Source of the DNA: Catenuloplanes atrovinosus
Lineage (GTDB): Bacteria > Actinomycetota > Actinomycetes > Mycobacteriales > Micromonosporaceae
Assembly (NCBI RefSeq): GCF_031458235.1
Contig: NZ_JAVDYB010000001.1
Coordinates: 5,194,001-5,258,000, forward strand
Direction: 5' to 3'
DNA: 64,000 nucleotides
A program made the translations under genes and the position numbers. Every line of letters starts with the position of its first letter. Position 1 is the first letter of the stretch. Shown here piece by piece: positions 1-64,000 of the stretch. The notes beneath the pieces were generated by a model, which saw only the letters and a program-made list of their open reading frames with translations, was not told the DNA's origin and ran no database searches.

Positions 1-1
1 G

Positions 2-1135
2 GATCTCGACCTGATCCGGGGCCTGGGGCTGAAGTCGTACCGATTCTCGATCTCCTGGCCGCGCGTGCAGCCGGACGGCCGCGGCACGATCAACCAGCGT
101 GGGCTCGACTTCTACCGGCGGCTCGTGGACGGGCTGCTCGAGCGCGGCATCAGCCCGATGGCGACGCTCTACCACTGGGACACCCCGCAGGCGCTGCAGG
201 ACGACGGCGGCTGGGAGAACCGGGACACCGCCTACCGCTTCGCGGAGTACGCGGCCGCGGTCTTCGGCGCGCTGGGCGACACCGTACCCGCCTGGCTGAC
301 CATCAACGAGCCGAAGACCGTGGTGCAGAACGGCTACATCATCGGCCACCACGCGCCCGGCATCCGCGACGAGCCGGTGGCGTACCGGGTCGCGCACCAC
401 CTCGCGCTCGCGCACGGCCTGGGCGTGCAGGCGCTGCGCGCGACCGGCTCCGCGTCCCGGATCGGCGGCGCGCTCAACCTGCACCCGTGCTACGCCGCGG
501 ACGACGACCCGGCCACGCTCGAGCGGGTGCGGCTCTACGACGGGTACGAGAACCGGCTCTACCTCGACCCGATGTTCAAGGGGTACTACCCGGAGGACGT
601 GCTGGCCGACCAGGGGCCGTCGTCGCCGCTGGCCCAGGCCATCCGGGACGGCGACCTCGCGATCATCTCGCAGCCGACCGACATCCTGGCGGTCCAGTAC
701 TACACGCCGATCTACGTGACCACCGACGGCGGCACCGTGCAGAAGTGGCCGACCACCGAGGCCGCCTGGCAGCAGGTCTACCCGCGCGGCATGTACGACA
801 TCCTCACCCGGGTGAGCCGCGACTACGCGCCCGCGTCGATCACCGTGACGGAGAACGGGCTGCCGTGCCCGGACGTGATCGGCGTGGACGGCTCGGTGGA
901 CGACGCGGCCCGGGTCAGCTTCCTCCGTGACCACCTGGCCGAGGCGCACCGCGCGATCCAGGACGGGGTTCCGCTGGAGAGCTACCACGTGTGGTCGCTG
1001 ATGGACAACTTCGAGTGGGAGGCCGGGTACGACCAGCGGTGGGGGCTGGTCTACGTGGACTACCCCACCCAGCGCCGGATTCTCAAGCGCAGCGCCACCT
1101 GGTACCGCCGCGTCATCTCGGACAATTTGCTCTAA
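2..1135 (+). CDS. GH1 family beta-glucosidase (5' end outside window)
   Basis: Glycoside hydrolase family 1 enzyme, expected to hydrolyse beta-glucosides or cellobiose in the cytoplasm by a retaining mechanism. The frame is open from base 2, and the first residues read as the usual GH1 segment ending SYRFSISWPR, so the gene starts upstream of the window. The acid/base glutamate lies in WLTINEP and the nucleophile glutamate in ITVTENG; the motif SLMDNFEW near the C-terminus is also typical. No signal peptide can be judged because the N-terminus is missing. A strong hairpin follows the stop codon, so this is probably the last gene of its transcript. Often such genes sit downstream of sugar ABC permeases, but that cannot be seen here. 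Confidence 0.93.
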   Translation, partial: DLDLIRGLGLKSYRFSISWPRVQPDGRGTINQRGLDFYRRLVDGLLERGISPMATLYHWDTPQALQDDGGWENRDTAYRFAEYAAAVFGALGDTVPAWLTINEPKTVVQNGYIIGHHAPGIRDEPVAYRVAHHLALAHGLGVQALRATGSASRIGGALNLHPCYAADDDPATLERVRLYDGYENRLYLDPMFKGYYPEDVLADQGPSSPLAQAIRDGDLAIISQPTDILAVQYYTPIYVTTDGGTVQKWPTTEAAWQQVYPRGMYDILTRVSRDYAPASITVTENGLPCPDVIGVDGSVDDAARVSFLRDHLAEAHRAIQDGVPLESYHVWSLMDNFEWEAGYDQRWGLVYVDYPTQRRILKRSATWYRRVISDNLL

Positions 1136-1145
1136 GAACCATTCG

Positions 1146-1171
1146 GGGGTACGCCGTGCGCGGCGTACCCC
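1146..1171 (+). terminator. Intrinsic terminator after the GH1 gene
   Basis: Perfect 11-bp stem (GGGGTACGCCG / CGGCGTACCCC) with a TGCG loop, followed by a T-rich stretch (TTATTTGTTCC). It lies 10 bases after the stop codon of the beta-glucosidase gene. Confidence 0.85.
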
Positions 1172-1227
1172 TTATTTGTTCCTTTGCTGGTTTGGTGGGG
1201 TTGCGCGCGCGACGGACACTTGGCCTC

Positions 1228-2822
<1,595 letters not shown>

Positions 2823-2826
<4 letters not shown>

Positions 2827-3215
2827 GTGTGTTGCAGCTCCGCCACCGCCTCGATCTCGATCAGCAGGTCCGGGTGGATCAGCCCGGACACCTCGACCAG
2901 CGAGCTGGCCGGCGGGTTCGCCACGTCCACGAACAGGTCGCGCGCGGCCCGCACGTCCGCCACCGCGGACACGTCGCGCACGAAGTAGGTGAGCTTCACC
3001 AGGTCGGCGAAGGACGCGCCGGCCGCGGCCAGCACCACCCCGAGGTTGTGGAACGTCCGCTCGGCCTGCGCGCGCATGTCGCCCACGCCGACCACCGCGC
3101 CGTCCTCGTCGAACGGCACCTGGCCGGACACGAACAGCAGCCCACCGGCGCGCATGGCGTGGCTGTAACCCGGTGGCGTGGCGAGCGAGGGCGCGTTGAC
3201 CGCTTCAGGCGACAT
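2823..3215 (-). CDS. RidA/YjgF/YER057c/UK114 family protein
   Basis: A 130-residue single-domain protein of the RidA superfamily, which as a family deaminates reactive enamine/imine intermediates of amino-acid metabolism. The segments GGLLFVSGQVPFDEDG and VKLTYFVRD are typical. In catalytically competent RidA an arginine sits in the P-A-R-S segment near the C-terminus; here the matching stretch reads NPPASSLVEV, so that arginine is absent. It therefore probably belongs to one of the Rid subgroups without imine deaminase activity. The start at 3215 gives a normal family length; a longer open frame upstream would overlap the neighbouring SDR gene. Converges with the kinase gene with a 4-bp stop overlap. 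Confidence 0.85.
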
Positions 3216-3281
3216 ACCGGCATCGTACGAATGCGGGCAACGGGGTTTCCGCCGGCCGTGCGGAGCCACTAGAAATATCCT

Positions 3282-4052
3282 ATGCGGACGATCGTGGTCA
3301 CCGGCGGCACGCACGGCATCGGTCAGGGACTCGTCGAGCACTACCGGGCACGCGGCGACCGGGTCATCGCGATCGGCAGCACCGCCGTGCCCGGCGACGA
3401 CACGATCCGGGCCGACCTGACCGAGGCGGAGACGGTCCGCGGGCTGGCCGGCGCGCTGCCCGAGCGCATCGACGCGCTGGTCATGTCCGCGTTCCGGTAC
3501 AGCCCGGTGCGGGCGGAGACGGCGGCCGGCCTGGAGTACACGTTCGCGCTCTACGTGCTGAGCCGGTTCCTGCTGGTGGAGGCGCTGCTACCGGCGCTGG
3601 AGCGGGCGCCCTCGCCGGTGATCCTCAGCCTGTGCGGGAGCGGCGCCGGGCGCCCGCCGCGCTGGGACGACCTCCAGTCGCGGCGCGGTCGCTTCCGCGC
3701 GCTCGACACCACGCTGCGCGGCGCCTACGCCAACGACCTGCTGGGCACGGCGTTCCCGATCGAGCACCCCTCGGCCCGTACCCGATATGTGCTCTACAAC
3801 CCGACGATGGTCGACACCGGGCTGTCCCGCGCCTTCGACGGGCCGACGAAGGTGCTGGTGGACGTGGCGTCCCGGCTGTTCGCCACGCCGGTCCCGCGGG
3901 CGCTCCCGCCGATCGTCCGGCTGATCGACGCGCCGCCGGACGCACCGGTCACCGCGTTCCGGGCCGGCCGCCCGACCCGGGTGGCGCGCGGCGCCGACGA
4001 TCCGGCGTCCGCGCTGCGGCTCACCGCCGCGCTGCGCGCGCTGGCGCCGTGA
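3282..4052 (+). CDS. SDR family NAD(P)-binding protein, catalytic YxxxK not seen
   Basis: A 256-residue Rossmann-fold protein of the short-chain dehydrogenase/reductase superfamily. The cofactor loop TGGTHGIG lies at residues 7-14, and the Ser-strand is recognisable as VILSLCGSG. The usual catalytic Tyr-x-x-x-Lys is not found: the matching helix reads GAYANDLLG, with Tyr but no Lys four residues later. The later segment YVLYNPTMVDTGLSRAF fits the usual PGxVxT loop region. It may be a divergent reductase or a non-catalytic NAD(P)-binding protein; the substrate cannot be inferred. It is divergent from the RidA gene and followed by a hairpin shared with the Roadblock gene. Confidence 0.8.
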   Translation: MRTIVVTGGTHGIGQGLVEHYRARGDRVIAIGSTAVPGDDTIRADLTEAETVRGLAGALPERIDALVMSAFRYSPVRAETAAGLEYTFALYVLSRFLLVEALLPALERAPSPVILSLCGSGAGRPPRWDDLQSRRGRFRALDTTLRGAYANDLLGTAFPIEHPSARTRYVLYNPTMVDTGLSRAFDGPTKVLVDVASRLFATPVPRALPPIVRLIDAPPDAPVTAFRAGRPTRVARGADDPASALRLTAALRALAP

Positions 4053-4057
4053 CGGCC

Positions 4058-4087
4058 GCCGCCGCCGGAGCACGCACCGGCGGCGGC
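4058..4087. terminator. Bidirectional hairpin between convergent genes
   Basis: Perfect 11-bp GC stem (GCCGCCGCCGG / CCGGCGGCGGC) with an 8-base loop, between the stop of the SDR gene and the stop of the Roadblock gene. No T tract, as is usual in high-GC actinomycetes. Confidence 0.6.
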
Positions 4088-4100
4088 ACCGTGCGGTGAC

Positions 4101-4523
4101 TCAGAACGGCAGGGAGCCCTGGAGCTCCGCGCGCAGCGCCGGCGTGAGCATCTCGCCGGTCTGCTTGGCCAGCCGCGCCATCTCGTAGCCGACCACGCCG
4201 ATGTCCGCCTCGCGGACCGCCAGCGTGGCGAGGATCGAACCGTCGCGGATGCTCATCACCAGCAGGAAGCCGCGGCCCATCTCGACCACGGTCTGCTTGA
4301 CGATGTCACCGTCGAACATGGTGGCCGCGCCTTGCGTGATGCTGTACAGGCCGGACGTGACCGCGGCCAGCTTGTCCGCGTGGTCGCGGGGCAGCCCGTC
4401 GGACACGGCGAGAAGCAGGCCGTCGGAGGAGACCACGATCGCGTGGGCGACACCGGGGACCCGCTGGGCGAACGCGTCGACCAGCCAGCTCAGGTCGCGC
4501 GCCTCCTGGCTCAGCACGGTCAT
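4101..4523 (-). CDS. Roadblock/LC7 domain protein (CvnB-like)
   Basis: A 140-residue Roadblock/LC7 protein, the second component of actinobacterial conservons, which couple a sensor-kinase-like protein to a small GTPase. The opening LSWLVDAFAQRVPGVAHA and the following VVSSDGLLLAVSDG are characteristic of the family. Its ATG overlaps the TGA of the upstream kinase gene as ATGA, which indicates translational coupling, so the two products probably work as one unit. The usual downstream members, a DUF742 protein (CvnC) and a GTPase (CvnD), are absent; the next gene is convergent and unrelated. Confidence 0.92.
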   Translation of the reverse strand: MTVLSQEARDLSWLVDAFAQRVPGVAHAIVVSSDGLLLAVSDGLPRDHADKLAAVTSGLYSITQGAATMFDGDIVKQTVVEMGRGFLLVMSIRDGSILATLAVREADIGVVGYEMARLAKQTGEMLTPALRAELQGSLPF

Positions 4524-7500
4524 TGACTGTCTCCCTCCCACCGGATCGCCGTGTGCGACCCGGTGTTCTCTGTTTCCTCGGTCTCAGCGGCGCGGATGCC
4601 GCTGTAGAACCTGCTGAGCGTCGTTCCGGTCGCCTCCGGATCCAGCTCCGCGACCTTGCGTTCGGGCGCGCGCCCGGCCGGGGCGGGTGTGCCCTGACCG
4701 TCGGGGAGCTGGGCCATCGGGACCCGCATGGGAAGGCCGGCCGAGTTGGTGCCGCCGGTGACCGGCGCTGCCGGGGCGGCCGGCGCGCGGTCCAGGGCGG
4801 TGGTGCCGCCGGTCGGCTTGCCGGCGCCGGACCGGTTCCACCAGGTGCCGCCACCGGACGCACCGCTGGCCGCGCCGAGCACGTCCTCGGCGCGGATCGG
4901 CCGGGCCGGTCGCGGCGCCGCGGCCACCGGGTACTCCCCGCTGGACTCGGCCGCGCGGCGCCCGCTGAACGCGTCGTACGCGGACGGCATCGCGAACGCG
5001 CCCGAGTCGGACGGCCCGGGGGCGGGCGGATCGGCGGCGGCGCGGGAACCGTACACCGGGTATCCGCCGGACTCCTCCGGTCCCGCCGGGGCGAACGTGG
5101 GCTCCGCGGGGTACGGCGTGAGCTCCGGCCGCGCCACGACGCCGGCCGCGGCCGAGCCGTAGACCGCGCCGGTGGTCCGTACCGCCTCGGTGGGCGCCGG
5201 ACCCGGCGGCGTCGGCACCGCCGGGATGGTGCCCCCGGTGCGCTGCTTCGGCACCAGCGGCAGCGGCCCGGTCCCGGCCGAGTCGAAGAAGGTGGCGATC
5301 TCCGGCCGGGGCTGTCCACCGGCCGGTCGCGGCGACGGGCGGATCGCGCGCGGTGCCGGTGGCTGGTTCAGCCGCAGGTCGACCGGGGGCCGCGGCGGCA
5401 GCTGCGCCGCGGCGGCGGACCGGTAGCCGGTGGACGGCACCGCGGAGACCGGCGCGGCCGGCATCACGGTCCCGGACACCACGCCGGCCGCCTCGAAACC
5501 GGACGGCACCAGTTCACGCGGGCCGGGCATGACCGGCGGCCCGCCCGGTGCCGTGTAGACCGCGGGCAGCGCGGGCGCGGCGCCGGACGCGGGCAGCGCC
5601 ATCGGCGCGCTCGCCTGCAACGCCGGGACCTGGGTGGACGGGCCGCGCAGCGCGCCCTCCGCGGGCGCCTCGGTGAGCACGGACGGCGGCAGCCACACGG
5701 TGGCGACCACGCCGCGCTCGCCGGAGCGCAGGCTCACCCGGATGCCGTGCCGGGCCGCGAGGTGGCTGACCACGAAGAGGCCCATCCGCTCGGACGCGGC
5801 CACGTCGACCGCGGGCGGCTCGGCGAGCAGCTGGTTGAGCTCCTGCACGGTGCCGGGCGTCATGCCGAGGCCGTCGTCGACCACCTCCAGCACGACGGTG
5901 CCGTCCGCGGCGAGCCGGCCGGAGAGGCGCACGACCGTGCTGGGCGGGCTGAACGCGGCGGCGTTGTCGAGCAGCTCGGCGAGCAGGTGCACGACGTCCG
6001 CGACCGCGTGGCCCATCACGTGCACGCCGTCGGGCGCGTCGTGCCGTACCCGGGTGTAGTCCTCGATCTCCGCGGTGGAGGCGAGCACGACCGCGGAGAG
6101 GGCCACCGGGTCCCGCCACCGGCGGGCGTTGTCGGAACCGGCTAGGACCAGCAGGTTCTCGTCGTTGCGGCGCATGCGGGCGGCGAGGTGGTCCAGCTTG
6201 AACAGGTTGGTCAGCTGGTCCGGGTCGCTCTCCTCGCGCTCCAGCTCGTCGAGCAGTTCCAGCTGGCGCTCGACCAGCACCTGGCTGCGGCGGGCGAGGT
6301 TGACGAACATGGCGTTGACGTTGCGCCGCATGGACGCCTGCTCGCGCGCGACGTCGACGGCGCTGCGGTGGACCGCGACGAACGCGCGGGCCACCTCGCC
6401 GATCTCGTCGCGGCCCCGGATCTGCGAGTCACCGACCGAGATGTCCGGAATACCACGTTGGACCGATCGGAGCCGTTCCAGCGTCTCGGGCAGCTCGGTC
6501 TGGGCGACCTTGAGCGCCTGCTCGCGGAGGCGCTTCAGCGGCCGGACGATGGACGTGCCGATGGCCAGCGACGCGGTGATCGCGGCAAGCAGGATGACCA
6601 GGATCGCGGCCGCGCTGATCACGGTGCTGCGGGTCTGCGCGCCGGACGCCTCGTCGACCGCGGCGATGCCGTCCCGGACGATCTCGTCCTCCACCGCGCC
6701 CACCACGGCCTGGCGCCGCTCGCTGGCGGTCCACCAGTCGTCCGCGGCCGGGAACTCACCGCTGGAGTTCAGCGTGATGGACTCCAGCCGCGTGTAGTCC
6801 AGCGCGGCCTGGTCGCGGGTGGTCGCCTCGTACGCCGCGATCTGCTCCGGCGTCCCCGCCACGCGCAGCTCGCGGACCGCGTCGACCAGCTCGCCGCGGA
6901 GCGCGCTGTACTCGTCGAGGTCGCCCTCGGCGTATCCGGCCGCCTTGCCCTCCGCGGGCTTCGCGGCCCGGAAGATGATCGCGCGCTGCCGGGCCAGGAT
7001 CTCCTTGATCTCGGCCATCTCCAGCTGACGTTGCAGCGCGACGCCGAGCTCGGGCCGGTCGGAGCCGGCGGTCGGCGCGCCGAGCAGCGCGATCAGCGAG
7101 GTGATCGCGCGGGTGTACGAGTCGTCGACGGTCTTGATGTAGCCGGGGAAGTCGACGGTCGAGTCGGCCATGGCGTCGGCGAGCGAGGTGCGCAGCCGGG
7201 CCGTCGCCTCGACCGCGCCCATCGTGTCCGTGTACGACGCCTGCCAGGCGGAGGTGCCGTTCACTTCGCCGCCGGCCGCGCGCAGCGCCGCGACGGACGC
7301 GTCGGTGGCGGCGTAGTACTCCGCCATCGCGGCCTGCACCAGCGACGGGCGGCGGAACACGGCGGACAGGTCCTTCTGCGGGTTCACCTCGCCGATGGTC
7401 CGGTCGCGCTCGGACTGCAGGTCCTCGATCACGGCGGTGATCTGCGGGGCCAGCCGCGCCTCCCGCGCGTACTGGGCCAGGTCCATGCTCCGGCGCACGG

Positions 7501-7687
7501 AGTCGGTGACCTGCACGGCGGCAACCAGCAGGAACGCCACCGAGGGAATGATGAGCACCGCCACGATCTTGGTCCGGATCGGCCAGTCCTCGACACGCAG
7601 CCGCGACCCACCAAAGCGGGAACCGCGGCGGCGCCGGTCTGAAGGGGACGCCGATCGACGCGACGCACCCGTGGCAGCAGCCACCAC
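4520..7687 (-). CDS. NIT/HAMP-domain sensor kinase-like protein (CvnA-like)
   Basis: A 1055-residue membrane sensor. After a short basic N-terminus there is a membrane segment at about 38-60, then an extracellular nitrate/nitrite-sensor (NIT) type helical domain to about 350, a second membrane helix at about 352-375, a HAMP linker, and a histidine-kinase-type ATPase domain with the N-box ELLDNAAAFSPP near residue 570 and the G-box DDGLGM. I see no clear phospho-acceptor H-box; conservon kinases are divergent there. Residues beyond about 665 form a long Pro/Ala/Gly-rich, probably disordered tail. It is co-translated with the Roadblock protein. A ligand (nitrate, nitrite or other small anion) is only inferred from the NIT family. 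Confidence 0.9.
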   Translation of the reverse strand: MVAAATGASRRSASPSDRRRRGSRFGGSRLRVEDWPIRTKIVAVLIIPSVAFLLVAAVQVTDSVRRSMDLAQYAREARLAPQITAVIEDLQSERDRTIGEVNPQKDLSAVFRRPSLVQAAMAEYYAATDASVAALRAAGGEVNGTSAWQASYTDTMGAVEATARLRTSLADAMADSTVDFPGYIKTVDDSYTRAITSLIALLGAPTAGSDRPELGVALQRQLEMAEIKEILARQRAIIFRAAKPAEGKAAGYAEGDLDEYSALRGELVDAVRELRVAGTPEQIAAYEATTRDQAALDYTRLESITLNSSGEFPAADDWWTASERRQAVVGAVEDEIVRDGIAAVDEASGAQTRSTVISAAAILVILLAAITASLAIGTSIVRPLKRLREQALKVAQTELPETLERLRSVQRGIPDISVGDSQIRGRDEIGEVARAFVAVHRSAVDVAREQASMRRNVNAMFVNLARRSQVLVERQLELLDELEREESDPDQLTNLFKLDHLAARMRRNDENLLVLAGSDNARRWRDPVALSAVVLASTAEIEDYTRVRHDAPDGVHVMGHAVADVVHLLAELLDNAAAFSPPSTVVRLSGRLAADGTVVLEVVDDGLGMTPGTVQELNQLLAEPPAVDVAASERMGLFVVSHLAARHGIRVSLRSGERGVVATVWLPPSVLTEAPAEGALRGPSTQVPALQASAPMALPASGAAPALPAVYTAPGGPPVMPGPRELVPSGFEAAGVVSGTVMPAAPVSAVPSTGYRSAAAAQLPPRPPVDLRLNQPPAPRAIRPSPRPAGGQPRPEIATFFDSAGTGPLPLVPKQRTGGTIPAVPTPPGPAPTEAVRTTGAVYGSAAAGVVARPELTPYPAEPTFAPAGPEESGGYPVYGSRAAADPPAPGPSDSGAFAMPSAYDAFSGRRAAESSGEYPVAAAPRPARPIRAEDVLGAASGASGGGTWWNRSGAGKPTGGTTALDRAPAAPAAPVTGGTNSAGLPMRVPMAQLPDGQGTPAPAGRAPERKVAELDPEATGTTLSRFYSGIRAAETEETENTGSHTAIRWEGDSQ

Positions 7688-7839
7688 ACCTCCTGAGGTT
7701 CTCCGGTGTGAGGGGGGTGAACACCGAAGATGATCACATCCAAGCAGGTGAGGGCGGGAATCCCAATACGCGTGCTCGGACGGTTATCTGCGACCGCCAG
7801 TGTGGCCGACGCGCCGGTGACGAAGTCGCCGATGGGCCA
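7688..7839. promoter_or_regulatory. Upstream region of the CvnA-like gene
   Basis: 152 bases between the start of the CvnA-like gene and the stop of the FGGY kinase gene, which is transcribed on the same strand. It must hold the promoter of the signalling pair. The segment at about 7720-7790 is visibly less GC-rich than its surroundings, but I cannot assign boxes. Confidence 0.35.
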
Positions 7840-9186
7840 TCATCCGTTCGGGTGATCCGCCAGCAGGATCATCGCCGCGCCGACGGCACCGACCTCCGGG
7901 TTCTCCACCGCCTCCACCCGGCGCGGCGCCAGCGCGGACGCGAACGCGCGCCGCCACCACGCGGACGCCGCGACCGCGCCGCCGCCCAGCCGCACGTCGA
8001 CCGCACGGCCGACAGTGGACTCAAGAACGGCCAGGTCAGTAGCGATCTGTGCGCAGACGCCGTCCATCAGCGCGGCCAGGATCTGCGGCCCGGTGGTGGT
8101 CAGCCCGAGCCCGCCGAGCCGGCCCTCGCCGGGCGGCGTCATGCCCGGCGGCCGGTCGCCGCCGAACCGCGGGTCGGCCCAGACGCCGACCCGGCCCGGG
8201 ACGATCTCGTCGAGCGCCGCGTCCAGCGCGTCGCCCTCGGGCAGCAGCAGCGCGCGCTGCGCCCAGGCGAAGAGGTTGCCGCCGCCGGAGTACGCGCGGC
8301 CGGTCACGATCCGCGTGTGGTCCAGCCGGTACCGCCACAGCTGGGACGGCAGCGGCGGCATCGGCGCGCCGGCCGGCACCTCCTGCGCCACCCGCACGGC
8401 CGCGGACGTGCCCACCGTGATCGCCGCCCGGGACGCGTCGCCGGCGCCGGAGCCGACATTGGACGCGGCGCCGTCCCCGTACGGCGCGGCCCACTCCGCC
8501 TTCGCCAGCGCGGGCCAGCGGCCGGCGTACTCCGCGCGCAGCCGCCCGCGCCAGCCCGGCCCGGCCAGCGTGGGCAGCTCCTTCTCGCGCGCGCCGGCCA
8601 GCGACAGCGCCTCCGCGTCCCAGGTCTGCGCGCTCAGGTCCAGCACGCCGGCGCCGGAGGCCTGGGAGACGGAGATCGGCCCCTCGCCGAGCAGCGCGGA
8701 CCAGACGTACTCGCCCAGGCCGGTGAACGCGGCCGGCGCGGTGCCGGACCGCTCGCGCAGCCACGGGATGCGCACGGTCCAGTAGAGCGGGTGCCACCAG
8801 GCGCCGGTCCGGTGGTGGAACGCGGCCTCGTCGGCCGGCCCGGTCGCGGTCTCGGGCGCGCGTGGGCGGGTGTCCAGCCAGGCCAGCACCGGGCCGAGCG
8901 GCTTGCCCGCGGCGTCCAGCGGGAGGATCGAGTGCCACTGCGCGCTGGCCGCGACGTGCGTGACGCCGTCCAGCCGGCCGGCGGCGTGCAGCTCGTCGAC
9001 GCACTCGATCAGCGCGGCGAGGTAGGCCTGGGCGTCGAGCGTGGCGGCACCGTCGTCGTCCACCGTGGGCGACTGCTTGCGGCGGGCGAGCGCGCCCGGC
9101 ACCGGCACGGCGTGGGCGTCCAGCACCAGCGCACGCACCGAGGACGTGCCGAGGTCGAAGGCGAGGATGTTTCCGAGAGGCGTCAT
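7840..9186 (-). CDS. FGGY-family carbohydrate kinase (gluconokinase-like)
   Basis: A 448-residue two-lobed sugar kinase of the FGGY family, which uses ATP to phosphorylate a sugar, polyol or sugar acid in the cytoplasm. The N-terminal phosphate-1 motif is AFDLGTSSVRALVLD. The following segment AASAQWHSILPLD resembles gluconate/xylulose kinases, and the second lobe has TVGTSAAVRVAQ and LGGGAVAASAWWRRAFASAL. The length is somewhat below the usual 480-500 residues. The protein resembles gluconokinases most closely in the QWHS segment, but substrate assignment from sequence alone is weak. It stands alone; the ClpP-like gene lies upstream on the same strand with only 25 bases between them, so they may be co-transcribed. 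Confidence 0.85.
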   Translation of the reverse strand: MTPLGNILAFDLGTSSVRALVLDAHAVPVPGALARRKQSPTVDDDGAATLDAQAYLAALIECVDELHAAGRLDGVTHVAASAQWHSILPLDAAGKPLGPVLAWLDTRPRAPETATGPADEAAFHHRTGAWWHPLYWTVRIPWLRERSGTAPAAFTGLGEYVWSALLGEGPISVSQASGAGVLDLSAQTWDAEALSLAGAREKELPTLAGPGWRGRLRAEYAGRWPALAKAEWAAPYGDGAASNVGSGAGDASRAAITVGTSAAVRVAQEVPAGAPMPPLPSQLWRYRLDHTRIVTGRAYSGGGNLFAWAQRALLLPEGDALDAALDEIVPGRVGVWADPRFGGDRPPGMTPPGEGRLGGLGLTTTGPQILAALMDGVCAQIATDLAVLESTVGRAVDVRLGGGAVAASAWWRRAFASALAPRRVEAVENPEVGAVGAAMILLADHPNG

Positions 9187-9211
9187 CGCCCGTACCGTAC
9201 CCAGTTATGGG

Positions 9212-9808
9212 TCAGGGTTTGCCGACGATCTCGTGCAGCAGGCCGTAGTCGCGCGCCTCCGCCGCGGTCAGCATCCGCCCGGCGCTCAGGTCGTCCTCGA
9301 TCCGGTGCCGGGTCTGCCCGGTCGCCTCGGCCAGCCGCACGGCGAGTTCCTCCAGCTCACGGAGGTATTGACCGGCCGCCGCGGTGACCTGCTCGGTGGT
9401 GCCGGAGGTGGCCGTCGCGTGCGGCTCGGAGAGCTTGATCCGCGCGTGCCGGTAGCCCAGCCGGCGCTGCGCCGCGGCCAGCAGCGCGAGCGCGGCGCCG
9501 CCCGCCTCGGACGTGACCACCACGTGCACCGGCGAGCGCATCGCGTCCATCGCGTCGACCACCGCGAACGCGGCCGCCAGCTCGCCGTCCGGCGCGGCCA
9601 GGTGGATCTGCACCGGCGCGTCGCCGGCCGAGTCGAGGCTGAACAGCGCGGCCGCGGCCTGGGTCGCGGCCGGCTGGGTGATCCGCCCGCGCACCATCAC
9701 GATCCGCTGGTCGAAGAGCCGCTCCTCGAGCCAGGGGCTCAGACCCTGATGCGGGTACGGTCCGGGCTCGTCCGGCCGGCCGGGCTGCCACCGATGGGGA
9801 TCGCTCAC
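9212..9808 (-). CDS. ClpP-like protein lacking the Ser-His-Asp triad
   Basis: A 198-residue protein with the ClpP fold signature: DQRIVMVRGRI, the strand VHVVVTSEAGGAALALLAAA and the C-terminal TAAEARDYGLLHEIV. By alignment with E. coli ClpP, the nucleophile serine is replaced by Gly104 (S-E-A-G-G in place of G-Q-A-A-S), the catalytic histidine by Ser127 (LSEP for IHQP) and the catalytic aspartate by Gly177. It should therefore not be a peptidase. By analogy with ClpR subunits of cyanobacteria and plastids it could be a structural partner of active ClpP rings, but I see no direct evidence. Residue 130 is a His close to the lost one, so an unusual re-arranged site is not formally excluded. Confidence 0.85.
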   Translation of the reverse strand: MSDPHRWQPGRPDEPGPYPHQGLSPWLEERLFDQRIVMVRGRITQPAATQAAAALFSLDSAGDAPVQIHLAAPDGELAAAFAVVDAMDAMRSPVHVVVTSEAGGAALALLAAAQRRLGYRHARIKLSEPHATATSGTTEQVTAAAGQYLRELEELAVRLAEATGQTRHRIEDDLSAGRMLTAAEARDYGLLHEIVGKP

Positions 9809-9869
9809 CCCTTCTGTATAGCCGTCACGCCCCCACCACGCCGACCGGTTACGCCACGGGCAGAGCGGG

Positions 9870-10532
9870 TCAGAGCCGGGCGTCGTGGATCAGCAGCGCG
9901 ATCTGCACGCGGTTGTTCAGGTCGAGCTTGGTGAGCACGCGAGAGACGTAGGCCTTGACGGTCGCGGTGCTCATCCGCAGCTCCGCCGCGATCTCCTGGT
10001 TGGTCAGGCCGCGGCCGACCCGCTCCGCGACCGACCGCTCGCCGTCGCTGAGCACGCCGAGCCGGGCGCGGGCCGCGTCGCGGCGCGGGTCCAGGCCGGC
10101 GCCCGCCACCGCGCCCATCATCCGGCGCAGCACCTCCGGCGAGAGCATCGGCTCGCCGGCCGCGACCCGGCGGATGGCGTCCGCGATCCGGGCCGGCGGC
10201 GTGTGCTTGAGCAGGAAACCGCTGGCCCCGGCACGGATCGCGCGCTGCACGTGCCGGTCGGTGTCGAACGTGGTCAGCACGATCACCTCGGGCGGGTCGC
10301 GGCGCGCGCGCAACGCCTCGGTGGCGGCCAGCCCGTCCAGCCGCGGCATGCGGATGTCCATCAGCACCACGTCCGGCCGGAGCCGGTCGACCGCGCCGGC
10401 CACCTCGTCGCCGTCGCCGACCGCGCCGGCCACCTCGATGTCGTCGAACCCGTCGAGCATCATGGCCAGCCCGGCGCGGACCAGCGCGTCGTCGTCGGCG
10501 ATCAGGACGGTCACGGTCTCCACGGCAGCCAT
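9870..10532 (-). CDS. NarL/FixJ-family response regulator
   Basis: Response regulator with an N-terminal receiver domain (acidic DDD pocket, phospho-acceptor Asp in VVLMDIRMP, Lys in FLLKHTPP) and a C-terminal LuxR-type DNA-binding domain (GLTNQEIAAELRMSTATVKAY). It is the partner of the DesK-type kinase encoded immediately upstream. The ATG at 10532 gives 220 residues and a 22-base overlap with the kinase gene. A GTG at 10514 overlaps the kinase TGA as GTGA and would begin directly before the receiver domain; that arrangement is common in actinomycetes and may be the true start. The regulon is unknown. Confidence 0.92.
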   Translation of the reverse strand: MAAVETVTVLIADDDALVRAGLAMMLDGFDDIEVAGAVGDGDEVAGAVDRLRPDVVLMDIRMPRLDGLAATEALRARRDPPEVIVLTTFDTDRHVQRAIRAGASGFLLKHTPPARIADAIRRVAAGEPMLSPEVLRRMMGAVAGAGLDPRRDAARARLGVLSDGERSVAERVGRGLTNQEIAAELRMSTATVKAYVSRVLTKLDLNNRVQIALLIHDARL

Positions 10533-11632
10533 GCTCTCAGCCGGAAGTCACCGGCCTCCGTCCAGCCGTGCTCCAGCCGCCCGCCGACCAGGTCCACCCG
10601 CTCGCGCAGCCCGATCAGCCCGGCCCCGGCACCGGGCAGCCCGGCCGGGGGCGCGGCCGGGTTCGTCACCTCCACGGTGAGCCCGTCGCCGGGCCCGCCG
10701 CCGACCGTGACCCGCACCGGCGCGCCGGGCGCGTGCTTGCGTGCGTTGGTCAGTGCCTCCTGGACTATCCGGTACGCGTGCCGCCCCACCCGCCCGGGAT
10801 CCTCCTCCGGCGCCTCCGCCCGCAGCTCGACGCGCGCGCCGGCCCGCCGGGACTCCTCGACCAGCGCGGGCAGGCCCGCGAGCCCCTGCTGCGGCCGGTC
10901 CTGGTCCGCGGCCGGATCGGCGCGCAGCACGCCGATCACGTCGCGCAGGTCCTCCAGCGCGTCGTAGGCGCACTCGCGGATCACCCCCGCGGCGCGCGCC
11001 TCCTCCTCGGACGCGCCGCGCCGTACCTCCAGCGCACCCGCGTGCACGGCGAGCAGCGAGATCCGGTGCGCGAGCACGTCGTGCATCTCCCGGGCCAGCC
11101 GTTCGCGCTCCAGGTGGCGGGCCTCCTCGACGCGCAGCCGCTGGCCCTCCTCGGCCTGCCGGGCACGCTCCTCCAGCGACCGGACCAGCAGCCGGTGCGA
11201 GCGCAGCAGCAGCCCCGCGGAGATCAGCACCAGGTCGGCCAGCAGCAGCACGGCCAGCGTCTCCCAGAACTCCCGGTCCGGGCCGCCCTCGTCGTGGATG
11301 AGCGACACCAGCAGCGTGGCGTCGACCACGAAGATCAGGAACGCCCACCGCGCGCCGCGCCGGGACGCGGCGCCGACCAGTGCGGCCGCGGCGAGGCCGG
11401 CCAGCGACGGCAGCGCGAGGGCGGCCACGCCCAGCGCCAGTGCGAGCAGCACCGGGCGGGACCGGCGCAGCCAGAGGAACAGCAGCACCGCGACGGTCAG
11501 GCCGGCCGCCTCGAAACCCAGCGGCGCGAACTCCTCGTCCCCGTCCACGGCGCGGGCGGTCCAGAGCCAGAGCAGGCCGGCCAGCACGCCGACCGCGGTC
11601 ACGGTCAGGTCGTACGCCCAGCGCCTGTGCAT
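10511..11632 (-). CDS. DesK/NarX-type sensor histidine kinase
   Basis: A 373-residue membrane histidine kinase. The first 150 residues hold four to five hydrophobic segments with almost no extracytoplasmic loop. A coiled stretch rich in Arg/Glu then leads to the HisKA_3 dimerisation box EREHLAREMHDVLAHRISLL (as ERERLAREMHDVLAH here), where the His is the phosphorylation site, and a C-terminal HATPase domain (QEALTNARKHAPG; GLIGLRERVDLVGG). I start it at the ATG at 11632, directly before the first membrane helix; the frame remains open to 11737. With the downstream regulator it makes a two-component system. Short loops suggest sensing of membrane or intramembrane signals, such as cell-envelope stress, as in related Bacillus systems. 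Confidence 0.9.
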   Translation of the reverse strand: MHRRWAYDLTVTAVGVLAGLLWLWTARAVDGDEEFAPLGFEAAGLTVAVLLFLWLRRSRPVLLALALGVAALALPSLAGLAAAALVGAASRRGARWAFLIFVVDATLLVSLIHDEGGPDREFWETLAVLLLADLVLISAGLLLRSHRLLVRSLEERARQAEEGQRLRVEEARHLERERLAREMHDVLAHRISLLAVHAGALEVRRGASEEEARAAGVIRECAYDALEDLRDVIGVLRADPAADQDRPQQGLAGLPALVEESRRAGARVELRAEAPEEDPGRVGRHAYRIVQEALTNARKHAPGAPVRVTVGGGPGDGLTVEVTNPAAPPAGLPGAGAGLIGLRERVDLVGGRLEHGWTEAGDFRLRAWLPWRP

Positions 11633-11862
11633 GGGTCTCACGCTAGCGGCGCCCGGGCGGCCCGGACCGCGGCCGAAGGTCGACCCATCCGAAACCAAAG
11701 TCCGCCACTGACGAACATTCCCTGACCGGATGGCCAACGCCGGATGGCGCGCGCCCTTTTTCTCCCCGATTCACCCGTGTGAGCAGGTGCGCGGCGAGCG
11801 GCGGCCATGCGTGGCGGTCGTACCATCGCTGGCACGTTCAACCCAGCGGAAACCCGAGGTGG

Positions 11863-12894
11863 ATGGTGACCTCGCCAGTCGGTCAGTACCAGCGGCTCGA
11901 CCTCATCGGCCGGGGCGGCGGCATGGGCGAGGTCTGGCGGGCCCGCGACCTCGACCGCGGCGGCCGGGTGGTGGCGCTGAAGCTGCTCGCGCCGGACGCG
12001 CTGGACGACACGGAGCTCCGCGAGCGGTTCCTGCGCGAGATGGAGATCGCCGCGGACATCGAGAACCCGCACGTGGTCGTGGTCTACGACTTCAGCGCCA
12101 AGCTCCCCGAGCCGTACATCGCGATGCGCTACATCGACGGCCGCACGATGGCGGACGAGATCGCCGCCGGCACGATGACCATGGAGCGCACCGTCACCAT
12201 CGTGGAGCAGATCGCGTCCGCGCTGGCCGCGGCGCACGAGCGGGGCCTGCGCCACCGGGACGTCAAGCCGTCCAACATCATGCTGGAGCGCGGCTACCGG
12301 GCCGGGACCGACCACGCGTACCTGATCGACTGGGGCATCGCGCAGCGCATCGACACGTCCGACCTGACCCGGGTCGGCCAGATGGTCGGCACGCCCGCCT
12401 ACGTGGCGCCGGAGCGGCTGGCCAGCGACCACGCGGACGGGCGGGCGGACATCTACTCGCTGGCCGTGGTGCTCTACGAGGGGCTGGCCGGGCGGAAGCC
12501 GTTCGGCGGCCGGTTCACCATCACGGACCACCGCGACCGCGACCCGGACCCGCTGCCGGAGACCGTGCCGCCCGCGCTGCGCGCCGTGGTGATGAAGGGC
12601 CTGGCGAAGCGCCCCGCGGACCGGTACGACGACGCGCGCGCGTTCGGCGACGCGGTCTACCGGGCCTGGCAGGAGGCGCCGGCGGCGCCGGCGCCCGCAC
12701 GGCGTACCCCCGCGGTCTGGCCCCTGGCCGCCGGAGGCGGGGTCGGCGCGGTCGCCGGGATCGGCCTGCTGGCCGCGGACCTGGTGGACACCGCGATGGC
12801 GGTCTGGGCGCTGCCCGCGCTGGTGATCGCCGGCGTGGTGGCCGGCTGGGCGCTGCGAGACACCCCTGAGGACACCGGAGGCGACGGACGATGA
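11863..12894 (+). CDS. Ser/Thr protein kinase with two C-terminal membrane helices
   Basis: A 343-residue Hanks-type kinase. The domain spans about residues 8-270: GRGGGMGEVWRA, catalytic loop RHRDVKPSNIM, and a DWG in place of the common DFG (LIDWGIAQR), then GTPAYVAPERL. After a Pro/Ala linker two hydrophobic segments lie at about 285-305 and 315-335, so there is almost no outer domain. The ATG at 11863 follows the ribosome-binding-site-like GAGGTGG. Its TGA overlaps the next gene's ATG as ATGA, and that gene overlaps the following one in the same way. The kinase is thus tied to two extracytoplasmic binding-type proteins and may regulate, or be regulated by, them. Confidence 0.9.
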   Translation: MVTSPVGQYQRLDLIGRGGGMGEVWRARDLDRGGRVVALKLLAPDALDDTELRERFLREMEIAADIENPHVVVVYDFSAKLPEPYIAMRYIDGRTMADEIAAGTMTMERTVTIVEQIASALAAAHERGLRHRDVKPSNIMLERGYRAGTDHAYLIDWGIAQRIDTSDLTRVGQMVGTPAYVAPERLASDHADGRADIYSLAVVLYEGLAGRKPFGGRFTITDHRDRDPDPLPETVPPALRAVVMKGLAKRPADRYDDARAFGDAVYRAWQEAPAAPAPARRTPAVWPLAAGGGVGAVAGIGLLAADLVDTAMAVWALPALVIAGVVAGWALRDTPEDTGGDGR

Positions 12895-14006
12895 AAGCGC
12901 TGCGGATGGTCGCGCTGCTGGTCAGCGTGGTGCTGGTGGCGGTGGTCGCGTGGGCCGTGGTGCGCCGGGCCACCGGCGGGGAGGCCGCCACCGCGAGCGG
13001 CGGCTGCGTGGGCGAGCAGGCCCGGGTGAACGGCGTGATCGGCTCGGAGAAGACGCCCTACCTGCGCGATCCCCGCGTCACCGCGCGGCTCGCCTGCCTG
13101 GGGCTGACGCTGGTGGTCGACTCCAAGGGCTCGCGCGACATGGTCAACACGCTCTCCAACGACCAGCACCCGTACGACTTCGCGTTCCCGTCCAGCTCGA
13201 CCACGGCCGAGCGGATCCGGCAGCTGCGCGGCGTGCACGACACGTACAAGCCGTTCTCGTCCGTGATGGTGGTCGCCACCTGGGAGCCGGTGGTGACCAT
13301 GCTGCGCGGCGCCGGCGTGGTCACCACCGTGCAGGATCGCGACGTGGTCGACGTGCCGAAGCTGATCGAGCTGGCCCGCGAGGGCACCCGGTGGAACCAG
13401 CTCAAGGGCAACGAGGACTCGCCGAACAACAAGGTCGTCCTGCTGCGCACCACCGATCCGAAGGACTCCAGCTCCGCCATCCAGTTCCTGTCGATCGCGT
13501 CCGCGGTGCTCAACGGCGACCGGCCGGTGTCGTCCGCGGCCGACGTCGCCGGCGTCATGCCGGACCTGTGCCGGCTGATGGCGTATCAGGGCACCAAGGA
13601 GCAGACCAGCCAGGACCTGTTCGAGCAGTACCTGAGCGACGGCCCGGCGCGGTCGCCGATGGCGCTCATCTACGAGCAGCAGTTCCTGGACAAGACCTCG
13701 GCGATCACGGTGCCGCAGGACGGGCAGCACACCATGCTGTTCCCGAACCCGACCGTCTACTCCCGGCACACGGTGGTGCCGTTCACCGACGCCGGCAACC
13801 GGCTCGGCAAGGCCCTCGACCAGGACGAACAACTGCAGACCCTGGCCGCGGAGTACGGCTTCCGGCTCGACGGCCAGGCGCTCACCGACCGGCCCGAGCC
13901 GCCGGTGGTGCAGGAGCCGCCGGAGTACGAGCTGCTCGAATCGATGCTGCTGGAGCTGGAGAAGACCCCCTCGTTCGACGACACCACCGGGAAGTGTGCG
14001 AAATGA
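12891..14006 (+). CDS. Membrane-anchored protein, probably substrate-binding fold
   Basis: A 371-residue protein with one N-terminal hydrophobic segment at about residues 6-24, then a Gly/Ala/Ser linker and a large extracytoplasmic domain. Stretches such as NDQHPYDFAFPSSSTTAERI and a central DVVDVPKLIELAREG resemble periplasmic solute-binding proteins of the family found in its downstream neighbour, but I do not recognise a named family with certainty. The start overlaps the kinase stop by 4 bases and its own stop overlaps the next start by 4 bases. Function is unknown; presentation of a ligand to the VWA protein or the kinase is only a guess. Confidence 0.75.
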   Translation: MKALRMVALLVSVVLVAVVAWAVVRRATGGEAATASGGCVGEQARVNGVIGSEKTPYLRDPRVTARLACLGLTLVVDSKGSRDMVNTLSNDQHPYDFAFPSSSTTAERIRQLRGVHDTYKPFSSVMVVATWEPVVTMLRGAGVVTTVQDRDVVDVPKLIELAREGTRWNQLKGNEDSPNNKVVLLRTTDPKDSSSAIQFLSIASAVLNGDRPVSSAADVAGVMPDLCRLMAYQGTKEQTSQDLFEQYLSDGPARSPMALIYEQQFLDKTSAITVPQDGQHTMLFPNPTVYSRHTVVPFTDAGNRLGKALDQDEQLQTLAAEYGFRLDGQALTDRPEPPVVQEPPEYELLESMLLELEKTPSFDDTTGKCAK

Positions 14007-15610
14007 TCCGGCGCGTCCTCGCCGCCGCGCTGGCGGCGTCCCTGCTCGCGGCCTGCACGTCCACCCCCGGCGCGGAGACGCCGACCGGCCCGGAGAACCT
14101 GTCCGGCCCGGCGGCCACGCTCCGGGTGCTGGCCGGCAGCGAGCTGGCCGACCTGGAGCCGATCCTCCGGGACGCCGCGGCGGCGACCGGCGTGAGCGTC
14201 AAGTTCGACTTCATCGGCAGCCTGGAGGGGGCGGAGAAGGTGGCGAGCGGCCGGGCCGACGGCGCGTACGACGCGGTCTGGTTCTCCTCCAACCGCTACC
14301 TGGAGATGGAGCCGGAGGCGAAGAGCCGGCTCGGCGCCTCCGAACGGATCATGAGCTCGCCGGTCGTGCTCGGCCTGCGCACCTCCGCCGCCCAGCGCCT
14401 CGGCTGGGCGAACCGCGCGGTCACCTGGTCGGAGATCGCGACCGCGGCCTCGCGGCGGGACTTCTCGTTCGCGATGACCGACCCGTCCGCGTCGAACACC
14501 GGCTTCTCCACCCTGGTGGCGGTCGCGTCCGCGCTCGACGGCAGCGGGCGGGCGCTGGACGCGGCCGCGATCGAGCGGGTGTCCGGGCCGGTCAACGGCT
14601 TCTTCAAGGCGCACCGGCTCAACGCCGGCTCGTCCGACTGGCTGGTGGACGAGTTCGTCGCCCGCAGCGGCGGCGGCCCGGACGGCCTGTTCACCTACGA
14701 GTCGTCGCTGATCGCGCTGAACCGGGAGCGGAAGCTGCCGGAGCAGCTCACCATCGTCTACCCGTCGGACGGCGTGGTCACCGCGGACTACCCGCTGACC
14801 GTACTGGCGAACGCGCCGGAGCAGGCCCGGGACGCGCACCGCCGGCTCACCACGTGGTTGCGCGGCGCGGACGTGCAGCAGCGGATCGGCGCGGACACGG
14901 CGCGGCGGCCCGCGCTGCCCGGCGTGCCGCTGCCCGAGGGACTGCCCGAGTCGCCGGTCGAGCTGCCGTTCCCGGAGACCCAGACCTCGCTGAAGGCGCT
15001 GCTCACCGCGTACAACGACGAGTTGCGCCGCCCGTCGCGCACGGTCTACGTGCTGGACGTGTCCGGCTCGATGGACGGCGACCGGATCGCCGCGCTGAAA
15101 ACCGCGCTGTCCGGCCTGACCGGCGTGAACACGTCGCTGACCGGCGAGTTCTGCCGATTCCGCAGCCGGGAGGACGTGGTGCTGCTGCCGTTCAGCCAGG
15201 CACCGCAGACCGCGCGGACGTTCACGGTCGACGCGGCGGACCCGCAGCCGTCCCGGGACGCGATCCGCGCCGCGATCGACGCGCTGGAGGTCGGCGGCGA
15301 CACCGCGGTGTACGACTCGCTGGTCGCCGCGTACGCGAGCCTGGACGCGGCCGCCGACAGGGACCGGTTCGTCAGCATCGTGCTGATGACCGACGGCGAG
15401 TCCAACCGGGGCCGCGACCTGGCCGCGTTCCAGCGGTTCCTGAAGGACCGGGGCGACGCCGCGGTCGCCACGCCGGTCTTCCCGATCCTGTTCGGCGAGG
15501 CCGCGGAGCAGGAGATGCGGGAGGTCGCCTCGGCCACCCGCGGCCAGACCTGGGACGCCCGCGACGGCGACCTGACCCGCGCGTTCTGCCAGATCCGCGG
15601 ATACCAATGA
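14003..15610 (+). CDS. Lipoprotein with substrate-binding and VWA domains
   Basis: A 535-residue lipoprotein. The signal peptide ends in LLAAC with the lipidated cysteine at position 18. Residues of about 40-330 form an extracellular solute-binding domain (VLAGSELADLEPILRDAA; YDAVWFSSNRYLEM; MTDPSASNTGFSTL). The C-terminal third is a von Willebrand A domain with the metal-binding MIDAS motif DVSGSMDG near residue 350 and TDGES later. Such combined substrate-binding/VWA proteins occur in many actinomycetes without an assigned role. The protein is the last of three overlapping genes (kinase, binding protein, this one), which points to a surface-located complex. No permease is encoded nearby, so transport is unlikely to be the purpose. 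Confidence 0.85.
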   Translation: MIRRVLAAALAASLLAACTSTPGAETPTGPENLSGPAATLRVLAGSELADLEPILRDAAAATGVSVKFDFIGSLEGAEKVASGRADGAYDAVWFSSNRYLEMEPEAKSRLGASERIMSSPVVLGLRTSAAQRLGWANRAVTWSEIATAASRRDFSFAMTDPSASNTGFSTLVAVASALDGSGRALDAAAIERVSGPVNGFFKAHRLNAGSSDWLVDEFVARSGGGPDGLFTYESSLIALNRERKLPEQLTIVYPSDGVVTADYPLTVLANAPEQARDAHRRLTTWLRGADVQQRIGADTARRPALPGVPLPEGLPESPVELPFPETQTSLKALLTAYNDELRRPSRTVYVLDVSGSMDGDRIAALKTALSGLTGVNTSLTGEFCRFRSREDVVLLPFSQAPQTARTFTVDAADPQPSRDAIRAAIDALEVGGDTAVYDSLVAAYASLDAAADRDRFVSIVLMTDGESNRGRDLAAFQRFLKDRGDAAVATPVFPILFGEAAEQEMREVASATRGQTWDARDGDLTRAFCQIRGYQ

Positions 15611-15655
15611 CTTGTGCCCTTCCGCATCGGCGGATCGCCCGGCAGTATGTGGCGC

Positions 15656-16063
15656 ATGGGTGAACTGGTGCCGCTGCCGCGCCGGGGTGATCTCTTCTCC
15701 GACGTTCGCGGCGACGGGCGGGTCATGCGAGTCAGTCGCCACGACGAGAGCGGCATGGTGGTGCTCTCGCTCTGGGCGGACCGTCGGTGCCGTGCCTCGT
15801 TCCGCCTCGCGGACGCGGACGTCTCGCGGCTGGTCGAGGCGCTCACCGGCCTCTCCGCCGCCGGGGCGGACCCGGCCCGCGCGGTCGCGGCCGGCGTGAT
15901 GTCCTGGGACCCCTCGTCGGATCTCTCGGTCTCGGCCGAGGCGGAGATCGGCGAGCCGGAGCCGTCCCGGTTGCCGGGCACCGGCTCGTTCGACGTGGTG
16001 GTCCGCCCGTTGTCCCCCGCCCCGCGCGACCCCGGCCAATGGCCGCCGGCAGCCGCCGGCTAG
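15656..16063 (+). CDS. Hypothetical protein, 135 residues
   Basis: Unrecognised small cytoplasmic protein. The N-terminal half alternates hydrophobic and charged residues in the manner of a beta-rich fold (RRGDLFSDVRGDGRVMRVSR; GMVVLSLWADRRCRASFRLA) followed by a short helix DVSRLVEALTGL; the C-terminal 60 residues are Pro/Ser/Ala-rich. The ATG at 15656 is preferred; another in-frame ATG lies 9 bases upstream. Codon bias matches the neighbours, so it is likely a real gene. It follows the VWA-lipoprotein gene by 45 bases and could be co-transcribed. Confidence 0.65.
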   Translation: MGELVPLPRRGDLFSDVRGDGRVMRVSRHDESGMVVLSLWADRRCRASFRLADADVSRLVEALTGLSAAGADPARAVAAGVMSWDPSSDLSVSAEAEIGEPEPSRLPGTGSFDVVVRPLSPAPRDPGQWPPAAAG

Positions 16064-16152
16064 CTGAGGGTTACGCTGTGTGATTGTTCGCACCGGTGGC
16101 ACTCGGGCGGGTGCGCGCTACGCTGGTGTGGCCGACGTTGGGAGGATCCCCC

Positions 16153-16326
16153 ATGCCGACCCTGATGCTGTGGGTGTCGACGCTTGCGCTGCTGGCCGTT
16201 GCCGGCCTTGCCTGGCTGTCCGCGCGCTCGCGCACCCGCCGGGTGCCGGTGGTCCAGGTGATCGACCGGGAGGGCCGCGTGCGCAGCCTGCCGGCCGACG
16301 ACCCCCGCATCTCCCGCCGCCTCTGA
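16153..16326 (+). CDS. Small single-span membrane protein, 57 residues
   Basis: A 57-residue protein with one hydrophobic helix near the N-terminus (about residues 3-20) and a basic cytoplasmic tail that ends in ISRRL. A good ribosome-binding site (GGGAGG) lies about 8 bases upstream of the ATG. No family recognised. Third-position GC is high, as in the neighbours. Confidence 0.6.
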   Translation: MPTLMLWVSTLALLAVAGLAWLSARSRTRRVPVVQVIDREGRVRSLPADDPRISRRL

Positions 16327-16600
16327 CCGGTGCCCGGCCCCGCGCGGGCCGGGCCCGCATGCCGCTTCCTCGGCGAGGACATCCCCCGAGCGAGTGGTAA
16401 ATGGAGATCGCCCTCATTTGGTGAAGCCTGCTATGGCATTCGCGTGAACGGTCCTTGCGATCATCCCCCGCCGACGGCAACGATGTGAACGTTCGACGCC
16501 ATCGCGCGCCGGACGAAACGGCCTTCGCGACGGGCCGGCACACGAACAGCCACAATCGGCGCATCCGCGAAGACCGGCGCCAGGAAAGGCGATCGAAGCC
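16327..16600. other. Intergenic region, no gene seen
   Basis: 274 bases without a supportable reading frame. A GC-rich inverted segment (GCCCGGCCCCGCGCGGGCCGGGC, about 16332-16355) directly after the preceding stop may terminate transcription. The stretch 16400-16450 is less GC-rich and may hold the promoter for the small gene that starts at 16601. Confidence 0.35.
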
Positions 16601-16765
16601 ATGAATACGGAGAAACGACCGGCCCTTGCCAGGCCGCACGGCGCACCGGAGGGCGAGGGCGGCACGAGCGCCGGTCCCGCCGGCGGGACGACCGGGTGGC
16701 TGGCCGCCGCGATACTGGTCAGTGTGGTGCTAGTGATCTTCGTCGGGCTGGCCATCACCGCCTGA
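16601..16765 (+). CDS. Small C-tail membrane protein, 54 residues
   Basis: A 54-residue open frame that starts with ATG and ends with TGA. The N-terminal 30 residues are hydrophilic and rich in Gly, Ala and Pro; residues 32-53 form one strongly hydrophobic helix (WLAAAILVSVVLVIFVGLAI). It would be inserted by its tail. A purine-rich GAAAGG lies about 13 bases before the start, a little far for a ribosome-binding site. No family recognised; the hydrophobic pattern and codon use make it a plausible gene. Confidence 0.45.
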   Translation: MNTEKRPALARPHGAPEGEGGTSAGPAGGTTGWLAAAILVSVVLVIFVGLAITA

Positions 16766-17051
16766 CGTCCCCGGGCCCACTCTCCCCCGCGGACCTGGGG
16801 ACGGGCGGCGGGACGACGCCTAGAGCGCGGCCCCCGGTGCGAGGTTTCCGCCCTCGCCCTCATTCGGCAGCCTGATCGTGAGCCCCATTTTTCCGCTCCT
16901 CTTATCGAATGCGAGAACAGTTCGCCGCCACCCCGCGGCGAATTGAATTCGGCGAACAGCCTAACATTCACCCGTTACGGTGATCGGCTGAACGCTCATG
17001 TCGCCCGAAAGCGCCACCGGCGGTAATACGAATGCGTGCCATAATTCGGCG
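16766..17051. other. Intergenic region, no gene seen
   Basis: 286 bases; a lower-GC block at about 16880-17050 (ATTCGGCGAACAGCCTAACA and surroundings) is the probable promoter region of the downstream membrane protein gene. I see no defined operator. Confidence 0.35.
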
Positions 17052-18059
17052 ATGGCAGGCGATTCCGGTACGCGTGAGGCGGAAAGCAGGACCTATTCAC
17101 AGGTCGCCGCCGGCGTGTGGGAGATCGTGCCGGGTGCCATCGGGGTGGCCTCCGGCGTCGCCGGTCTGGCGGGCTTCTCGAGGGGCGCCTCGCGGCTGGT
17201 GCTGCTGCTCACGGCCGTGGTCTGCGGGCTGATCGTGGTGGTCCGGCTCTGGACGATCTTCGTGCTGCGCCGCAACAAGGAGCTGAGGACCCGCATCCGC
17301 CGGCTGCAGACCGACAACGCCGCGCTCCAGGCGGAGAACGACGCGCTGGCCGGCACCAACCGCACGATCCGCGACGACCACGCGCGCATCCTCGGCGAGC
17401 GGGACCACCTCGTCGACGAGCACAACCGGTACGTCGGCGCCATCCAGCGCATCATCGACCGGGAGACCCCCGCGTTCGAGGAGGAACTCGAGGTCACGAT
17501 AACCGTCGGCGCCGAGGACGAGGACGACGTGGTGGTCGAGCGGCGGCGCACCCGGCCGCGTGAGCGCGTCACGCACCGTTCGATGCGCCCGATCGTGCCG
17601 GCCGGCCGCCAGGCGCGGGTCTGCCGGCTCGCGGACATCGGCTACCGGGTGCGGTTCCTGGACGACGGCGCGCCGGTGGAGCAGTTCGCGCTGATCGAGG
17701 ACGTCGGGCACCTGCGCGTCTGGCTCGTCTTCGACCAGCCGCTGGTGGACGAGGCCGACTGGGAGGTCACCTACCGCCCGGCCGGGCTGTGGCGCCCGCT
17801 CCGGCAGCGCGGCCGGGACGTGCTGCGCTGGCGCGACCAGCTGATCACGGCGGACGCCAAGCCGTCCGCGCTGTCGTCGTTCACGATCACGTTCCTGTTC
17901 CCCGGCGACCGCCCGGCGCCGTGGGTGACCGAACGTCACCAGTTGGGCAGCGTGGTCCCGGCCCGGCGTACCGGTGGCGGGCAGTGGGAGGTCCGCTGGA
18001 GCGATCCCGCGCCGGCCGGCCGCTACTACGAGTGGGACCTGCTGCAACCGCCGCGGTGA
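17052..18059 (+). CDS. Hypothetical membrane protein with coiled coil
   Basis: A 335-residue protein of unknown function. A hydrophobic hairpin of two membrane segments lies at about residues 20-75 (SQVAAGVWEIVPGAIGVASG; LVLLLTAVVCGLIVVVRLW). A heptad-rich coiled coil follows, starting with LRTRIRRLQTDNAALQAEN and continuing to about residue 135, then an acidic and Arg-rich linker and a mainly beta C-terminal domain of about 130 residues with many Trp and Arg. The ATG at 17052 is preferred because an in-frame ATG at 16998 would add a low-complexity, lower-GC stretch. It stands alone and ends at a strong terminator. Confidence 0.65.
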   Translation: MAGDSGTREAESRTYSQVAAGVWEIVPGAIGVASGVAGLAGFSRGASRLVLLLTAVVCGLIVVVRLWTIFVLRRNKELRTRIRRLQTDNAALQAENDALAGTNRTIRDDHARILGERDHLVDEHNRYVGAIQRIIDRETPAFEEELEVTITVGAEDEDDVVVERRRTRPRERVTHRSMRPIVPAGRQARVCRLADIGYRVRFLDDGAPVEQFALIEDVGHLRVWLVFDQPLVDEADWEVTYRPAGLWRPLRQRGRDVLRWRDQLITADAKPSALSSFTITFLFPGDRPAPWVTERHQLGSVVPARRTGGGQWEVRWSDPAPAGRYYEWDLLQPPR

Positions 18060-18066
18060 ACACGAA

Positions 18067-18098
18067 GCGTCCCCGGGTGCCGGAGCACCCGGGGACGC
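18067..18098 (+). terminator. Terminator hairpin, 14-bp perfect stem
   Basis: GCGTCCCCGGGTGC paired with GCACCCGGGGACGC around a CGGA loop, eight bases after the stop at 18059. No U tract follows, as is usual in actinomycetes. Confidence 0.8.
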
Positions 18099-18254
18099 GG
18101 GGCGTGATCTGAGGGTCTGTCTAGCCCGGGCCGATGTACGTCATCCGACTTCCCCTCGCCGCTGTCTCCACCGGCCCCTCCCGACCGGCTGAGATCCACT
18201 TTACGGCCGCTCTGACCTGGGCGGATCACGGAATCGTGCCATCGTGGACGGTGC

Positions 18255-20522
18255 CTAGACGGGGACCCTGGCGGCCGGCGAGAGGATGTGCAGGCGACCC
18301 TCCGCGATCTCGAAGTAGCCGCCGCACAGCTCCAGTTCCCCGGCCGCCTCGCGGGCCGCGACCGCCGGGTGGGTGCGCAGGTTGTCGAGCTGCTGGAGCA
18401 CGTTCTCGCGGCCGAGCCGGTCCAGGCGGTCCGGGCCGTCGGGCCGGGTGGCGAGGCGGTCGAGGCTGTGCGAGCCGTGCCGCAGCCAGCCGCTCAGGTA
18501 CGGCATGTTCCCCGCGCGCTCCGGCGTGAGCAGCGCGTCCATGGCGCCGCAGGCCGAGTGGCCGCAGACCGTGATGGTCTTGATCGGCAGCACCGCGAGC
18601 GCGTACTCGATGGCGGCGATGGTGGAGTCGTTCGGGTCGGCCTCGCCGTGCCGCGGCACCAGGTTACCGACGTTACGGACCGTGAACAGATCGCCCGGCC
18701 CGCTCGACGTGATCATGTTGGGCACCAGGCGCGAGTCGGCGCAGGTGATGAAGAGGTGGGTGGGTCGCTGCCCGTGGGCCAGCTCGCTGAACAGCGGCCG
18801 GACCAGCGGCGCCACGTGCGACTGGTACTCCTCGGTGCCCTCCTCCAGCTGGCGGCGGCCGGAGAGCGTGGCGGCGAGCGGGTGCCAGGCCGCGCGGTTG
18901 CGCACCGGCGGCGTGCGCCGCACCGGTCGCGGCAGTCCGGACCGGCCCGGCGCGTACCAGTGCTCGCGCACCTCGTCGATGCGGACGGTCCCGCCGCTCC
19001 GCTCGTACCCGGTGCGCCAGTCGTCGATCGCGGTGACGCCGGCGTGGTCCATGAAATCGATGTTCAACGAAAGATCGACAACCGCCTTCTCGGGTACGGC
19101 CGTGAGCGCCCGCAGCAGCGCCGGCACGCTGAGGAATGTCAGCGAGCCGTCCACCGCGACCCGCACCGGGCCGCCGTGCTGCGGCGTGACCCGCACGGCG
19201 ATGGACGCCAGCCGGCGGATGGTGAGCAGCAGCGCGCAGCCGAGCCCGATCAGCACGCCCTCGAACAGGCCGAGCGCGACCACGCCGGCCATGGTGAGCA
19301 GGTAGACCGGCAGTTCGCCGTGCCGGTGCACGCCGCGCAGGTGGGAGAGGTTGACCATCTGCACGCCGATCGCGACCAGCAGCGCGGCCAGCGCGCCCAG
19401 CGGGATCAGCTCGATCGCGGGCGCCGCGACCAGCGCGAGCACCAGCACCCAGACGCCGTGCATGACGGTGGCGCGGCGGCTGCGCGCGCCGGCCTTCGCG
19501 TTCGCGGTGCTGCGGACCACCACGCCGGCGATCGGCAGGCCGCCGAGCAGGCCCGCGGTCAGGTTCGCGGCGCCCTGGCCGGTCAGCTCCCGGTCCAGGT
19601 TGACGCGCGGGCCGTCGTGCAGCCGGTCCATCGCCACCGCGCAGAGCAGCGACTCGACGCTCGCGACCAGCGCGACCGCGATCACGGCGCCCGCGACGGA
19701 CGTCCAGCTCGCGTCCGGCCACTGTGGTGCGGCCAGCGCGGCGAGCGGGTCCGAGGGCAGGTCGACGCGGGCCACGTCCCAGCCGAGCACGGCCGCGACG
19801 CCGGTGCCGGCCGCGATGGCCGCGAGTGGCGCCGGTACGACCCGTACCCGCTGCGGCAGCCGCGGCCAGGCGATCAGCACGGCCAGCGTGAGCAGTCCGG
19901 TGGCGACCGTCAGGGTGTGGTTGGAGGCGAGCTGCCCCGGCAGCTCGACGAGGTTGTCCAGCGCGGAGCTCTGCGGCGTGCCGCCGAGCACGATGTGCAG
20001 CTGGGAGAGCGCGATGACCACGCCGACACCGGCCAGCATGCCGTGGATGACCGCGGGCGACACCGCGAGCGCGGCGCGGGCCACGCGGGACAGGCCGAGG
20101 ACGAGCTGCAGGACGCCGGCCGCGGCGACGATCGCGCAGGTCGCGGCCCATCCGTAGGTCTGTACCAGGCCGGCCACGATCACGGTCAGGCCGGCCGCCG
20201 GGCCGCTGACCTGTACGGCCGAGCCGCCGATCAGGCCGCCGACGATGCCGCCGACCACGGCGCTGATCAGGCCGGCGACCAGCGGGGCGTCGGACGCGAC
20301 CGCGATGCCGAGCGAGAGCGGCACGGCGATCAGCACCACGACCAGCGAGGCGCCGAAATCACCCCGCCAGGTCCAGGCCTTTGTGGAGCCCGGCTCGTTG
20401 GTAACGGGCGGCCCGTGCGCGCCGTCGGCCGCCGGTGGCGGGTCCGGATCGCCGGCCGGGAGCTTGCCGTCGCCCTGCGCGGCAACGCCGTCAGATACCC
20501 TTAAATGCTTAAAAATCGCCAT
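18255..20522 (-). CDS. SulP-family anion transporter fused to beta-carbonic anhydrase
   Basis: A 755-residue fusion. Residues of about 45-430 carry the 10-14 membrane segments of a SulP transporter (GLIGGSAVQVSGPAAGLTVI is the conserved SulP region). A STAS domain follows at about 455-540 (VVDLSLNIDFMDHAGVTAI). The C-terminal 180 residues form a beta-class carbonic anhydrase with the zinc ligands in CADSR (Cys, Asp) and GHSAC (His, Cys). The pairing suggests bicarbonate uptake, with CO2/HCO3- interconversion at the inner face, as proposed for other SulP-CA fusions; sulfate transport is not excluded. I chose the ATG at 20522 because it has the ribosome-binding site AGAAGG; a longer open frame would run through the palindrome at 20541-20562. 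Confidence 0.92.
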   Translation of the reverse strand: MAIFKHLRVSDGVAAQGDGKLPAGDPDPPPAADGAHGPPVTNEPGSTKAWTWRGDFGASLVVVLIAVPLSLGIAVASDAPLVAGLISAVVGGIVGGLIGGSAVQVSGPAAGLTVIVAGLVQTYGWAATCAIVAAAGVLQLVLGLSRVARAALAVSPAVIHGMLAGVGVVIALSQLHIVLGGTPQSSALDNLVELPGQLASNHTLTVATGLLTLAVLIAWPRLPQRVRVVPAPLAAIAAGTGVAAVLGWDVARVDLPSDPLAALAAPQWPDASWTSVAGAVIAVALVASVESLLCAVAMDRLHDGPRVNLDRELTGQGAANLTAGLLGGLPIAGVVVRSTANAKAGARSRRATVMHGVWVLVLALVAAPAIELIPLGALAALLVAIGVQMVNLSHLRGVHRHGELPVYLLTMAGVVALGLFEGVLIGLGCALLLTIRRLASIAVRVTPQHGGPVRVAVDGSLTFLSVPALLRALTAVPEKAVVDLSLNIDFMDHAGVTAIDDWRTGYERSGGTVRIDEVREHWYAPGRSGLPRPVRRTPPVRNRAAWHPLAATLSGRRQLEEGTEEYQSHVAPLVRPLFSELAHGQRPTHLFITCADSRLVPNMITSSGPGDLFTVRNVGNLVPRHGEADPNDSTIAAIEYALAVLPIKTITVCGHSACGAMDALLTPERAGNMPYLSGWLRHGSHSLDRLATRPDGPDRLDRLGRENVLQQLDNLRTHPAVAAREAAGELELCGGYFEIAEGRLHILSPAARVPV

Positions 20523-20540
20523 ATGCCACCTTCTTTGCGT

Positions 20541-20562
20541 ACGTAAGGTGCGGTCCTTACGT
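20541..20562 (-). promoter_or_regulatory. Candidate operator: 8-bp inverted repeat
   Basis: Perfect inverted repeat ACGTAAGG-TGCGGT-CCTTACGT, 18 bases upstream of the SulP/carbonic anhydrase start, in a short less GC-rich patch. Its placement in the 5' leader or at the promoter suggests a repressor site; the ligand and the regulator are unknown. Confidence 0.5.
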
Positions 20563-20758
20563 GGCCACAGAGTAGCGATCAGGGGTTGATGGAGTGGCGG
20601 GTTCCGCGCCGAATCGTGGCGCGTTAACCAACGATTAATCCGTGCGAGTCGGCTCGGCAAAAACCCGGTTGCTCACGCCGTGGCACCGCGACCCGGCATG
20701 ACGCCCGCAGGCTTGATACAAGCCGTGAAGTCGCTGAGAGAAGTCTGAAACCGAAGGC

Positions 20759-20786
20759 CCGGGCGGGGGCTCTCAAACCCGCCCGG
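20759..20786 (-). terminator. Terminator after trpEG
   Basis: Perfect 9-bp stem CCGGGCGGG / CCCGCCCGG with a 10-base loop, 44 bases beyond the stop codon of the anthranilate synthase gene. Confidence 0.6.
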
Positions 20787-20830
20787 ACCCTCGGCGACCC
20801 CGGCATCATCAGGTGCCGCTATCAGACCTG

Positions 20831-22750
20831 CTACCCGCGCCCGGCCGGAATATGCGAATCAGAAACCGATTCCTGCGTGGGAGCGCTTCCGATCTCCGCA
20901 GCTCGGCCGGGCGTCCCGGGCATCAGGCCGGTGAGCAGGTCGGTCAGCACGATCAAGCCGTCCTCACTGAGCACCGACTCCGGATGGAACTGCACGCCCG
21001 CGAACCCCGGCCCGCGCAGCGCGTGCACCGCTCCGTCCGCGGGATCACGGGCCAGCTCCACCCGACCGTACCGGGTGGTGATCTCATCCGCGTCCGCCAG
21101 CGCCGTGTACGTCGAGTAGAACCCGACCCGGCGCGCCCTTCCGAAGAGTGAGACATCACGCGCGATCCCCTGGTACGGCGCGTCCCGTCGGTGCAGCCGC
21201 AGTCCCAGCATGTCGGACAGCACCTGGTGGGACAGGCACACCGCGAGCATCGGCCGCCCCTCCGCCAGCAGGTCCGCGATCAGCGCGCGCAGCGCCGCGC
21301 CCGGCGGGAAGCCCGGATCGGTCGGGTCGCCCGGCCCCGGCCCCGGCACCACCAGGTCGAACGTGTCCACGTCCGGCCCGGGCGCGGACCACGGGCGCAC
21401 CATCACGTCCAGCCCGAGCGCGCGGAGCTGGTGCGCCAGCATGCCGGTGAACGTGTCCTCGCCGTCCACGATCAGCGCGCGCCGCCCGGCGAAGACCGGT
21501 TCCGGCGCGGTGGTGGCCCGGTCGTCCAGCCAGAACCGGGCGAGCCGGTCGTTGCGGGCCGCGAGCGCCCGCCGTACCGCCGGATGGTCGTGATCGTGCT
21601 TCTCCGCGGCCGGGGCGGTGCCGCGCGGGCGCAGGCCGAGCGCGGACAGCACGCCCGCGGCCTTGGCGTAGGTCTCCGCGACCTCGCCGGCCGGCGTCGA
21701 GTGCCGCACCAGCGTGGCGCCGACCGGCACGCGCACTTCGCCCTCGGGCGACAGCTCCGCGGTCCGGATCAGGATCGGCGCGTCCAGCGACTGGCCGCCG
21801 TCCGCGTCCCGGCCGAGCAGCGCCAGCACGCCCGCGTAGTAGCGGCGGCCCCGGCGCTCGTGCCGCGCGATCACCCGGGCCGCGTTCTCGATCGGGCTGC
21901 CGGTCACGGTGGGCGCGAACATGGTCTCCCGCAACACGTCCCGCACATCGCGCGCGGTGCGGCCGGCCAGCAGGTACTCGGTGTGGGTGAGGTGCGACAT
22001 CTCCTTCAGGTACGGGCCGAGCACCTGGCCGCCGGCCTCGGCGACCGTGGCCATCATCTTCAGCTCCTCGTCGAGCACCATGTAGAGCTCGTCGCGTTCC
22101 TTCGGGTCGTCCAGGAACGCGCGCAGGTCCCCGCCGCCGGCGTGCCGGAACGTGCCGCTGATCGGGTTCATCATGACCAGGCCGCCGTCCACGCTGACGT
22201 GCCGCTCCGGCGTGGCGCCGACCAGGTACCGGGTGCCGGTCCAGATCAGGAACGTCCAGTACGCGCCGCGCTCGCCGGTCAGCAGGTTCCGGAACGCGGT
22301 CAGCGCGGCCGTGCGCGGGTCGTTGCGGACGGTCGCGCGGAACGTGCGGTGCACCACGAAGTTCGCGCCCTCGCCGCGCCCGATCTCGTCGCGCAGCACC
22401 TCCTCCACCGTGCGGGCGTAGGCGGCGTCGCCGACGTCGAAGCCGGCGTCCACGGTGACGATCGCGGTGTCCGGGAGCAGTCCGACCACCTCGTCGAGCG
22501 GACGGGTGGTCGCCGTGTCGATGCGCAGGCACTCCATCGGCGTGCCGTCGTCGACCGTGTCGAAACCCCGTTCCACGATCTGCCGGTACGGGACGAGCGC
22601 CAGCGTCTGCGGCCCGGTGCGGTCGTCGAGCGGCAGCTCCGCGAGCGTGCCCGCGATCGTGAGCCGGCCGGTGAAGACCTCTACCTGATCGGCGCCCTCG
22701 CGCCTGAGCAGCGCGAACGGCCGATCGCCGGTGATGATCTCGGTGAACAT
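20831..22750 (-). CDS. trpEG: Fused anthranilate synthase TrpE-TrpG
   Basis: A 639-residue fusion that converts chorismate and glutamine into anthranilate, the first step towards tryptophan. Residues 1 to about 400 are the chorismate-binding TrpE part (GATPERHVSV, MNPISGTFRH, FAPTVTGSPIENAARV). Residues of about 430-610 are the class I glutamine amidotransferase, with the nucleophile Cys near 503 in AVCLSHQ and the His/Glu in QFHPES. The same architecture is used by PhzE of phenazine pathways, which makes ADIC. The upstream leader peptide with tandem Trp codons argues strongly for a tryptophan-regulated anthranilate synthase. Ribosome-binding site AGGAG lies 6 bases before the ATG. No other trp genes are nearby. 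Confidence 0.88.
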   Translation of the reverse strand: MFTEIITGDRPFALLRREGADQVEVFTGRLTIAGTLAELPLDDRTGPQTLALVPYRQIVERGFDTVDDGTPMECLRIDTATTRPLDEVVGLLPDTAIVTVDAGFDVGDAAYARTVEEVLRDEIGRGEGANFVVHRTFRATVRNDPRTAALTAFRNLLTGERGAYWTFLIWTGTRYLVGATPERHVSVDGGLVMMNPISGTFRHAGGGDLRAFLDDPKERDELYMVLDEELKMMATVAEAGGQVLGPYLKEMSHLTHTEYLLAGRTARDVRDVLRETMFAPTVTGSPIENAARVIARHERRGRRYYAGVLALLGRDADGGQSLDAPILIRTAELSPEGEVRVPVGATLVRHSTPAGEVAETYAKAAGVLSALGLRPRGTAPAAEKHDHDHPAVRRALAARNDRLARFWLDDRATTAPEPVFAGRRALIVDGEDTFTGMLAHQLRALGLDVMVRPWSAPGPDVDTFDLVVPGPGPGDPTDPGFPPGAALRALIADLLAEGRPMLAVCLSHQVLSDMLGLRLHRRDAPYQGIARDVSLFGRARRVGFYSTYTALADADEITTRYGRVELARDPADGAVHALRGPGFAGVQFHPESVLSEDGLIVLTDLLTGLMPGTPGRAAEIGSAPTQESVSDSHIPAGRG

Positions 22751-22815
22751 TGCGGTCTCCTGCGGTGTGGAGCCACCTCACTCGGCGGACCGTCCGTGCC
22801 ACAGGACTCGCAGTG

Positions 22816-22887
22816 GCGGCCGCCTCGATCGGGCGGCCGCGGTGTGGTTACGCGCGGGGGTCGTGGGCCGCCGGGGAGGCGGGCCAC
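22816..22887 (-). promoter_or_regulatory. Trp attenuator (alternative hairpins) before trpEG
   Basis: On the minus strand three helices can form. Hairpin 1:2 (22887-22878 with 22872-22863; 10 positions, one C-C mismatch, loop TCCCC) begins at the tandem Trp codons. Hairpin 3:4 is a perfect 9-bp stem GCGGCCGCC / GGCGGCCGC at 22840-22832 and 22824-22816, a terminator-like structure 65 bases before the trpEG start. Arm 2 (GGCGGCC, 22872-22866) is exactly complementary to arm 3 (GGCCGCC, 22838-22832), which gives an antiterminator 2:3. This is the classical attenuation layout: ribosomes stalled at Trp codons would mask arm 1 and favour 2:3. The terminator has no U tract, which is common in this group. 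Confidence 0.8.
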
Positions 22888-22910
22888 CAGAAGTTCAATC
22901 GCGCGGACAT
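22848..22910 (-). CDS. trpL: trpEG leader peptide, 20 residues, with Trp8-Trp9
   Basis: Short open frame on the minus strand, ATG at 22910 and TAA at 22848-22850, that encodes 20 residues with two adjacent Trp codons at positions 8 and 9. It ends eight bases before the terminator hairpin of the attenuator. Its role would be to sense charged tRNA-Trp by ribosome stalling. The ribosome-binding site is weak. Trp is otherwise rare, so two adjacent Trp codons in so short a frame directly before an anthranilate synthase gene are unlikely to be chance. A Trp-coding leader is, as I recall, known for a fused anthranilate synthase gene in Streptomyces venezuelae. Confidence 0.82.
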   Translation of the reverse strand: MSARLNFWWPASPAAHDPRA

Positions 22911-23061
22911 GGTTGTGGAGCCTACACGGGGAAGTCGCTTGCCGGGGGGTACGGCACGTCGCTACCGTTGACCGCGATGTGATCCGTTGACACCTCCCCG
23001 ACCCGCGCCCGAGGCCTGTGCCGCCCGGCGGGTTCCCTCTCGTTCCCCGAGGTGTCCCGGC

Positions 23062-24711
<1,650 letters not shown>

Positions 24712-24717
24712 CCGCGC

Positions 24718-24747
24718 GCCGGGGGCCGCGCGCTCGCGGCCCCCGGC
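24718..24747. terminator. Bidirectional terminator, 13-bp perfect stem
   Basis: GCCGGGGGCCGCG paired with CGCGGCCCCCGGC around a CGCT loop, between the convergent ABC-F and sugar ATPase genes. Confidence 0.8.
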
Positions 24748-24753
24748 ATCGCC

Positions 24754-25914
24754 TCACAGCGTGAGGTTGCGGCCGGTGGAGGCGTCGAAGAGGTGCACCT
24801 TGTCCAGGTTGAGCCAGACCTCGTGCGGCTCGCCGGCGCGGACCCGGGACTCCGCGGCGAAGCGGGTGACCAGGTTGGACGCGCCGGAGGGGAGGTCGGC
24901 GCCGCCCGCGTCGGCGGCGAGTTCCTCCAGTTCGGCGGAGGTGGCGGTCTCGCCCTCGACGGTGAAGTAGGCGTACTTGTCCGAGCCCATCGACTCGACC
25001 AGGTCGACCGGGGCGGTGAACACGTGACCGCGTCCGCGCTGGGCGCCGTCGACCAGCGCGGCGTCCTCGAAGTGCTCCGGGCGGATGCCGAGGATCAGCT
25101 CGGCGGACAGCTCGTCCCGTACCCGGGCGGGGATCGGGATCTTTCCGAGCGGCGTCTCCAGCGAGCCGTCCGAGAGCGCGGCGGGCAGGAAGTTCATCGA
25201 CGGCGAGCCGATGAACCCGGCGGTGAACAGGTTCGCGGGGTGGTCGTAGAGCTCCTGCGGGTGCCCGACCTGCTGCACCCGGCCGGCCCGCATCACCACC
25301 ACGCGGTCGCCGAGCGTCATCGCCTCGGTCTGGTCGTGCGTGACGTACACGGTGGTGGTGCCGAGCTGTTTCTGCAGGCGGGACACTTGGGTGCGCATCT
25401 GCACGCGCAGCTTGGCGTCCAGGTTGGACAGCGGCTCGTCCATCAGGAACGCCTTCGGGCTGCGCACGATCGCGCGGCCCATGGCGACGCGCTGCCGCTG
25501 GCCGCCGGAGAGGTTCGCCGGCTTGCGATCCAGGTACGGCGTCAGCTCCAGGACCTTGGCCGCCTCCTCGACCTTCTGGTTGATCGTCGCCTTGTCCAAC
25601 TTGGCCAGCTTGAGCGGAAAGCCCATGTTGTCGCGGACCGTCATGTTCGGGTACAGCGCGTAGGACTGGAACACCATGGCGATGTCCCGGTCGCGCGGCG
25701 CCTTGTCGTTCACCCGCTCGCCGCCGATCAGCAGCGAGCCGGAGCTGATGTCCTCCAGCCCGGCGATCATGTTGAGCGTGGTGGACTTGCCGCAGCCGGA
25801 GGGTCCCACCAGGATGACGAACTCGCCGTCCGCGATCTCCAGGCTGACCTCCTCGACCGCGGTCGTACCGTCGGGATAGCGCTTGCTGATCTTGTCGAGC
25901 ACGATGTCTGCCAC
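24754..25914 (-). CDS. ugpC: Sugar ABC transporter ATPase, UgpC/MsiK/SugC type
   Basis: A 386-residue ATPase of the MalK/UgpC/MsiK group that energises carbohydrate ABC importers. It has Walker A GPSGCGKST (residues 38-46), Q-loop MVFQSYALYPNMTV, signature LSGGQRQRVAMGRAIV, Walker B AFLMDEPLSNLDAKLR, His-switch VYVTHDQTEAM, and the C-terminal MalK-type regulatory (TOBE/OB) domain from about residue 240. It is the last gene of a four-gene operon with a binding protein and two permeases, with only 7 bases between it and the permease. In actinomycetes one such ATPase (MsiK) often serves several importers; the ngcEFG operon in this window lacks its own. Confidence 0.93.
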   Translation of the reverse strand: MADIVLDKISKRYPDGTTAVEEVSLEIADGEFVILVGPSGCGKSTTLNMIAGLEDISSGSLLIGGERVNDKAPRDRDIAMVFQSYALYPNMTVRDNMGFPLKLAKLDKATINQKVEEAAKVLELTPYLDRKPANLSGGQRQRVAMGRAIVRSPKAFLMDEPLSNLDAKLRVQMRTQVSRLQKQLGTTTVYVTHDQTEAMTLGDRVVVMRAGRVQQVGHPQELYDHPANLFTAGFIGSPSMNFLPAALSDGSLETPLGKIPIPARVRDELSAELILGIRPEHFEDAALVDGAQRGRGHVFTAPVDLVESMGSDKYAYFTVEGETATSAELEELAADAGGADLPSGASNLVTRFAAESRVRAGEPHEVWLNLDKVHLFDASTGRNLTL

Positions 25915-25921
25915 TAGCTCA

Positions 25922-26812
25922 TCACCCCTTGACCGCGCCGTTCGTCAGACCGGAGACGATGCGACGCTGGAAGAACAGCACGAACAGAATGATCGGGATC
26001 GTGATCACCACGGCGGCCGCGGAGATCGCGCCGGTCGGGTCCTCGAACTGGGACTCGCCGGTGAAGAACGACAGCGCCACCGGCACCGTGCGGGACCGCT
26101 CGGTGGAGGTCAGCGAGATCGCGAAGAGGAAGTCGTTCCAGCAGAAGATGAAGACCAGGATCGCGGTGGTGAACACGCCCGGCGCGGCCAGCGGCGCGAT
26201 CACCCGGCGGAACGCCTGCGCCTGGGTGGCGCCGTCCATCTTCGCGGCCTTCTCCAGGTCCCACGGGATCTGTTTGAAGAACGCGGAGAGCGTGTAGATC
26301 GCCAGTGGGAGCGCGAACGTGATGTACGGCAGGATCAGGCCCGGCCAGGTGTCGAACAACCCCAGCCGGCGCTCGATCTCGAACAGCGGGGAGACCAGCG
26401 ACACCTGCGGGAACATCGCGATCAGCAGCGAGACGCCGACCAGCAGCCCCTTGCCGGGGAAGTCCAGCCGGGCGATCGCGTACGCGGCCATGGTGCCGAG
26501 CACCACCGCGATGGCGGTGGCGATCAGCGCGATGCCGATCGAGTTGATCAGCGCGCGGACGAACTGGTCGGTGGTGAAGATGACCCGATAGTTGTCGAGC
26601 GTCCACTCACGAGGGATGAAACTGCCGTCGGTCAGGGTCTCCGGCGTCTTGAACGACAGCGACGCGATCCACAGCACCGGGGTCAGCGCGAACACCACCA
26701 CCACGACGTCCAGCAGGCCCCAGGTGGCCTTGGCGCGGGTCTCCTTGCTGACTCCTCCGCGTACCGTGGAAGCCCGCTCCTGATCGTGCTTCTCCGCCAC
26801 GGCGGTCATCAT
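25922..26812 (-). CDS. Carbohydrate ABC permease (SugB/MalG type)
   Basis: A 296-residue inner-membrane permease with six predicted helices and the binding-protein-dependent transport loop [20 protein letters not shown], the EAA motif that contacts the ATPase. It pairs with the following permease. Its ATG at 26812 overlaps the TGA of the upstream permease as ATGA; a second ATG follows directly. The N-terminal 30 residues are charged and cytoplasmic. Confidence 0.93.
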
Positions 26813-27705
26813 CGCCTCCCGTCGTCGGAGGCACCGGGCGCGGCGGTGCCGAAGAGTTTGACGAAGACGAACGCGATCACCGCGACCGCCAGGAAGATCA
26901 GCACCGACATGGTGGAGCCGATGCCGAGGTTGAGCCCGCGCAGCAGGTTGTTGTAGGCGATCATCGAGACCGAGGACGTCTCGTTCGCGCCGGCGGTCAG
27001 CACGTAGATGTTGTCGAAGACCCGGAAGGCATCGAGGGTACGGAACAGCAGCGCGACCAGGATCGCCGGCTTCATCACCGGCAGCATCACCTTGGTGAAC
27101 CGCTGCCACCAGGTGGCGCCGTCCATCGACGCGGCGCGCAGCAGCTCCTCCGGCACCAGCGCCAGGCCCGCCATCAGCAGCAGTGCCATGAACGGCGTGG
27201 TCTTCCAGATCTCCGCCACGATGATGATCGCCAGCGAGCCGGCCCGTTCGGTGAGCGGCGCGCCGTCCGGGGTAATGAGGTTGGCCAGGTAGCCGGTGTC
27301 CGGCGTCCACGCGTACCGCCAGGAGAACGCGGCCACCACGGTGACGATGCCGTACGGGATCAGCGCCGCGGTCCGGACCAGCCCGCGGCCGACCAGCGTG
27401 CGATGCATGATCAGCGCCAGGCCCATGCCGAGCACCAGCTCGATCGCGACCGTGATCACCGTGATCAGCATGGTGACGCCGAACGCGGTCCACCAGTACC
27501 CGTTGGTCAGCACGGTCACGTAGTTGTCCAGCCCGACGAACTCGCGCTCGTCCGGGAACTTCAGGTCGAAGCGCTGCAACGACAGCCACACCGAATACAG
27601 GATCGGGTACGCGGTGACCGCCACCATGACGAACGCGGCGGGCGCGCACAGCATCCAGCCGAGCCGCCGCTCCTGTTTCTTCCCCTCGCTCAGCTGCGTG
27701 CTCAC
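26809..27705 (-). CDS. Carbohydrate ABC permease (SugA/MalF type)
   Basis: A 298-residue permease with six predicted membrane helices and the EAA loop [20 protein letters not shown]. The start is a GTG at 27705 that overlaps the TGA of the binding-protein gene as GTGA; the frame is open further upstream but that part lies inside the binding-protein gene. With its partner permease it forms the heterodimeric channel. Confidence 0.92.
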
Positions 27706-28976
27706 GGCAGCACCCCCTTGGACTCCAGCGCGTCCTGGATCTCCTCGCGGAGCTGCTCGGCCGTCCGCTGTGGATCGATGTCGCCGGGTGGGGAGAGCGT
27801 GGCCGACATGACCGTGGAGATGTTCTGGTACGCCGGGGACAGCGGCCGCACGGACGCGTCCCTCAGCTCCTCCAGGATCACGTCCTTCATCGGGTACGCC
27901 TCGGCCATCTCCGGGGCGTCGTACACCGACTCGATCGTGGGCGGCACGCCGTCGTTGATCGCCGCGTACTTCTGGTGCTCCGCGTTCCGGATGCACCGCG
28001 CCGCCTCGAACGACTCCGCCGGGTACCGGCTGTACGCGCTGACCGCCAGGTTCGTGCCGCCGATGGTGACGCGGCTCGGCGTGTTCGCGTCCACCGCCGG
28101 GTAGCGGGCCCAGCGCACGTTCCGGGCCAGGTCCGGTGCGGCCTCCTGCATGGCCGGGTAGACGTACGGCCAGTTCAGCTGGAACGCGGCGTTGCCGCCC
28201 TGGAACTCCAGCCGGGCCGGGTCCTCCAGCGCGTTCGTGAACGACGGGCTGGTCACGCCCGCGGTGGCGAACCGCCGGAGCAGGTCCAGCGCCCGTACGG
28301 CGCCGTCGTCCAGCACCGCGGTCCGGCCGTCCTCGCTGAGGATGTTGCCGCCGGCGCTGGCCACCAGCGTGTTGTAGAAGACGACGAGGCCCTCGTACTG
28401 GGCGCCCATCGTGATCACCTGGTACGGCCGTCGCTGAGACTTGAGCTGCTGCGCCTGGGCGATCATCTCGTCCCAGGTGGCGGGCGGGTTCGGCACCAGG
28501 TCGGTGCGGTACCAGAGCAGCTGCACGTTGGTGTTGTTCGGCGCCGCGTAGAGCTTGTCCTCATAGGTCGCGGACTCGAGCGGGCCGGGCAGCGTGCCGT
28601 CGCGCACCTCGGCCGCGTCCGCACCGGTCCACTCCCGGATCCAGTTCGCGCCCGCGAACTCCTGGGTCCACGTGACGTCCAGCCCGAGCACGTCCATGCT
28701 GTCGTCCTCGGCCGCGAGCCGCCGTACCAGTTGCACCCGCTGATCGTCCGCGCCGCGCGGCAGCACGCGGTAGACGATCTCGTAGCGTCCGCCCGCGGCC
28801 GCGTTGCACTCGTCGATGACGTGCTGCATGTTCTCGATCGGCGGGTTGTAGAAGTTGATCGTCGGAGGGCCGTCGTCGCCCTGGCCGCCGCACGCCGCGA
28901 GCGGCACGGTCACCAGGGCCGCCGCCGCTGTCGCGAGCCGGCGGCGCCACGCTGATCGGTTCGGGGGTCCACCCAT
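27702..28976 (-). CDS. Sugar-binding lipoprotein, LpqY-like
   Basis: A 424-residue lipoprotein: signal peptide with Arg-rich start and lipobox LAAC, Cys29 being the modified residue. The mature part is a family 1 extracellular solute-binding protein (INFYNPP..., [29 protein letters not shown]). Gene order binding protein, permease, permease, ATPase, and the sequence resemblance, match mycobacterial lpqY-sugA-sugB-sugC, a trehalose-recycling importer. Trehalose or another disaccharide is therefore the likely substrate, but that is inference. It is the first gene of the operon; all four genes overlap or are a few bases apart. Confidence 0.85.
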
Positions 28977-29115
28977 CCCTGTGCCTCGCCTCCCGTTGGA
29001 GATGGCGCGCGCCGAGAGGCTCAGGAACGCAGCTCTGAGCTCGCGGCACGCGGTCGGGTCGTCCGTATCCCCATCTCCCCCGCGCGCAATCCCGCGAAAC
29101 TCCCCGTTAACACGA

Positions 29116-30132
29116 CTATCGTCGCGGCTGTCCGTTCGGCGACGTCCCGATGCGGCGCACGACGGCCGGCGGCATCGTCAACGCCCGGTCCGCCCAGCTG
29201 TCCGCCGACTCGACGCGCTGCAGCAGGATGCCCTCGCGCAGCGCCCACGGGCAGATGGTGACCTCATCCAGCCCGAACATGTCCAACATGGTGTGCGCCA
29301 CCAGCGCACCGGCCAGCGACTGCCGGGCCCGCGGCGCCGAGATGCCGGGCAGTCGCGCGCGCTTGTCCGCGGTCAGCGCGCCGAGCCGCCCGATCTGCCG
29401 GGCCAGTTCGTCCCGGCGCAGCACCCGCGGCACGAACGGGCCGTGCCGCAGCGGCGACGCACCACAGAGCTGCGCCAGCTGCTGGAACGTGCGGGAGGTG
29501 GCGACCGCGGTGCGCGGCGCGTCCCACCGCATGCGGCTGGCCACCTCGCCGAGCTCGCGGCGCAGGTACCGCCGCACCTTCTCCACCTTGCCGGATCCGG
29601 GCGGGTCCTGACGCAGGCGCTCCCGGGTGATCCGCGCCGCGCCGATCGGCAGCGACACCGCGAACGACGGCGCCAGATCCCGCCCGTACGCGATCTCCGC
29701 CGATCCGCCGCCGATGTCGAGCAGCAGCAGCGGCCCGGCGCGCCAGCCCATCCAGCGCCGCGCCGCCAGGAACGTCAGCTCCGCCTCCTCGGTGCCGGAG
29801 AGCGTGCCGAGCCGTACGCCGGTCCGCGCCTCGATCTGCGCCAGCGCGGCGTCCCGGTTCGGCGCGTCCCGCACCACCGCGGTCGCGTACGCGAACAGCT
29901 CGCGGACCTCCCAGCGCCGCGCCTTGGCGACGGCGGCGCCGACCGCGACGGCCAGGCGGTCGATGGCGTCCGGGCCGAGCGCGCCGTCCCGGCCGACCAC
30001 CTCGGCGAGCCGCACCGGCTCCTTGACCGCGTGGACGGGCAGCGGCACGCCGTTGCCGATGTCCGCCACCACGAGCTGGGCGGTGTTGGAGCCGACGTCG
30101 AGCACCCCGATGCGCACGCCCTCAGTCTCCAT
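29116..30132 (-). CDS. Ppx/GppA family phosphatase
   Basis: A 338-residue protein of the exopolyphosphatase/guanosine pentaphosphate phosphatase family, which acts on polyphosphate or (p)ppGpp in the cytoplasm. It has the actin-like ATPase-fold motifs VLDVGSNTAQLVV at the N-terminus and LLLDIGGGSAEIAYG in the middle, plus SLPIGAARIT. The length is that of the short, single-core actinobacterial members, without the C-terminal HD domain of E. coli Ppx. The ATG at 30132 is preferred because AGGA lies 7 bases upstream; a second ATG is 6 bases earlier. Confidence 0.9.
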   Translation of the reverse strand: METEGVRIGVLDVGSNTAQLVVADIGNGVPLPVHAVKEPVRLAEVVGRDGALGPDAIDRLAVAVGAAVAKARRWEVRELFAYATAVVRDAPNRDAALAQIEARTGVRLGTLSGTEEAELTFLAARRWMGWRAGPLLLLDIGGGSAEIAYGRDLAPSFAVSLPIGAARITRERLRQDPPGSGKVEKVRRYLRRELGEVASRMRWDAPRTAVATSRTFQQLAQLCGASPLRHGPFVPRVLRRDELARQIGRLGALTADKRARLPGISAPRARQSLAGALVAHTMLDMFGLDEVTICPWALREGILLQRVESADSWADRALTMPPAVVRRIGTSPNGQPRR

Positions 30133-30947
30133 GATCATTTCCTGGGACGGATGGCAGCTTAGAATTCTCGTTGCTGACGCATGAAACACTAGTGTTGTTC
30201 ATCTCCTTCTGACAGCGGCCTGGTCCGCCGGAGTTCCTGGGATGAGGCCGCGTCAAACGCGCGCGCTTTCGCGGTGGCCGCGGTCAGGACACCGCGATCA
30301 CCGTCACGAGGCCGGCCGGGCGGTCGTTCGCCCAGCTCAGGTGCGGTCACCGCGGCACGGTCGCCACTCGGCACCGGCAGCCACGCCGATCGCGGCCGGC
30401 CTCGAAGCGCTTTCCAGGTTAGGTGGCGACTTTCCGCCGTTCCCGCTCCACCGAGCACGTGACGCCGACGTCACAGACCCGCCGAGCCGCTACCGAGGCG
30501 GCATCCGGACGCGGGGATCAGCATTCCCGAGGGCTATGTCCCGAAATATCGGCCACCGGGCAGCGCGCTCTCGCACGGCGCCGCGTCACCAGGCACGCCG
30601 CAGGCCGCTCCGGCCACGAGGTGATCCGGCAGAGCACCGCGTCATCGGGCACGCCGCATGATCCGGCAAGCACCGTGTGATCACGCACGGCGCAGCGCAC
30701 CGGGGCAACGCCGCAGCCGGCTCGACACGCCGGAGGCTGCTCGGGCGTGGCGCCGCGGGATCGGCCACTCGGTGGCCCGCTCTGGTCGTGGAACCGCAGG
30801 CCGCCACACGCGGAGATCGTCGGCGCGCGCCGACTCCGGGGCGGCAGGCGAGCGCGTGGCCGGGTCCGTCCGGGAGGGACGGCCCGTCAGCGAGCCCTCC
30901 GCGCACCCGGTGCCGGCAGGGCCAGCCAGCCGGAGCACGCCGCGGGA
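30133..30947. other. 815-bp gene-free region
   Basis: No frame with codon bias of a real gene is visible; the frames that remain open are Arg/Pro/His-rich and read as artefacts. The start (30133-30230) is less GC-rich and should hold the Ppx/GppA promoter. The middle contains a degenerate repeat (30582-30694, listed separately). The right end is the downstream flank of the C15-like gene. Confidence 0.45.
30582..30694. repeat. Degenerate 18-21-bp tandem motif
   Basis: The 21-bp sequence at 30582-30602 recurs at 30638-30658 with 19 of 21 bases identical. Between and after them lie related blocks that start with GTGATC or TGATCC and carry GCACC or GCACG (30621, 30659, 30677). Function unknown; the GCATGATC core also occurs in the repeat island at 41.7-42.0 kb. 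Confidence 0.4.
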
Positions 30948-32246
30948 TCAGGGAGCCGGCGACTCGGCCAGGCCGGCCAGGAGGATGGCGGTCGACTGGG
31001 CGATGATCGCGGCGCGGTCGGCCTCGAAGACCGGGTCGGTCACCTCGGTCGCGTTGCCGCCGTCGAACCACAGCACCGGCGTGTGCACGTGCCCGCCGGG
31101 CGGTGCCGACGGCGTCTCCGTCAGCAGCCGGGTCACCCGGTACGCACTCTCGTTGGACAGGTAGCCCCCGCCGCCGCCGTCCACCGCGATCGAGCCCTCC
31201 GTCGGCCCGTCGGCGCGCGTGACCGGGGTGGTGCTGCCCGCCGGGATCTCCGTGACCGACGTGTTGATCCGGACCGTGAACTGCCCTTCCGCCTCCGCCA
31301 TCCGCTCCATCGGCAGCGTGCTGGGCAGGAACTCCGGCCCGGGCCCGACGTTCGGGAAGACGACCGGGGCGGTGAAGGTGCCGCCGCCCCAGAGCAGGAG
31401 GTTGTCCGGGACCGAGGGCGGGGTGGAGCGCCGCCGCCCGTTGAACGCCTCCAGGTCGAACGCGTCCGGACGCCCCTGGCTGATCGTGGTGACCATGTCG
31501 GGACGGCGGGCGAGCGCGGCACGGAACGCGTCCTCCACGATGCCCGCGTCGAAGTCGGGGTAGCGGACCGGGAACACCACGGCCTGCACCTGCACGCGGG
31601 TGCCGTCGAGCGCGGTGAGGACCCGGCCGTCGAGCGCGAGCGCGACCGCGCCGGACGGGTTGCCACGGCGGATCTCCGCGTCCAGCTGGAACGGGTCGAA
31701 GCCGGAGATCATCAGCTTGCGCACGCCGGGCAGCGGGCGGAACGCGCTGGTGGTGAGGCCTCGGGACGCGTACTCCAGGCGCTTCTCCCAGGCCGCGCGG
31801 TCGTCCGCGGTGTGCGCGAACGACGGCGTCCACTGGCGCAGCGCGCGGGTGAGCGCGAGCCGTGCCCAGTACAGCGGGCGGTCGTCGTCGGCCGGGAGCG
31901 CGGCGCCGATGGTGAGCGAGCGCTGCGCCCGGGCCACCGCGGACTCGAACAGCAGCCGGCCGGTGGCCTCCGCGTACGCCCCGGCGACCCGGCCGTCCGG
32001 CACCGCGCACAGGCCGCCGGTGAAGCCGCGCACCAGCGCGTCGAAGCCGCCGCGCGTGATGAGCTCGGCGGGGACGGAGGTGGTGCCGCCGGGCACCGGG
32101 CGGTCGAGCCGCGCCTCCTCGGCGGTGAGCGGCACGCCGCCGGCCGCGCAGCCGGTGACGTGCGCGGCGGCCGGCGTCGCCGTCGTCAGCGTGAGCGCCA
32201 CGACCACTCCGCAGAGCATGGACAGTGCCCGAGCCAGCCTGGTCAC
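30948..32246 (-). CDS. Secreted pyroglutamyl-peptidase (C15)-like protein, Cys to Ser
   Basis: A 432-residue protein with a signal peptide (hydrophobic stretch of about residues 7-25, ending TPAAAH). It then has about 160 residues without known family, followed by a peptidase C15-like domain that opens with the typical ISGFDPFQLD. Later there is a SNESAYR segment where active pyroglutamyl peptidases carry the nucleophile Cys (consensus around YLCN): here it reads YLSNESAYR, Ser at the Cys position. A His follows in HVHTPVLW as expected. It may be inactive or use Ser. The GTG at 32246 is preferred because AGGAGG precedes it by 5 bases. Confidence 0.7.
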   Translation of the reverse strand: MTRLARALSMLCGVVVALTLTTATPAAAHVTGCAAGGVPLTAEEARLDRPVPGGTTSVPAELITRGGFDALVRGFTGGLCAVPDGRVAGAYAEATGRLLFESAVARAQRSLTIGAALPADDDRPLYWARLALTRALRQWTPSFAHTADDRAAWEKRLEYASRGLTTSAFRPLPGVRKLMISGFDPFQLDAEIRRGNPSGAVALALDGRVLTALDGTRVQVQAVVFPVRYPDFDAGIVEDAFRAALARRPDMVTTISQGRPDAFDLEAFNGRRRSTPPSVPDNLLLWGGGTFTAPVVFPNVGPGPEFLPSTLPMERMAEAEGQFTVRINTSVTEIPAGSTTPVTRADGPTEGSIAVDGGGGGYLSNESAYRVTRLLTETPSAPPGGHVHTPVLWFDGGNATEVTDPVFEADRAAIIAQSTAILLAGLAESPAP

Positions 32247-32410
32247 GGAAGCCTCCTGGAGCGTCGATCCCGGCACGAGACTAACGAATATCGACCTCCG
32301 TCAGGTTGCCTGTGGACGACGAATTTTTTCGGTCCCGTGACGTTTGCCGCACCGGCCGGGATGGGTACCGGGCGCGAGCACGCACGACGGCACATTCAGG
32401 GGGTCGCGAC

Positions 32411-32713
32411 ATGTCCGAGCAGGACGAGCCGAAGGTCACGCTCGATGTCCGCCAGTTGGGACCGGTGGAGCGCAAGCTGCGCGGCGCGCTGGAGGAGCAA
32501 CTGACCTCCGCGCTCCAGGCGGCCGCGCAGCGGGTCCGGGACGGCTACGCCGGCGAGCCGGTCGAGGTGGTGGGCGCGCGCCTGCTCGAGGAGACGCGCG
32601 CCGGGCTGCACCACGACATCGCGGACGCGTGGCAGCCGGACCCCGCGGAGTTGCACCGGCTGGCGGAGACGATCGTGCGCCGGGACACGATCGCCCACCA
32701 CGCCGCGCTGTAG
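32411..32713 (+). CDS. Hypothetical protein, 100 residues
   Basis: An unrecognised, acidic, almost wholly helical protein: after a short N-terminal segment (KVTLDVRQLGPVERKLRGAL) helices continue to the C-terminus with HRLAETIVRRDTIAHH. No Cys, no membrane segment. The ATG at 32411 is preferred over in-frame sites upstream. It runs convergent to the GH63-like gene, with one base between the two stop codons. Confidence 0.65.
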   Translation: MSEQDEPKVTLDVRQLGPVERKLRGALEEQLTSALQAAAQRVRDGYAGEPVEVVGARLLEETRAGLHHDIADAWQPDPAELHRLAETIVRRDTIAHHAAL

Positions 32714-32714
32714 G

Positions 32715-35327
32715 TCAGGAGCGGTAGACGGTCAGGATCAGGTCACTGACCAGAGCGGTCCACCCGGTCTGGTGCCACGCGCCCAGGCCGGCGCCGTTGT
32801 CCCCGTGGAAGTACTCCGGGAAGACGATCAGGTCCTTCCAGTCCGGGTGGGTCTGGAACAGCTCGCACCGTCCGTAGATCGGCCGCCGCCCGGACCGGTC
32901 CGGCAGGAACAGCGAGATCAGCCGGTGTGACAGGTCGTCCGCCACCTCGGTCAGCGTGACCTTGCGCCCGGACCGGGTCGGGTACTCCACCAGCAGGTCG
33001 TCGCCGTAGAACGTGGCGAATTCGCGGATCGCCTCGATCAGCAGGTAGTTGGTCGGCATCCAGATCGGGCCGCGCCAGTTGGAGTTGCCGCCGAACAGCC
33101 CGCTGGTCGACTCGGCCGGCTCGTACCCGACCGTGAAGTCGGAGCCGCCGAGCCAGATCGTGAACGGCTTCTCCAGGTGGCTGCGGGAGAGCGTGCGCAG
33201 CCCGTACGGCGAGAGGAACTCCTCCTCGTCGAGCATGCGGGCGAGGATGCGCAGCAGTTGCTCCTGCCCGACCATGGCGAGCAGTCGCTGCTGCCGGCCG
33301 TCCCCGGAGAGCCGCCGCGCGCCGACGATCTCCGCGTACCGCGGCCGGCGGTTCTGGAACCAGCGCACCCGCGCGGCGAGTTCCGGCAGCCGGGACAGCG
33401 TGACCGCGGTGAGCGTGCTGGTGGCGGCGAGGGGCAGCAGCCCGACCACGGACCGCACCTTGAGCGGCAGTTTCACGCCGTCCGGCAGGCGCAGCACGTC
33501 GTAGAAGAACGAGTCCTCGTCGTTCCAGAGCCCCTGCTGGTACGCGGCCATGCCGATGTACGCGTAGTGCTCGAAGAACTTCGTGGCCACGTCCTCGTAC
33601 GTGTGGTCGTGGATGGCCAGCCGCACCGCCATGTCGAGCAGGTTCAGCGCGTACATCGCCATCCAGCCGGTGCCGTCGGACTGTTCCAGCACGCCGGCCA
33701 CCGGCAGCGCCGCGGAGCGGTCGAACGGCCCGACGTTGTCCAGCCCGAGGAACCCGCCCTCGAACACGTTGTTGCCGTTGATGTCCTTGCGGTTGACCCA
33801 CCAGGTGAAGTTGAGCAGCAGCTTGTGCAGCACGCGGGCGAGGAAGTCGTGGTCCCAGCCGCCGTCGATCTCGAAGACGCGCAGCGCCGCCCACGCGTGC
33901 ACGGGCGGGTTCACGTCACCGAACGCCCATTCGTACGCCGGGATCTGGCCGTTGGGGTGCATGTACCACTCGCGGAGCAGGAGCAGTAGCTGGGACTTGG
34001 CGAAGCCGGGGTCCACGCGCGCGATGGAGACGCAGTGGAACGCCAGGTCCCAGGCCGCGTACCAGGGGTACTCCCACGGGTCCGGCATGGAGATCACGTC
34101 GAAGCTGTTCATGTGCCACCAGGCGCTGTTGCGCCCGTGGCGGCGGCCGGCCGGTGGCGTGGAGCCGGGGTCGCCGCAGAGCCACTGCTCCACGTCGAAG
34201 TGGTAGAACTGCTTGCCCCACATCAGCCCGGCGATCGCCTGCCGCGCGACGTTCGCGGCCTCGCGCGGCGCCGCGGCCGGGATGACCTCGCCGAAGAACT
34301 CGTCGGCCTCGGCCGCGCGCAGCCGCAGCACGGTGTCGAAGCCCTCACCGAGATCAAGAACCGGCGACGGTACGGGCGGGGTGAGCGCGAGCCGCAGCCG
34401 GATCGTGGTCTGTGAGCGCGCCGGCACGGTGACCGTGTAGTGCAGCGCCGCCTTGGTGCCCTCGCCGTCCGGGTTGACCGTGTCCGCGCCGTCCACCACG
34501 TGGTCGTTGATGCCGTCCTTCGGGTACGGGCTGCGCCCCTCCAGCCCCCACAGCCGCTGGGTGTTGGTCTCGTTGTCGCAGCACAGCGCCGTCGGCTCGC
34601 CGGAACCCTCCAGCACGATCTGCCCGAGTCCGCGGTGCTGCCCGGTCAGCCGGTTGCCGGAGCCGAAGATCGTCGGCAGGTGGTCGCGGCCGGGGATGCC
34701 CCACGACCAGGTGTTGCGGAACCAGAGCGTGGGCAGCACGTGCAGGGTGGCCTCGTCCGGGCCGCGGTTGGCGAGCGTGACCACCATGCAGTAGTCGGTG
34801 GGTGAGGCCTTGGCGTACTCGACGGTGACGGCCCAGAACCGGTCCTCGTCGAAGACGCCGGTGTCGACCAGTTCGTACTCGCTCTCGTCGCGGCGCCGGG
34901 CCCGGTTGGTCCGGGTCAGGTCCTCGTACGGGAACGCGGCCTGCGGGTAGTGGTAGCGCCAGCGCATCCAGGAGTGGGTGGGCGTGGAGTCCTCGTACCA
35001 CCAGTAGTCCTTGACGTCCTCGCCGTGGTTGCCGCCGTCGCCGCCGAGGCCGAACATCCGCTCCTTGAGGATGGAGTCCTTGCCGTTCCACAGTGCCAGC
35101 GCGAAGCAGAACGTCTGCCGGTCGTCGCAGACCCCGGCCATGCCGTCCTCGTTCCACCGGTACACGCGCGAGCGGGCGTGATCGTGCGGGAAGTAGTCCC
35201 AGGCGGTGCCGTGCTCACTGTAGTCCTCCCGCACCGTGCCCCAGGCGCGTTCCGACAGGTACGGCCCCCACGCTCGCCACGGCTGCTCGCCCGAGTCCGC
35301 CTGCGCGAGACGCTCCCGTTCACTCAC
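32715..35327 (-). CDS. GH63/MGH1-like alpha-glucosidase
   Basis: An 870-residue cytoplasmic protein without signal peptide, related to glycoside hydrolase family 63 (mannosyl-oligosaccharide glucosidase, MGH1-like six-hairpin domain). The N-terminal third is a beta-sandwich (ALALWNGKDSILKERMFGLG; WWYEDSTPTHSWMRWRYHYP), the rest an (alpha/alpha) barrel with WYAAWDLAFHCVSIARVDPG, EGGFLGLDNVGPFDRS and NSNWRGPIWMPTNYLLIEA. Related bacterial enzymes hydrolyse alpha-glucosides such as glucosylglycerate; the true substrate is not evident. It starts at a GTG preceded by GAGGGG. It is divergent from the debranching-enzyme gene, from which it is separated by 132 bases, and so belongs with the alpha-glucan cluster. 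Confidence 0.85.
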   Translation of the reverse strand: MSERERLAQADSGEQPWRAWGPYLSERAWGTVREDYSEHGTAWDYFPHDHARSRVYRWNEDGMAGVCDDRQTFCFALALWNGKDSILKERMFGLGGDGGNHGEDVKDYWWYEDSTPTHSWMRWRYHYPQAAFPYEDLTRTNRARRRDESEYELVDTGVFDEDRFWAVTVEYAKASPTDYCMVVTLANRGPDEATLHVLPTLWFRNTWSWGIPGRDHLPTIFGSGNRLTGQHRGLGQIVLEGSGEPTALCCDNETNTQRLWGLEGRSPYPKDGINDHVVDGADTVNPDGEGTKAALHYTVTVPARSQTTIRLRLALTPPVPSPVLDLGEGFDTVLRLRAAEADEFFGEVIPAAAPREAANVARQAIAGLMWGKQFYHFDVEQWLCGDPGSTPPAGRRHGRNSAWWHMNSFDVISMPDPWEYPWYAAWDLAFHCVSIARVDPGFAKSQLLLLLREWYMHPNGQIPAYEWAFGDVNPPVHAWAALRVFEIDGGWDHDFLARVLHKLLLNFTWWVNRKDINGNNVFEGGFLGLDNVGPFDRSAALPVAGVLEQSDGTGWMAMYALNLLDMAVRLAIHDHTYEDVATKFFEHYAYIGMAAYQQGLWNDEDSFFYDVLRLPDGVKLPLKVRSVVGLLPLAATSTLTAVTLSRLPELAARVRWFQNRRPRYAEIVGARRLSGDGRQQRLLAMVGQEQLLRILARMLDEEEFLSPYGLRTLSRSHLEKPFTIWLGGSDFTVGYEPAESTSGLFGGNSNWRGPIWMPTNYLLIEAIREFATFYGDDLLVEYPTRSGRKVTLTEVADDLSHRLISLFLPDRSGRRPIYGRCELFQTHPDWKDLIVFPEYFHGDNGAGLGAWHQTGWTALVSDLILTVYRS

Positions 35328-35459
35328 CGGCGCCCCTCACCTCCTCGTGAATCTTCCATAGGAGAACTTCCCAAGACAAAGTCGATCACACTAAACATTG
35401 TCGCGTCGGCGGGTTTCCGCCAGTAACCAGACGCCGTGAGTGATAGGTGCGGGAATTAC
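35328..35459. promoter_or_regulatory. Divergent promoter region, GH63-like / debranching enzyme
   Basis: 132 bases between two divergent carbohydrate genes. The middle (35370-35405) is the least GC-rich part and must hold both promoters; I cannot place individual boxes with confidence. Confidence 0.45.
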
Positions 35460-37361
35460 ATGATCACGATCAGCTTCGGCCCTCAGGTCTGCGGTGCCCT
35501 GGTCGAGGGCGCCGCGCGCGAGTGGCTGGTCCCGGACGGCCTCGGCGGGTACGCCATGGGCACGGTCTGCGGCCTGCGCACCCGCCGCTACCACGGGCTG
35601 CTGATGGTGTCCGGCGCGACCGCGGCCGCGCGCACGCTGGCGCTGGCGAGCCTGGACCCGGTGCTCACGATCGGCGGCGACGAGTACCGGCTGGGCACGC
35701 ACGAGTGGGCGTCCGGCTCGGTCGCCCCGGCCGGGCACACGTTCCTGGAGCGCTTCTCGCTGATCGACGGCCTCCCCCGGTGGCGCTGGCGGGTCGGGGA
35801 CGTGGTCCTGGAGCGCGAGCTGGCCATGGTGTACGGACGCCCGGCGCTCGCCGTGGTGCACCGGCTGCTGGCCGGCGGCCCGGTCCGGCTGGACCTCCAG
35901 GCGCTGTGCACCTGGCGGGACGGTCACGGCGAGCGCGGCGCGGGCGGCGGTCCGCTCGCGGTCGACCGGGTCGCGGGCGGCGCCGTGATCGAGCGCGCGT
36001 ATCGGCTGGACGGCCCGGACTGGCGGGCGGCCGGCACCTGGTGGACCGGCGTGCACCACCGCGAGGAGGCGGCCCGGGGGCTCGCGGCCGACGAGGACCT
36101 GTTCCACGCCGGCACGTTCGGCGCCGAGCTGCGTGAGCCCGGCGACGTGCTGGAGGTGCGGGCCTGGGCGGGCGCGCTGGACGACACGCCGCCGCCGGCC
36201 CGCGAGGTGATCTCCGCGGCCCGCCGCCGGAACCGCGCCGTGGTGGCCGCCGCCGCGCCCGCCGACGATGTGGACGCCACGCTGGCGCTGGCCGCGGACG
36301 CGTTCGTGGTGCGCACCGCGGACGCGCCGGACGTGGTCGCCGGATACCCGTGGTTCGGCGCGTGGTCCCGGGACACCATGATCGCGTACGAGGGGCTGCT
36401 GCTGACCACGAACCGGGCCGAGGAGGGCCGGCGGCTGCTGCTCGGCTACGCGGCCACCCTCTCCGAGGGCATGCTGGCGAACACCGCGGACACCGGCAGC
36501 GTCGAGTACAACACGGTGGACGGCACGCTCTGGTTCCTGCACGCGGTGGCCCGGCACGTGACCGTCACCGGCGACACCGACCTGGCCGAGGAACTGCTGC
36601 CCGCGCTGCGCGACGTGGTGGACGCGCACCTGCGCGGCACCCGCTACGGCATCCGCGTGGACCCGGACGACGGCCTGCTCACCCAGGGCGCCGCCGGGGA
36701 GGCGCTGACCTGGATGGACGCGCGGGTGCGCGGCGTGCCGGTGACCCCACGCGCCGGCAAGCCGGTCGAGGTGAACGCACTGTGGATCAACGGGCTCGCC
36801 GGTATCGTGGACCTCGCACGCCGGACCCGCGGGGACGCCGGCGCGGCTCCGGTCGCGCACCGCACCGCGCTGGCCTCGTTCCGGCGGCGCTTCCCCGCGC
36901 CCGCCGGCTGGCTCTACGACGTGGTGGACGGTCCACAGGGTGACGACGCCGCGCTGCGCCCCAACCAATTGCTGGCCTGGTCATTGCCGTACGCTCCGAT
37001 GCGTGCCGACGCACGTGCTCTCCGCGCAATTTCCAAGGGACTGCTCACGCCCATCGGGCTGCGCAGCCTGGGTCCACGGGAAAAGGGTTTCCAGAGGGAA
37101 CACCGTGGAAATTCTGACGGTAGGGATGGCGCATATCACATGGGGACCGTGTGGCCTTGGTGGGTCGGTCCATTCATCGATACGTGTGCGAAGTCCGCTG
37201 TGTCAGATGCCGAATTACTCTCCGGTATCGAAGGTCATTTGACCGAGTTTGGCCTAGGCTCTGTCTCTGAAACAGCGGATGGTGAGCCGCCCCACTCGGC
37301 CACAGGTTGCCCGTTTCAAGCGTGGTCGGTCGGGGAACTAGTTCGCGTCCGTCGGTGTTGA
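35460..37361 (+). CDS. Glycogen debranching enzyme-like protein (GDE family)
   Basis: A 633-residue protein of the archaeal/bacterial-type debranching family, which removes alpha-1,6 branches (amylo-alpha-1,6-glucosidase) from glycogen-like glucans. The N-terminal GDE domain starts with EWLVPDGLGGYAMGTVCGLR and RRYHGLL; the catalytic (alpha/alpha) barrel has AGYPWFGAWSRDTMIAYEGL, ADTGSVEYNTVDGTLWFLHA and YHMGTVWPWWVGPF. The ATG at 35460 is preferred; a GTG lies 24 bases upstream. From about 36960 to the stop the composition changes sharply (two 60-base lines of 50% GC against about 80% further upstream), and a TTA leucine codon occurs at 37215-37217. The reading frame and motifs remain intact, so the gene looks functional. 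Confidence 0.88.
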   Translation: MITISFGPQVCGALVEGAAREWLVPDGLGGYAMGTVCGLRTRRYHGLLMVSGATAAARTLALASLDPVLTIGGDEYRLGTHEWASGSVAPAGHTFLERFSLIDGLPRWRWRVGDVVLERELAMVYGRPALAVVHRLLAGGPVRLDLQALCTWRDGHGERGAGGGPLAVDRVAGGAVIERAYRLDGPDWRAAGTWWTGVHHREEAARGLAADEDLFHAGTFGAELREPGDVLEVRAWAGALDDTPPPAREVISAARRRNRAVVAAAAPADDVDATLALAADAFVVRTADAPDVVAGYPWFGAWSRDTMIAYEGLLLTTNRAEEGRRLLLGYAATLSEGMLANTADTGSVEYNTVDGTLWFLHAVARHVTVTGDTDLAEELLPALRDVVDAHLRGTRYGIRVDPDDGLLTQGAAGEALTWMDARVRGVPVTPRAGKPVEVNALWINGLAGIVDLARRTRGDAGAAPVAHRTALASFRRRFPAPAGWLYDVVDGPQGDDAALRPNQLLAWSLPYAPMRADARALRAISKGLLTPIGLRSLGPREKGFQREHRGNSDGRDGAYHMGTVWPWWVGPFIDTCAKSAVSDAELLSGIEGHLTEFGLGSVSETADGEPPHSATGCPFQAWSVGELVRVRRC

Positions 37362-37524
37362 TCAACCTTGGTTACACGGCGGCAACCGGGGTGTCTTCGC
37401 TGGTTTCCACGGGTACGGCAAGATAAGGCCATCCCAACGAGCGCGCTGACACCCTTCTGTTCCAGATTGTGAGGGGCGTCCGCTGGCGTGTGCCTAGGGA
37501 CGAATCTGCGAGGGGGCCGGGCCT

Positions 37525-38868
37525 ATGTCACCAAACGCCGACATCATCGAGATGCGCACCGCGCGACCACAACGCGTGCTGATGCTCTCCTGGGAGTACC
37601 CACCCGTGGTGGTGGGCGGCCTGGGGCGCCACGTGCACGCGCTCTCGATCGCGCTCGCCAACGCGGGCCACGAGGTGACGGTGGTGACCCGGCACGTGGC
37701 CGGCGCCCCGCTGGAGGAGTACGCGGACGGCGTCCGCATCGTGCGCGCGCCCGAGGACCCGCCGGTCTTCCCGCTCGCCACGCCCTCGCTCCTGGCCTGG
37801 ACCATGGCGTTCAACCACACGCTGACCCGCGCGGCCCTGCGGGCGGCCGAGTCCGGTGAGTACGACGTCATCCACGCCCACGACTGGCTCGTCACGCACA
37901 CCGCGGTCACGCTCAAGGAGCACCTCGACGTCCCCCTCGTCGCCACGATTCACGCCACCGAGGCCGGCCGGCACCAGGGCTGGCTCCCGGAGGAGATGAA
38001 CAAGGCGATCCACACCGTCGAGTGGTGGCTCGCGCAGGAGGCGGTGCGTGTCATCGTCTGCTCGGAGTACATGCGGTGGGAGGTGAACCGGCTCCTCGAC
38101 CTCCCCGCGGCCCGGATGGACGTCGTGCCCAACGGGGTCGACGACACCATGTGGCGCGCCCAGCCCCGCGCCGTCGCCGCCGCCCGGTCCAAGTTCGCCG
38201 GTGACGGCCCGCTGATCGGGTTCGCCGGCCGCCTGGTCTACGAGAAGGGCGTGCAGCACCTGGTGAACGCGGTGCCGAAGCTCAAGCACCGGCACCCGGG
38301 CCTCAAGGTGGTCATCGCGGGCGACGGGCCGTACCGGCCGGAGCTGCAGGAGGAGGCCGCCCGCCTCAACCTGCACGACACCGTCACGTTCGCCGGCTTC
38401 ATGAACGAGAAGCAGTTGCCCGCGGTCCTCGCCGCCACCGACGCCACCGTCATCCCGAGCCTCTACGAGCCGTTCGGCATGATCGCGCTGGAGGCCGCCT
38501 CGGCCGGCGCGCCGATCGCGGTCTCCTCGACCGGCGGCCTCGCGGAGATCGTGGAGCCCGGCGTCACCGGCGTCACGTTCCCGCACAGCAACCCGGACGC
38601 GCTGGCGGACGCGGTCGACTCGCTGCTGGCCGACGAGGTGTTCGCGCGCCGCGTCGCCCGGCAGGCGCGCTCGATGGTCACCGAGCGGTACGGCTGGGGC
38701 ACGATCGCGGCCCGCACCGCGGCCGCGTACGGCTCGGCCATCCGGGAAGCACCCGCCTTCAACACGAAGCAGGCCGAGGCGCAGCTCGCCGCCGGCCGGC
38801 CGAAGGCCGTCGTGCCCGAGGGCAACCTCCTGCACGGCTTGATGAACGCCGCCTCGTCCGCCGTCTAG
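37525..38868 (+). CDS. GT4-family glycosyltransferase (alpha-glucan/glycogen synthase-like)
   Basis: A 447-residue GT-B glycosyltransferase of family 4. N-terminal domain: [20 protein letters not shown] (the GGLG loop of glycogen-synthase-like enzymes), HAHDWLV. C-terminal donor domain: [25 protein letters not shown] and the E-x7-E motif in [14 protein letters not shown]. It should add glucose from a nucleotide sugar to an alpha-1,4-glucan, like the mycobacterial Rv3032/GlgA-type enzymes; other acceptors remain possible. The branching enzyme gene lies 100 bases downstream, with a terminator hairpin in between. The 163 bases upstream are free of genes and less GC-rich. Confidence 0.85.
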
Positions 38869-38892
38869 GATCCCCCCGATCTCCGGCTCTCT

Positions 38893-38925
38893 CCGCTGGC
38901 CGCCGCCCCTCGCGACGGCCAGCGG
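38893..38925 (+). terminator. Terminator between the GT4 gene and glgB
   Basis: Perfect 9-bp stem CCGCTGGCC / GGCCAGCGG with a 15-base loop, followed by AACCTTTTCC. It may lower read-through into glgB. Confidence 0.7.
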
Positions 38926-38968
38926 AACCTTTTCCACTTCACATCCAGGTTGCGAGGCTTACCGCTCC

Positions 38969-40837
38969 GTGTCCGACAGCAACGACATCATCGGCGAGAT
39001 CGACCGCTGGCTGCTCTCCCAGGGGCGGCACGAGAGGCTCTGGACGGTGCTGGGCGCGCACCCCACCGACGACGGCTGCCACTTCGCGGTGTGGGCCCCG
39101 AACGCGCGCGAGATCCGGGTGATAGGGGACTTCGCGGGCTGGGGCGCGGACGACGGCGTACCCATGCGGAATCTCGGCGACAGCGGCGTGTGGGCCGCGT
39201 TCGTGCCGGGCGCCACCGTGGGCCAGCACTACAAGTACAAGATCCACGGCGCGGACGGCTCGTGGATGGACCGGGCCGACCCGCTGGCCGTGGCGACGGA
39301 GACCCCTCCCCGTACCGCGTCGAAGATCTTCCGGTCCGAGCACAAATGGGACGACGGCGACTGGATGGCCGCGCGCGCGTCGCAGACCGAGCACCACCGG
39401 CAGGCGATGAGCGTCTACGAGGTGCACCTCGGCTCCTGGCGGCCCGGCCTCGGCTACCGCGAGCTGGCCGACCAGCTCACCGAGTACGTGGCCGAGCTGG
39501 GCTTCACACACGTGGAGCTGATGCCGGTGATGGAGCACCCGTTCGGCGGCTCGTGGGGCTACCAGGTCACCGGCTACTACGCGCCCACCTCCAGGTTCGG
39601 CAACCCGGACGACTTCCGCTACCTGGTCGACCGGCTGCACCAGGCCGGCATCGGCGTGCTGCTCGACTGGGTGCCCGCGCACTTCCCGAAGGACGAGTGG
39701 GCGCTGGCCCGCTTCGACGGCACCGCGCTCTACGAGCACCCGGACCCGCACCGCGGCGAGCACCCCGACTGGGGCAGCCTGATCTTCAACTACGGCCGCT
39801 GGGAGGTGCGCAACTTCCTGGTGGCGAACGCGCTCTACTGGCTGGAGGAGTTCCACGTCGACGGCCTGCGGGTGGACGCGGTCGCCTCGATGCTCTACCT
39901 CGACTACTCCCGCGAGCACGGCAAGTGGTCGCCGAACGAGCACGGCGGCAACGAGAACCTCGAGGCCATCGCGTTCCTCCGCGAGCTGAACGCGGTCGTC
40001 TACCGCGAGCACCCCGGCGCCGTCATGATCGCCGAGGAGTCCACCGCGTTCCCCGGCGTCTCCAAGCCCACCGACTGGGGCGGCCTCGGCTTCGGCCTGA
40101 AGTGGAACATGGGCTGGATGCACGACACGCTCGAGTACGCCGAGCGCGACCCGGTCTACCGCAAGCATCACCATGATCAGCTCACCTGGCCGTCCTGCTA
40201 CGCGTTCGACGAGCAGTTCGTGCTGCCGATCAGCCACGACGAGGTCGTGCACGGCAAGCGCTCGCTGATCGCCAAGCTCCCCGGCGACCGCTGGCAGCGC
40301 CTGGCCGGGCTGCGCGGATTCCTCGCCTACATGTGGTCGTTCCCCGGCAAGCAGCTCCTCTTCATGGGCTCCGAGCTGGCCGACGAGCACGAGTGGGCGG
40401 AGCACCGCGGCCTCGACTGGCACGTGCTCGGCGACCCGGCCGTCCAGGGCGTGCACGCCACGCTCCGCGACCTCAACCGCGTCTACCGAGAGTCACGCGC
40501 ACTCTGGTCGCAGGACACGCTGCCGCAGGGCTTCCGCTGGATCGCCCACGACGACTGGCAGAACAACGTGGTCTCCTACCTCCGCTGGGGCGATGACGGC
40601 TCGGTGCTCGCCTGCGTGGCCAACTTCAGCGGCGTCCCGCGCACCGGCTACCGCATCGGCCTGCCCCGGGCCGGCCGCTGGGACGAGGTGCTGAACACGG
40701 ACGCCACCCACTACGGCGGGTCCGGCGTCGGCAACTTCGGCGCGGTCACGGCCACCGACGCCGGCACGCACGGCCTCCCCCACTCCGCCGAGGTCGCGGT
40801 CGGCCCGTACGCCGCCGTCTGGTTCCGCCCGGCCTAG
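38969..40837 (+). CDS. glgB: 1,4-alpha-glucan branching enzyme
   Basis: A 622-residue GH13 branching enzyme that makes alpha-1,6 branches in glycogen. It has a CBM48 domain at about residues 25-120 ([17 protein letters not shown]), then the catalytic barrel: region [14 protein letters not shown], nucleophile Asp in [10 protein letters not shown], acid/base Glu in [11 protein letters not shown], and stabilising Asp in [12 protein letters not shown]-terminal all-beta domain ends at [11 protein letters not shown]. It is shorter than E. coli GlgB (728 residues) by one N-terminal domain. The start is a GTG; the spacing to the upstream terminator suggests its own promoter in the 40 bases between. 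Confidence 0.96.
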
Positions 40838-40849
40838 ATTTTCGCGACG

Positions 40850-40881
40850 CGCGGCCCTCACCGTTTTCGGTGGGGGCCGCG
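40850..40881 (+). terminator. Terminator after glgB
   Basis: 14-bp stem with a single G-T wobble (CGCGGCCCTCACCG / CGGTGGGGGCCGCG) and a TTTT loop, just after the glgB stop. Confidence 0.8.
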
Positions 40882-40929
40882 ACGCATCTAGGACAGGACC
40901 TGTCCGCCATTGTCCATAGGCTCTACGTC

Positions 40930-41418
40930 ATGACGACTCAAGAGCGCACGGACCTGGTGACGATGCTGGACCGCTCGCGGGGCTTCCTGCGGTTCACTGT
41001 GCAAAACCTGACCGACGAGCAGGCCGCGTCCCGCCCCGTGCCGAGCACCGAACTCTCGCTGGGCGGCCTGATCAAGCACGTGTCCGCGACGGAGCGCTCC
41101 TGGATCGCCTTCGCCACCGGCACCCCCGGCGCCCACGACAACGAGGAGGGCTGGGAGGACGGCTTCCGCATGGTCCCCGGCGAAACCCTCGACGGCCTGC
41201 TCGCCGACTACGCCAAGGTCGCCGCGCACACGGACGAGCTGATCGCCACCATCGACCTGGACGAGACCCACCCGCTCCCCGAGGCCCCCTGGTTCGAGCC
41301 CGGCGCCACGTGGACCAACCGCTACGTCCTGTTCCACCTCATCTCCGAGATCTCCCAGCACGCCGGCCACGCCGACATCCTCCGCGAGGCCATCGACGGC
41401 CAGAAGACCATGGGCTGA
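40930..41418 (+). CDS. DinB-family (DUF664) protein
   Basis: A 162-residue four-helix-bundle protein of the DinB/YfiT superfamily, whose members bind a metal through three His and include thiol transferases such as mycothiol-dependent enzymes. Candidate ligands are His in GLIKHVSATERSW and the two His in ISQHAGHADILRE. Here the start is the ATG at 40930; an open frame extends 60 bases upstream into the glgB terminator. Substrate unknown. Confidence 0.88.
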   Translation: MTTQERTDLVTMLDRSRGFLRFTVQNLTDEQAASRPVPSTELSLGGLIKHVSATERSWIAFATGTPGAHDNEEGWEDGFRMVPGETLDGLLADYAKVAAHTDELIATIDLDETHPLPEAPWFEPGATWTNRYVLFHLISEISQHAGHADILREAIDGQKTMG

Positions 41419-41432
41419 CCCTTCTCCGCCCA

Positions 41433-41519
41433 CTCCCGGCGGCCCCGGTGCCGCATGCTCCCGCGGGCACCGGTCGGCCGTGGCCGGCCTCCCTGTCCGA
41501 TCCGTGGCCGCAAGCCCAG
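41433..41519 (+). repeat. Left inverted repeat (87 bp) of the 41.4-42.7 kb island
   Basis: Positions 41451-41519 (69 bp) are the exact reverse complement of 42577-42645. A further 11 bp (41433-41443) match 42653-42663, with a 7-base unmatched block of equal length on both sides. The copy begins 15 bases after the DinB-like stop codon. No coding function seen. Confidence 0.85.
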
Positions 41520-41792
41520 GGGGCCGCTCTCCATCCGCCACCCGCCGGCGGTCCGGGCATGCCACTCCGTCCCGTTTCCCGCCGGGCGGCAATCTCCCCG
41601 CGGCTCGCCGGTGTGGCGCTCCGCCTCTTCGCTATCGGAGGTGGTTCCCCCGCGTTCGGCAGGTGTGCCCCTTCCCGCACGATCCGCCGAAGTGGATCTT
41701 CTCGGACTTCCGGGTTGCCGCTCCCACGATGCATCGCATGATCCACCGGGCAGTCTCCGGCTCCCGGCTCGCCGGCATGCCGCCACCAACGG

Positions 41793-41989
41793 CCCCCCGC
41801 ATGATCACAGCAACGCCGGCCTCGCGGCCCCCCGACGTGCGCGCCCCACGGTCCCCGCAGGAGCACCAAGCAACCCCCGCCTCGCGGCCCCCCGACGTGC
41901 GCGACCCACGCCTCCCGCAACAGCACCAAGCAACGCCCGCCTCGCGGCCCCCCGACGTGCGCGACCCACGATTCCGCATGATCGACTGA
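41793..41989. repeat. 60-bp tandem repeat, three copies plus a partial
   Basis: Units begin at 41820, 41880 and 41940, each with the same 25-base opening (CTCGCGGCCCCCCGACGTGC and on). The first two units are 60 bases, the third is cut at about 41989. A partial unit tail lies at 41793-41819. The tails share CAAGCAAC or CAGCAACG. Not coding in any frame that makes sense. Confidence 0.8.
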
Positions 41990-41993
41990 TTAG

Positions 41994-42042
41994 TGATACG
42001 TAGAGCACGCCGGCGGGTGCTCTTTACGTGCTCTACGTATCA
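41994..42042. repeat. 16-bp perfect inverted repeat (stem-loop)
   Basis: TGATACGTAGAGCACG at 41994-42009 and its exact reverse complement at 42027-42042, with a 17-base spacer. The arms are only 50% GC, unlike everything around them. It directly follows the 60-bp repeats. It could be a terminator, a protein-binding cruciform or the end of a former mobile element. Confidence 0.75.
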
Positions 42043-42220
42043 GTAGTCGTCGACCCTCACACGCAGCGCCCCCAATAAGGGGATATTTCGGGCATCGCCG
42101 ACAGCGAGAAGGGATGAGGAGCCCGGCCGGATGTGGTCGGCGAGCCGTTGCCCTCAGGCTAGCTAGCGAGTTCGGCGGCAAGGCCGGTGGACATACTCCC
42201 TGGAGACCGGCGGTGGCTGG

Positions 42221-42506
42221 GACACCCGCGCAGAAACCGGCGGCATGCCGGGACACCCGCACAGAAACCGGCGGCAAGCCGGGACACCCGCACAGAAACC
42301 GGCGGCGACGCCGAGACACCCGCACAGAAACCGGCGGCGACGCCGAGACACCCGCACAGAAACCGGCGGCGACGCCGAGACACCCGCACAGAAACCGGCG
42401 GCGACGCCGAGACACCCGCACAGAAACCGGCGGCGACGCCGAGACACCCGCACAGAAACCGGCGGCGACGCCGAGACACCCGCACAGAAACCGGCGGCGA
42501 CGCCGG
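42221..42506. repeat. Nine 31-32-bp tandem repeats, each with a hairpin
   Basis: Units start at 42221, 42252, 42283, 42315, 42347, 42379, 42411, 42443 and 42475. Units 3-9 are 32 bases and virtually identical; units 1 and 2 are 31 bases and vary in one segment. Each of units 3-9 contains CGGCG-GCGA-CGCCG, a 5-bp stem with a GNRA-type loop on the plus-strand RNA; units 1-2 keep a hairpin (CCGGC-loop-GCCGG) despite the changes. Partial copies flank the array. Since 32 is not a multiple of three, the frames rotate, which argues against coding. Confidence 0.85.
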
Positions 42507-42576
42507 GTGGACACGGGCGTTGAGGCCGGTGGAAGGCCGGGGATGGAGTCGCGCGGACAGGGCGGGGTGCGGCCCG

Positions 42577-42663
42577 CTGGGCTTGCGGCCACGGATCGGA
42601 CAGGGAGGCCGGCCACGGCCGACCGGTGCCCGCGGGAGCATGCGGGAAAGGAGCCGCCGGGAG
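42577..42663 (-). repeat. Right inverted repeat (87 bp) of the 41.4-42.7 kb island
   Basis: Reverse-complement copy of 41433-41519: 69 bp identical (42577-42645), then a 7-base unmatched block, then 11 bp identical (42653-42663). It ends 18 bases before the stop codon of the response regulator gene. Confidence 0.85.
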
Positions 42664-42681
42664 CGGGAAGATGAAAGACAG

Positions 42682-43353
42682 TCAGGTGAGCCAGGTGGGG
42701 CGGACCAGGGCGGATTCGTAGGCGTAGACGACGAGTTGGGCGCGGTCGCGGGCCGAGAGTTTGATCATGGCGCGGGAGACGTGGGTCTTGGCGGTGGCGG
42801 GGCTGACGTGGAGGCGTTCGGCGATCTCGTCGTTGTTGAGGCCCTCGCCGACCAGGGCGACCACCTCGCGTTCGCGGTCGGTGAGCGGGTCCGTGGTGGG
42901 GGGTGGCGGCGCGGGGGTGCTGCGGCCCCGGGTGGCGAACTCGGCGATCAGGCGGCGGGTGACGCCGGGGGACAGCAGGCCGTCGCCGGCGGCGACCGCG
43001 CGCACGCCGCGCAGCAGGTCGACCGGCTCGGTGTCCTTGACCAGGAAGCCGGAGGCGCCCACGCGGAGCGCCTCGAAGAGGTACTCGTCCAGCTCGAACG
43101 TGGTCAGGATGATGATCCGGGTGTCGGTCAGCGCGGGGTCGGCGACGATGCGGCGGGTCGCCTCCAGGCCGTCGACGCCGGGCATGCGGATGTCCATCAG
43201 CACCACGTCGGGGCGGGTGCGCGCGGCCAGCGTGGCGGCGGCCAGGCCGTCCGCGGCCTCGCCGACCACCTCGATGCCGGGCTCCGCGTCCAGCAGTGCG
43301 CGGAATCCGGCCCGGACCAGCGCCTGATCGTCCGCGAGCAGGACCTTGATCAC
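42682..43353 (-). CDS. NarL/FixJ-family response regulator
   Basis: A 223-residue regulator: receiver domain with DD pocket (VLLADDQALVRAG), phospho-acceptor in VVLMDIRMPG and Lys in FLVKDTEP; a Pro-rich linker; LuxR-type helix-turn-helix (GLNNDEIAERLHVSPATAKTH). It starts at a GTG at 43353 that overlaps the TGA of the kinase gene as GTGA. Its C-terminus lies beside the right inverted repeat of the repeat island. Confidence 0.93.
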   Translation of the reverse strand: MIKVLLADDQALVRAGFRALLDAEPGIEVVGEAADGLAAATLAARTRPDVVLMDIRMPGVDGLEATRRIVADPALTDTRIIILTTFELDEYLFEALRVGASGFLVKDTEPVDLLRGVRAVAAGDGLLSPGVTRRLIAEFATRGRSTPAPPPPTTDPLTDREREVVALVGEGLNNDEIAERLHVSPATAKTHVSRAMIKLSARDRAQLVVYAYESALVRPTWLT

Positions 43354-44741
43354 TTCGACTCCCCCTCCGGCGCCGGCAGGTGCGCCACGACCAGGTATCC
43401 GCCGGACGCGGCCGGTGCCGCCGCCAGCGTGCCGCCGAGCGCCTCGGCCCGCGCGCGCATGCCGGGCAGGCCGATGCCGGAGCCCGGCGGCACGGTCGGG
43501 TCCGCGGTGCCCGGCTCGTTCTCCACGCGCAGGTCCAGGCCGGCCGGCGTGTAGCCGACCGTGACCGTGGTGGCGGCGCCACCCGCGTGCCGGCGCACGT
43601 TCGTCAGGGCCTCCTGCACGATCCGGTACGCGGCGCGGTCCACCTCCGCGGGGAGCGGCCGGGACGTCCCGCCGACGACGGTACGGCACGGCAGCCCGGC
43701 ACCCTCGGTCAGCGCGTCCAGCCGGGCCAGCCCGGGCGCGGGCGCGCGCGGCGCGGACTCGTCCTCCTCGGCCAGCGCGCCCAGCACGGCCCGCACCTCG
43801 CGCAGCGCCTCCGAACTGGCCGTCTTGATCGCGGCGAGCGCGGACCTGGCCTGCTCGGGGCGGCTGTCCATCAGGTGCAGCCCGACGCCGGCCTGCACGT
43901 TGATCAGCGACAGGTGGTGGCCGATCACGTCGTGCAGTTCGCGTGCGATGCTCAGCCGCTCCTCGCTGGCCTGGCGCCGATCCTGTTCCTCGCGGGCGCG
44001 CTCCTCCTCCGCCTCGGCGCGCAGCATCTCGGCGAGTTGGATCCGCCGGGTGCGGCCCGCCTCCGTGCCGACCACCAGGACGATCGAGGCGAGCGCGATG
44101 ATGGCCAGCGCCGCGAGCGTGGGCCGGGTGTCGGCGGGCACGCCGAGCCGGTCGGCGAACACGCGGCCGGCCAGTACGTACGTCACGAACGCGGTGCCGA
44201 TCACGGCCGCGACCCGGATCGCGCGCTCGGCCTTCACGCCGTGCACCACCGCGGCGATCAGCGCCACGAAGTACGGGCCGCCCGGGTAGCCGATCAGCGC
44301 GTACGCGATGGCCGCCGCGGCCGCGACCGCCACCGGCAGCACCGGGGACACCCGGCGGGCCAGCAGGCTCACCGGCCCGGCCAGCAGCAGTGCGACCATG
44401 AGCGGCCCGAATCCGTCCCACGAGCCGGCCACCAGGCGTACGCCGATCACCTGCACCAGCGCCGTGAAGACCGCGATGCCGCCGAGCGAGTCGGGTTTCC
44501 GCCGGTCCGGGTCGGCCCAGGGCGGCAGGCCGTGCCCGTGCCAGCCCGAGCCACCCCAGCGGTCGAGATCCCGGTGCATCCGGCGGCCGCGGTCCCGGCG
44601 CCGTTCCTCACGCTCGCGGAGTTCCGACAGCCGGTGGGCGGCCGACCTGCCGGCGCCGCGCAGGCGGTCCGGGCCGCACGGGCGCACCGCCTCGGCCGCG
44701 GTGGCGTCGGCGTCGTGCGGGCCGGTGGGCGAATGTGGCAC
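43350..44741 (-). CDS. DesK/NarX-type sensor histidine kinase
   Basis: A 463-residue kinase. After a charged N-terminus it has about five hydrophobic segments between residues 85 and 240, then a Glu/Arg-rich coiled segment and the HisKA_3 box SIARELHDVIGHHLSLIN, and a C-terminal ATPase domain (VQEALTNVRRHAGG; GIGLPGMRARAEALGG). Partner of the downstream regulator. The GTG at 44741 is my best start; an ATG at 44579 would remove 54 charged residues and leave all domains intact. The divergent gene is a DUF1707 membrane protein, often found beside such systems, so the pair may respond to envelope stress. Confidence 0.88.
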   Translation of the reverse strand: MPHSPTGPHDADATAAEAVRPCGPDRLRGAGRSAAHRLSELREREERRRDRGRRMHRDLDRWGGSGWHGHGLPPWADPDRRKPDSLGGIAVFTALVQVIGVRLVAGSWDGFGPLMVALLLAGPVSLLARRVSPVLPVAVAAAAAIAYALIGYPGGPYFVALIAAVVHGVKAERAIRVAAVIGTAFVTYVLAGRVFADRLGVPADTRPTLAALAIIALASIVLVVGTEAGRTRRIQLAEMLRAEAEEERAREEQDRRQASEERLSIARELHDVIGHHLSLINVQAGVGLHLMDSRPEQARSALAAIKTASSEALREVRAVLGALAEEDESAPRAPAPGLARLDALTEGAGLPCRTVVGGTSRPLPAEVDRAAYRIVQEALTNVRRHAGGAATTVTVGYTPAGLDLRVENEPGTADPTVPPGSGIGLPGMRARAEALGGTLAAAPAASGGYLVVAHLPAPEGESK

Positions 44742-44968
44742 GCCCCCGACGGTAGGCCACGGCGGGCCCGCGCGGCGTCGCCGAGGCGTGGCACGCTGCC
44801 TACCCTCGGCGCGGTACGCCCGGCGCGGCGCGCTACTCCCCGCGGCGTAGCCGCCGGGGGCGACACCTCCGCACGGGGCGCGCACGTCACCTCCCACGGC
44901 CCGACGCGGCGGCACCCGGGCGCGGCGCAGGCTGGACAGCGTCGTCAGCCACAGACCGGGAGGACACC
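44742..44968. promoter_or_regulatory. Divergent intergenic region (kinase / DUF1707)
   Basis: 227 bases that must contain two divergent promoters. Arms GGTAGGC (44751-44757) and GCCTACC (44798-44804) form a loose inverted repeat that might be a regulator site. Confidence 0.35.
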
Positions 44969-45448
44969 ATGGAAGGCACACAGACCGGCCGGATCCGCGC
45001 GTCGGACGCCGAGCGGGAGCAGACCGCGGAGATCGTGCGCGCCGCGATGGGCGAGGGCCGGCTCGCGCTGGACGAGGGCGAGACGCGGCTGACCGCGGTC
45101 TACGCCGCCGTCCACCGCGACGAACTGGCACCGCTCACCGCCGACCTGCCGGGCCGCGGCCTGCCCGGGCTGGCCCGCACGCCGGAGCGCCGCGCCGCCG
45201 CCCGCCGGCACCTGCGCACGCACGCCAGCGTGGTGCTGCTGGTCAGCGGCGTGCTGATCGCGATCTGGGCGGCCACCGGCGCGCACTTCTTCTGGCCGGT
45301 GTTCGCGATCGTCCCGATGCTGCTCAGCGTGTTCAAGCACGCGGCGATCATCCGCGCGGGCGGCACCTGGGCGGGCCGGGACTGGCACGGCCACGGCCCG
45401 TGGGGGCACGGCCATCCGCGCGACCGCTTCCACGCGTACCACCACTGA
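44969..45448 (+). CDS. DUF1707 and 2TM-domain membrane protein
   Basis: A 159-residue protein: residues of about 8-60 are the DUF1707 domain (RIRASDAEREQTAEIVRAAM; GRLALDEGETRLTAVYAA), which resembles the SHOCT motif, followed by two membrane helices at about 85-125 and a His/Gly-rich tail (HGHGPWGHGHPRDRFHAYHH). Ribosome-binding site GGGAGGA lies before the ATG. The His-rich tail might bind metal. Function unknown; such proteins are common in actinomycetes and sit next to envelope-stress-type regulators. Confidence 0.9.
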   Translation: MEGTQTGRIRASDAEREQTAEIVRAAMGEGRLALDEGETRLTAVYAAVHRDELAPLTADLPGRGLPGLARTPERRAAARRHLRTHASVVLLVSGVLIAIWAATGAHFFWPVFAIVPMLLSVFKHAAIIRAGGTWAGRDWHGHGPWGHGHPRDRFHAYHH

Positions 45449-45588
45449 GCCGCCGGGGCACCGGCATGCTCTCCGACACGTGTCCCAATTGGACCCGTGG
45501 CGGTGTTTGATCACGTTGGGCGGAACTGACATTGTGTGGCGGCCCGCGCCGACCGTGCGCGGGCTGAACCCTGGGGAGGGTACGCACG

Positions 45589-46401
45589 ATGATGGGGCCG
45601 CAGCATGCGCTGTCCGGCGCGGCAGCCTGGCTGGCCGGTTGCTGGGCGCTGGACCAGTTCGCCGGGTACGAGCAGTCGCCGCTCGCGATCGCGATCGGGA
45701 CCGCGATGTGCGCGGGAGGGGCGCTGCTGCCGGACATCGACCTCTCCGGCCGGGTGACGAAGAACCGGGGCGGCGCGACCGTGGCCCGTACGTTCGGCGT
45801 GTTCTCGCTGTTCGTCGCGGAGGTGGTGGAGAAGTTCTCGCTCGGCGTCTACACCGCGACGCGGCTGAGCAAGGACCCGAAGCGGGACAACGGGCACCGC
45901 ACCTTCACGCACACGCTGCCGTTCGCGGCGCTGATCGGCTGGGGCACGTCCGCGCTGTGCACCGCGTTCGGCAAGTGGGCCGTGATCGGCATCCTGTTCT
46001 TCATGATCGGCCTGGCGTTGCGGGGGCTGTTCGACGAGTGGGCCGAGCGCGCCGGCTGGGTGGTGATCACGCTCCTCTCCGCCGGGGCGGCGTACCTCAC
46101 GTTCCTCAACCTGCCGGGCGACCGCGGATATCCGATGCTCGGCGTGGCGATCGGCGTGGGCTGCGTGATGCACCTGTTCGGCGACATGATCACGAAGTCG
46201 GGGGTGCCGATCCTGTGGCCGATCCCGACCGGTAAGGGCCGGCTGTGGCGGATGATCGGCATAAACGACGACTGGGCGATCAAGGTCGGCGGCAAGTTCG
46301 AGACGATCTGGCTGCGCGGCGCGTTCACGCTGATCTCGCTGGCGTCGGCCGGAGCGCTGATGGGCCGCGCCGTGCTGAGCCGGTTCAACATCGAGATCTA
46401 G
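45589..46401 (+). CDS. Membrane-bound metal-dependent hydrolase (YdjM/DUF457 type)
   Basis: A 270-residue membrane protein with six or so hydrophobic segments and the conserved polar motifs of the YdjM family: QHALSGAAAW near the N-terminus, LLPDIDL, HRTFTHTLP and HLFGDMITKSGVPILWPI. The His/Asp residues probably bind a metal. E. coli YdjM is SOS-induced; a regulator site is not seen here. No signal peptide. Function of the family is not established. Confidence 0.88.
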   Translation: MMGPQHALSGAAAWLAGCWALDQFAGYEQSPLAIAIGTAMCAGGALLPDIDLSGRVTKNRGGATVARTFGVFSLFVAEVVEKFSLGVYTATRLSKDPKRDNGHRTFTHTLPFAALIGWGTSALCTAFGKWAVIGILFFMIGLALRGLFDEWAERAGWVVITLLSAGAAYLTFLNLPGDRGYPMLGVAIGVGCVMHLFGDMITKSGVPILWPIPTGKGRLWRMIGINDDWAIKVGGKFETIWLRGAFTLISLASAGALMGRAVLSRFNIEI

Positions 46402-46499
46402 GAAGATCCTGACCGGGGGGTACGGCGTTCAGCCGCCGACCCCTCGATGGTCCTCCGAGGTTCGCCGGGGCATTCATGATCGACTATTAGCGTCGGCGC

Positions 46500-47600
46500 A
46501 TGACGATCAGGCTACTGATCCTGGCTCTGCTGCTGTGGTCCGTCCCGTCCCCCGTCTCCGCCGCTCCCGCGCCCGCCTACGGCGGGTTCCGGGTGGTCCG
46601 GGCGTCGCCCGGCACCCCGTCCACGCCCGCCGTGAGCCTTCCCGCCGGGTACGAGCTGATGCCCGGCGCGAACTACTCCGTGGCCAGCCGGGCCGAGTTC
46701 TACGCGTTCGTCCGCGGACCGTCCGCCGCGGCCGTGACCGTGACCGTGTCGTGGCCCGGGCAGTGGGTCGCGGACGTCATCTCCGGCAAGGCGCACGTGG
46801 CGGTGGAGCACGACGCGGCCGACCCGTTCACGGTCCGGTTCGCCGTCCCGGTGACCGGCACCTCCGTCAACCAGAACACGCTGCAGGTGTTCTCGTACCC
46901 GAGCGGCGACACCGCGACCGGCGTCTACTGGCGGATCGAGCACAACGATCCGGACCGCGTGGCCGGGCCGTGGACCGGCGTGGCATGGCCGGGCAACCAG
47001 GCCGCCGCGGTGATCAACTACATGGTGGCCGCGAATCTGGTGCTCCAGGACTCGGGGCTGGCCGCGGAGGCCCGGCGGCGCGGGCACTTCTTCGCGCTGA
47101 TGGGCTTCGAGACGAACAACGCGCTGCACCCGGACAACCCGCCGCACTGGCACCTGTCGTACTACCCGGGGCCGACGTTCGGCGCGGCGGGCGCGCACGT
47201 GCCGCACTTCTGGGTGGACGTGGCCGGGAAGACGTTCTACAACGGCATGGACGTCCAGGGGCGCGGGCGCGGCACGTTCCATGTGGGCGATCCGGCGGAG
47301 ATCCGGGACCCGGCCGGCGCGCTGATCATCACGATGACGATCCGGGCGGACGGCGGCCTGGACCTGCGGGGGCCGGACGGCCCGGTCTACTCGATCACGT
47401 CGGCCGGCGGTGACTTCGGCGCCGAGGTGCGCGTGCTGAGGGCCGGCGCCGGGTGGCGGTGGGTCCGCAACAGCGACGCCGTGACCGGCGGGATGCTGGT
47501 CACGCAGGTCGGCGGGCTGGGCACGGACGCGTACCACCAGACGCTGGTGTACCGGTACGACCGGCTCACCGGCACGATCCTGGAGATCTATCGGAGCTGA
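46500..47600 (+). CDS. Secreted protein of unknown function
   Basis: A 366-residue protein with a signal peptide at residues 1-22 (LLILALLLWSVPSPVSAAPA). The mature part is rich in beta-strands and aromatic residues, with HWHLSYYPGPTFG, HFWVDVAGKTFYNGMDVQGR and LVYRYDRLTGTILEIYRS. I do not recognise a family. His-rich spots (HPDNPPHWH) could bind metal. Confidence 0.7.
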   Translation: MTIRLLILALLLWSVPSPVSAAPAPAYGGFRVVRASPGTPSTPAVSLPAGYELMPGANYSVASRAEFYAFVRGPSAAAVTVTVSWPGQWVADVISGKAHVAVEHDAADPFTVRFAVPVTGTSVNQNTLQVFSYPSGDTATGVYWRIEHNDPDRVAGPWTGVAWPGNQAAAVINYMVAANLVLQDSGLAAEARRRGHFFALMGFETNNALHPDNPPHWHLSYYPGPTFGAAGAHVPHFWVDVAGKTFYNGMDVQGRGRGTFHVGDPAEIRDPAGALIITMTIRADGGLDLRGPDGPVYSITSAGGDFGAEVRVLRAGAGWRWVRNSDAVTGGMLVTQVGGLGTDAYHQTLVYRYDRLTGTILEIYRS

Positions 47601-47688
47601 CCGGGCGCGGCGCGTTGGCCGGATTGCGGCGGGCCGCGCCCATACCATCGGCATATCGGACTTTTCATCCTTTTTGCCGGAGGGGATC

Positions 47689-48894
47689 ATGAGACGACGA
47701 CGCCTGGTGGCCGCGCTGGCCACGATCCCCCTGCTGGTCGCGGTGCCGGCCGCGGCCGGCACCGGCACCCGGCCCGGCGGCGGCTGGAGCCACGCGCACG
47801 GCGACGCCGGGCACACCGGCTACCAGCCGGTCACCGGCGGCCTCACCCCGGCGACCGTGACCGGGCTGCACGACGGCTGGCGGGTCGCCGGCGCGCCGCA
47901 CGGGAAGCTGGTCGCGGCCGGCGGCGCGCTCTACCTGCCGGCCTCCGAGCAGGGCACCGTCCGGATCCGGAAGCTCGACGCGCGTACCGGCCGGGACCTG
48001 CCCTTCGGGGTACGCGCCCGGCTGTGGCTGGGCACGCCCGCGGCCGTGGACGACACGATCGTCACGGTCGCGTCCGACGGGCCCGGCCGGGACGAGTTGC
48101 GCGCCTACTCCCCCACCGGCGCGGAGCGCTGGCGCGCGCCGATGCCGGGCGACGCACCGGCCGACGACCTCGCGGTGCACAACGGGCTGGTCTTCGTGGG
48201 CGGCGGCTGGAAGTGCCGCTACACCTGCGAGTACACCCGGTTCCGGGCCTACCGGCTGACCGACGGCACGCTCGCCTGGGAACAGGACGTGGCCGGCGAC
48301 GCGCAGTACGAGGCGCCGGCCGTGGCGGGCGACACGCTGATCTGGCCGATGCGGGACGCGACCGGCACCCGCTCGGTGGCGTTCGACGCCGCGACCGGCT
48401 CACCCCGCTGGAGCGTGCCCACCGGCGGCGGCCTCTACCAGGTCGCGGTCACGGAGGACGCGCTCTACACGATCGAGGGCGACCAGGTGTGCGCCCGGCA
48501 CGCCGGGAGCGGCGGCGCGCGCTGGTGCCGGGGCGATCTCGGCTACCTGACCGTGGCGCTGGCCCCGCAGCGGGCGGACGCACACGACACGCCGGCCGTG
48601 CTCTACGCGGGCAGCGGCGACACGATCCGCGCGCTGGACCCGGCGGACGGCCGCACGCTCTGGTCGGCCCCGGTCCGCGGCGAGGCCCGCACGATCACGG
48701 CCGGCGGCGGCCTGGTCTTCGCCCAGCTGTGGAGCCCCCGCGAGACGCGGATCGCCGCGCTGGACGCCTCGGACGGCCGGGTGCTCCACGACCGCGTGCT
48801 GTCCCGCGAGGGCATCTTCGGCACGGTGGTCCCGGCGTACGGCCGGCTGTTCGCGGTCGACCCCTACCAGGCGGTGCTGGCGCTGGAGCCCTGA
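47689..48894 (+). CDS. Secreted PQQ-like beta-propeller protein
   Basis: A 401-residue protein with a signal peptide (RRRRLVAALATIPLLVAVPA) and seven or eight repeating blades of the PQQ-binding-like/quinoprotein type: LDARTGRDLPF, AFDAATGSPRWSVP, ALDPADGRTLWSAPV, ALDASDGRVLHD. Such propellers often act as scaffolds rather than dehydrogenases; no dehydrogenase motifs were seen. Two cysteine pairs (CRYTC; CARHAGSGGARWC) are probably disulfide-bonded. The start follows a strong GGAGGGG. Confidence 0.82.
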   Translation: MRRRRLVAALATIPLLVAVPAAAGTGTRPGGGWSHAHGDAGHTGYQPVTGGLTPATVTGLHDGWRVAGAPHGKLVAAGGALYLPASEQGTVRIRKLDARTGRDLPFGVRARLWLGTPAAVDDTIVTVASDGPGRDELRAYSPTGAERWRAPMPGDAPADDLAVHNGLVFVGGGWKCRYTCEYTRFRAYRLTDGTLAWEQDVAGDAQYEAPAVAGDTLIWPMRDATGTRSVAFDAATGSPRWSVPTGGGLYQVAVTEDALYTIEGDQVCARHAGSGGARWCRGDLGYLTVALAPQRADAHDTPAVLYAGSGDTIRALDPADGRTLWSAPVRGEARTITAGGGLVFAQLWSPRETRIAALDASDGRVLHDRVLSREGIFGTVVPAYGRLFAVDPYQAVLALEP

Positions 48895-48907
48895 CGGGCG
48901 GGCGGCC

Positions 48908-50017
48908 TCAGAGCAGGCGCGGACCGGGCGGCTGGCACGGCTCGGCACCGGGCGGGCGGACGTAATCGCTCTCCGCCAGGCCGAGCGGGACCAGGTTCGC
49001 CGCGAACGACTCCGACCAGCTGTACCGCAGGAAGTCGTCGATCACCTTGCTGATCTCCTCGCACAGCCGCGGCATGTTGTTCGGCATGGCGACCGCGTAC
49101 TTCTCCGCGCCGTACGTCAGTGGGGCGGAGATCTTCAGGTCGCGGTCCTCGGCGTACCCGGCGATCAGAGACCGGTCGTGGGAGACCGCGTCGTAGTGCC
49201 CTTTCTTGAACTGGCTGAAGCACGCCGCCAGCGAGTCCTCACGGACCGGCCCGAAGCCGGCCTGCGTGAGCTTCTTGTCGCTGTTCGAGTCGCGCAGCAC
49301 GCACACCTTCCCGGGCGGTATGTCGGCGATGCTCGTGGCGCCGGTGCGGCTGACGAAGCCCTGCATGTCCACGAAGTACGGGCCGGCGAAGTCCACCCGC
49401 TCCGCGCGCTCCGGCGTCATCGAATAAGTCGAGACCACCAGCTTCACCGGACGCTGCCACGGCTGGCCCGGCGCGGCCCGCCACCGGCCGGCGAGGGCCG
49501 CCTCCCGGTTGTCCAGCGTGGAGAGGTCCACCCACACCAGGTTCGCGCCGGTGAAGTGCGCCCCGATCTCCCGGACCAGATCCGCGTCGAAGCCGACCGG
49601 CGTGCCGCCCGGGCCGTCGGTGTGCCAGCCCTTGTACTGGTGGTCGACGTAGCCGATGCGCACCTCGCCGGACATGTACTCGAAGGGGTCCGGTTCACGG
49701 CGCACCCACCAGAAGACCGCGCCGGCCAGCAACACGACCACGGTCAGCGCCGCGACCAGCCGGCCCCGGCGCAGCCGCCCGGTCGGCACCCGCAGCCACG
49801 GCGTCGTGAACCACCCCTGCACGATCAGGATCGACACGACGATCGCGGCCACGCTCAGCGGCAGCCCGGCGATCGCCGCGACGTCCGCACCCCACGCCCG
49901 GTTGAGCAGCAGCAGGACGGTGAGGCCCGCGGTGGCGAGCGAGGTGGGCGTCAGCCACCACAACAGGTTGCGCAGCACCGGCCGCGTCCGCGCGGCCCTC
50001 TCCGGCGTCTCGGTCAC
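48908..50017 (-). CDS. Membrane-anchored solute-binding (SBP_bac_3) protein
   Basis: A 369-residue protein with three membrane segments at the N-terminus (about residues 18-40, 45-65 and 85-107) and then an extracellular amino-acid-type binding domain (SBP family 3): VRIGYVDHQYKGW, GFDADLVREIGAHF, ERVDFAGPYFVDMQGFVSR and YDAVSHDRSLIAGYAEDR. No permease or ATPase gene lies nearby, and the several membrane spans are unusual, so it is likelier a sensor-like or orphan receptor than part of a transporter. The GTG at 50017 has GGGGGAGG five bases upstream. Confidence 0.8.
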   Translation of the reverse strand: MTETPERAARTRPVLRNLLWWLTPTSLATAGLTVLLLLNRAWGADVAAIAGLPLSVAAIVVSILIVQGWFTTPWLRVPTGRLRRGRLVAALTVVVLLAGAVFWWVRREPDPFEYMSGEVRIGYVDHQYKGWHTDGPGGTPVGFDADLVREIGAHFTGANLVWVDLSTLDNREAALAGRWRAAPGQPWQRPVKLVVSTYSMTPERAERVDFAGPYFVDMQGFVSRTGATSIADIPPGKVCVLRDSNSDKKLTQAGFGPVREDSLAACFSQFKKGHYDAVSHDRSLIAGYAEDRDLKISAPLTYGAEKYAVAMPNNMPRLCEEISKVIDDFLRYSWSESFAANLVPLGLAESDYVRPPGAEPCQPPGPRLL

Positions 50018-50159
50018 ATCGACCTCCCCCTTTGAGGACCAGAGGACCAGAGGGGTACGCCGTGCGGGCCCGATTCCGCAGCACATCGCAGTGCGGTCTT
50101 GTTCGTGCGGGTCACGGCCCTGCCGCGGAGCGCGACACCGCAGGACTCCGGACTCGGCG

Positions 50160-51098
50160 TCAGATCCGGGTCAGCGCCACGTCGGCGACCTCGATCGTGA
50201 AGTCCGGGTGGCCGCCGAGTTGGAACGTCAGCTCGCTCTCCAAACTCGAGTGCTCTCCCGTGAACGTCCAGGAGTACGTCTGCGCCTCGGTGGTCACGTC
50301 GATGGTCTTGTAGAGGCTTTCCTCATAGTTCGGCGGCCGGTTCAGCTGGACCCGGACCCGGATGCTCACGTCGGTGTCGGCCCGAGCCCGGAACGAGAGC
50401 CGGTACCGATGCCCGCTCGTCACCGGTAGACAACCCCGGACCACGATCAGGTCGTGGGGCTTGTTCGAGCCGCCGTTGACGACCGCCCTCCAGCTACGAC
50501 GGGTGGAGTCCTCCAGCCGGACTCCGCCGTGGTTCGCCCACCAGTCGTCGAACCTCGGGTCGTCGGGAGGGGTCGGGCGCGGCACGTCCAGCAGGTCGCC
50601 TCCCACGGCCGGCGGACCCTCCGTGCAGGTCGGCACCGGCGGCAGCGCCTCCCGATCCGGACCACGGGTGATCAGCCAGACCGCGACGACGCTGAGCGCC
50701 GTCACGGCGGCCACCACCGCGCCCGCGATCGCCAGGACCAGCCGCCGCCGACGGGGCCCGGGCCGCGCCGGCGCGGGTGCGGGCGCGGCCGGCTCCGGCG
50801 GCTCGGCGGACGGCGCGGGGCGCCGCCGGTACAACTCGTGCTCGCGGACCATCATCGCGTGCCGGGAGCGCCACCACTTCACCCGCTCCTCGTCCGCGCC
50901 GCAGGCCTGGACGATCGGCAGCACCATGCGGTCGAACGGCGGCGGCGTGCGGACCTCGCCGCGCAGCACCGCGTACACCTGGGACTCGCTCATCGGGTGT
51001 GCACGCACCACGTCGGCCCGCTTCAGTCCCGCGTCGCGCACCAGATCGCTGAGTTCGTCGCAGAAGCGCCGCACCGGATCGTCGCGGCCGTCGCCCAT
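50160..51098 (-). CDS. HTH-domain protein with membrane anchor and carbohydrate-binding-like domain
   Basis: A 312-residue bitopic protein. Residues of about 5-70 look like an Xre-type helix-turn-helix (GLKRADVVRAHPMSESQVYAVL), then a Pro/Ala linker, one membrane segment at about 120-145 (RLVLAIAGAVVAAVTALSVV) and an outer domain of about 145 residues with a jelly-roll pattern (SFRARADTDVSIRVRVQLNR; YSWTFTGEHSSLESELTFQL), similar to carbohydrate-binding CBM4_9-type modules. The protein could sense a polysaccharide outside and act on DNA or protein inside; that is inference. Confidence 0.75.
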   Translation of the reverse strand: MGDGRDDPVRRFCDELSDLVRDAGLKRADVVRAHPMSESQVYAVLRGEVRTPPPFDRMVLPIVQACGADEERVKWWRSRHAMMVREHELYRRRPAPSAEPPEPAAPAPAPARPGPRRRRLVLAIAGAVVAAVTALSVVAVWLITRGPDREALPPVPTCTEGPPAVGGDLLDVPRPTPPDDPRFDDWWANHGGVRLEDSTRRSWRAVVNGGSNKPHDLIVVRGCLPVTSGHRYRLSFRARADTDVSIRVRVQLNRPPNYEESLYKTIDVTTEAQTYSWTFTGEHSSLESELTFQLGGHPDFTIEVADVALTRI

Positions 51099-51158
51099 CG
51101 CCAGACACTCCCGAGTCGAATGTGGTCACTCGACATCGTAGAGTAATCGATCGATGTC

Positions 51159-52205
<1,047 letters not shown>

Positions 52206-52362
52206 CTAATCCGAAATCCCACCAGGTGAACGGGGGTGTCCGTACCGTCGCAGGTCTTCTGCGCCGGTGGCGGGCCGGCCGGGATTTCTGCGGTCGCCGC
52301 GGATGCGCGCCGGAGGAAAAATATGCCGCGAATACGCCACACCGGGCTGCCATCATCCATTC

Positions 52363-53412
52363 ATGGACACCGGGATCGCGCTCGCTCGTGCGTACCACCG
52401 GGAGGTCGTGGGTCCGCTGCTGAGCCGCGAGGTGCCGCGGTTGCCGCACGCGGCCGGCCGGCTCGGCTCCGGCTCGGACGTGCTGGGCTTCGACGACGCG
52501 ACCAGCCGCGACCACGACTGGGGGCTGCGGCTGACCCTGCTGGTCGACGACGCGGACGCGGACCTGGTGCCGTACCTGGACGATCTGCTGGAGCGCGAGC
52601 TGCCGGACCGGTTCCGCGGGCACCCGGTGCGGTTCGCCATGACCTGGGACGAGCGCGCACGGCACAAGGTGTCGGTCGCGACCGTGCCGGCGTTCGCCCG
52701 GGACCGGCTCGGCATCGCGTTCGACCCGGCGGACAGCGCGGGCTGGCTGATGCTGACCGGGCAGGCGGTGCTGGAGGTGATCGCCGGGCCGGTCTTCGCG
52801 GACACCACGACCGCGCTCGGGCCGCTGCGCGCGGCGCTGCGGCACTACCCGGCCGAGGTCGAGCGGTACGTGCTGGCCGCGGGCTGGCACCGGCTCGCCC
52901 GCCTGCCGCTGCACGCGCGCGCCGCCGCGACCGGCCAGCCGCTGCACGCACGCCGGCTGGCCGGGACGCTGGCCGAGGACGTGATGCGGCAGGCGTTCCG
53001 GCTGTGCCGGGCGTGGGCGCCGTACGACAAGTGGTTCGAGCGCGCGTTCCAGCGGCTGCCGATCGCGGCCGAGCTGACCGGCCCGCTGACCACGGTGCTG
53101 CACAGCGTGGACCCGCGGGTACGCGAGGACGCGCTGGTCACCGCGGTCCGCGTGCTGCTGGCCCGGCAGCGCGACCTGGGCCTGCCGACGCCGCCGGACG
53201 GGGTCGGCCCGTTCTTCGAGCGCGCCTCGCGCGCGGTGCGCCCGGAGGTGCCGGCCGCGCTCCTGGACGGCCTCACCGACCCGCTGCTGCGCCGCCTGCC
53301 GCCCGAGATCGGCGCGATCGACCAGTGGCTGGACAACCCGTGGCTGCTGGCCCGGCCGGAGGCGCGCGCCGCCTTCGCCGCCGCCTATGAGCAGTGGCTA
53401 CGGCGCGCCTGA
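52363..53412 (+). CDS. DUF4037 nucleotidyltransferase-like protein
   Basis: A 349-residue protein of the DUF4037 family. Residues of about 28-55 contain the nucleotidyltransferase-type signature [20 protein letters not shown] (GS followed by D-x-D), so it could transfer a nucleotide; partner and substrate are unknown. The rest is helical with many Arg and Leu. It ends at the LexA-like gene; its C-terminus could overlap the longest LexA reading frame. Confidence 0.85.
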
Positions 53413-53447
53413 GCCGCACCGGCCGCCCGGTGAGGCAGGATCTGCGG

Positions 53448-54092
53448 GTGCAGTGGGCTGAAGATCTCGACACCTCCGTGCTGGCGCCGCGTCAACGGGC
53501 GATCCTGGGCGTCATCCGGGACTGGGTGGTGCGGCACGGCTACTCGCCGAGCACCCGGGAGATCGGTGACGCGGTCGGGCTGTCGTCGACGTCCTCGGTC
53601 AGCCGGCACCTGCGCACGCTGGAGGAGCTGGGCTTCCTGCGACGCGGCCGGACCGCGACCCGCCCGGTGGACGCGCGGATGTTCCTGGAGTCCGCCGACC
53701 GGCCGGAACGCGACGAGGAGACCGTGGGCGTGCCGCTGGTCGGCGTGATCGCGGCCGGCGCGCCGATCCTCGCGGAGGAGGCGGCCGAGGAGACGCTGCG
53801 GCTGCCGCGTGACCTGGTCGGCCGCGGCACGCTGTTCTGCCTGCGCGTCCGGGGCGACTCGATGGTCGACGCCGCGATCTGCGACGGCGACGTGGTGGTG
53901 GTCCGGCAACAGCACGAGGCGTACAACGGCGACATCGTGGCCGCGATGATCGACGAGGAGGCCACGGTCAAGGTCTACCGCCGCCGTGCCGGGCACGTGC
54001 TGCTGGAACCGCGCAATGACGCGTACCGGCCGATCGACGGCGACCGGGCCGTCATCCTGGGCAAGGTCGTCTCCGTGCTGCGCCGCGTCTGA
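53448..54092 (+). CDS. lexA: LexA-family repressor (second, short paralogue)
   Basis: A 214-residue LexA-like protein. N-terminal winged helix: [20 protein letters not shown] and [20 protein letters not shown]; self-cleavage domain: Ala-Gly cleavage site in [11 protein letters not shown], Ser in VRGDSMVD, Lys in EEATVKVYR. All three elements needed for RecA-stimulated cleavage are present. The main LexA of actinomycetes usually has a longer N-terminal part, so this may be a paralogue rather than the SOS master regulator. The GTG at 53448 was preferred because it does not overlap the preceding gene; a GTG at 53394 would add 18 residues. I found no SOS box in the surrounding intergenic sequence by eye. 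Confidence 0.85.
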
Positions 54093-54129
54093 CGGTTGTT
54101 CTGTCGTACCCGGGGCGCAGAATGAGGGC

Positions 54130-55833
54130 GTGCTGGTGGCGGCGGTTCCGGGGGAGGACCGCGGCGGGCGACTCGCTCCGCTGCGCCCCACCGGCGCGCC
54201 CGCCGGCCGGGTCACGCCGGTCGCCGACCTGCCCGCGGCCGTCGCCGCCCGGGAGCGGCGCGACCATCCCCGCTGGCTCTGGGCGAGCACCGACGCGATC
54301 TATCCCGGGCTGCTGCGCGCCGGCGTGCGGGTCGACCGCTGCCACGACCTGGAGCTGACCGAGACGCTGCTGCTCGGCTACGACGGCCGCTGGGGCGAGC
54401 CGCGCGCGCTGCCCGCCGCCTGGGCCCGGATCGCCGGCGGCCCGGTCCCGCGCGACCCGCCGCCCCGCCAGGCCGAGCCGCCCGGCGGCGGCCAGCCCGC
54501 GCTGTTCGACACCGCCCCGCCGCCGGCCGAGATCGGCACCGACCCGCTCACCGCGGTCACCGAGGTCTACGCCGACCAGGTCGCGCGGATCGCCCGCACG
54601 GCCGACCCCGGCCGGTTCCGCCTGCTGGTCGCGGCCGAGTCGGCGGGCGCGCTGATCGCGGCCGAGATGGCCCGCGAGGGCCTGCCGTGGCGCGCCGACA
54701 TCCACGACCGGCTGCTGGTCGAGCTGCTCGGCCCGCCGTCCCCGGTCGGCGGGCAGCCGCGCCGGCTGGCCGAGCTGGCCGGGTTGATCAACGGCGCGTT
54801 CGGCGTGCGCGGCCTGCACCCCGACTCCCCCGCCGAGCTGCTGCGCGCATTCGCCAAGGCCGGGTTCGACCTGCCCAGCACGCGCCGCTGGGTGCTGCGC
54901 GACGTCCGGCATCCCGCCGTGCCGTTCGTGCTCGAATACAAGGAGCTGTACCGGATCTGGACCGCGCACGGCTGGGCCTGGCGCGACGCCTGGGTGCAGG
55001 ACGGCCGCTTCCGCCCGGAGTACGTGCCCGGCGGCGTCGTCTCCGGCCGCTGGGCCACCCGCGGCGGCGGCGCGCTCCAGATCCCCAAGGTCGTCCGCCG
55101 GGCCGTGGTCGCCGACCCCGGCCGGAAGCTCGTGGTCGCGGACGCCGGTCAGCTGGAGCCGCGGGTGCTCGCCGCCGTCTCCGGCGACGCCCGCCTCGCC
55201 GAGGCCGGTGCCGCCGGTGACCTCTACGCCGCGCTGGCCGCCGACTCGTTCGGCGGCGACCGCGCCAAGGCGAAGCTCGCGCTGCTCGGCGCCATGTACG
55301 GTCAGACCGGCGGCTCCGCGCTCCCCGCGCTCGCCGTGCTGCGTCGCAGCTATCCGCGGGCGTTCGACTACGTCGAGGCCGCCGCCCGCACCGGCGAGCA
55401 GGGCGGCCTGGTCCGCTCCTGGCTCGGCCGCACCTGCCCGCCCCCGTCCGCCTCGTTCGCCGCCGACGGCACGCTGCTCACCGCCGACGCCGGCGACACC
55501 GGCGGCGGGTCCGCCCCCGACACCGGCTCCCGCCCCGACGCCCGCGCCCGCGGCCGCTTCACCCGCAACTTCGTCATCCAGGCCACCGCCGCCGAGTGGG
55601 CGCTCGTCCTGCTCGCCACGCTCCGCACCGCACTCGCCGGCTCGGACGCCCAGCTGGTCTTCTTCCAGCACGACGAGGTCGTCATCCACTGCCCCGCCGA
55701 CCAGGCCCGCACCGTCGCCACCGCCGCCCAGCACGCCGCCGACCAGGCCGGCCGCCTCCTCTTCGGCGACTCCCCGGTCCGTTTCCCCCTCGACCCCTCC
55801 ATCGTGGACTGCTATGCGGACGCGAAACCCTGA
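54130..55833 (+). CDS. DNA polymerase I-like protein (exonuclease motifs not seen)
   Basis: A 567-residue family A polymerase-like protein. Motif A is VVADAGQLEPRVLA (compare DYSQIELR), motif B KAKLALLGAMYGQ and motif C VFFQHDEVVIH, so both metal-binding Asp residues are present and polymerase activity is plausible. The N-terminal half should be the 3'-5' exonuclease domain, but I see no DxE motif; it appears degenerate. Such proteins are annotated in many actinomycetes as bifunctional exonuclease/polymerase alongside the real PolA. The gene starts at a GTG 37 bases after the LexA-like gene, so the two could form an operon with a repair role. Confidence 0.82.
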   Translation: MLVAAVPGEDRGGRLAPLRPTGAPAGRVTPVADLPAAVAARERRDHPRWLWASTDAIYPGLLRAGVRVDRCHDLELTETLLLGYDGRWGEPRALPAAWARIAGGPVPRDPPPRQAEPPGGGQPALFDTAPPPAEIGTDPLTAVTEVYADQVARIARTADPGRFRLLVAAESAGALIAAEMAREGLPWRADIHDRLLVELLGPPSPVGGQPRRLAELAGLINGAFGVRGLHPDSPAELLRAFAKAGFDLPSTRRWVLRDVRHPAVPFVLEYKELYRIWTAHGWAWRDAWVQDGRFRPEYVPGGVVSGRWATRGGGALQIPKVVRRAVVADPGRKLVVADAGQLEPRVLAAVSGDARLAEAGAAGDLYAALAADSFGGDRAKAKLALLGAMYGQTGGSALPALAVLRRSYPRAFDYVEAAARTGEQGGLVRSWLGRTCPPPSASFAADGTLLTADAGDTGGGSAPDTGSRPDARARGRFTRNFVIQATAAEWALVLLATLRTALAGSDAQLVFFQHDEVVIHCPADQARTVATAAQHAADQAGRLLFGDSPVRFPLDPSIVDCYADAKP

Positions 55834-55948
55834 AAGGTTGCGCCGCCCGCCGGCTTCGCCGGCGGCACGTTCCGCCGGCCGGTCCGGCCCGTCCGGTCCA
55901 CCATGGTCGGGCCCCACGGAGGGGGCGGTGGGCCGATAGGGTCGCGGC

Positions 55949-56458
55949 GTGATCGATCAGGGATATGAGTGTGGGCACTGCGGGGAGCGGCACGAGGGGC
56001 TGCCGTTCAGCTACGGGTCCGGGGCGCCCGCGTACTGGCGGGAGGAGTTCGCGGCGGATGAGCGCAGCAGGCTGGAGGACGAGATCTGTGTCATCCAGGG
56101 TGAACACTTCTTCGTGCGGGCGCGCCTGGTCATCCCGGTCCACGACGCGGGCGAGGACTTCGAGTGGGGGATCTGGACCACGCTGAGCCGGCCGAACTTC
56201 GCCCGCATGCTGGAGGTGTGGGACACGCCGGGGCGGGAGGCGGAGCCGGCGTACTTCGGCTGGCTCTCCACCGAGCTGCCGGTCTACCCGGAGAGCACGA
56301 TCAATCTCAAGCTCATGGTGCACACCGCGCCGCTCGGGGAGCGTCCGCACGTGCTGGTCGAGCCGACCGAGCACCCGCTCGCGGTGGAGCAGCACCGGGG
56401 GATCACGCTGGCGCGGGTCCGCCAGATCGCCTCCCTGGTCCAGCACGCCGGCGCCTGA
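55949..56458 (+). CDS. DUF2199 family protein
   Basis: A 169-residue soluble protein that fits the DUF2199 family: an N-terminal zinc-ribbon-like CGHCGERHEGLPFSYG, then FEWGIWTTLSRPNFARMLEV and a C-terminal HTAPLGERPHVLVEPTEHPL. Function unknown. Starts at a GTG. Its transcription ends at the bidirectional hairpin shared with ngcG. Confidence 0.85.
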   Translation: MIDQGYECGHCGERHEGLPFSYGSGAPAYWREEFAADERSRLEDEICVIQGEHFFVRARLVIPVHDAGEDFEWGIWTTLSRPNFARMLEVWDTPGREAEPAYFGWLSTELPVYPESTINLKLMVHTAPLGERPHVLVEPTEHPLAVEQHRGITLARVRQIASLVQHAGA

Positions 56459-56465
56459 GAGCGGA

Positions 56466-56489
56466 AAGGGGCGGCCGGAGCCGCCCCTT
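56466..56489. terminator. Bidirectional terminator
   Basis: Perfect 10-bp stem AAGGGGCGGC / GCCGCCCCTT with a CGGA loop; a short T run follows on either strand. It lies between DUF2199 and ngcG, which converge. Confidence 0.85.
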
Positions 56490-56503
56490 CTGCAGAACAG
56501 GGA

Positions 56504-57409
56504 CTACTTCACCGCGCCCGACGTCAGACCGGACTGGATCTGCCGCTGGAAGATCGCGTAGATGACGATCATCGGCAGGATGGCCATGGTGAGGGCCGCG
56601 AACAGGCCGCCCCAGTCCGCGTGGAAGCCGGCCGTGGTGGAGATGTTCGCGATGCCCTGGGTGAGGACCCACTTCTCCTCGGCGCCCTCGCCCTGCAGCA
56701 GCGCGAGCGGCAGCAGGTACTGGTTCCACTGGCCGATCACGTTGAAGATCGTGATGCTGATCAGGCCGGAGCGGGCCATCGGCATCATGACCTGGAAGAA
56801 GAGGCGGGTGTGCGAGGCGCCGTCCATGATGGCGGCCTCGGCCACCGAGTTGGGCAGCGACTTGAAGAACGCGGCCAGGAAGAACACCGTGAACGGCAGT
56901 GAGTACGCGATGTACACCAGGATCAGGCCGACGTACGAGTTGAGCAGCCCCAGGTTGCGTACCACGAAGAAGAGCGGGACCAGCGCCAGGAACACCGGGA
57001 AGGCCAGGCCGGACACGAACAGGTAGTAGATGATCCGGTTGCCGAAGAACGTGTAGCGGGCCAGCACGTAGGCGGCCATCGCGCCCAGCAGCATGGTGCC
57101 GGCGGTGCTCAGGCTGACGACGAAGACGCTGTTCAGGAAGTACTGGCCGACGTTCGCCTCGGTCCAGGCGCGGGCCCAGTTGTCGAAGCGGAGCGTGGCC
57201 GGCAGCGTCCAGGCGTCACCGAAGATCTCCTCGTTGTCCTTGAACGAGGCGAGGAACGTCCAGACCAGCGGCGCGATGATGAGCAGCGCCCAGACCGCGA
57301 GGAACAGGTGCCCGAAGCCGGCCAGGATGTTGATCTCGCGGCGGGTCTTCTTCTCCGGGGACGGCGTCGCGGACGAGACCGGGGCGGGGGTAGCGGTGTC
57401 GATTGCCAT
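56504..57409 (-). CDS. ngcG: Carbohydrate ABC permease, NgcG-like
   Basis: A 301-residue permease with six predicted helices and the EAA loop SVAEAAIMDGASHTRLFFQV. It starts 12 bases after the ngcF stop. Together with NgcF it would import N-acetylglucosamine or chitobiose delivered by the binding protein. The N-terminal 30 residues are Thr/Pro/Ala-rich and cytoplasmic. No ATPase gene follows. Confidence 0.9.
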   Translation of the reverse strand: MAIDTATPAPVSSATPSPEKKTRREINILAGFGHLFLAVWALLIIAPLVWTFLASFKDNEEIFGDAWTLPATLRFDNWARAWTEANVGQYFLNSVFVVSLSTAGTMLLGAMAAYVLARYTFFGNRIIYYLFVSGLAFPVFLALVPLFFVVRNLGLLNSYVGLILVYIAYSLPFTVFFLAAFFKSLPNSVAEAAIMDGASHTRLFFQVMMPMARSGLISITIFNVIGQWNQYLLPLALLQGEGAEEKWVLTQGIANISTTAGFHADWGGLFAALTMAILPMIVIYAIFQRQIQSGLTSGAVK

Positions 57410-57421
57410 GGTGATCCCGCC

Positions 57422-58330
57422 TCACATCTCGACGGATTCGCGCCGGCTGACCCGGAGGCTGAGCGCGGCGAACGTGATGGTCAGGAAGAAGAGTGCCACG
57501 CCCATCGCGGAGGCGTAGCCGTACTTGGAGTAGACGAAGGCGTTCCGGTAGATCTCCATGCCGATGACGGTGGTGGAGCCGTCGGGGCCGCCCTGGTCCA
57601 CGGTGAGCGTCTGCACGATGGCGAAGCAGTCGAACGCGGCGATGCCCAGGTAGACCCAGGCCACCTGCAGCGTGTCCCACAGCAGCGGCAGCGTGACCCG
57701 GAAGAACATGCTCGACCGGGTGGCGCCGTCCAGCATCGCGGCCTCGTAGATGTCCTTCGGGATGTTGGACATGCCGGCCGAGAACAGCACCACGTAGAAG
57801 CCGACGCCCTGCCAGACCAGCACCGCGACGATCGACCAGAGCGCGAGCTTGGGATCGATCAGGAAGCCGATCGGTTCCAGCCCGGCCTTGCTCACCAGGC
57901 TATTGATCATGCCGGAGCCGTCCGGGCGGTAGACCGACTGGAACAGCACGCCGAGGATGGCGATCGCCAGCACCTGCGGGAGGAAGAAGACGACGCGGTA
58001 GAACTTGGAGCCCCAGACGCCGGCCATCATGCCCTTCTGGGAGCCGCCGCCGACGTTCAGCATGAACGCGAGGAACAGCGCGATGATGATCGTGATCAGC
58101 GGCAGCGCAAGCAGCAGAATCCCGTGGTGCCGTAACGCCTTCCAGAACACCTCGTCCTGGAACAGCCGCGTGAAGTTCTCCAGGCCGACGAACTGGCCGG
58201 GAGACAGTCCTCGCCAGTTCGTCAGCGCCATGTAGAAGGCCTGCGCGTACGGCGCGATGACGAAGACGACGTAGATCGTCACGGGTGCCGCGAGGAACCC
58301 GATGACGAACGGGTACTTGCCGTGCCGCAT
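57422..58330 (-). CDS. ngcF: Carbohydrate ABC permease, NgcF-like
   Basis: A 302-residue permease with six predicted membrane segments and the EAA loop DIYEAAMLDGATRSSMFFRV. The gene lies between ngcE and ngcG. The hairpin at 58355-58383 upstream would let the binding protein gene be expressed more strongly than the permeases. Confidence 0.9.
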   Translation of the reverse strand: MRHGKYPFVIGFLAAPVTIYVVFVIAPYAQAFYMALTNWRGLSPGQFVGLENFTRLFQDEVFWKALRHHGILLLALPLITIIIALFLAFMLNVGGGSQKGMMAGVWGSKFYRVVFFLPQVLAIAILGVLFQSVYRPDGSGMINSLVSKAGLEPIGFLIDPKLALWSIVAVLVWQGVGFYVVLFSAGMSNIPKDIYEAAMLDGATRSSMFFRVTLPLLWDTLQVAWVYLGIAAFDCFAIVQTLTVDQGGPDGSTTVIGMEIYRNAFVYSKYGYASAMGVALFFLTITFAALSLRVSRRESVEM

Positions 58331-58354
58331 GTGGATCAGATCCTCAGGAAAGAT

Positions 58355-58383
58355 GGGCGGGACGCGGAACCCGCGCCCCGCCC
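58355..58383 (-). terminator. Intercistronic hairpin between ngcE and ngcF
   Basis: 13-bp stem with one G-T wobble (GGGCGGGGCGCGG / CCGCGTCCCGCCC on the minus strand), 3-base loop, in the 61 bases between the two genes. It could act as a partial terminator or mRNA stabiliser, as is common after genes for binding proteins. Confidence 0.65.
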
Positions 58384-58391
58384 TGCCTACA

Positions 58392-59813
58392 TCAGCGGGT
58401 GAACTTCGTGATCGACGAGTCGGCCTTGATCGCGTCGGCCTTCTTCTGCATCCGCTCCGCGAACTGGTCGGCGTTCTCGCGGCCGAACATCAGCGCGTTC
58501 GTGGCGGTACGCAGCTCGGTGTCGAGCTCCTTGTACCAGCTGTCGAAGCGGTACGAGAAGACGTTCGCGCCGGCCGCCTTCAGCACCGTGGAGGCGCTGG
58601 TCAGGCCCGGTGAGAGCTGGATGCCCTCCTCCGCGCCGGCGACCGCGGTCAGCGACTTGTTCAGCTCGATGAAGCCCTTGGCGCCCGCCTTGGACAGCAT
58701 CTGGCGCGCGTACTCCATACCACCGCGGGGGTTCTTGCCCTTGGCGGAGACGAAGTACGGCTCACCCGCGGTGGCGTACAGGCCGGTGGCCGGCAGCGCG
58801 TCGGAGGCGGTCGCGGACGGGATCGGCATGACCGCGTAGTTGAAGCCCTCCGGCGTGGACGCGGACTGCTCCGCCTCCAGCCACGAGCCGGACGGGTAGA
58901 TCGCGACCTTGCCCTGGTTCTGCTGGAGCTGCACCTCGGTGTGGATCAGGCCCTCGTGCGCCTTGTCCATGTACTTGGCGCCGATCTCCGCCCACTGCGT
59001 GGCCGCGGTCTTGATGGCCGGGTGCTTCCACGCGCCGTCCGCCAGGTTGTCGATGTTCTTCAGCACGTCCGGGCCACCGATCTTGGCGGCCGTGGCCAGG
59101 ATGACCAGGTACTGGTAGTACGGCGCGTTCTTGCCGGCGTACGAGTACGGCGTCATGCCGGCGGCCTTGATCTTGTCCAGCAGCGCGGTGAAGTCGGCCC
59201 AGGTGGCCGGCACCGTCCAGCCCTTCTCCTTGAAGAGCTTCTCCGAGTACCAGAGGCCGTAGACCGTGAAGACGTAGTTCAGCACGTACGGCTTGCCGTT
59301 GTACGTGCCGGACTCGACCGTGCCGGCGACCAGCGTGTCGGAGACCTTCTTGGCCGGGTCGTCCACGGACGGCGCCGCGAACAGCTCGGACAGGTCCTGC
59401 AGCTGCCCGTCCTGGATCAGCGTGCCGAAGTCCATGTACTTGGTGCCGGAGTTGTTCACGAAGTCCGGCGGGGTGCCACCGGCGAACCGCGGCTGCAGCG
59501 TCGTCGCGATCTCCTGGGTGGCGGAGTGCTTGATCTGCGCGTTCGGGAACTTCGTCTTGTACAGCGGCTCGTGCACGTCGGTGGCGTACTTCTCGCCGTA
59601 GCCGCCGTTGAAGATGACCACCTCGAGCGGGGCCGCCGGGTCGACGCCGAGCGGGTTCTCCGCGCTCTTCTCGCCCTCCGCCTGGTCGGTCGCGCCGCCG
59701 TCGCCGCCGCCGGCGACGCAGGCGGAGAGGAAGCCCATGGCCGGGGTGGCCAGCAGGCCGGCGGCCGCGGTCCGGCGGAGCACTGTCCGGCGGGTGAGGT
59801 CGTTGTCAGACAT
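58392..59813 (-). CDS. ngcE: N-acetylglucosamine/diacetylchitobiose-binding lipoprotein
   Basis: A 473-residue lipoprotein. The N-terminus carries a twin-Arg-like RRTVLRRTAAAGLL followed by FLSACVAGG, so it may be exported by Tat and lipidated. The mature segment ENPLGVDPAAPLEVVIFNGG and LQPRFAGGTPPDFVNNSG match the NgcE family that binds N-acetylglucosamine and chitobiose in Streptomyces. It is the first gene of the ngcEFG operon. The regulator gene stops 57 bases upstream on the same strand. The intergenic part contains TTGAAACCC, similar to motifs in front of the regulator gene. Confidence 0.88.
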   Translation of the reverse strand: MSDNDLTRRTVLRRTAAAGLLATPAMGFLSACVAGGGDGGATDQAEGEKSAENPLGVDPAAPLEVVIFNGGYGEKYATDVHEPLYKTKFPNAQIKHSATQEIATTLQPRFAGGTPPDFVNNSGTKYMDFGTLIQDGQLQDLSELFAAPSVDDPAKKVSDTLVAGTVESGTYNGKPYVLNYVFTVYGLWYSEKLFKEKGWTVPATWADFTALLDKIKAAGMTPYSYAGKNAPYYQYLVILATAAKIGGPDVLKNIDNLADGAWKHPAIKTAATQWAEIGAKYMDKAHEGLIHTEVQLQQNQGKVAIYPSGSWLEAEQSASTPEGFNYAVMPIPSATASDALPATGLYATAGEPYFVSAKGKNPRGGMEYARQMLSKAGAKGFIELNKSLTAVAGAEEGIQLSPGLTSASTVLKAAGANVFSYRFDSWYKELDTELRTATNALMFGRENADQFAERMQKKADAIKADSSITKFTR

Positions 59814-59870
59814 GGTGTCGCAGCTCCTTGATGACGAACTACATACCGTTGGCGGAGGGAAGGGTTTCAA

Positions 59871-60791
59871 CTAATCTTTGCGGCCCTTGTGCCCGTCGAC
59901 TGCCCGGGCGGTGCGCTGAAAGGCCGCATGGGAACGTTCGGTGGTCCGCTGCGCGACCGCGATGTAGAGCAGGTCCAGCACGACCAGCTGCGGGTGCCGC
60001 GCGGAGAGCGCGTCCGGCCGGAACGTGGTGGCCTGCGTCGCGGTCAGCAGGACTATGTCGGCCAGCTCCGCCAGCGGTGCGCGCGGAAAACTGGTCAGGG
60101 CCACGGTGGTGGCACCGTGACTGCCGGCCTCGGCCAGCATTTCGATCGTCTCGCGGGTCTGCCCGCTGTGCGAGATGCCCAGCGCGACGTCCCCGTTCCG
60201 CATCAGCGCGGCGCTGGCCAGACCGTTGTGCACGTCGGTCCACGCCCACGCCGGCACGCCGATGCGGTGCAGGCTGAACTGAATCTCCCCGCCGACCAGC
60301 GCGCTGCCGCTGGCGCCGAAGATGTTGACCCGGTCCGCGGTGGCGATCGCCGCCGCCGCGCGCTCCACCTCGGAGAGGTCGAGCAGCGCCGCCGTGTCCT
60401 GCATGGCCCGCGTGTCCGCGGCCATGAGCTGGTCGAGAACCCGCTCCAGCGGGTCGCTCGGCTGGATCTCGCGCCCGATGTCGACCGTCCACCCGGCCGC
60501 CCGGGCGCGGCCGGTCTCGGCCGCGATGTCCAGCCGCAGGTCGGCGTACCCCTCGAAGCCCAGCGCCCGGCAGAACCGGGTCACCGTCGCCGGCGAGGTG
60601 CCGCTGCGCTCGGCCAGCTCCACGATCGTGGACCGGGCCGCGACGGCCGGGTCGGCCAGCACCTGCTCCGCGACCCGCTGCAGCGCGCCGGTGAACTCCG
60701 GCAGCCGCGAGCGCACGCGCACCAGGACGCCGCCCTCCCGCACGGAGGCATCGTGCACCGCGGTCACCGCGGCGGTGTCTACCTCCGTCAT
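59871..60791 (-). CDS. MurR/RpiR-family transcriptional regulator
   Basis: A 306-residue regulator: N-terminal HTH_6 domain (ELAERSGTSPATVTRFCRALGFEGY) and C-terminal sugar-isomerase (SIS) effector domain (NIFGASGSALVGGEIQFSLH; ALGISHSGQTRETIEML). Such proteins respond to phosphosugars, often amino-sugar phosphates. Its position just before ngcEFG suggests it controls amino-sugar uptake. Candidate operators lie in its own upstream region. Confidence 0.9.
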   Translation of the reverse strand: MTEVDTAAVTAVHDASVREGGVLVRVRSRLPEFTGALQRVAEQVLADPAVAARSTIVELAERSGTSPATVTRFCRALGFEGYADLRLDIAAETGRARAAGWTVDIGREIQPSDPLERVLDQLMAADTRAMQDTAALLDLSEVERAAAAIATADRVNIFGASGSALVGGEIQFSLHRIGVPAWAWTDVHNGLASAALMRNGDVALGISHSGQTRETIEMLAEAGSHGATTVALTSFPRAPLAELADIVLLTATQATTFRPDALSARHPQLVVLDLLYIAVAQRTTERSHAAFQRTARAVDGHKGRKD

Positions 60792-61117
60792 TAACGCGCC
60801 TCCGAAAAGAATGTTTACTGTTTGGTGGTAAAACTTCTTACTGACGCCCCCCTCGTGTCAAGACTTCGGTTGAAGTTTTCAAACCGTTACCGAGCCTGCG
60901 GTCACCGATCGTTCACACCCGCGTGCTAACGGAACCCTAAGGACTTGCATCAAGCTGCATAAACGCTGCCCACGGTGCGGTTACTGGCCGTCAGCGCGGC
61001 GCGTCGCGTCTTAACAAGATCGAAATCCATGAGGGTACGTGCGGCAACGTGGCCCTGATCGCACGGGAGTCCACGCCACCCTCCGTGAAAATCCGTCTTA
61101 CCGCGCCGGCACACGAA
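60792..61117. promoter_or_regulatory. Upstream region of the RpiR gene, with candidate operators
   Basis: About 330 bases without genes. The part 60800-60890 is much less GC-rich and contains TTGAA-GTT-TTCAA at 60870-60882, GTAA-AACTTC-TTAC at 60828-60841, and the sequence GAAGTTTT in both orientations. These are plausible RpiR sites. The rest, up to the terminator at 61118, shows nothing I can name. Confidence 0.5.
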
Positions 61118-61151
61118 AAAGCCGGCAACCCGTGATCGGGTTGCCGGCTTT
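61118..61151 (-). terminator. Intrinsic terminator of the radical SAM gene
   Basis: Perfect 14-bp stem (AAAGCCGGCAACCC / GGGTTGCCGGCTTT) with a 6-base loop; on the minus strand it continues into a T5 run. It lies just after the stop at 61169. Confidence 0.92.
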
Positions 61152-61168
61152 CGCACGGTTCGCGGCGG

Positions 61169-62506
61169 TCACACCGTCGCGGGCGTCTCCTCCGCGATCG
61201 CGGTGTCCGCCGGGAGCGTGTCCATGAACGAACTGACCGAGAAGACCGCGTTGCCGGCGCCGGGCGGGCCGTAGCCGGGCGGCGGCAGGATGCCGTTCGC
61301 GTCCATGGTCGCGCGGTACCGGTCCAGCAGCCGGATGTGGTACTCCAGCGGCGCGCCCTCCGGGTTCATCTTCCCCAGCGGCGTGGTCGGCTCCGGGCAC
61401 CAGGTGGTGAACCGCGGCAGGATGCCCCGCGACATGAAGTACTGCAGGCCCTCGCCGGTCGAGTCGATCGCCTGCTCGACGTCGCGGAAACCGCCGGGCG
61501 CGGCCATCTCGATGCCGGCCACGAAGTTCGGGATCACGTTCCGCGGGCCGAAGATCTCCGCCGAGTCGAGAATGCGGCGGTGCCATTCCTCACGGCCGAC
61601 ATAGCGCTCCTTGCCCGGGCAGTAGAGCTCGAACAACCGCTTGTCCCACACCTCGTAATTGGGGTGGTAAATGCGCACGCCGTAGTCGTAGAAACGCTGC
61701 ACGTCCGCCTTGGGAAGCGCCTGCGCCACCACCTTGCCGATCCAGCGCCCGGGGAACCGCTCCTCGATCGCCTTCGCGTACCGGCCGTAGAAGTCCGCCT
61801 CGGCCAGGCCGTCCACCTTGGAGGTGACCGAGCCGCCGGTCAGCGTGTAGGCCTTGGATGCGCCCAGCGTGTCGTACCTGTCGATGATGTCGAGCGCCTC
61901 CAGCACCTCCTGCACCGGCTTCACGCCGGTGTAGGGGCGGCCGGCCGCCTTGTGCTGGCGCCAGTTGTGGTTGATGTCGCAGTACTGACATTCCTCCTTG
62001 GCGCCGAAATACTGGCAGACCCGGAAGACGGTCAGGTAGATCAGGTAGCCCCACTGAATGGTGGGCGCCACCTCCATCACCGACTTACCGTTCCGCAGCG
62101 TGTGCCGGTAATAGTCCGGCATCGGCGGCAGGCCCACGTCCGAGATCGCGCGGCCGTCCAGGAACAGCTTCGCCCGGCCCTCCTCGTCCGCCGCGATCTT
62201 GTACGGCGACGCCGGGTTGACCCGGACGGAGACCACGGTGCGGCGCAGGCCGTACGGCCCGCCGGTCAGGATGATCTCCTCCGGCGGGCGGCGCAGCGCG
62301 GCCTCGCCCAGCTCCGGCAGTGTCCGGTGGTCGAACGAGAAGATGAAGTACGACTTGGGCTTGACCTCGCCGTCCTCCCCGTCGGTGAGCATCGAGCCGT
62401 CGAAGGCGACGCCGCCACGCAGCAGGTCCTCCTTGATCACGGCCTCTTTCGGGATGTGCGGGAACCTTGCCATCAGGTCCTCGATGACGTCGGTACGCCT
62501 ATCCAT
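61169..62506 (-). CDS. Radical SAM protein with CX8CX2C motif
   Basis: A 445-residue protein whose three closely spaced Cys (164, 173, 176; CQYFGAKEECQYC) look like a radical SAM [4Fe-4S] motif, but with spacing C-x8-C-x2-C instead of the standard C-x3-C-x2-C. Before it, WGYLIYLTVFRVC gives the typical strand; LTGGSVTSK resembles the GGE motif region and GIEMAAPGGFRDVEQAID and FTTWCPEPTTPLGKMN fit later barrel parts. It should cleave S-adenosylmethionine; the substrate is unknown. The N-terminal 150 residues form a separate domain. The ATG at 62506 has GGAG upstream. It stands alone between two terminators. Confidence 0.85.
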   Translation of the reverse strand: MDRRTDVIEDLMARFPHIPKEAVIKEDLLRGGVAFDGSMLTDGEDGEVKPKSYFIFSFDHRTLPELGEAALRRPPEEIILTGGPYGLRRTVVSVRVNPASPYKIAADEEGRAKLFLDGRAISDVGLPPMPDYYRHTLRNGKSVMEVAPTIQWGYLIYLTVFRVCQYFGAKEECQYCDINHNWRQHKAAGRPYTGVKPVQEVLEALDIIDRYDTLGASKAYTLTGGSVTSKVDGLAEADFYGRYAKAIEERFPGRWIGKVVAQALPKADVQRFYDYGVRIYHPNYEVWDKRLFELYCPGKERYVGREEWHRRILDSAEIFGPRNVIPNFVAGIEMAAPGGFRDVEQAIDSTGEGLQYFMSRGILPRFTTWCPEPTTPLGKMNPEGAPLEYHIRLLDRYRATMDANGILPPPGYGPPGAGNAVFSVSSFMDTLPADTAIAEETPATV

Positions 62507-62676
62507 CCGCGATCTCCGTCCTGCAAGTGGGTCGTGCGTCGACTCCCAGCGAGCAATTGTCCACCTGGCGCGCACCCGACTGCCAGGTGATGGTCAACAA
62601 CTCCGGTGTACCCGGGTGGGGCCAGGTTGACAAAGGCTCGGTCTCCACCTCACCATCCGTCCTCGGCGAACACCCC

Positions 62677-62700
62677 GGGGGCACTGACCGCTGTGCCCCC
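62677..62700 (-). terminator. Terminator of the AfsR-like gene
   Basis: Perfect 8-bp stem GGGGGCAC / GTGCCCCC with an 8-base loop, 13 bases after the stop of the partial gene at the window end. Confidence 0.7.
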
Positions 62701-62712
62701 TGTCACGGCGGC

Positions 62713-64000
62713 TCAGGGGGTGGGCAGCAGCGCGACCGCCGCCTCCCGGGACAGTCCGCGCCCGCGCGCCACCGCGGCCGCGAACGCCGTCTCCCCCAGC
62801 TCCGCCGCCAGCGCGTCGGTCAGCGCCGCCACGTCCATGCTCAGCCGGTCCGGCCCGCCCCGGATCGCCTCCACCGCGCCCGGCAACTCCGCCGCGTCGG
62901 CCGGCCGCCCCTCCGCCCGGCGCAGGAACGCGAGCGCCACGCCGGCCCGGGCCAGCACCGGGATGTCCGCGGACCGGATCGCGGCCGCCACCGCGCCGGG
63001 CAGCAGCGCGGCGGCCGTCTCCGGGTCCCCGCGCAGCGCCGCGATCACCGCCAGTCCGCAGTCGATCAACACGTCGACCTGCGGCGGCGCGGTCCGGGCC
63101 GCCGCCATCAGCGCCCGGGAGCGCCGCAGCTGCGCCTCGCCCCGGTCCAGGTCGCCGAGCGCGGCGAACGCGACGCCGAACGACAGGTACGCGAACGACT
63201 GCGCCCGCAGCGACCCGGACTCCGCACACTCCGCCAGCACCGCCTCGAACTCCGCGCGCGCCCGCGCCGGGCCGTCCCGGCGGGCCGCGATCAGCGCGCG
63301 CCAGATGCGCTGGTGCGCCAGGTCGTCGCTCACGTTCAGCGTGCGCAGCAGCGTGGTCGACTCGTCGAGCACGGAGAGCGCCGCGTCGAACTCGCCGGCC
63401 ACCGACAGCGCCTCGGACAGCTCGGTGAGCGACACCGCGAGCCCCAGCCGCTCGCCGAGGTCGCGGAAGATCGCGCAGGCGGTCTCCAGCTCCTCGCGCC
63501 GGCCGGCCGGGTCGCCGTCGTTCTCCCGCACGTGCGACCGGATCACGTGCATCATGGCGTGCAACCACGGATCGGGCCCGGCCAGGTGCCGCTCCATCAC
63601 CGCGAGCGCGGCCGGCGTGTCGTCCTCGAAGACCGGCAGGCCCGCCTCGATCAGCGCGATGAACGGATGCCGGTGCGCCCCGCCCAGCCCGTCCAGCACC
63701 GCACGGATCTTGGCCAGCGCCGCCGCCTGATCGATCTCGGTGAACCGCGGAAGCAGGCCCGCGACCAGCACGATCGCGCGCGCGTCGGCCGGCGCCGGGC
63801 CGGGCAGCGCGGCCGCGGCGCCGCACCACTCCAGCGCCTCGGCCTGCTTGCCGGTCACGATCCAGTACATGCACAGCGCCGCGGCCAGCCGGACCGCGGT
63901 GTCCGCGTCGCCGGCCTCCACCGCGAACCGCAGCGCCGCGATCAGGTCCGCGTGCGCGCCGTCCAGCCGGGCCAGCCACGCCAGCTGCTCCGCGCGGCGC
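62713..64000 (-). CDS. C-terminal TPR part of an AfsR/LuxR-type regulator (partial)
   Basis: The frame is open to the window edge, so the 5' end is missing. The visible 428 residues start with RRAEQLAWLARLDGAHADLI, the segment that in BTAD/NB-ARC regulators follows the ATPase and winged-helix parts, then form tandem TPR-like helices (ALCMYWIVTGKQAEALEWCG; LGLAVSLTELSEALSVAGEF; YLSFGVAFAALGDLDRGEAQ). No DNA-binding domain is in the visible part. Best read as the C-terminus of a SARP/AfsR-type or LAL-type regulator. Confidence 0.75.
   Translation of the reverse strand, partial: RRAEQLAWLARLDGAHADLIAALRFAVEAGDADTAVRLAAALCMYWIVTGKQAEALEWCGAAAALPGPAPADARAIVLVAGLLPRFTEIDQAAALAKIRAVLDGLGGAHRHPFIALIEAGLPVFEDDTPAALAVMERHLAGPDPWLHAMMHVIRSHVRENDGDPAGRREELETACAIFRDLGERLGLAVSLTELSEALSVAGEFDAALSVLDESTTLLRTLNVSDDLAHQRIWRALIAARRDGPARARAEFEAVLAECAESGSLRAQSFAYLSFGVAFAALGDLDRGEAQLRRSRALMAAARTAPPQVDVLIDCGLAVIAALRGDPETAAALLPGAVAAAIRSADIPVLARAGVALAFLRRAEGRPADAAELPGAVEAIRGGPDRLSMDVAALTDALAAELGETAFAAAVARGRGLSREAAVALLPTP

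Follow-up and report, generated by a model that had tools for sequence, protein, structure and literature searches.

Dispersed palindromic repeats at gene ends are already known, and the DNA uptake sequences of Neisseria double as transcription terminators, their inverted pairs being short and folding into one stem-loop. In high-GC actinomycetes, the means by which convergent genes are kept apart are, to our knowledge, poorly understood. According to excerpts of PMC3733652, REPs are 20- to 40-bp palindromes tagged with GTAG or CGTC at one end, and excerpts of PMC2817692 tie them to RAYTs. Clustered hairpins, grouped here with intrinsic terminators, are the subject of PMC8355165. What the family of repeats described below adds is an unusually strict placement relative to genes. 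A literature search that lay mostly outside subscription journals returned no paper containing the 12-letter core string of the element and no paper on such repeats in this lineage; in PMC12306157, whose text was looked at for selected terms, neither Micromonospora nor Catenuloplanes occurs.

The window, a 64,000-nucleotide stretch of Catenuloplanes atrovinosus DNA, contains an island (41419-42681) between a converging DinB-like gene and response-regulator gene (Table 1). A preliminary description had reported a 69-bp exact inverted repeat with 11 further bp outside it, both copies lying directly behind the two genes. Recomputation bore this out: 41451-41519 is the exact reverse complement of 42577-42645 (69/69 bp, with the adjoining base mismatched on both sides), the outer 11-mer pair was found at 41433-41443/42653-42663, and the ungapped arms extend over 104 nt (41429-41532/42564-42667) with a complementarity of 92%. 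Across 300 first-order Markov shuffles of the island, no inverted repeat was longer than 20 bp (mean of the longest, 12.3), and the observed one is far above chance. The 60-bp and 31- to 32-bp tandem repeats of the earlier account were likewise recovered in three and nine copies, and its view of the island as gene-free held, since the best segment scored 8.9 by codon score and genes were called above 12. The reported 16-bp perfect palindrome was in part correct: 16-bp perfect arms exist, lying within 22-nt arms of 91% complementarity (41988-42009/42027-42048), but they form a hairpin stem with a 17-nt loop, and no 16-bp self-palindrome was found in the island. Membership in a known Rfam RNA family was rejected, as the four weak matches obtained in a scan of positions 40800-43000 stayed below their gathering scores and lay outside the island.

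Table 1. Features of the island and its flanking genes, in window coordinates
Feature	Position	Strand	Remark	Basis or status
DinB-like gene	40930..41418	+	3' end bears element copy 1; stop-to-element distance 10 bp	codon-score gene call, relatives
Gene-end element copy 1	41429..41516	+	sense to DinB-like gene	element-model match, 93.3 bits
Module A of copy 1	41429..41469	+	consensus CCCGCTTCCGGCG-spacer-CCGCATGCTCCCGCGGGCA	conserved
Module B1 hairpin of copy 1	41476..41489	+	GGCCG-TGGC-CGGCC	two of five pairs co-vary between B1 and B2; two others broken in B2
60-bp tandem repeat, 3 copies	41792..41970	+	absent from other places among the own-genome matches listed	
Central hairpin	41988..42048	.	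22-nt arms; long hairpin of different sequence in relatives' orthologous gaps	
31- to 32-bp tandem repeat, 9 copies	42221..42505	+	absent from other places among the own-genome matches listed	
Gene-end element copy 2	42580..42667	-	sense to response-regulator gene	element-model match, 97.3 bits
Module A of copy 2	42627..42667	-		conserved
Module B1 hairpin of copy 2	42607..42620	-		
Response-regulator gene	42682..43353	-	3' end bears element copy 2; stop-to-element distance 14 bp	

The arms of the island are two facing copies of a dispersed element of ~88 bp: each of the two convergent genes ends in one, and this gives rise to the long inverted repeat. The unit worth studying is the ~88-bp arm rather than the 1.23-kb island. 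When the full island was used as the query against its own chromosome (8,906,892 bases), with 40 of 416 first-look candidates scored, at least 95 matches were obtained, namely, the island itself once, the central hairpin four times, and otherwise the arms, which matched on both strands (long matches at 77 to 94% identity, short pieces at up to 100%). Such a search had been proposed earlier as a check for a mobile element; the arms proved to recur elsewhere in the chromosome, and among the matches listed the full island appeared only at its own place. With a model built from 39 aligned copies, at least 150 chromosomal matches were obtained, all 150 scored candidates being at an E value of 4.5e-6 or better. 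The 15-letter core occurred exactly at 131 sites (63 and 68 per strand), compared with 0 for the reversed control, and a 400-kb sample of the same genome held 25 element copies against 13 exact core sites, from which we estimate ~250 copies in this chromosome. No exact core site was present at 4.00-5.15 Mb of G000:C1, a 1.15-Mb stretch with a probability of ~6e-6 under random placement. With dnaA at 7.67 Mb, this stretch is neither the origin nor the opposite point of the circular map, and it is perhaps an acquired region.

The element was present in all five genomes of the genus that were examined, with at least 72 element-model matches each and at least 49 each with a model of its conserved part, module A. 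Under stricter filters, one weak element match each was detected in 4 of 32 other genomes of the family and none in 24 genomes of other families of the order. The module-A model matched 23 of 121 family genomes, comprising the 5 already mentioned, 6 from a single second genus (2 to at least 49 matches per genome), and 12 others (1 to 5 each); in two second-genus genomes, 96 of 150 and 54 of 150 scored candidates matched. Plasmids and phages gave no element match at an E value of 1e-5.

The element consists of a sequence-conserved module A of ~42 nt and, behind it, a second module that exists in several versions, most of them forming hairpins. Module A reads TTCCCGCTTCCGGCG(TGG)-spacer-TCCGCATGCTCCCGCGGGCA, and 13 of its 50 alignment columns were invariant and 16 nearly invariant, as computed on 71 of 93 copies from four species (22 of lower score, incomplete, or lying across a piece boundary were left out). 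The consensus of the 88-position element model, aligned from 39 of 44 own-genome copies after 5 partial or outlying ones were set aside, starts with (TT)CCCGCTTCCGG and carries no GTAG or CGTC tag at its ends. Among the 93 copies, the second module was B1 (a GGCCG hairpin) in 27, B2 in 30, B3 (a long hairpin) in 8, and of another kind in 28. For the B1 helix, 90% of cells were paired across the 39 own-genome copies and 16 of 195 cells were changed on both sides, a value reached in 0 of 500 shuffles; moreover, this register was the best of seven by both-side changes, cells paired, and covariation score. The count of pairs changed on both sides was only two, however, a number that shuffles also reach and that one slid register exceeds with three; the covariation traces to one alternative form, B2 (8 copies), in which two other pairs are broken. 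Copies in the second genus keep the core GCATGCTCCCGCGGGCACCG between different hairpins, often behind genes, with 90% of cells paired in the 5' helix and 76% and 80% in the 3' helices; covariation there was within reach of shuffles (58/500) and is at best weak. Module A is conserved more in sequence than in pairing, and the support for a putative RNA structure of the element is thin.

To describe the placement of the element, four syntenic 400-kb stretches were searched, yielding 93 module-A copies above 14 bits (best reversed-control match, 10.4 bits), with genes taken from our own uncurated codon-score calls. The copies lay in convergent gaps in 75 cases and in tandem gaps in 18; none was divergent or inside a called gene. 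A median of 38 bp separated the element from the stop codon of the gene in sense to it. Of the 41 copies in convergent gaps of 300 bp or longer, 40 were nearer to the gene in sense to them (p 4e-11), at a median distance of 39 bp versus 604 bp, and the same was true of 65 of all 75 convergent copies, while the 18 tandem copies comprised 12 in sense and 6 antisense to both neighbors. Gap length does not account for the convergent preference: once gaps were matched by length, requiring 60 bp or more apart from the element, a copy was present in 56 of the 129 convergent gaps, in 14 of the 385 tandem ones, and in 0 of the 203 divergent ones (Fisher 7e-26). With the limit raised to 300 bp, the counts were 24 of 49 convergent versus 5 of 86 tandem gaps. 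The four regions contained 119 convergent gaps of 80 bp or longer, of which 61 held a copy and 58 did not. The 62 occupied convergent gaps contained a single copy (51 gaps), a facing pair (10, one with an extra copy), or three copies in a row (1), and never an outward pair. A whole-genome sample of 44 copies, picked for their likeness to the arm and including 7 from the 400-kb region, gave 34 convergent and 10 tandem positions (6 sense, 4 antisense), with none divergent or inside genes. At 30 loci of the second genus, where context was less clean because the gene caller had been trained on the first genus, 16 copies were convergent and in sense, and 9 were tandem, of which 2 lay in sense and 7 antisense; 2 further copies were divergent and 1 was inside a called gene, with 2 left unassigned.

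Conservation of position was assessed with reciprocal-best-hit genes, the species pairs not being independent of each other. The genome of the window is denoted G0, and G2, G3, and G4 are relatives of the same genus. The share of copy-bearing genes whose ortholog also bore a copy ranged from 7 of 19 (G0 and G2) to 14 of 18 (G0 to G3 and G2 to G3), compared with 4 to 12 of 229 to 270 genes without a copy (1.5 to 4.8%). Orthologous copies were hardly more alike (mean, 80%; n = 68) than nonorthologous copies across species (78%; n = 1140) or copies within species (79%; n = 376), suggesting that the fixed positions within the element are preserved while its free ones are saturated. Old copies held to a consensus would fit these values, and constant gene conversion could give the same picture. 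Of 13 convergent pairs common to all four species, 7 had no copy in any, 3 had one in all, and 3 were mixed; absences coincided often, but not invariably, with short gaps, and some sites retain remnants. Copies that are decayed or incomplete, as well as differences between species, were also seen, and the inspected sites, whose flanks diverge fast, showed no clean insertion with a target duplication and no clean empty site. A comparison of five of the six species pairs over the 400 kb revealed three local inversions, two of them with both ends in convergent gaps that bear elements in one or another species. These two lie at 94569-96343 and 272805-281993 (G000:C1, within 5.2-5.6 Mb), spanning 1.8 and 9.2 kb, and at both ends of each the convergent gaps carry elements in at least one species; no gene-end element was called near the third.

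In the relatives, the DinB-like and response-regulator genes stay convergent and the interiors of the gap differ, with other tandem repeats present. G3 and G4 carry two facing element copies there, 1.5 and 0.8 kb apart; C. japonicus, the source of the nearest named protein relative (77%), shows a single clear copy (45 bits), which follows the DinB-like gene, and one weak match (20 bits), and in G2 no copy was called at this gap. A long central hairpin was found in all five gaps (G0 and G3 by hairpin scan; G2, G4, and C. japonicus by eye), its sequence differing and its pairing kept. In the own genome, two further copies of this hairpin each adjoin gene-end elements, and it is a member of a long-hairpin family (ATTAGTGATACGTRGAGCAC...; window 41988-42048) that adjoins such elements. 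By eye, a motif like GCGCCCGAAATTTCG (window 42082-42093 and relatives) flanks the central hairpin on both sides, inverted, in several species. The G3 gap additionally holds a small element with inverted ends TGCCACTTAGCCTAAGTTGATC, apparently inside the gene-end element copies and bordered by an apparent short duplication GGGCACCG (both by eye). In G3, two different convergent gaps, both holding a facing element pair, share an identical 83-bp hairpin, and a ~50-bp hairpin family, GATCNAGGCGTC...GACGCCTNGATC, lies behind genes in convergent and tandem gaps and is also present in G4; none of six hairpins called in the own-genome 400 kb was of this type.

The 69-bp perfect match of the window pair is exceptional among element pairs. 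Across the 946 pairs of the 44-copy sample, the longest exact stretches were 69 bp (the window pair) and 71 bp (one other facing pair). Unlinked copies within species averaged 77% identity (n = 1020), and 0.3% of these unlinked pairs were as alike as the window pair, or 1.9% in the sample chosen for arm likeness. For the window pair, the earlier suggestion that recent copying or conversion underlies so perfect a match is plausible, and local conversion or recent local copying at this site is likely. Facing pairs in general were not more alike than unlinked ones (p = 0.38 and 0.49), and general gene conversion between facing arms is unsupported.

The reading we favor, at slightly less than even odds (roughly 0.46), is that the element is maintained by selection at gene ends, where it may block or buffer read-through between converging genes; this function we infer from sequence and placement. 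The element would stop, pause, or absorb read-through as RNA polymerase, or the transcript, leaves the gene, and neither converging gene would then be transcribed antisense by its neighbor. The long central hairpin could act as a second, bidirectional barrier, and the tandem repeats of the island may be fast-evolving filler. Convergent preference, sense orientation in long gaps, proximity to the stop codon, kept position, and the combination of core and hairpins would all five be explained by blocking or buffering read-through, and among the readings offered in the preliminary description, a bidirectional termination or insulation zone fits best, the arms belonging to a family concentrated at convergent gene ends. 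Against it count the antisense tandem copies, the thin support for RNA structure, and the roughly half of sizeable convergent gaps that lack an element, and the core-free 1.15-Mb stretch is odd if the element meets a general need. A crude home-made score for a hairpin plus U-tract showed no enrichment of this terminator signature at element-bearing ends (convergent ends, 18/71 with and 28/195 without the element; tandem ends, 4/11 and 98/373; shuffles, 95/650). In several gaps, an ordinary-looking hairpin was seen by eye between stop codon and element, which is thus not the sole candidate terminator. We advance only tentatively the stronger proposal of a dedicated convergent-gene insulator, whose ~20-nt core, common to two genera while the surrounding hairpins are replaced, would be kept at hundreds of gene ends against collision and antisense read-through and would have its own putative recognition factor. 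That the element is instead an old mobile palindromic family, REP-like or MITE-like, surviving where it is harmless and doing no job for the host, appears rather unlikely to us. High copy number, intergenic and hairpin-rich character, decayed and partial copies, species differences, the presence of several other hairpin families in such gaps, and the stretch without an exact core site all speak for it, and known REPs favor 3' flanks, mostly in unidirectional and convergent gene gaps (excerpts of PMC3733652). A passive repeat would explain why divergent gaps are avoided; it leaves unexplained why long tandem gaps, which should be equally safe close behind a gene, were occupied far less often than long convergent ones (5/86 versus 24/49). 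Few copies are near-identical, given the 77% mean and the 0.3% of pairs noted above, positions tend to persist between species, no Y1 transposase was detected in the five genomes, and the phage and plasmid searches gave no match, all of which weigh against this explanation.

A distinctly unlikely alternative, drawn by analogy with BIME-2, is that of a topological site, in which the element would act as double-stranded DNA and draw DNA gyrase or another nucleoid protein to positively supercoiled DNA. Positive supercoils meet in convergent gaps, absence from divergent gaps fits, and in module A sequence is better conserved than pairing; in E. coli, moreover, gyrase cleaves BIME-2 and is located downstream of transcribed units (excerpts of PMC6379681). 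A gyrase-type site would account well for the convergent preference and poorly for orientation; a supercoil sink needs neither a tie to the stop codon nor the sense orientation seen in long convergent gaps (40/41). In addition, the gyrase signal at BIME-2 increased under a transcription block, according to the same excerpts, so it is not a simple read-out of supercoiling even in E. coli. We rejected the idea that the whole 1.23-kb island forms a single non-autonomous transposable element bounded by terminal inverted repeats of ~100 bp, an idea that is highly improbable despite its inverted ends and gene-free interior: apart from the hairpin, the interior has no match elsewhere among the own-genome matches listed, the arms in G3 and G4 enclose other interiors, and 51 of the 62 occupied convergent gaps hold one copy. 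The preliminary description, which had offered this possibility, had itself noted no target-site duplication, and we likewise saw none, nor an empty site. An assembly artefact is scarcely credible; long perfect repeats can be misassembled, but the arms differ outside the 69 bp, the flanking genes are unique, and the same facing arrangement occurs in two related species.

In several species, roughly every second sizeable convergent gap is marked by this family, with a preferred orientation and near the stop codon, which offers hundreds of natural replicates and natural absences for testing termination, supercoiling, and read-through.

Compared with known systems, the family resembles REP/BIME repeats of E. 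coli, Pseudomonas, and Stenotrophomonas (excerpts of PMC3733652 and PMC2817692) in its more than 100 copies per genome, its intergenic position behind genes, its hairpin-forming capacity, its rarity in divergent gaps, and the facing arrangement that copies can adopt. It differs from them in its length of ~88 bp with a long sequence-conserved module, in its untagged ends, in being far commoner in convergent than in tandem gaps, and in its orientation, which within long convergent gaps is sense to the closest gene. RAYT (Y1_Tnp, PF01797) was detected in none of the five genomes of the genus, the control being positive in 5 of 14 known genomes, and a RAYT-dependent REP/BIME membership was rejected for want of both this protein and a GTAG/CGTC tag, despite the more than 100 intergenic copies behind genes. 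Like intrinsic terminators, the element lies behind stop codons and has GC-rich hairpins; unlike them, it is a repeat family of a single lineage, concentrated at convergent pairs, sometimes following an ordinary hairpin, and without U-tract enrichment. With the BIME-2 gyrase sites (excerpts of PMC6379681) it shares an occurrence where positive supercoiling is expected, which makes them a candidate for working alike; its sequence differs, no RAYT accompanies it, and a gyrase role here is a candidate by analogy. Like the Neisseria DNA uptake sequences, finally, it is a lineage-specific repeat reused at gene ends, but its copies, ~88 bp long, occur alone or widely separated and may each fold into hairpins of their own.
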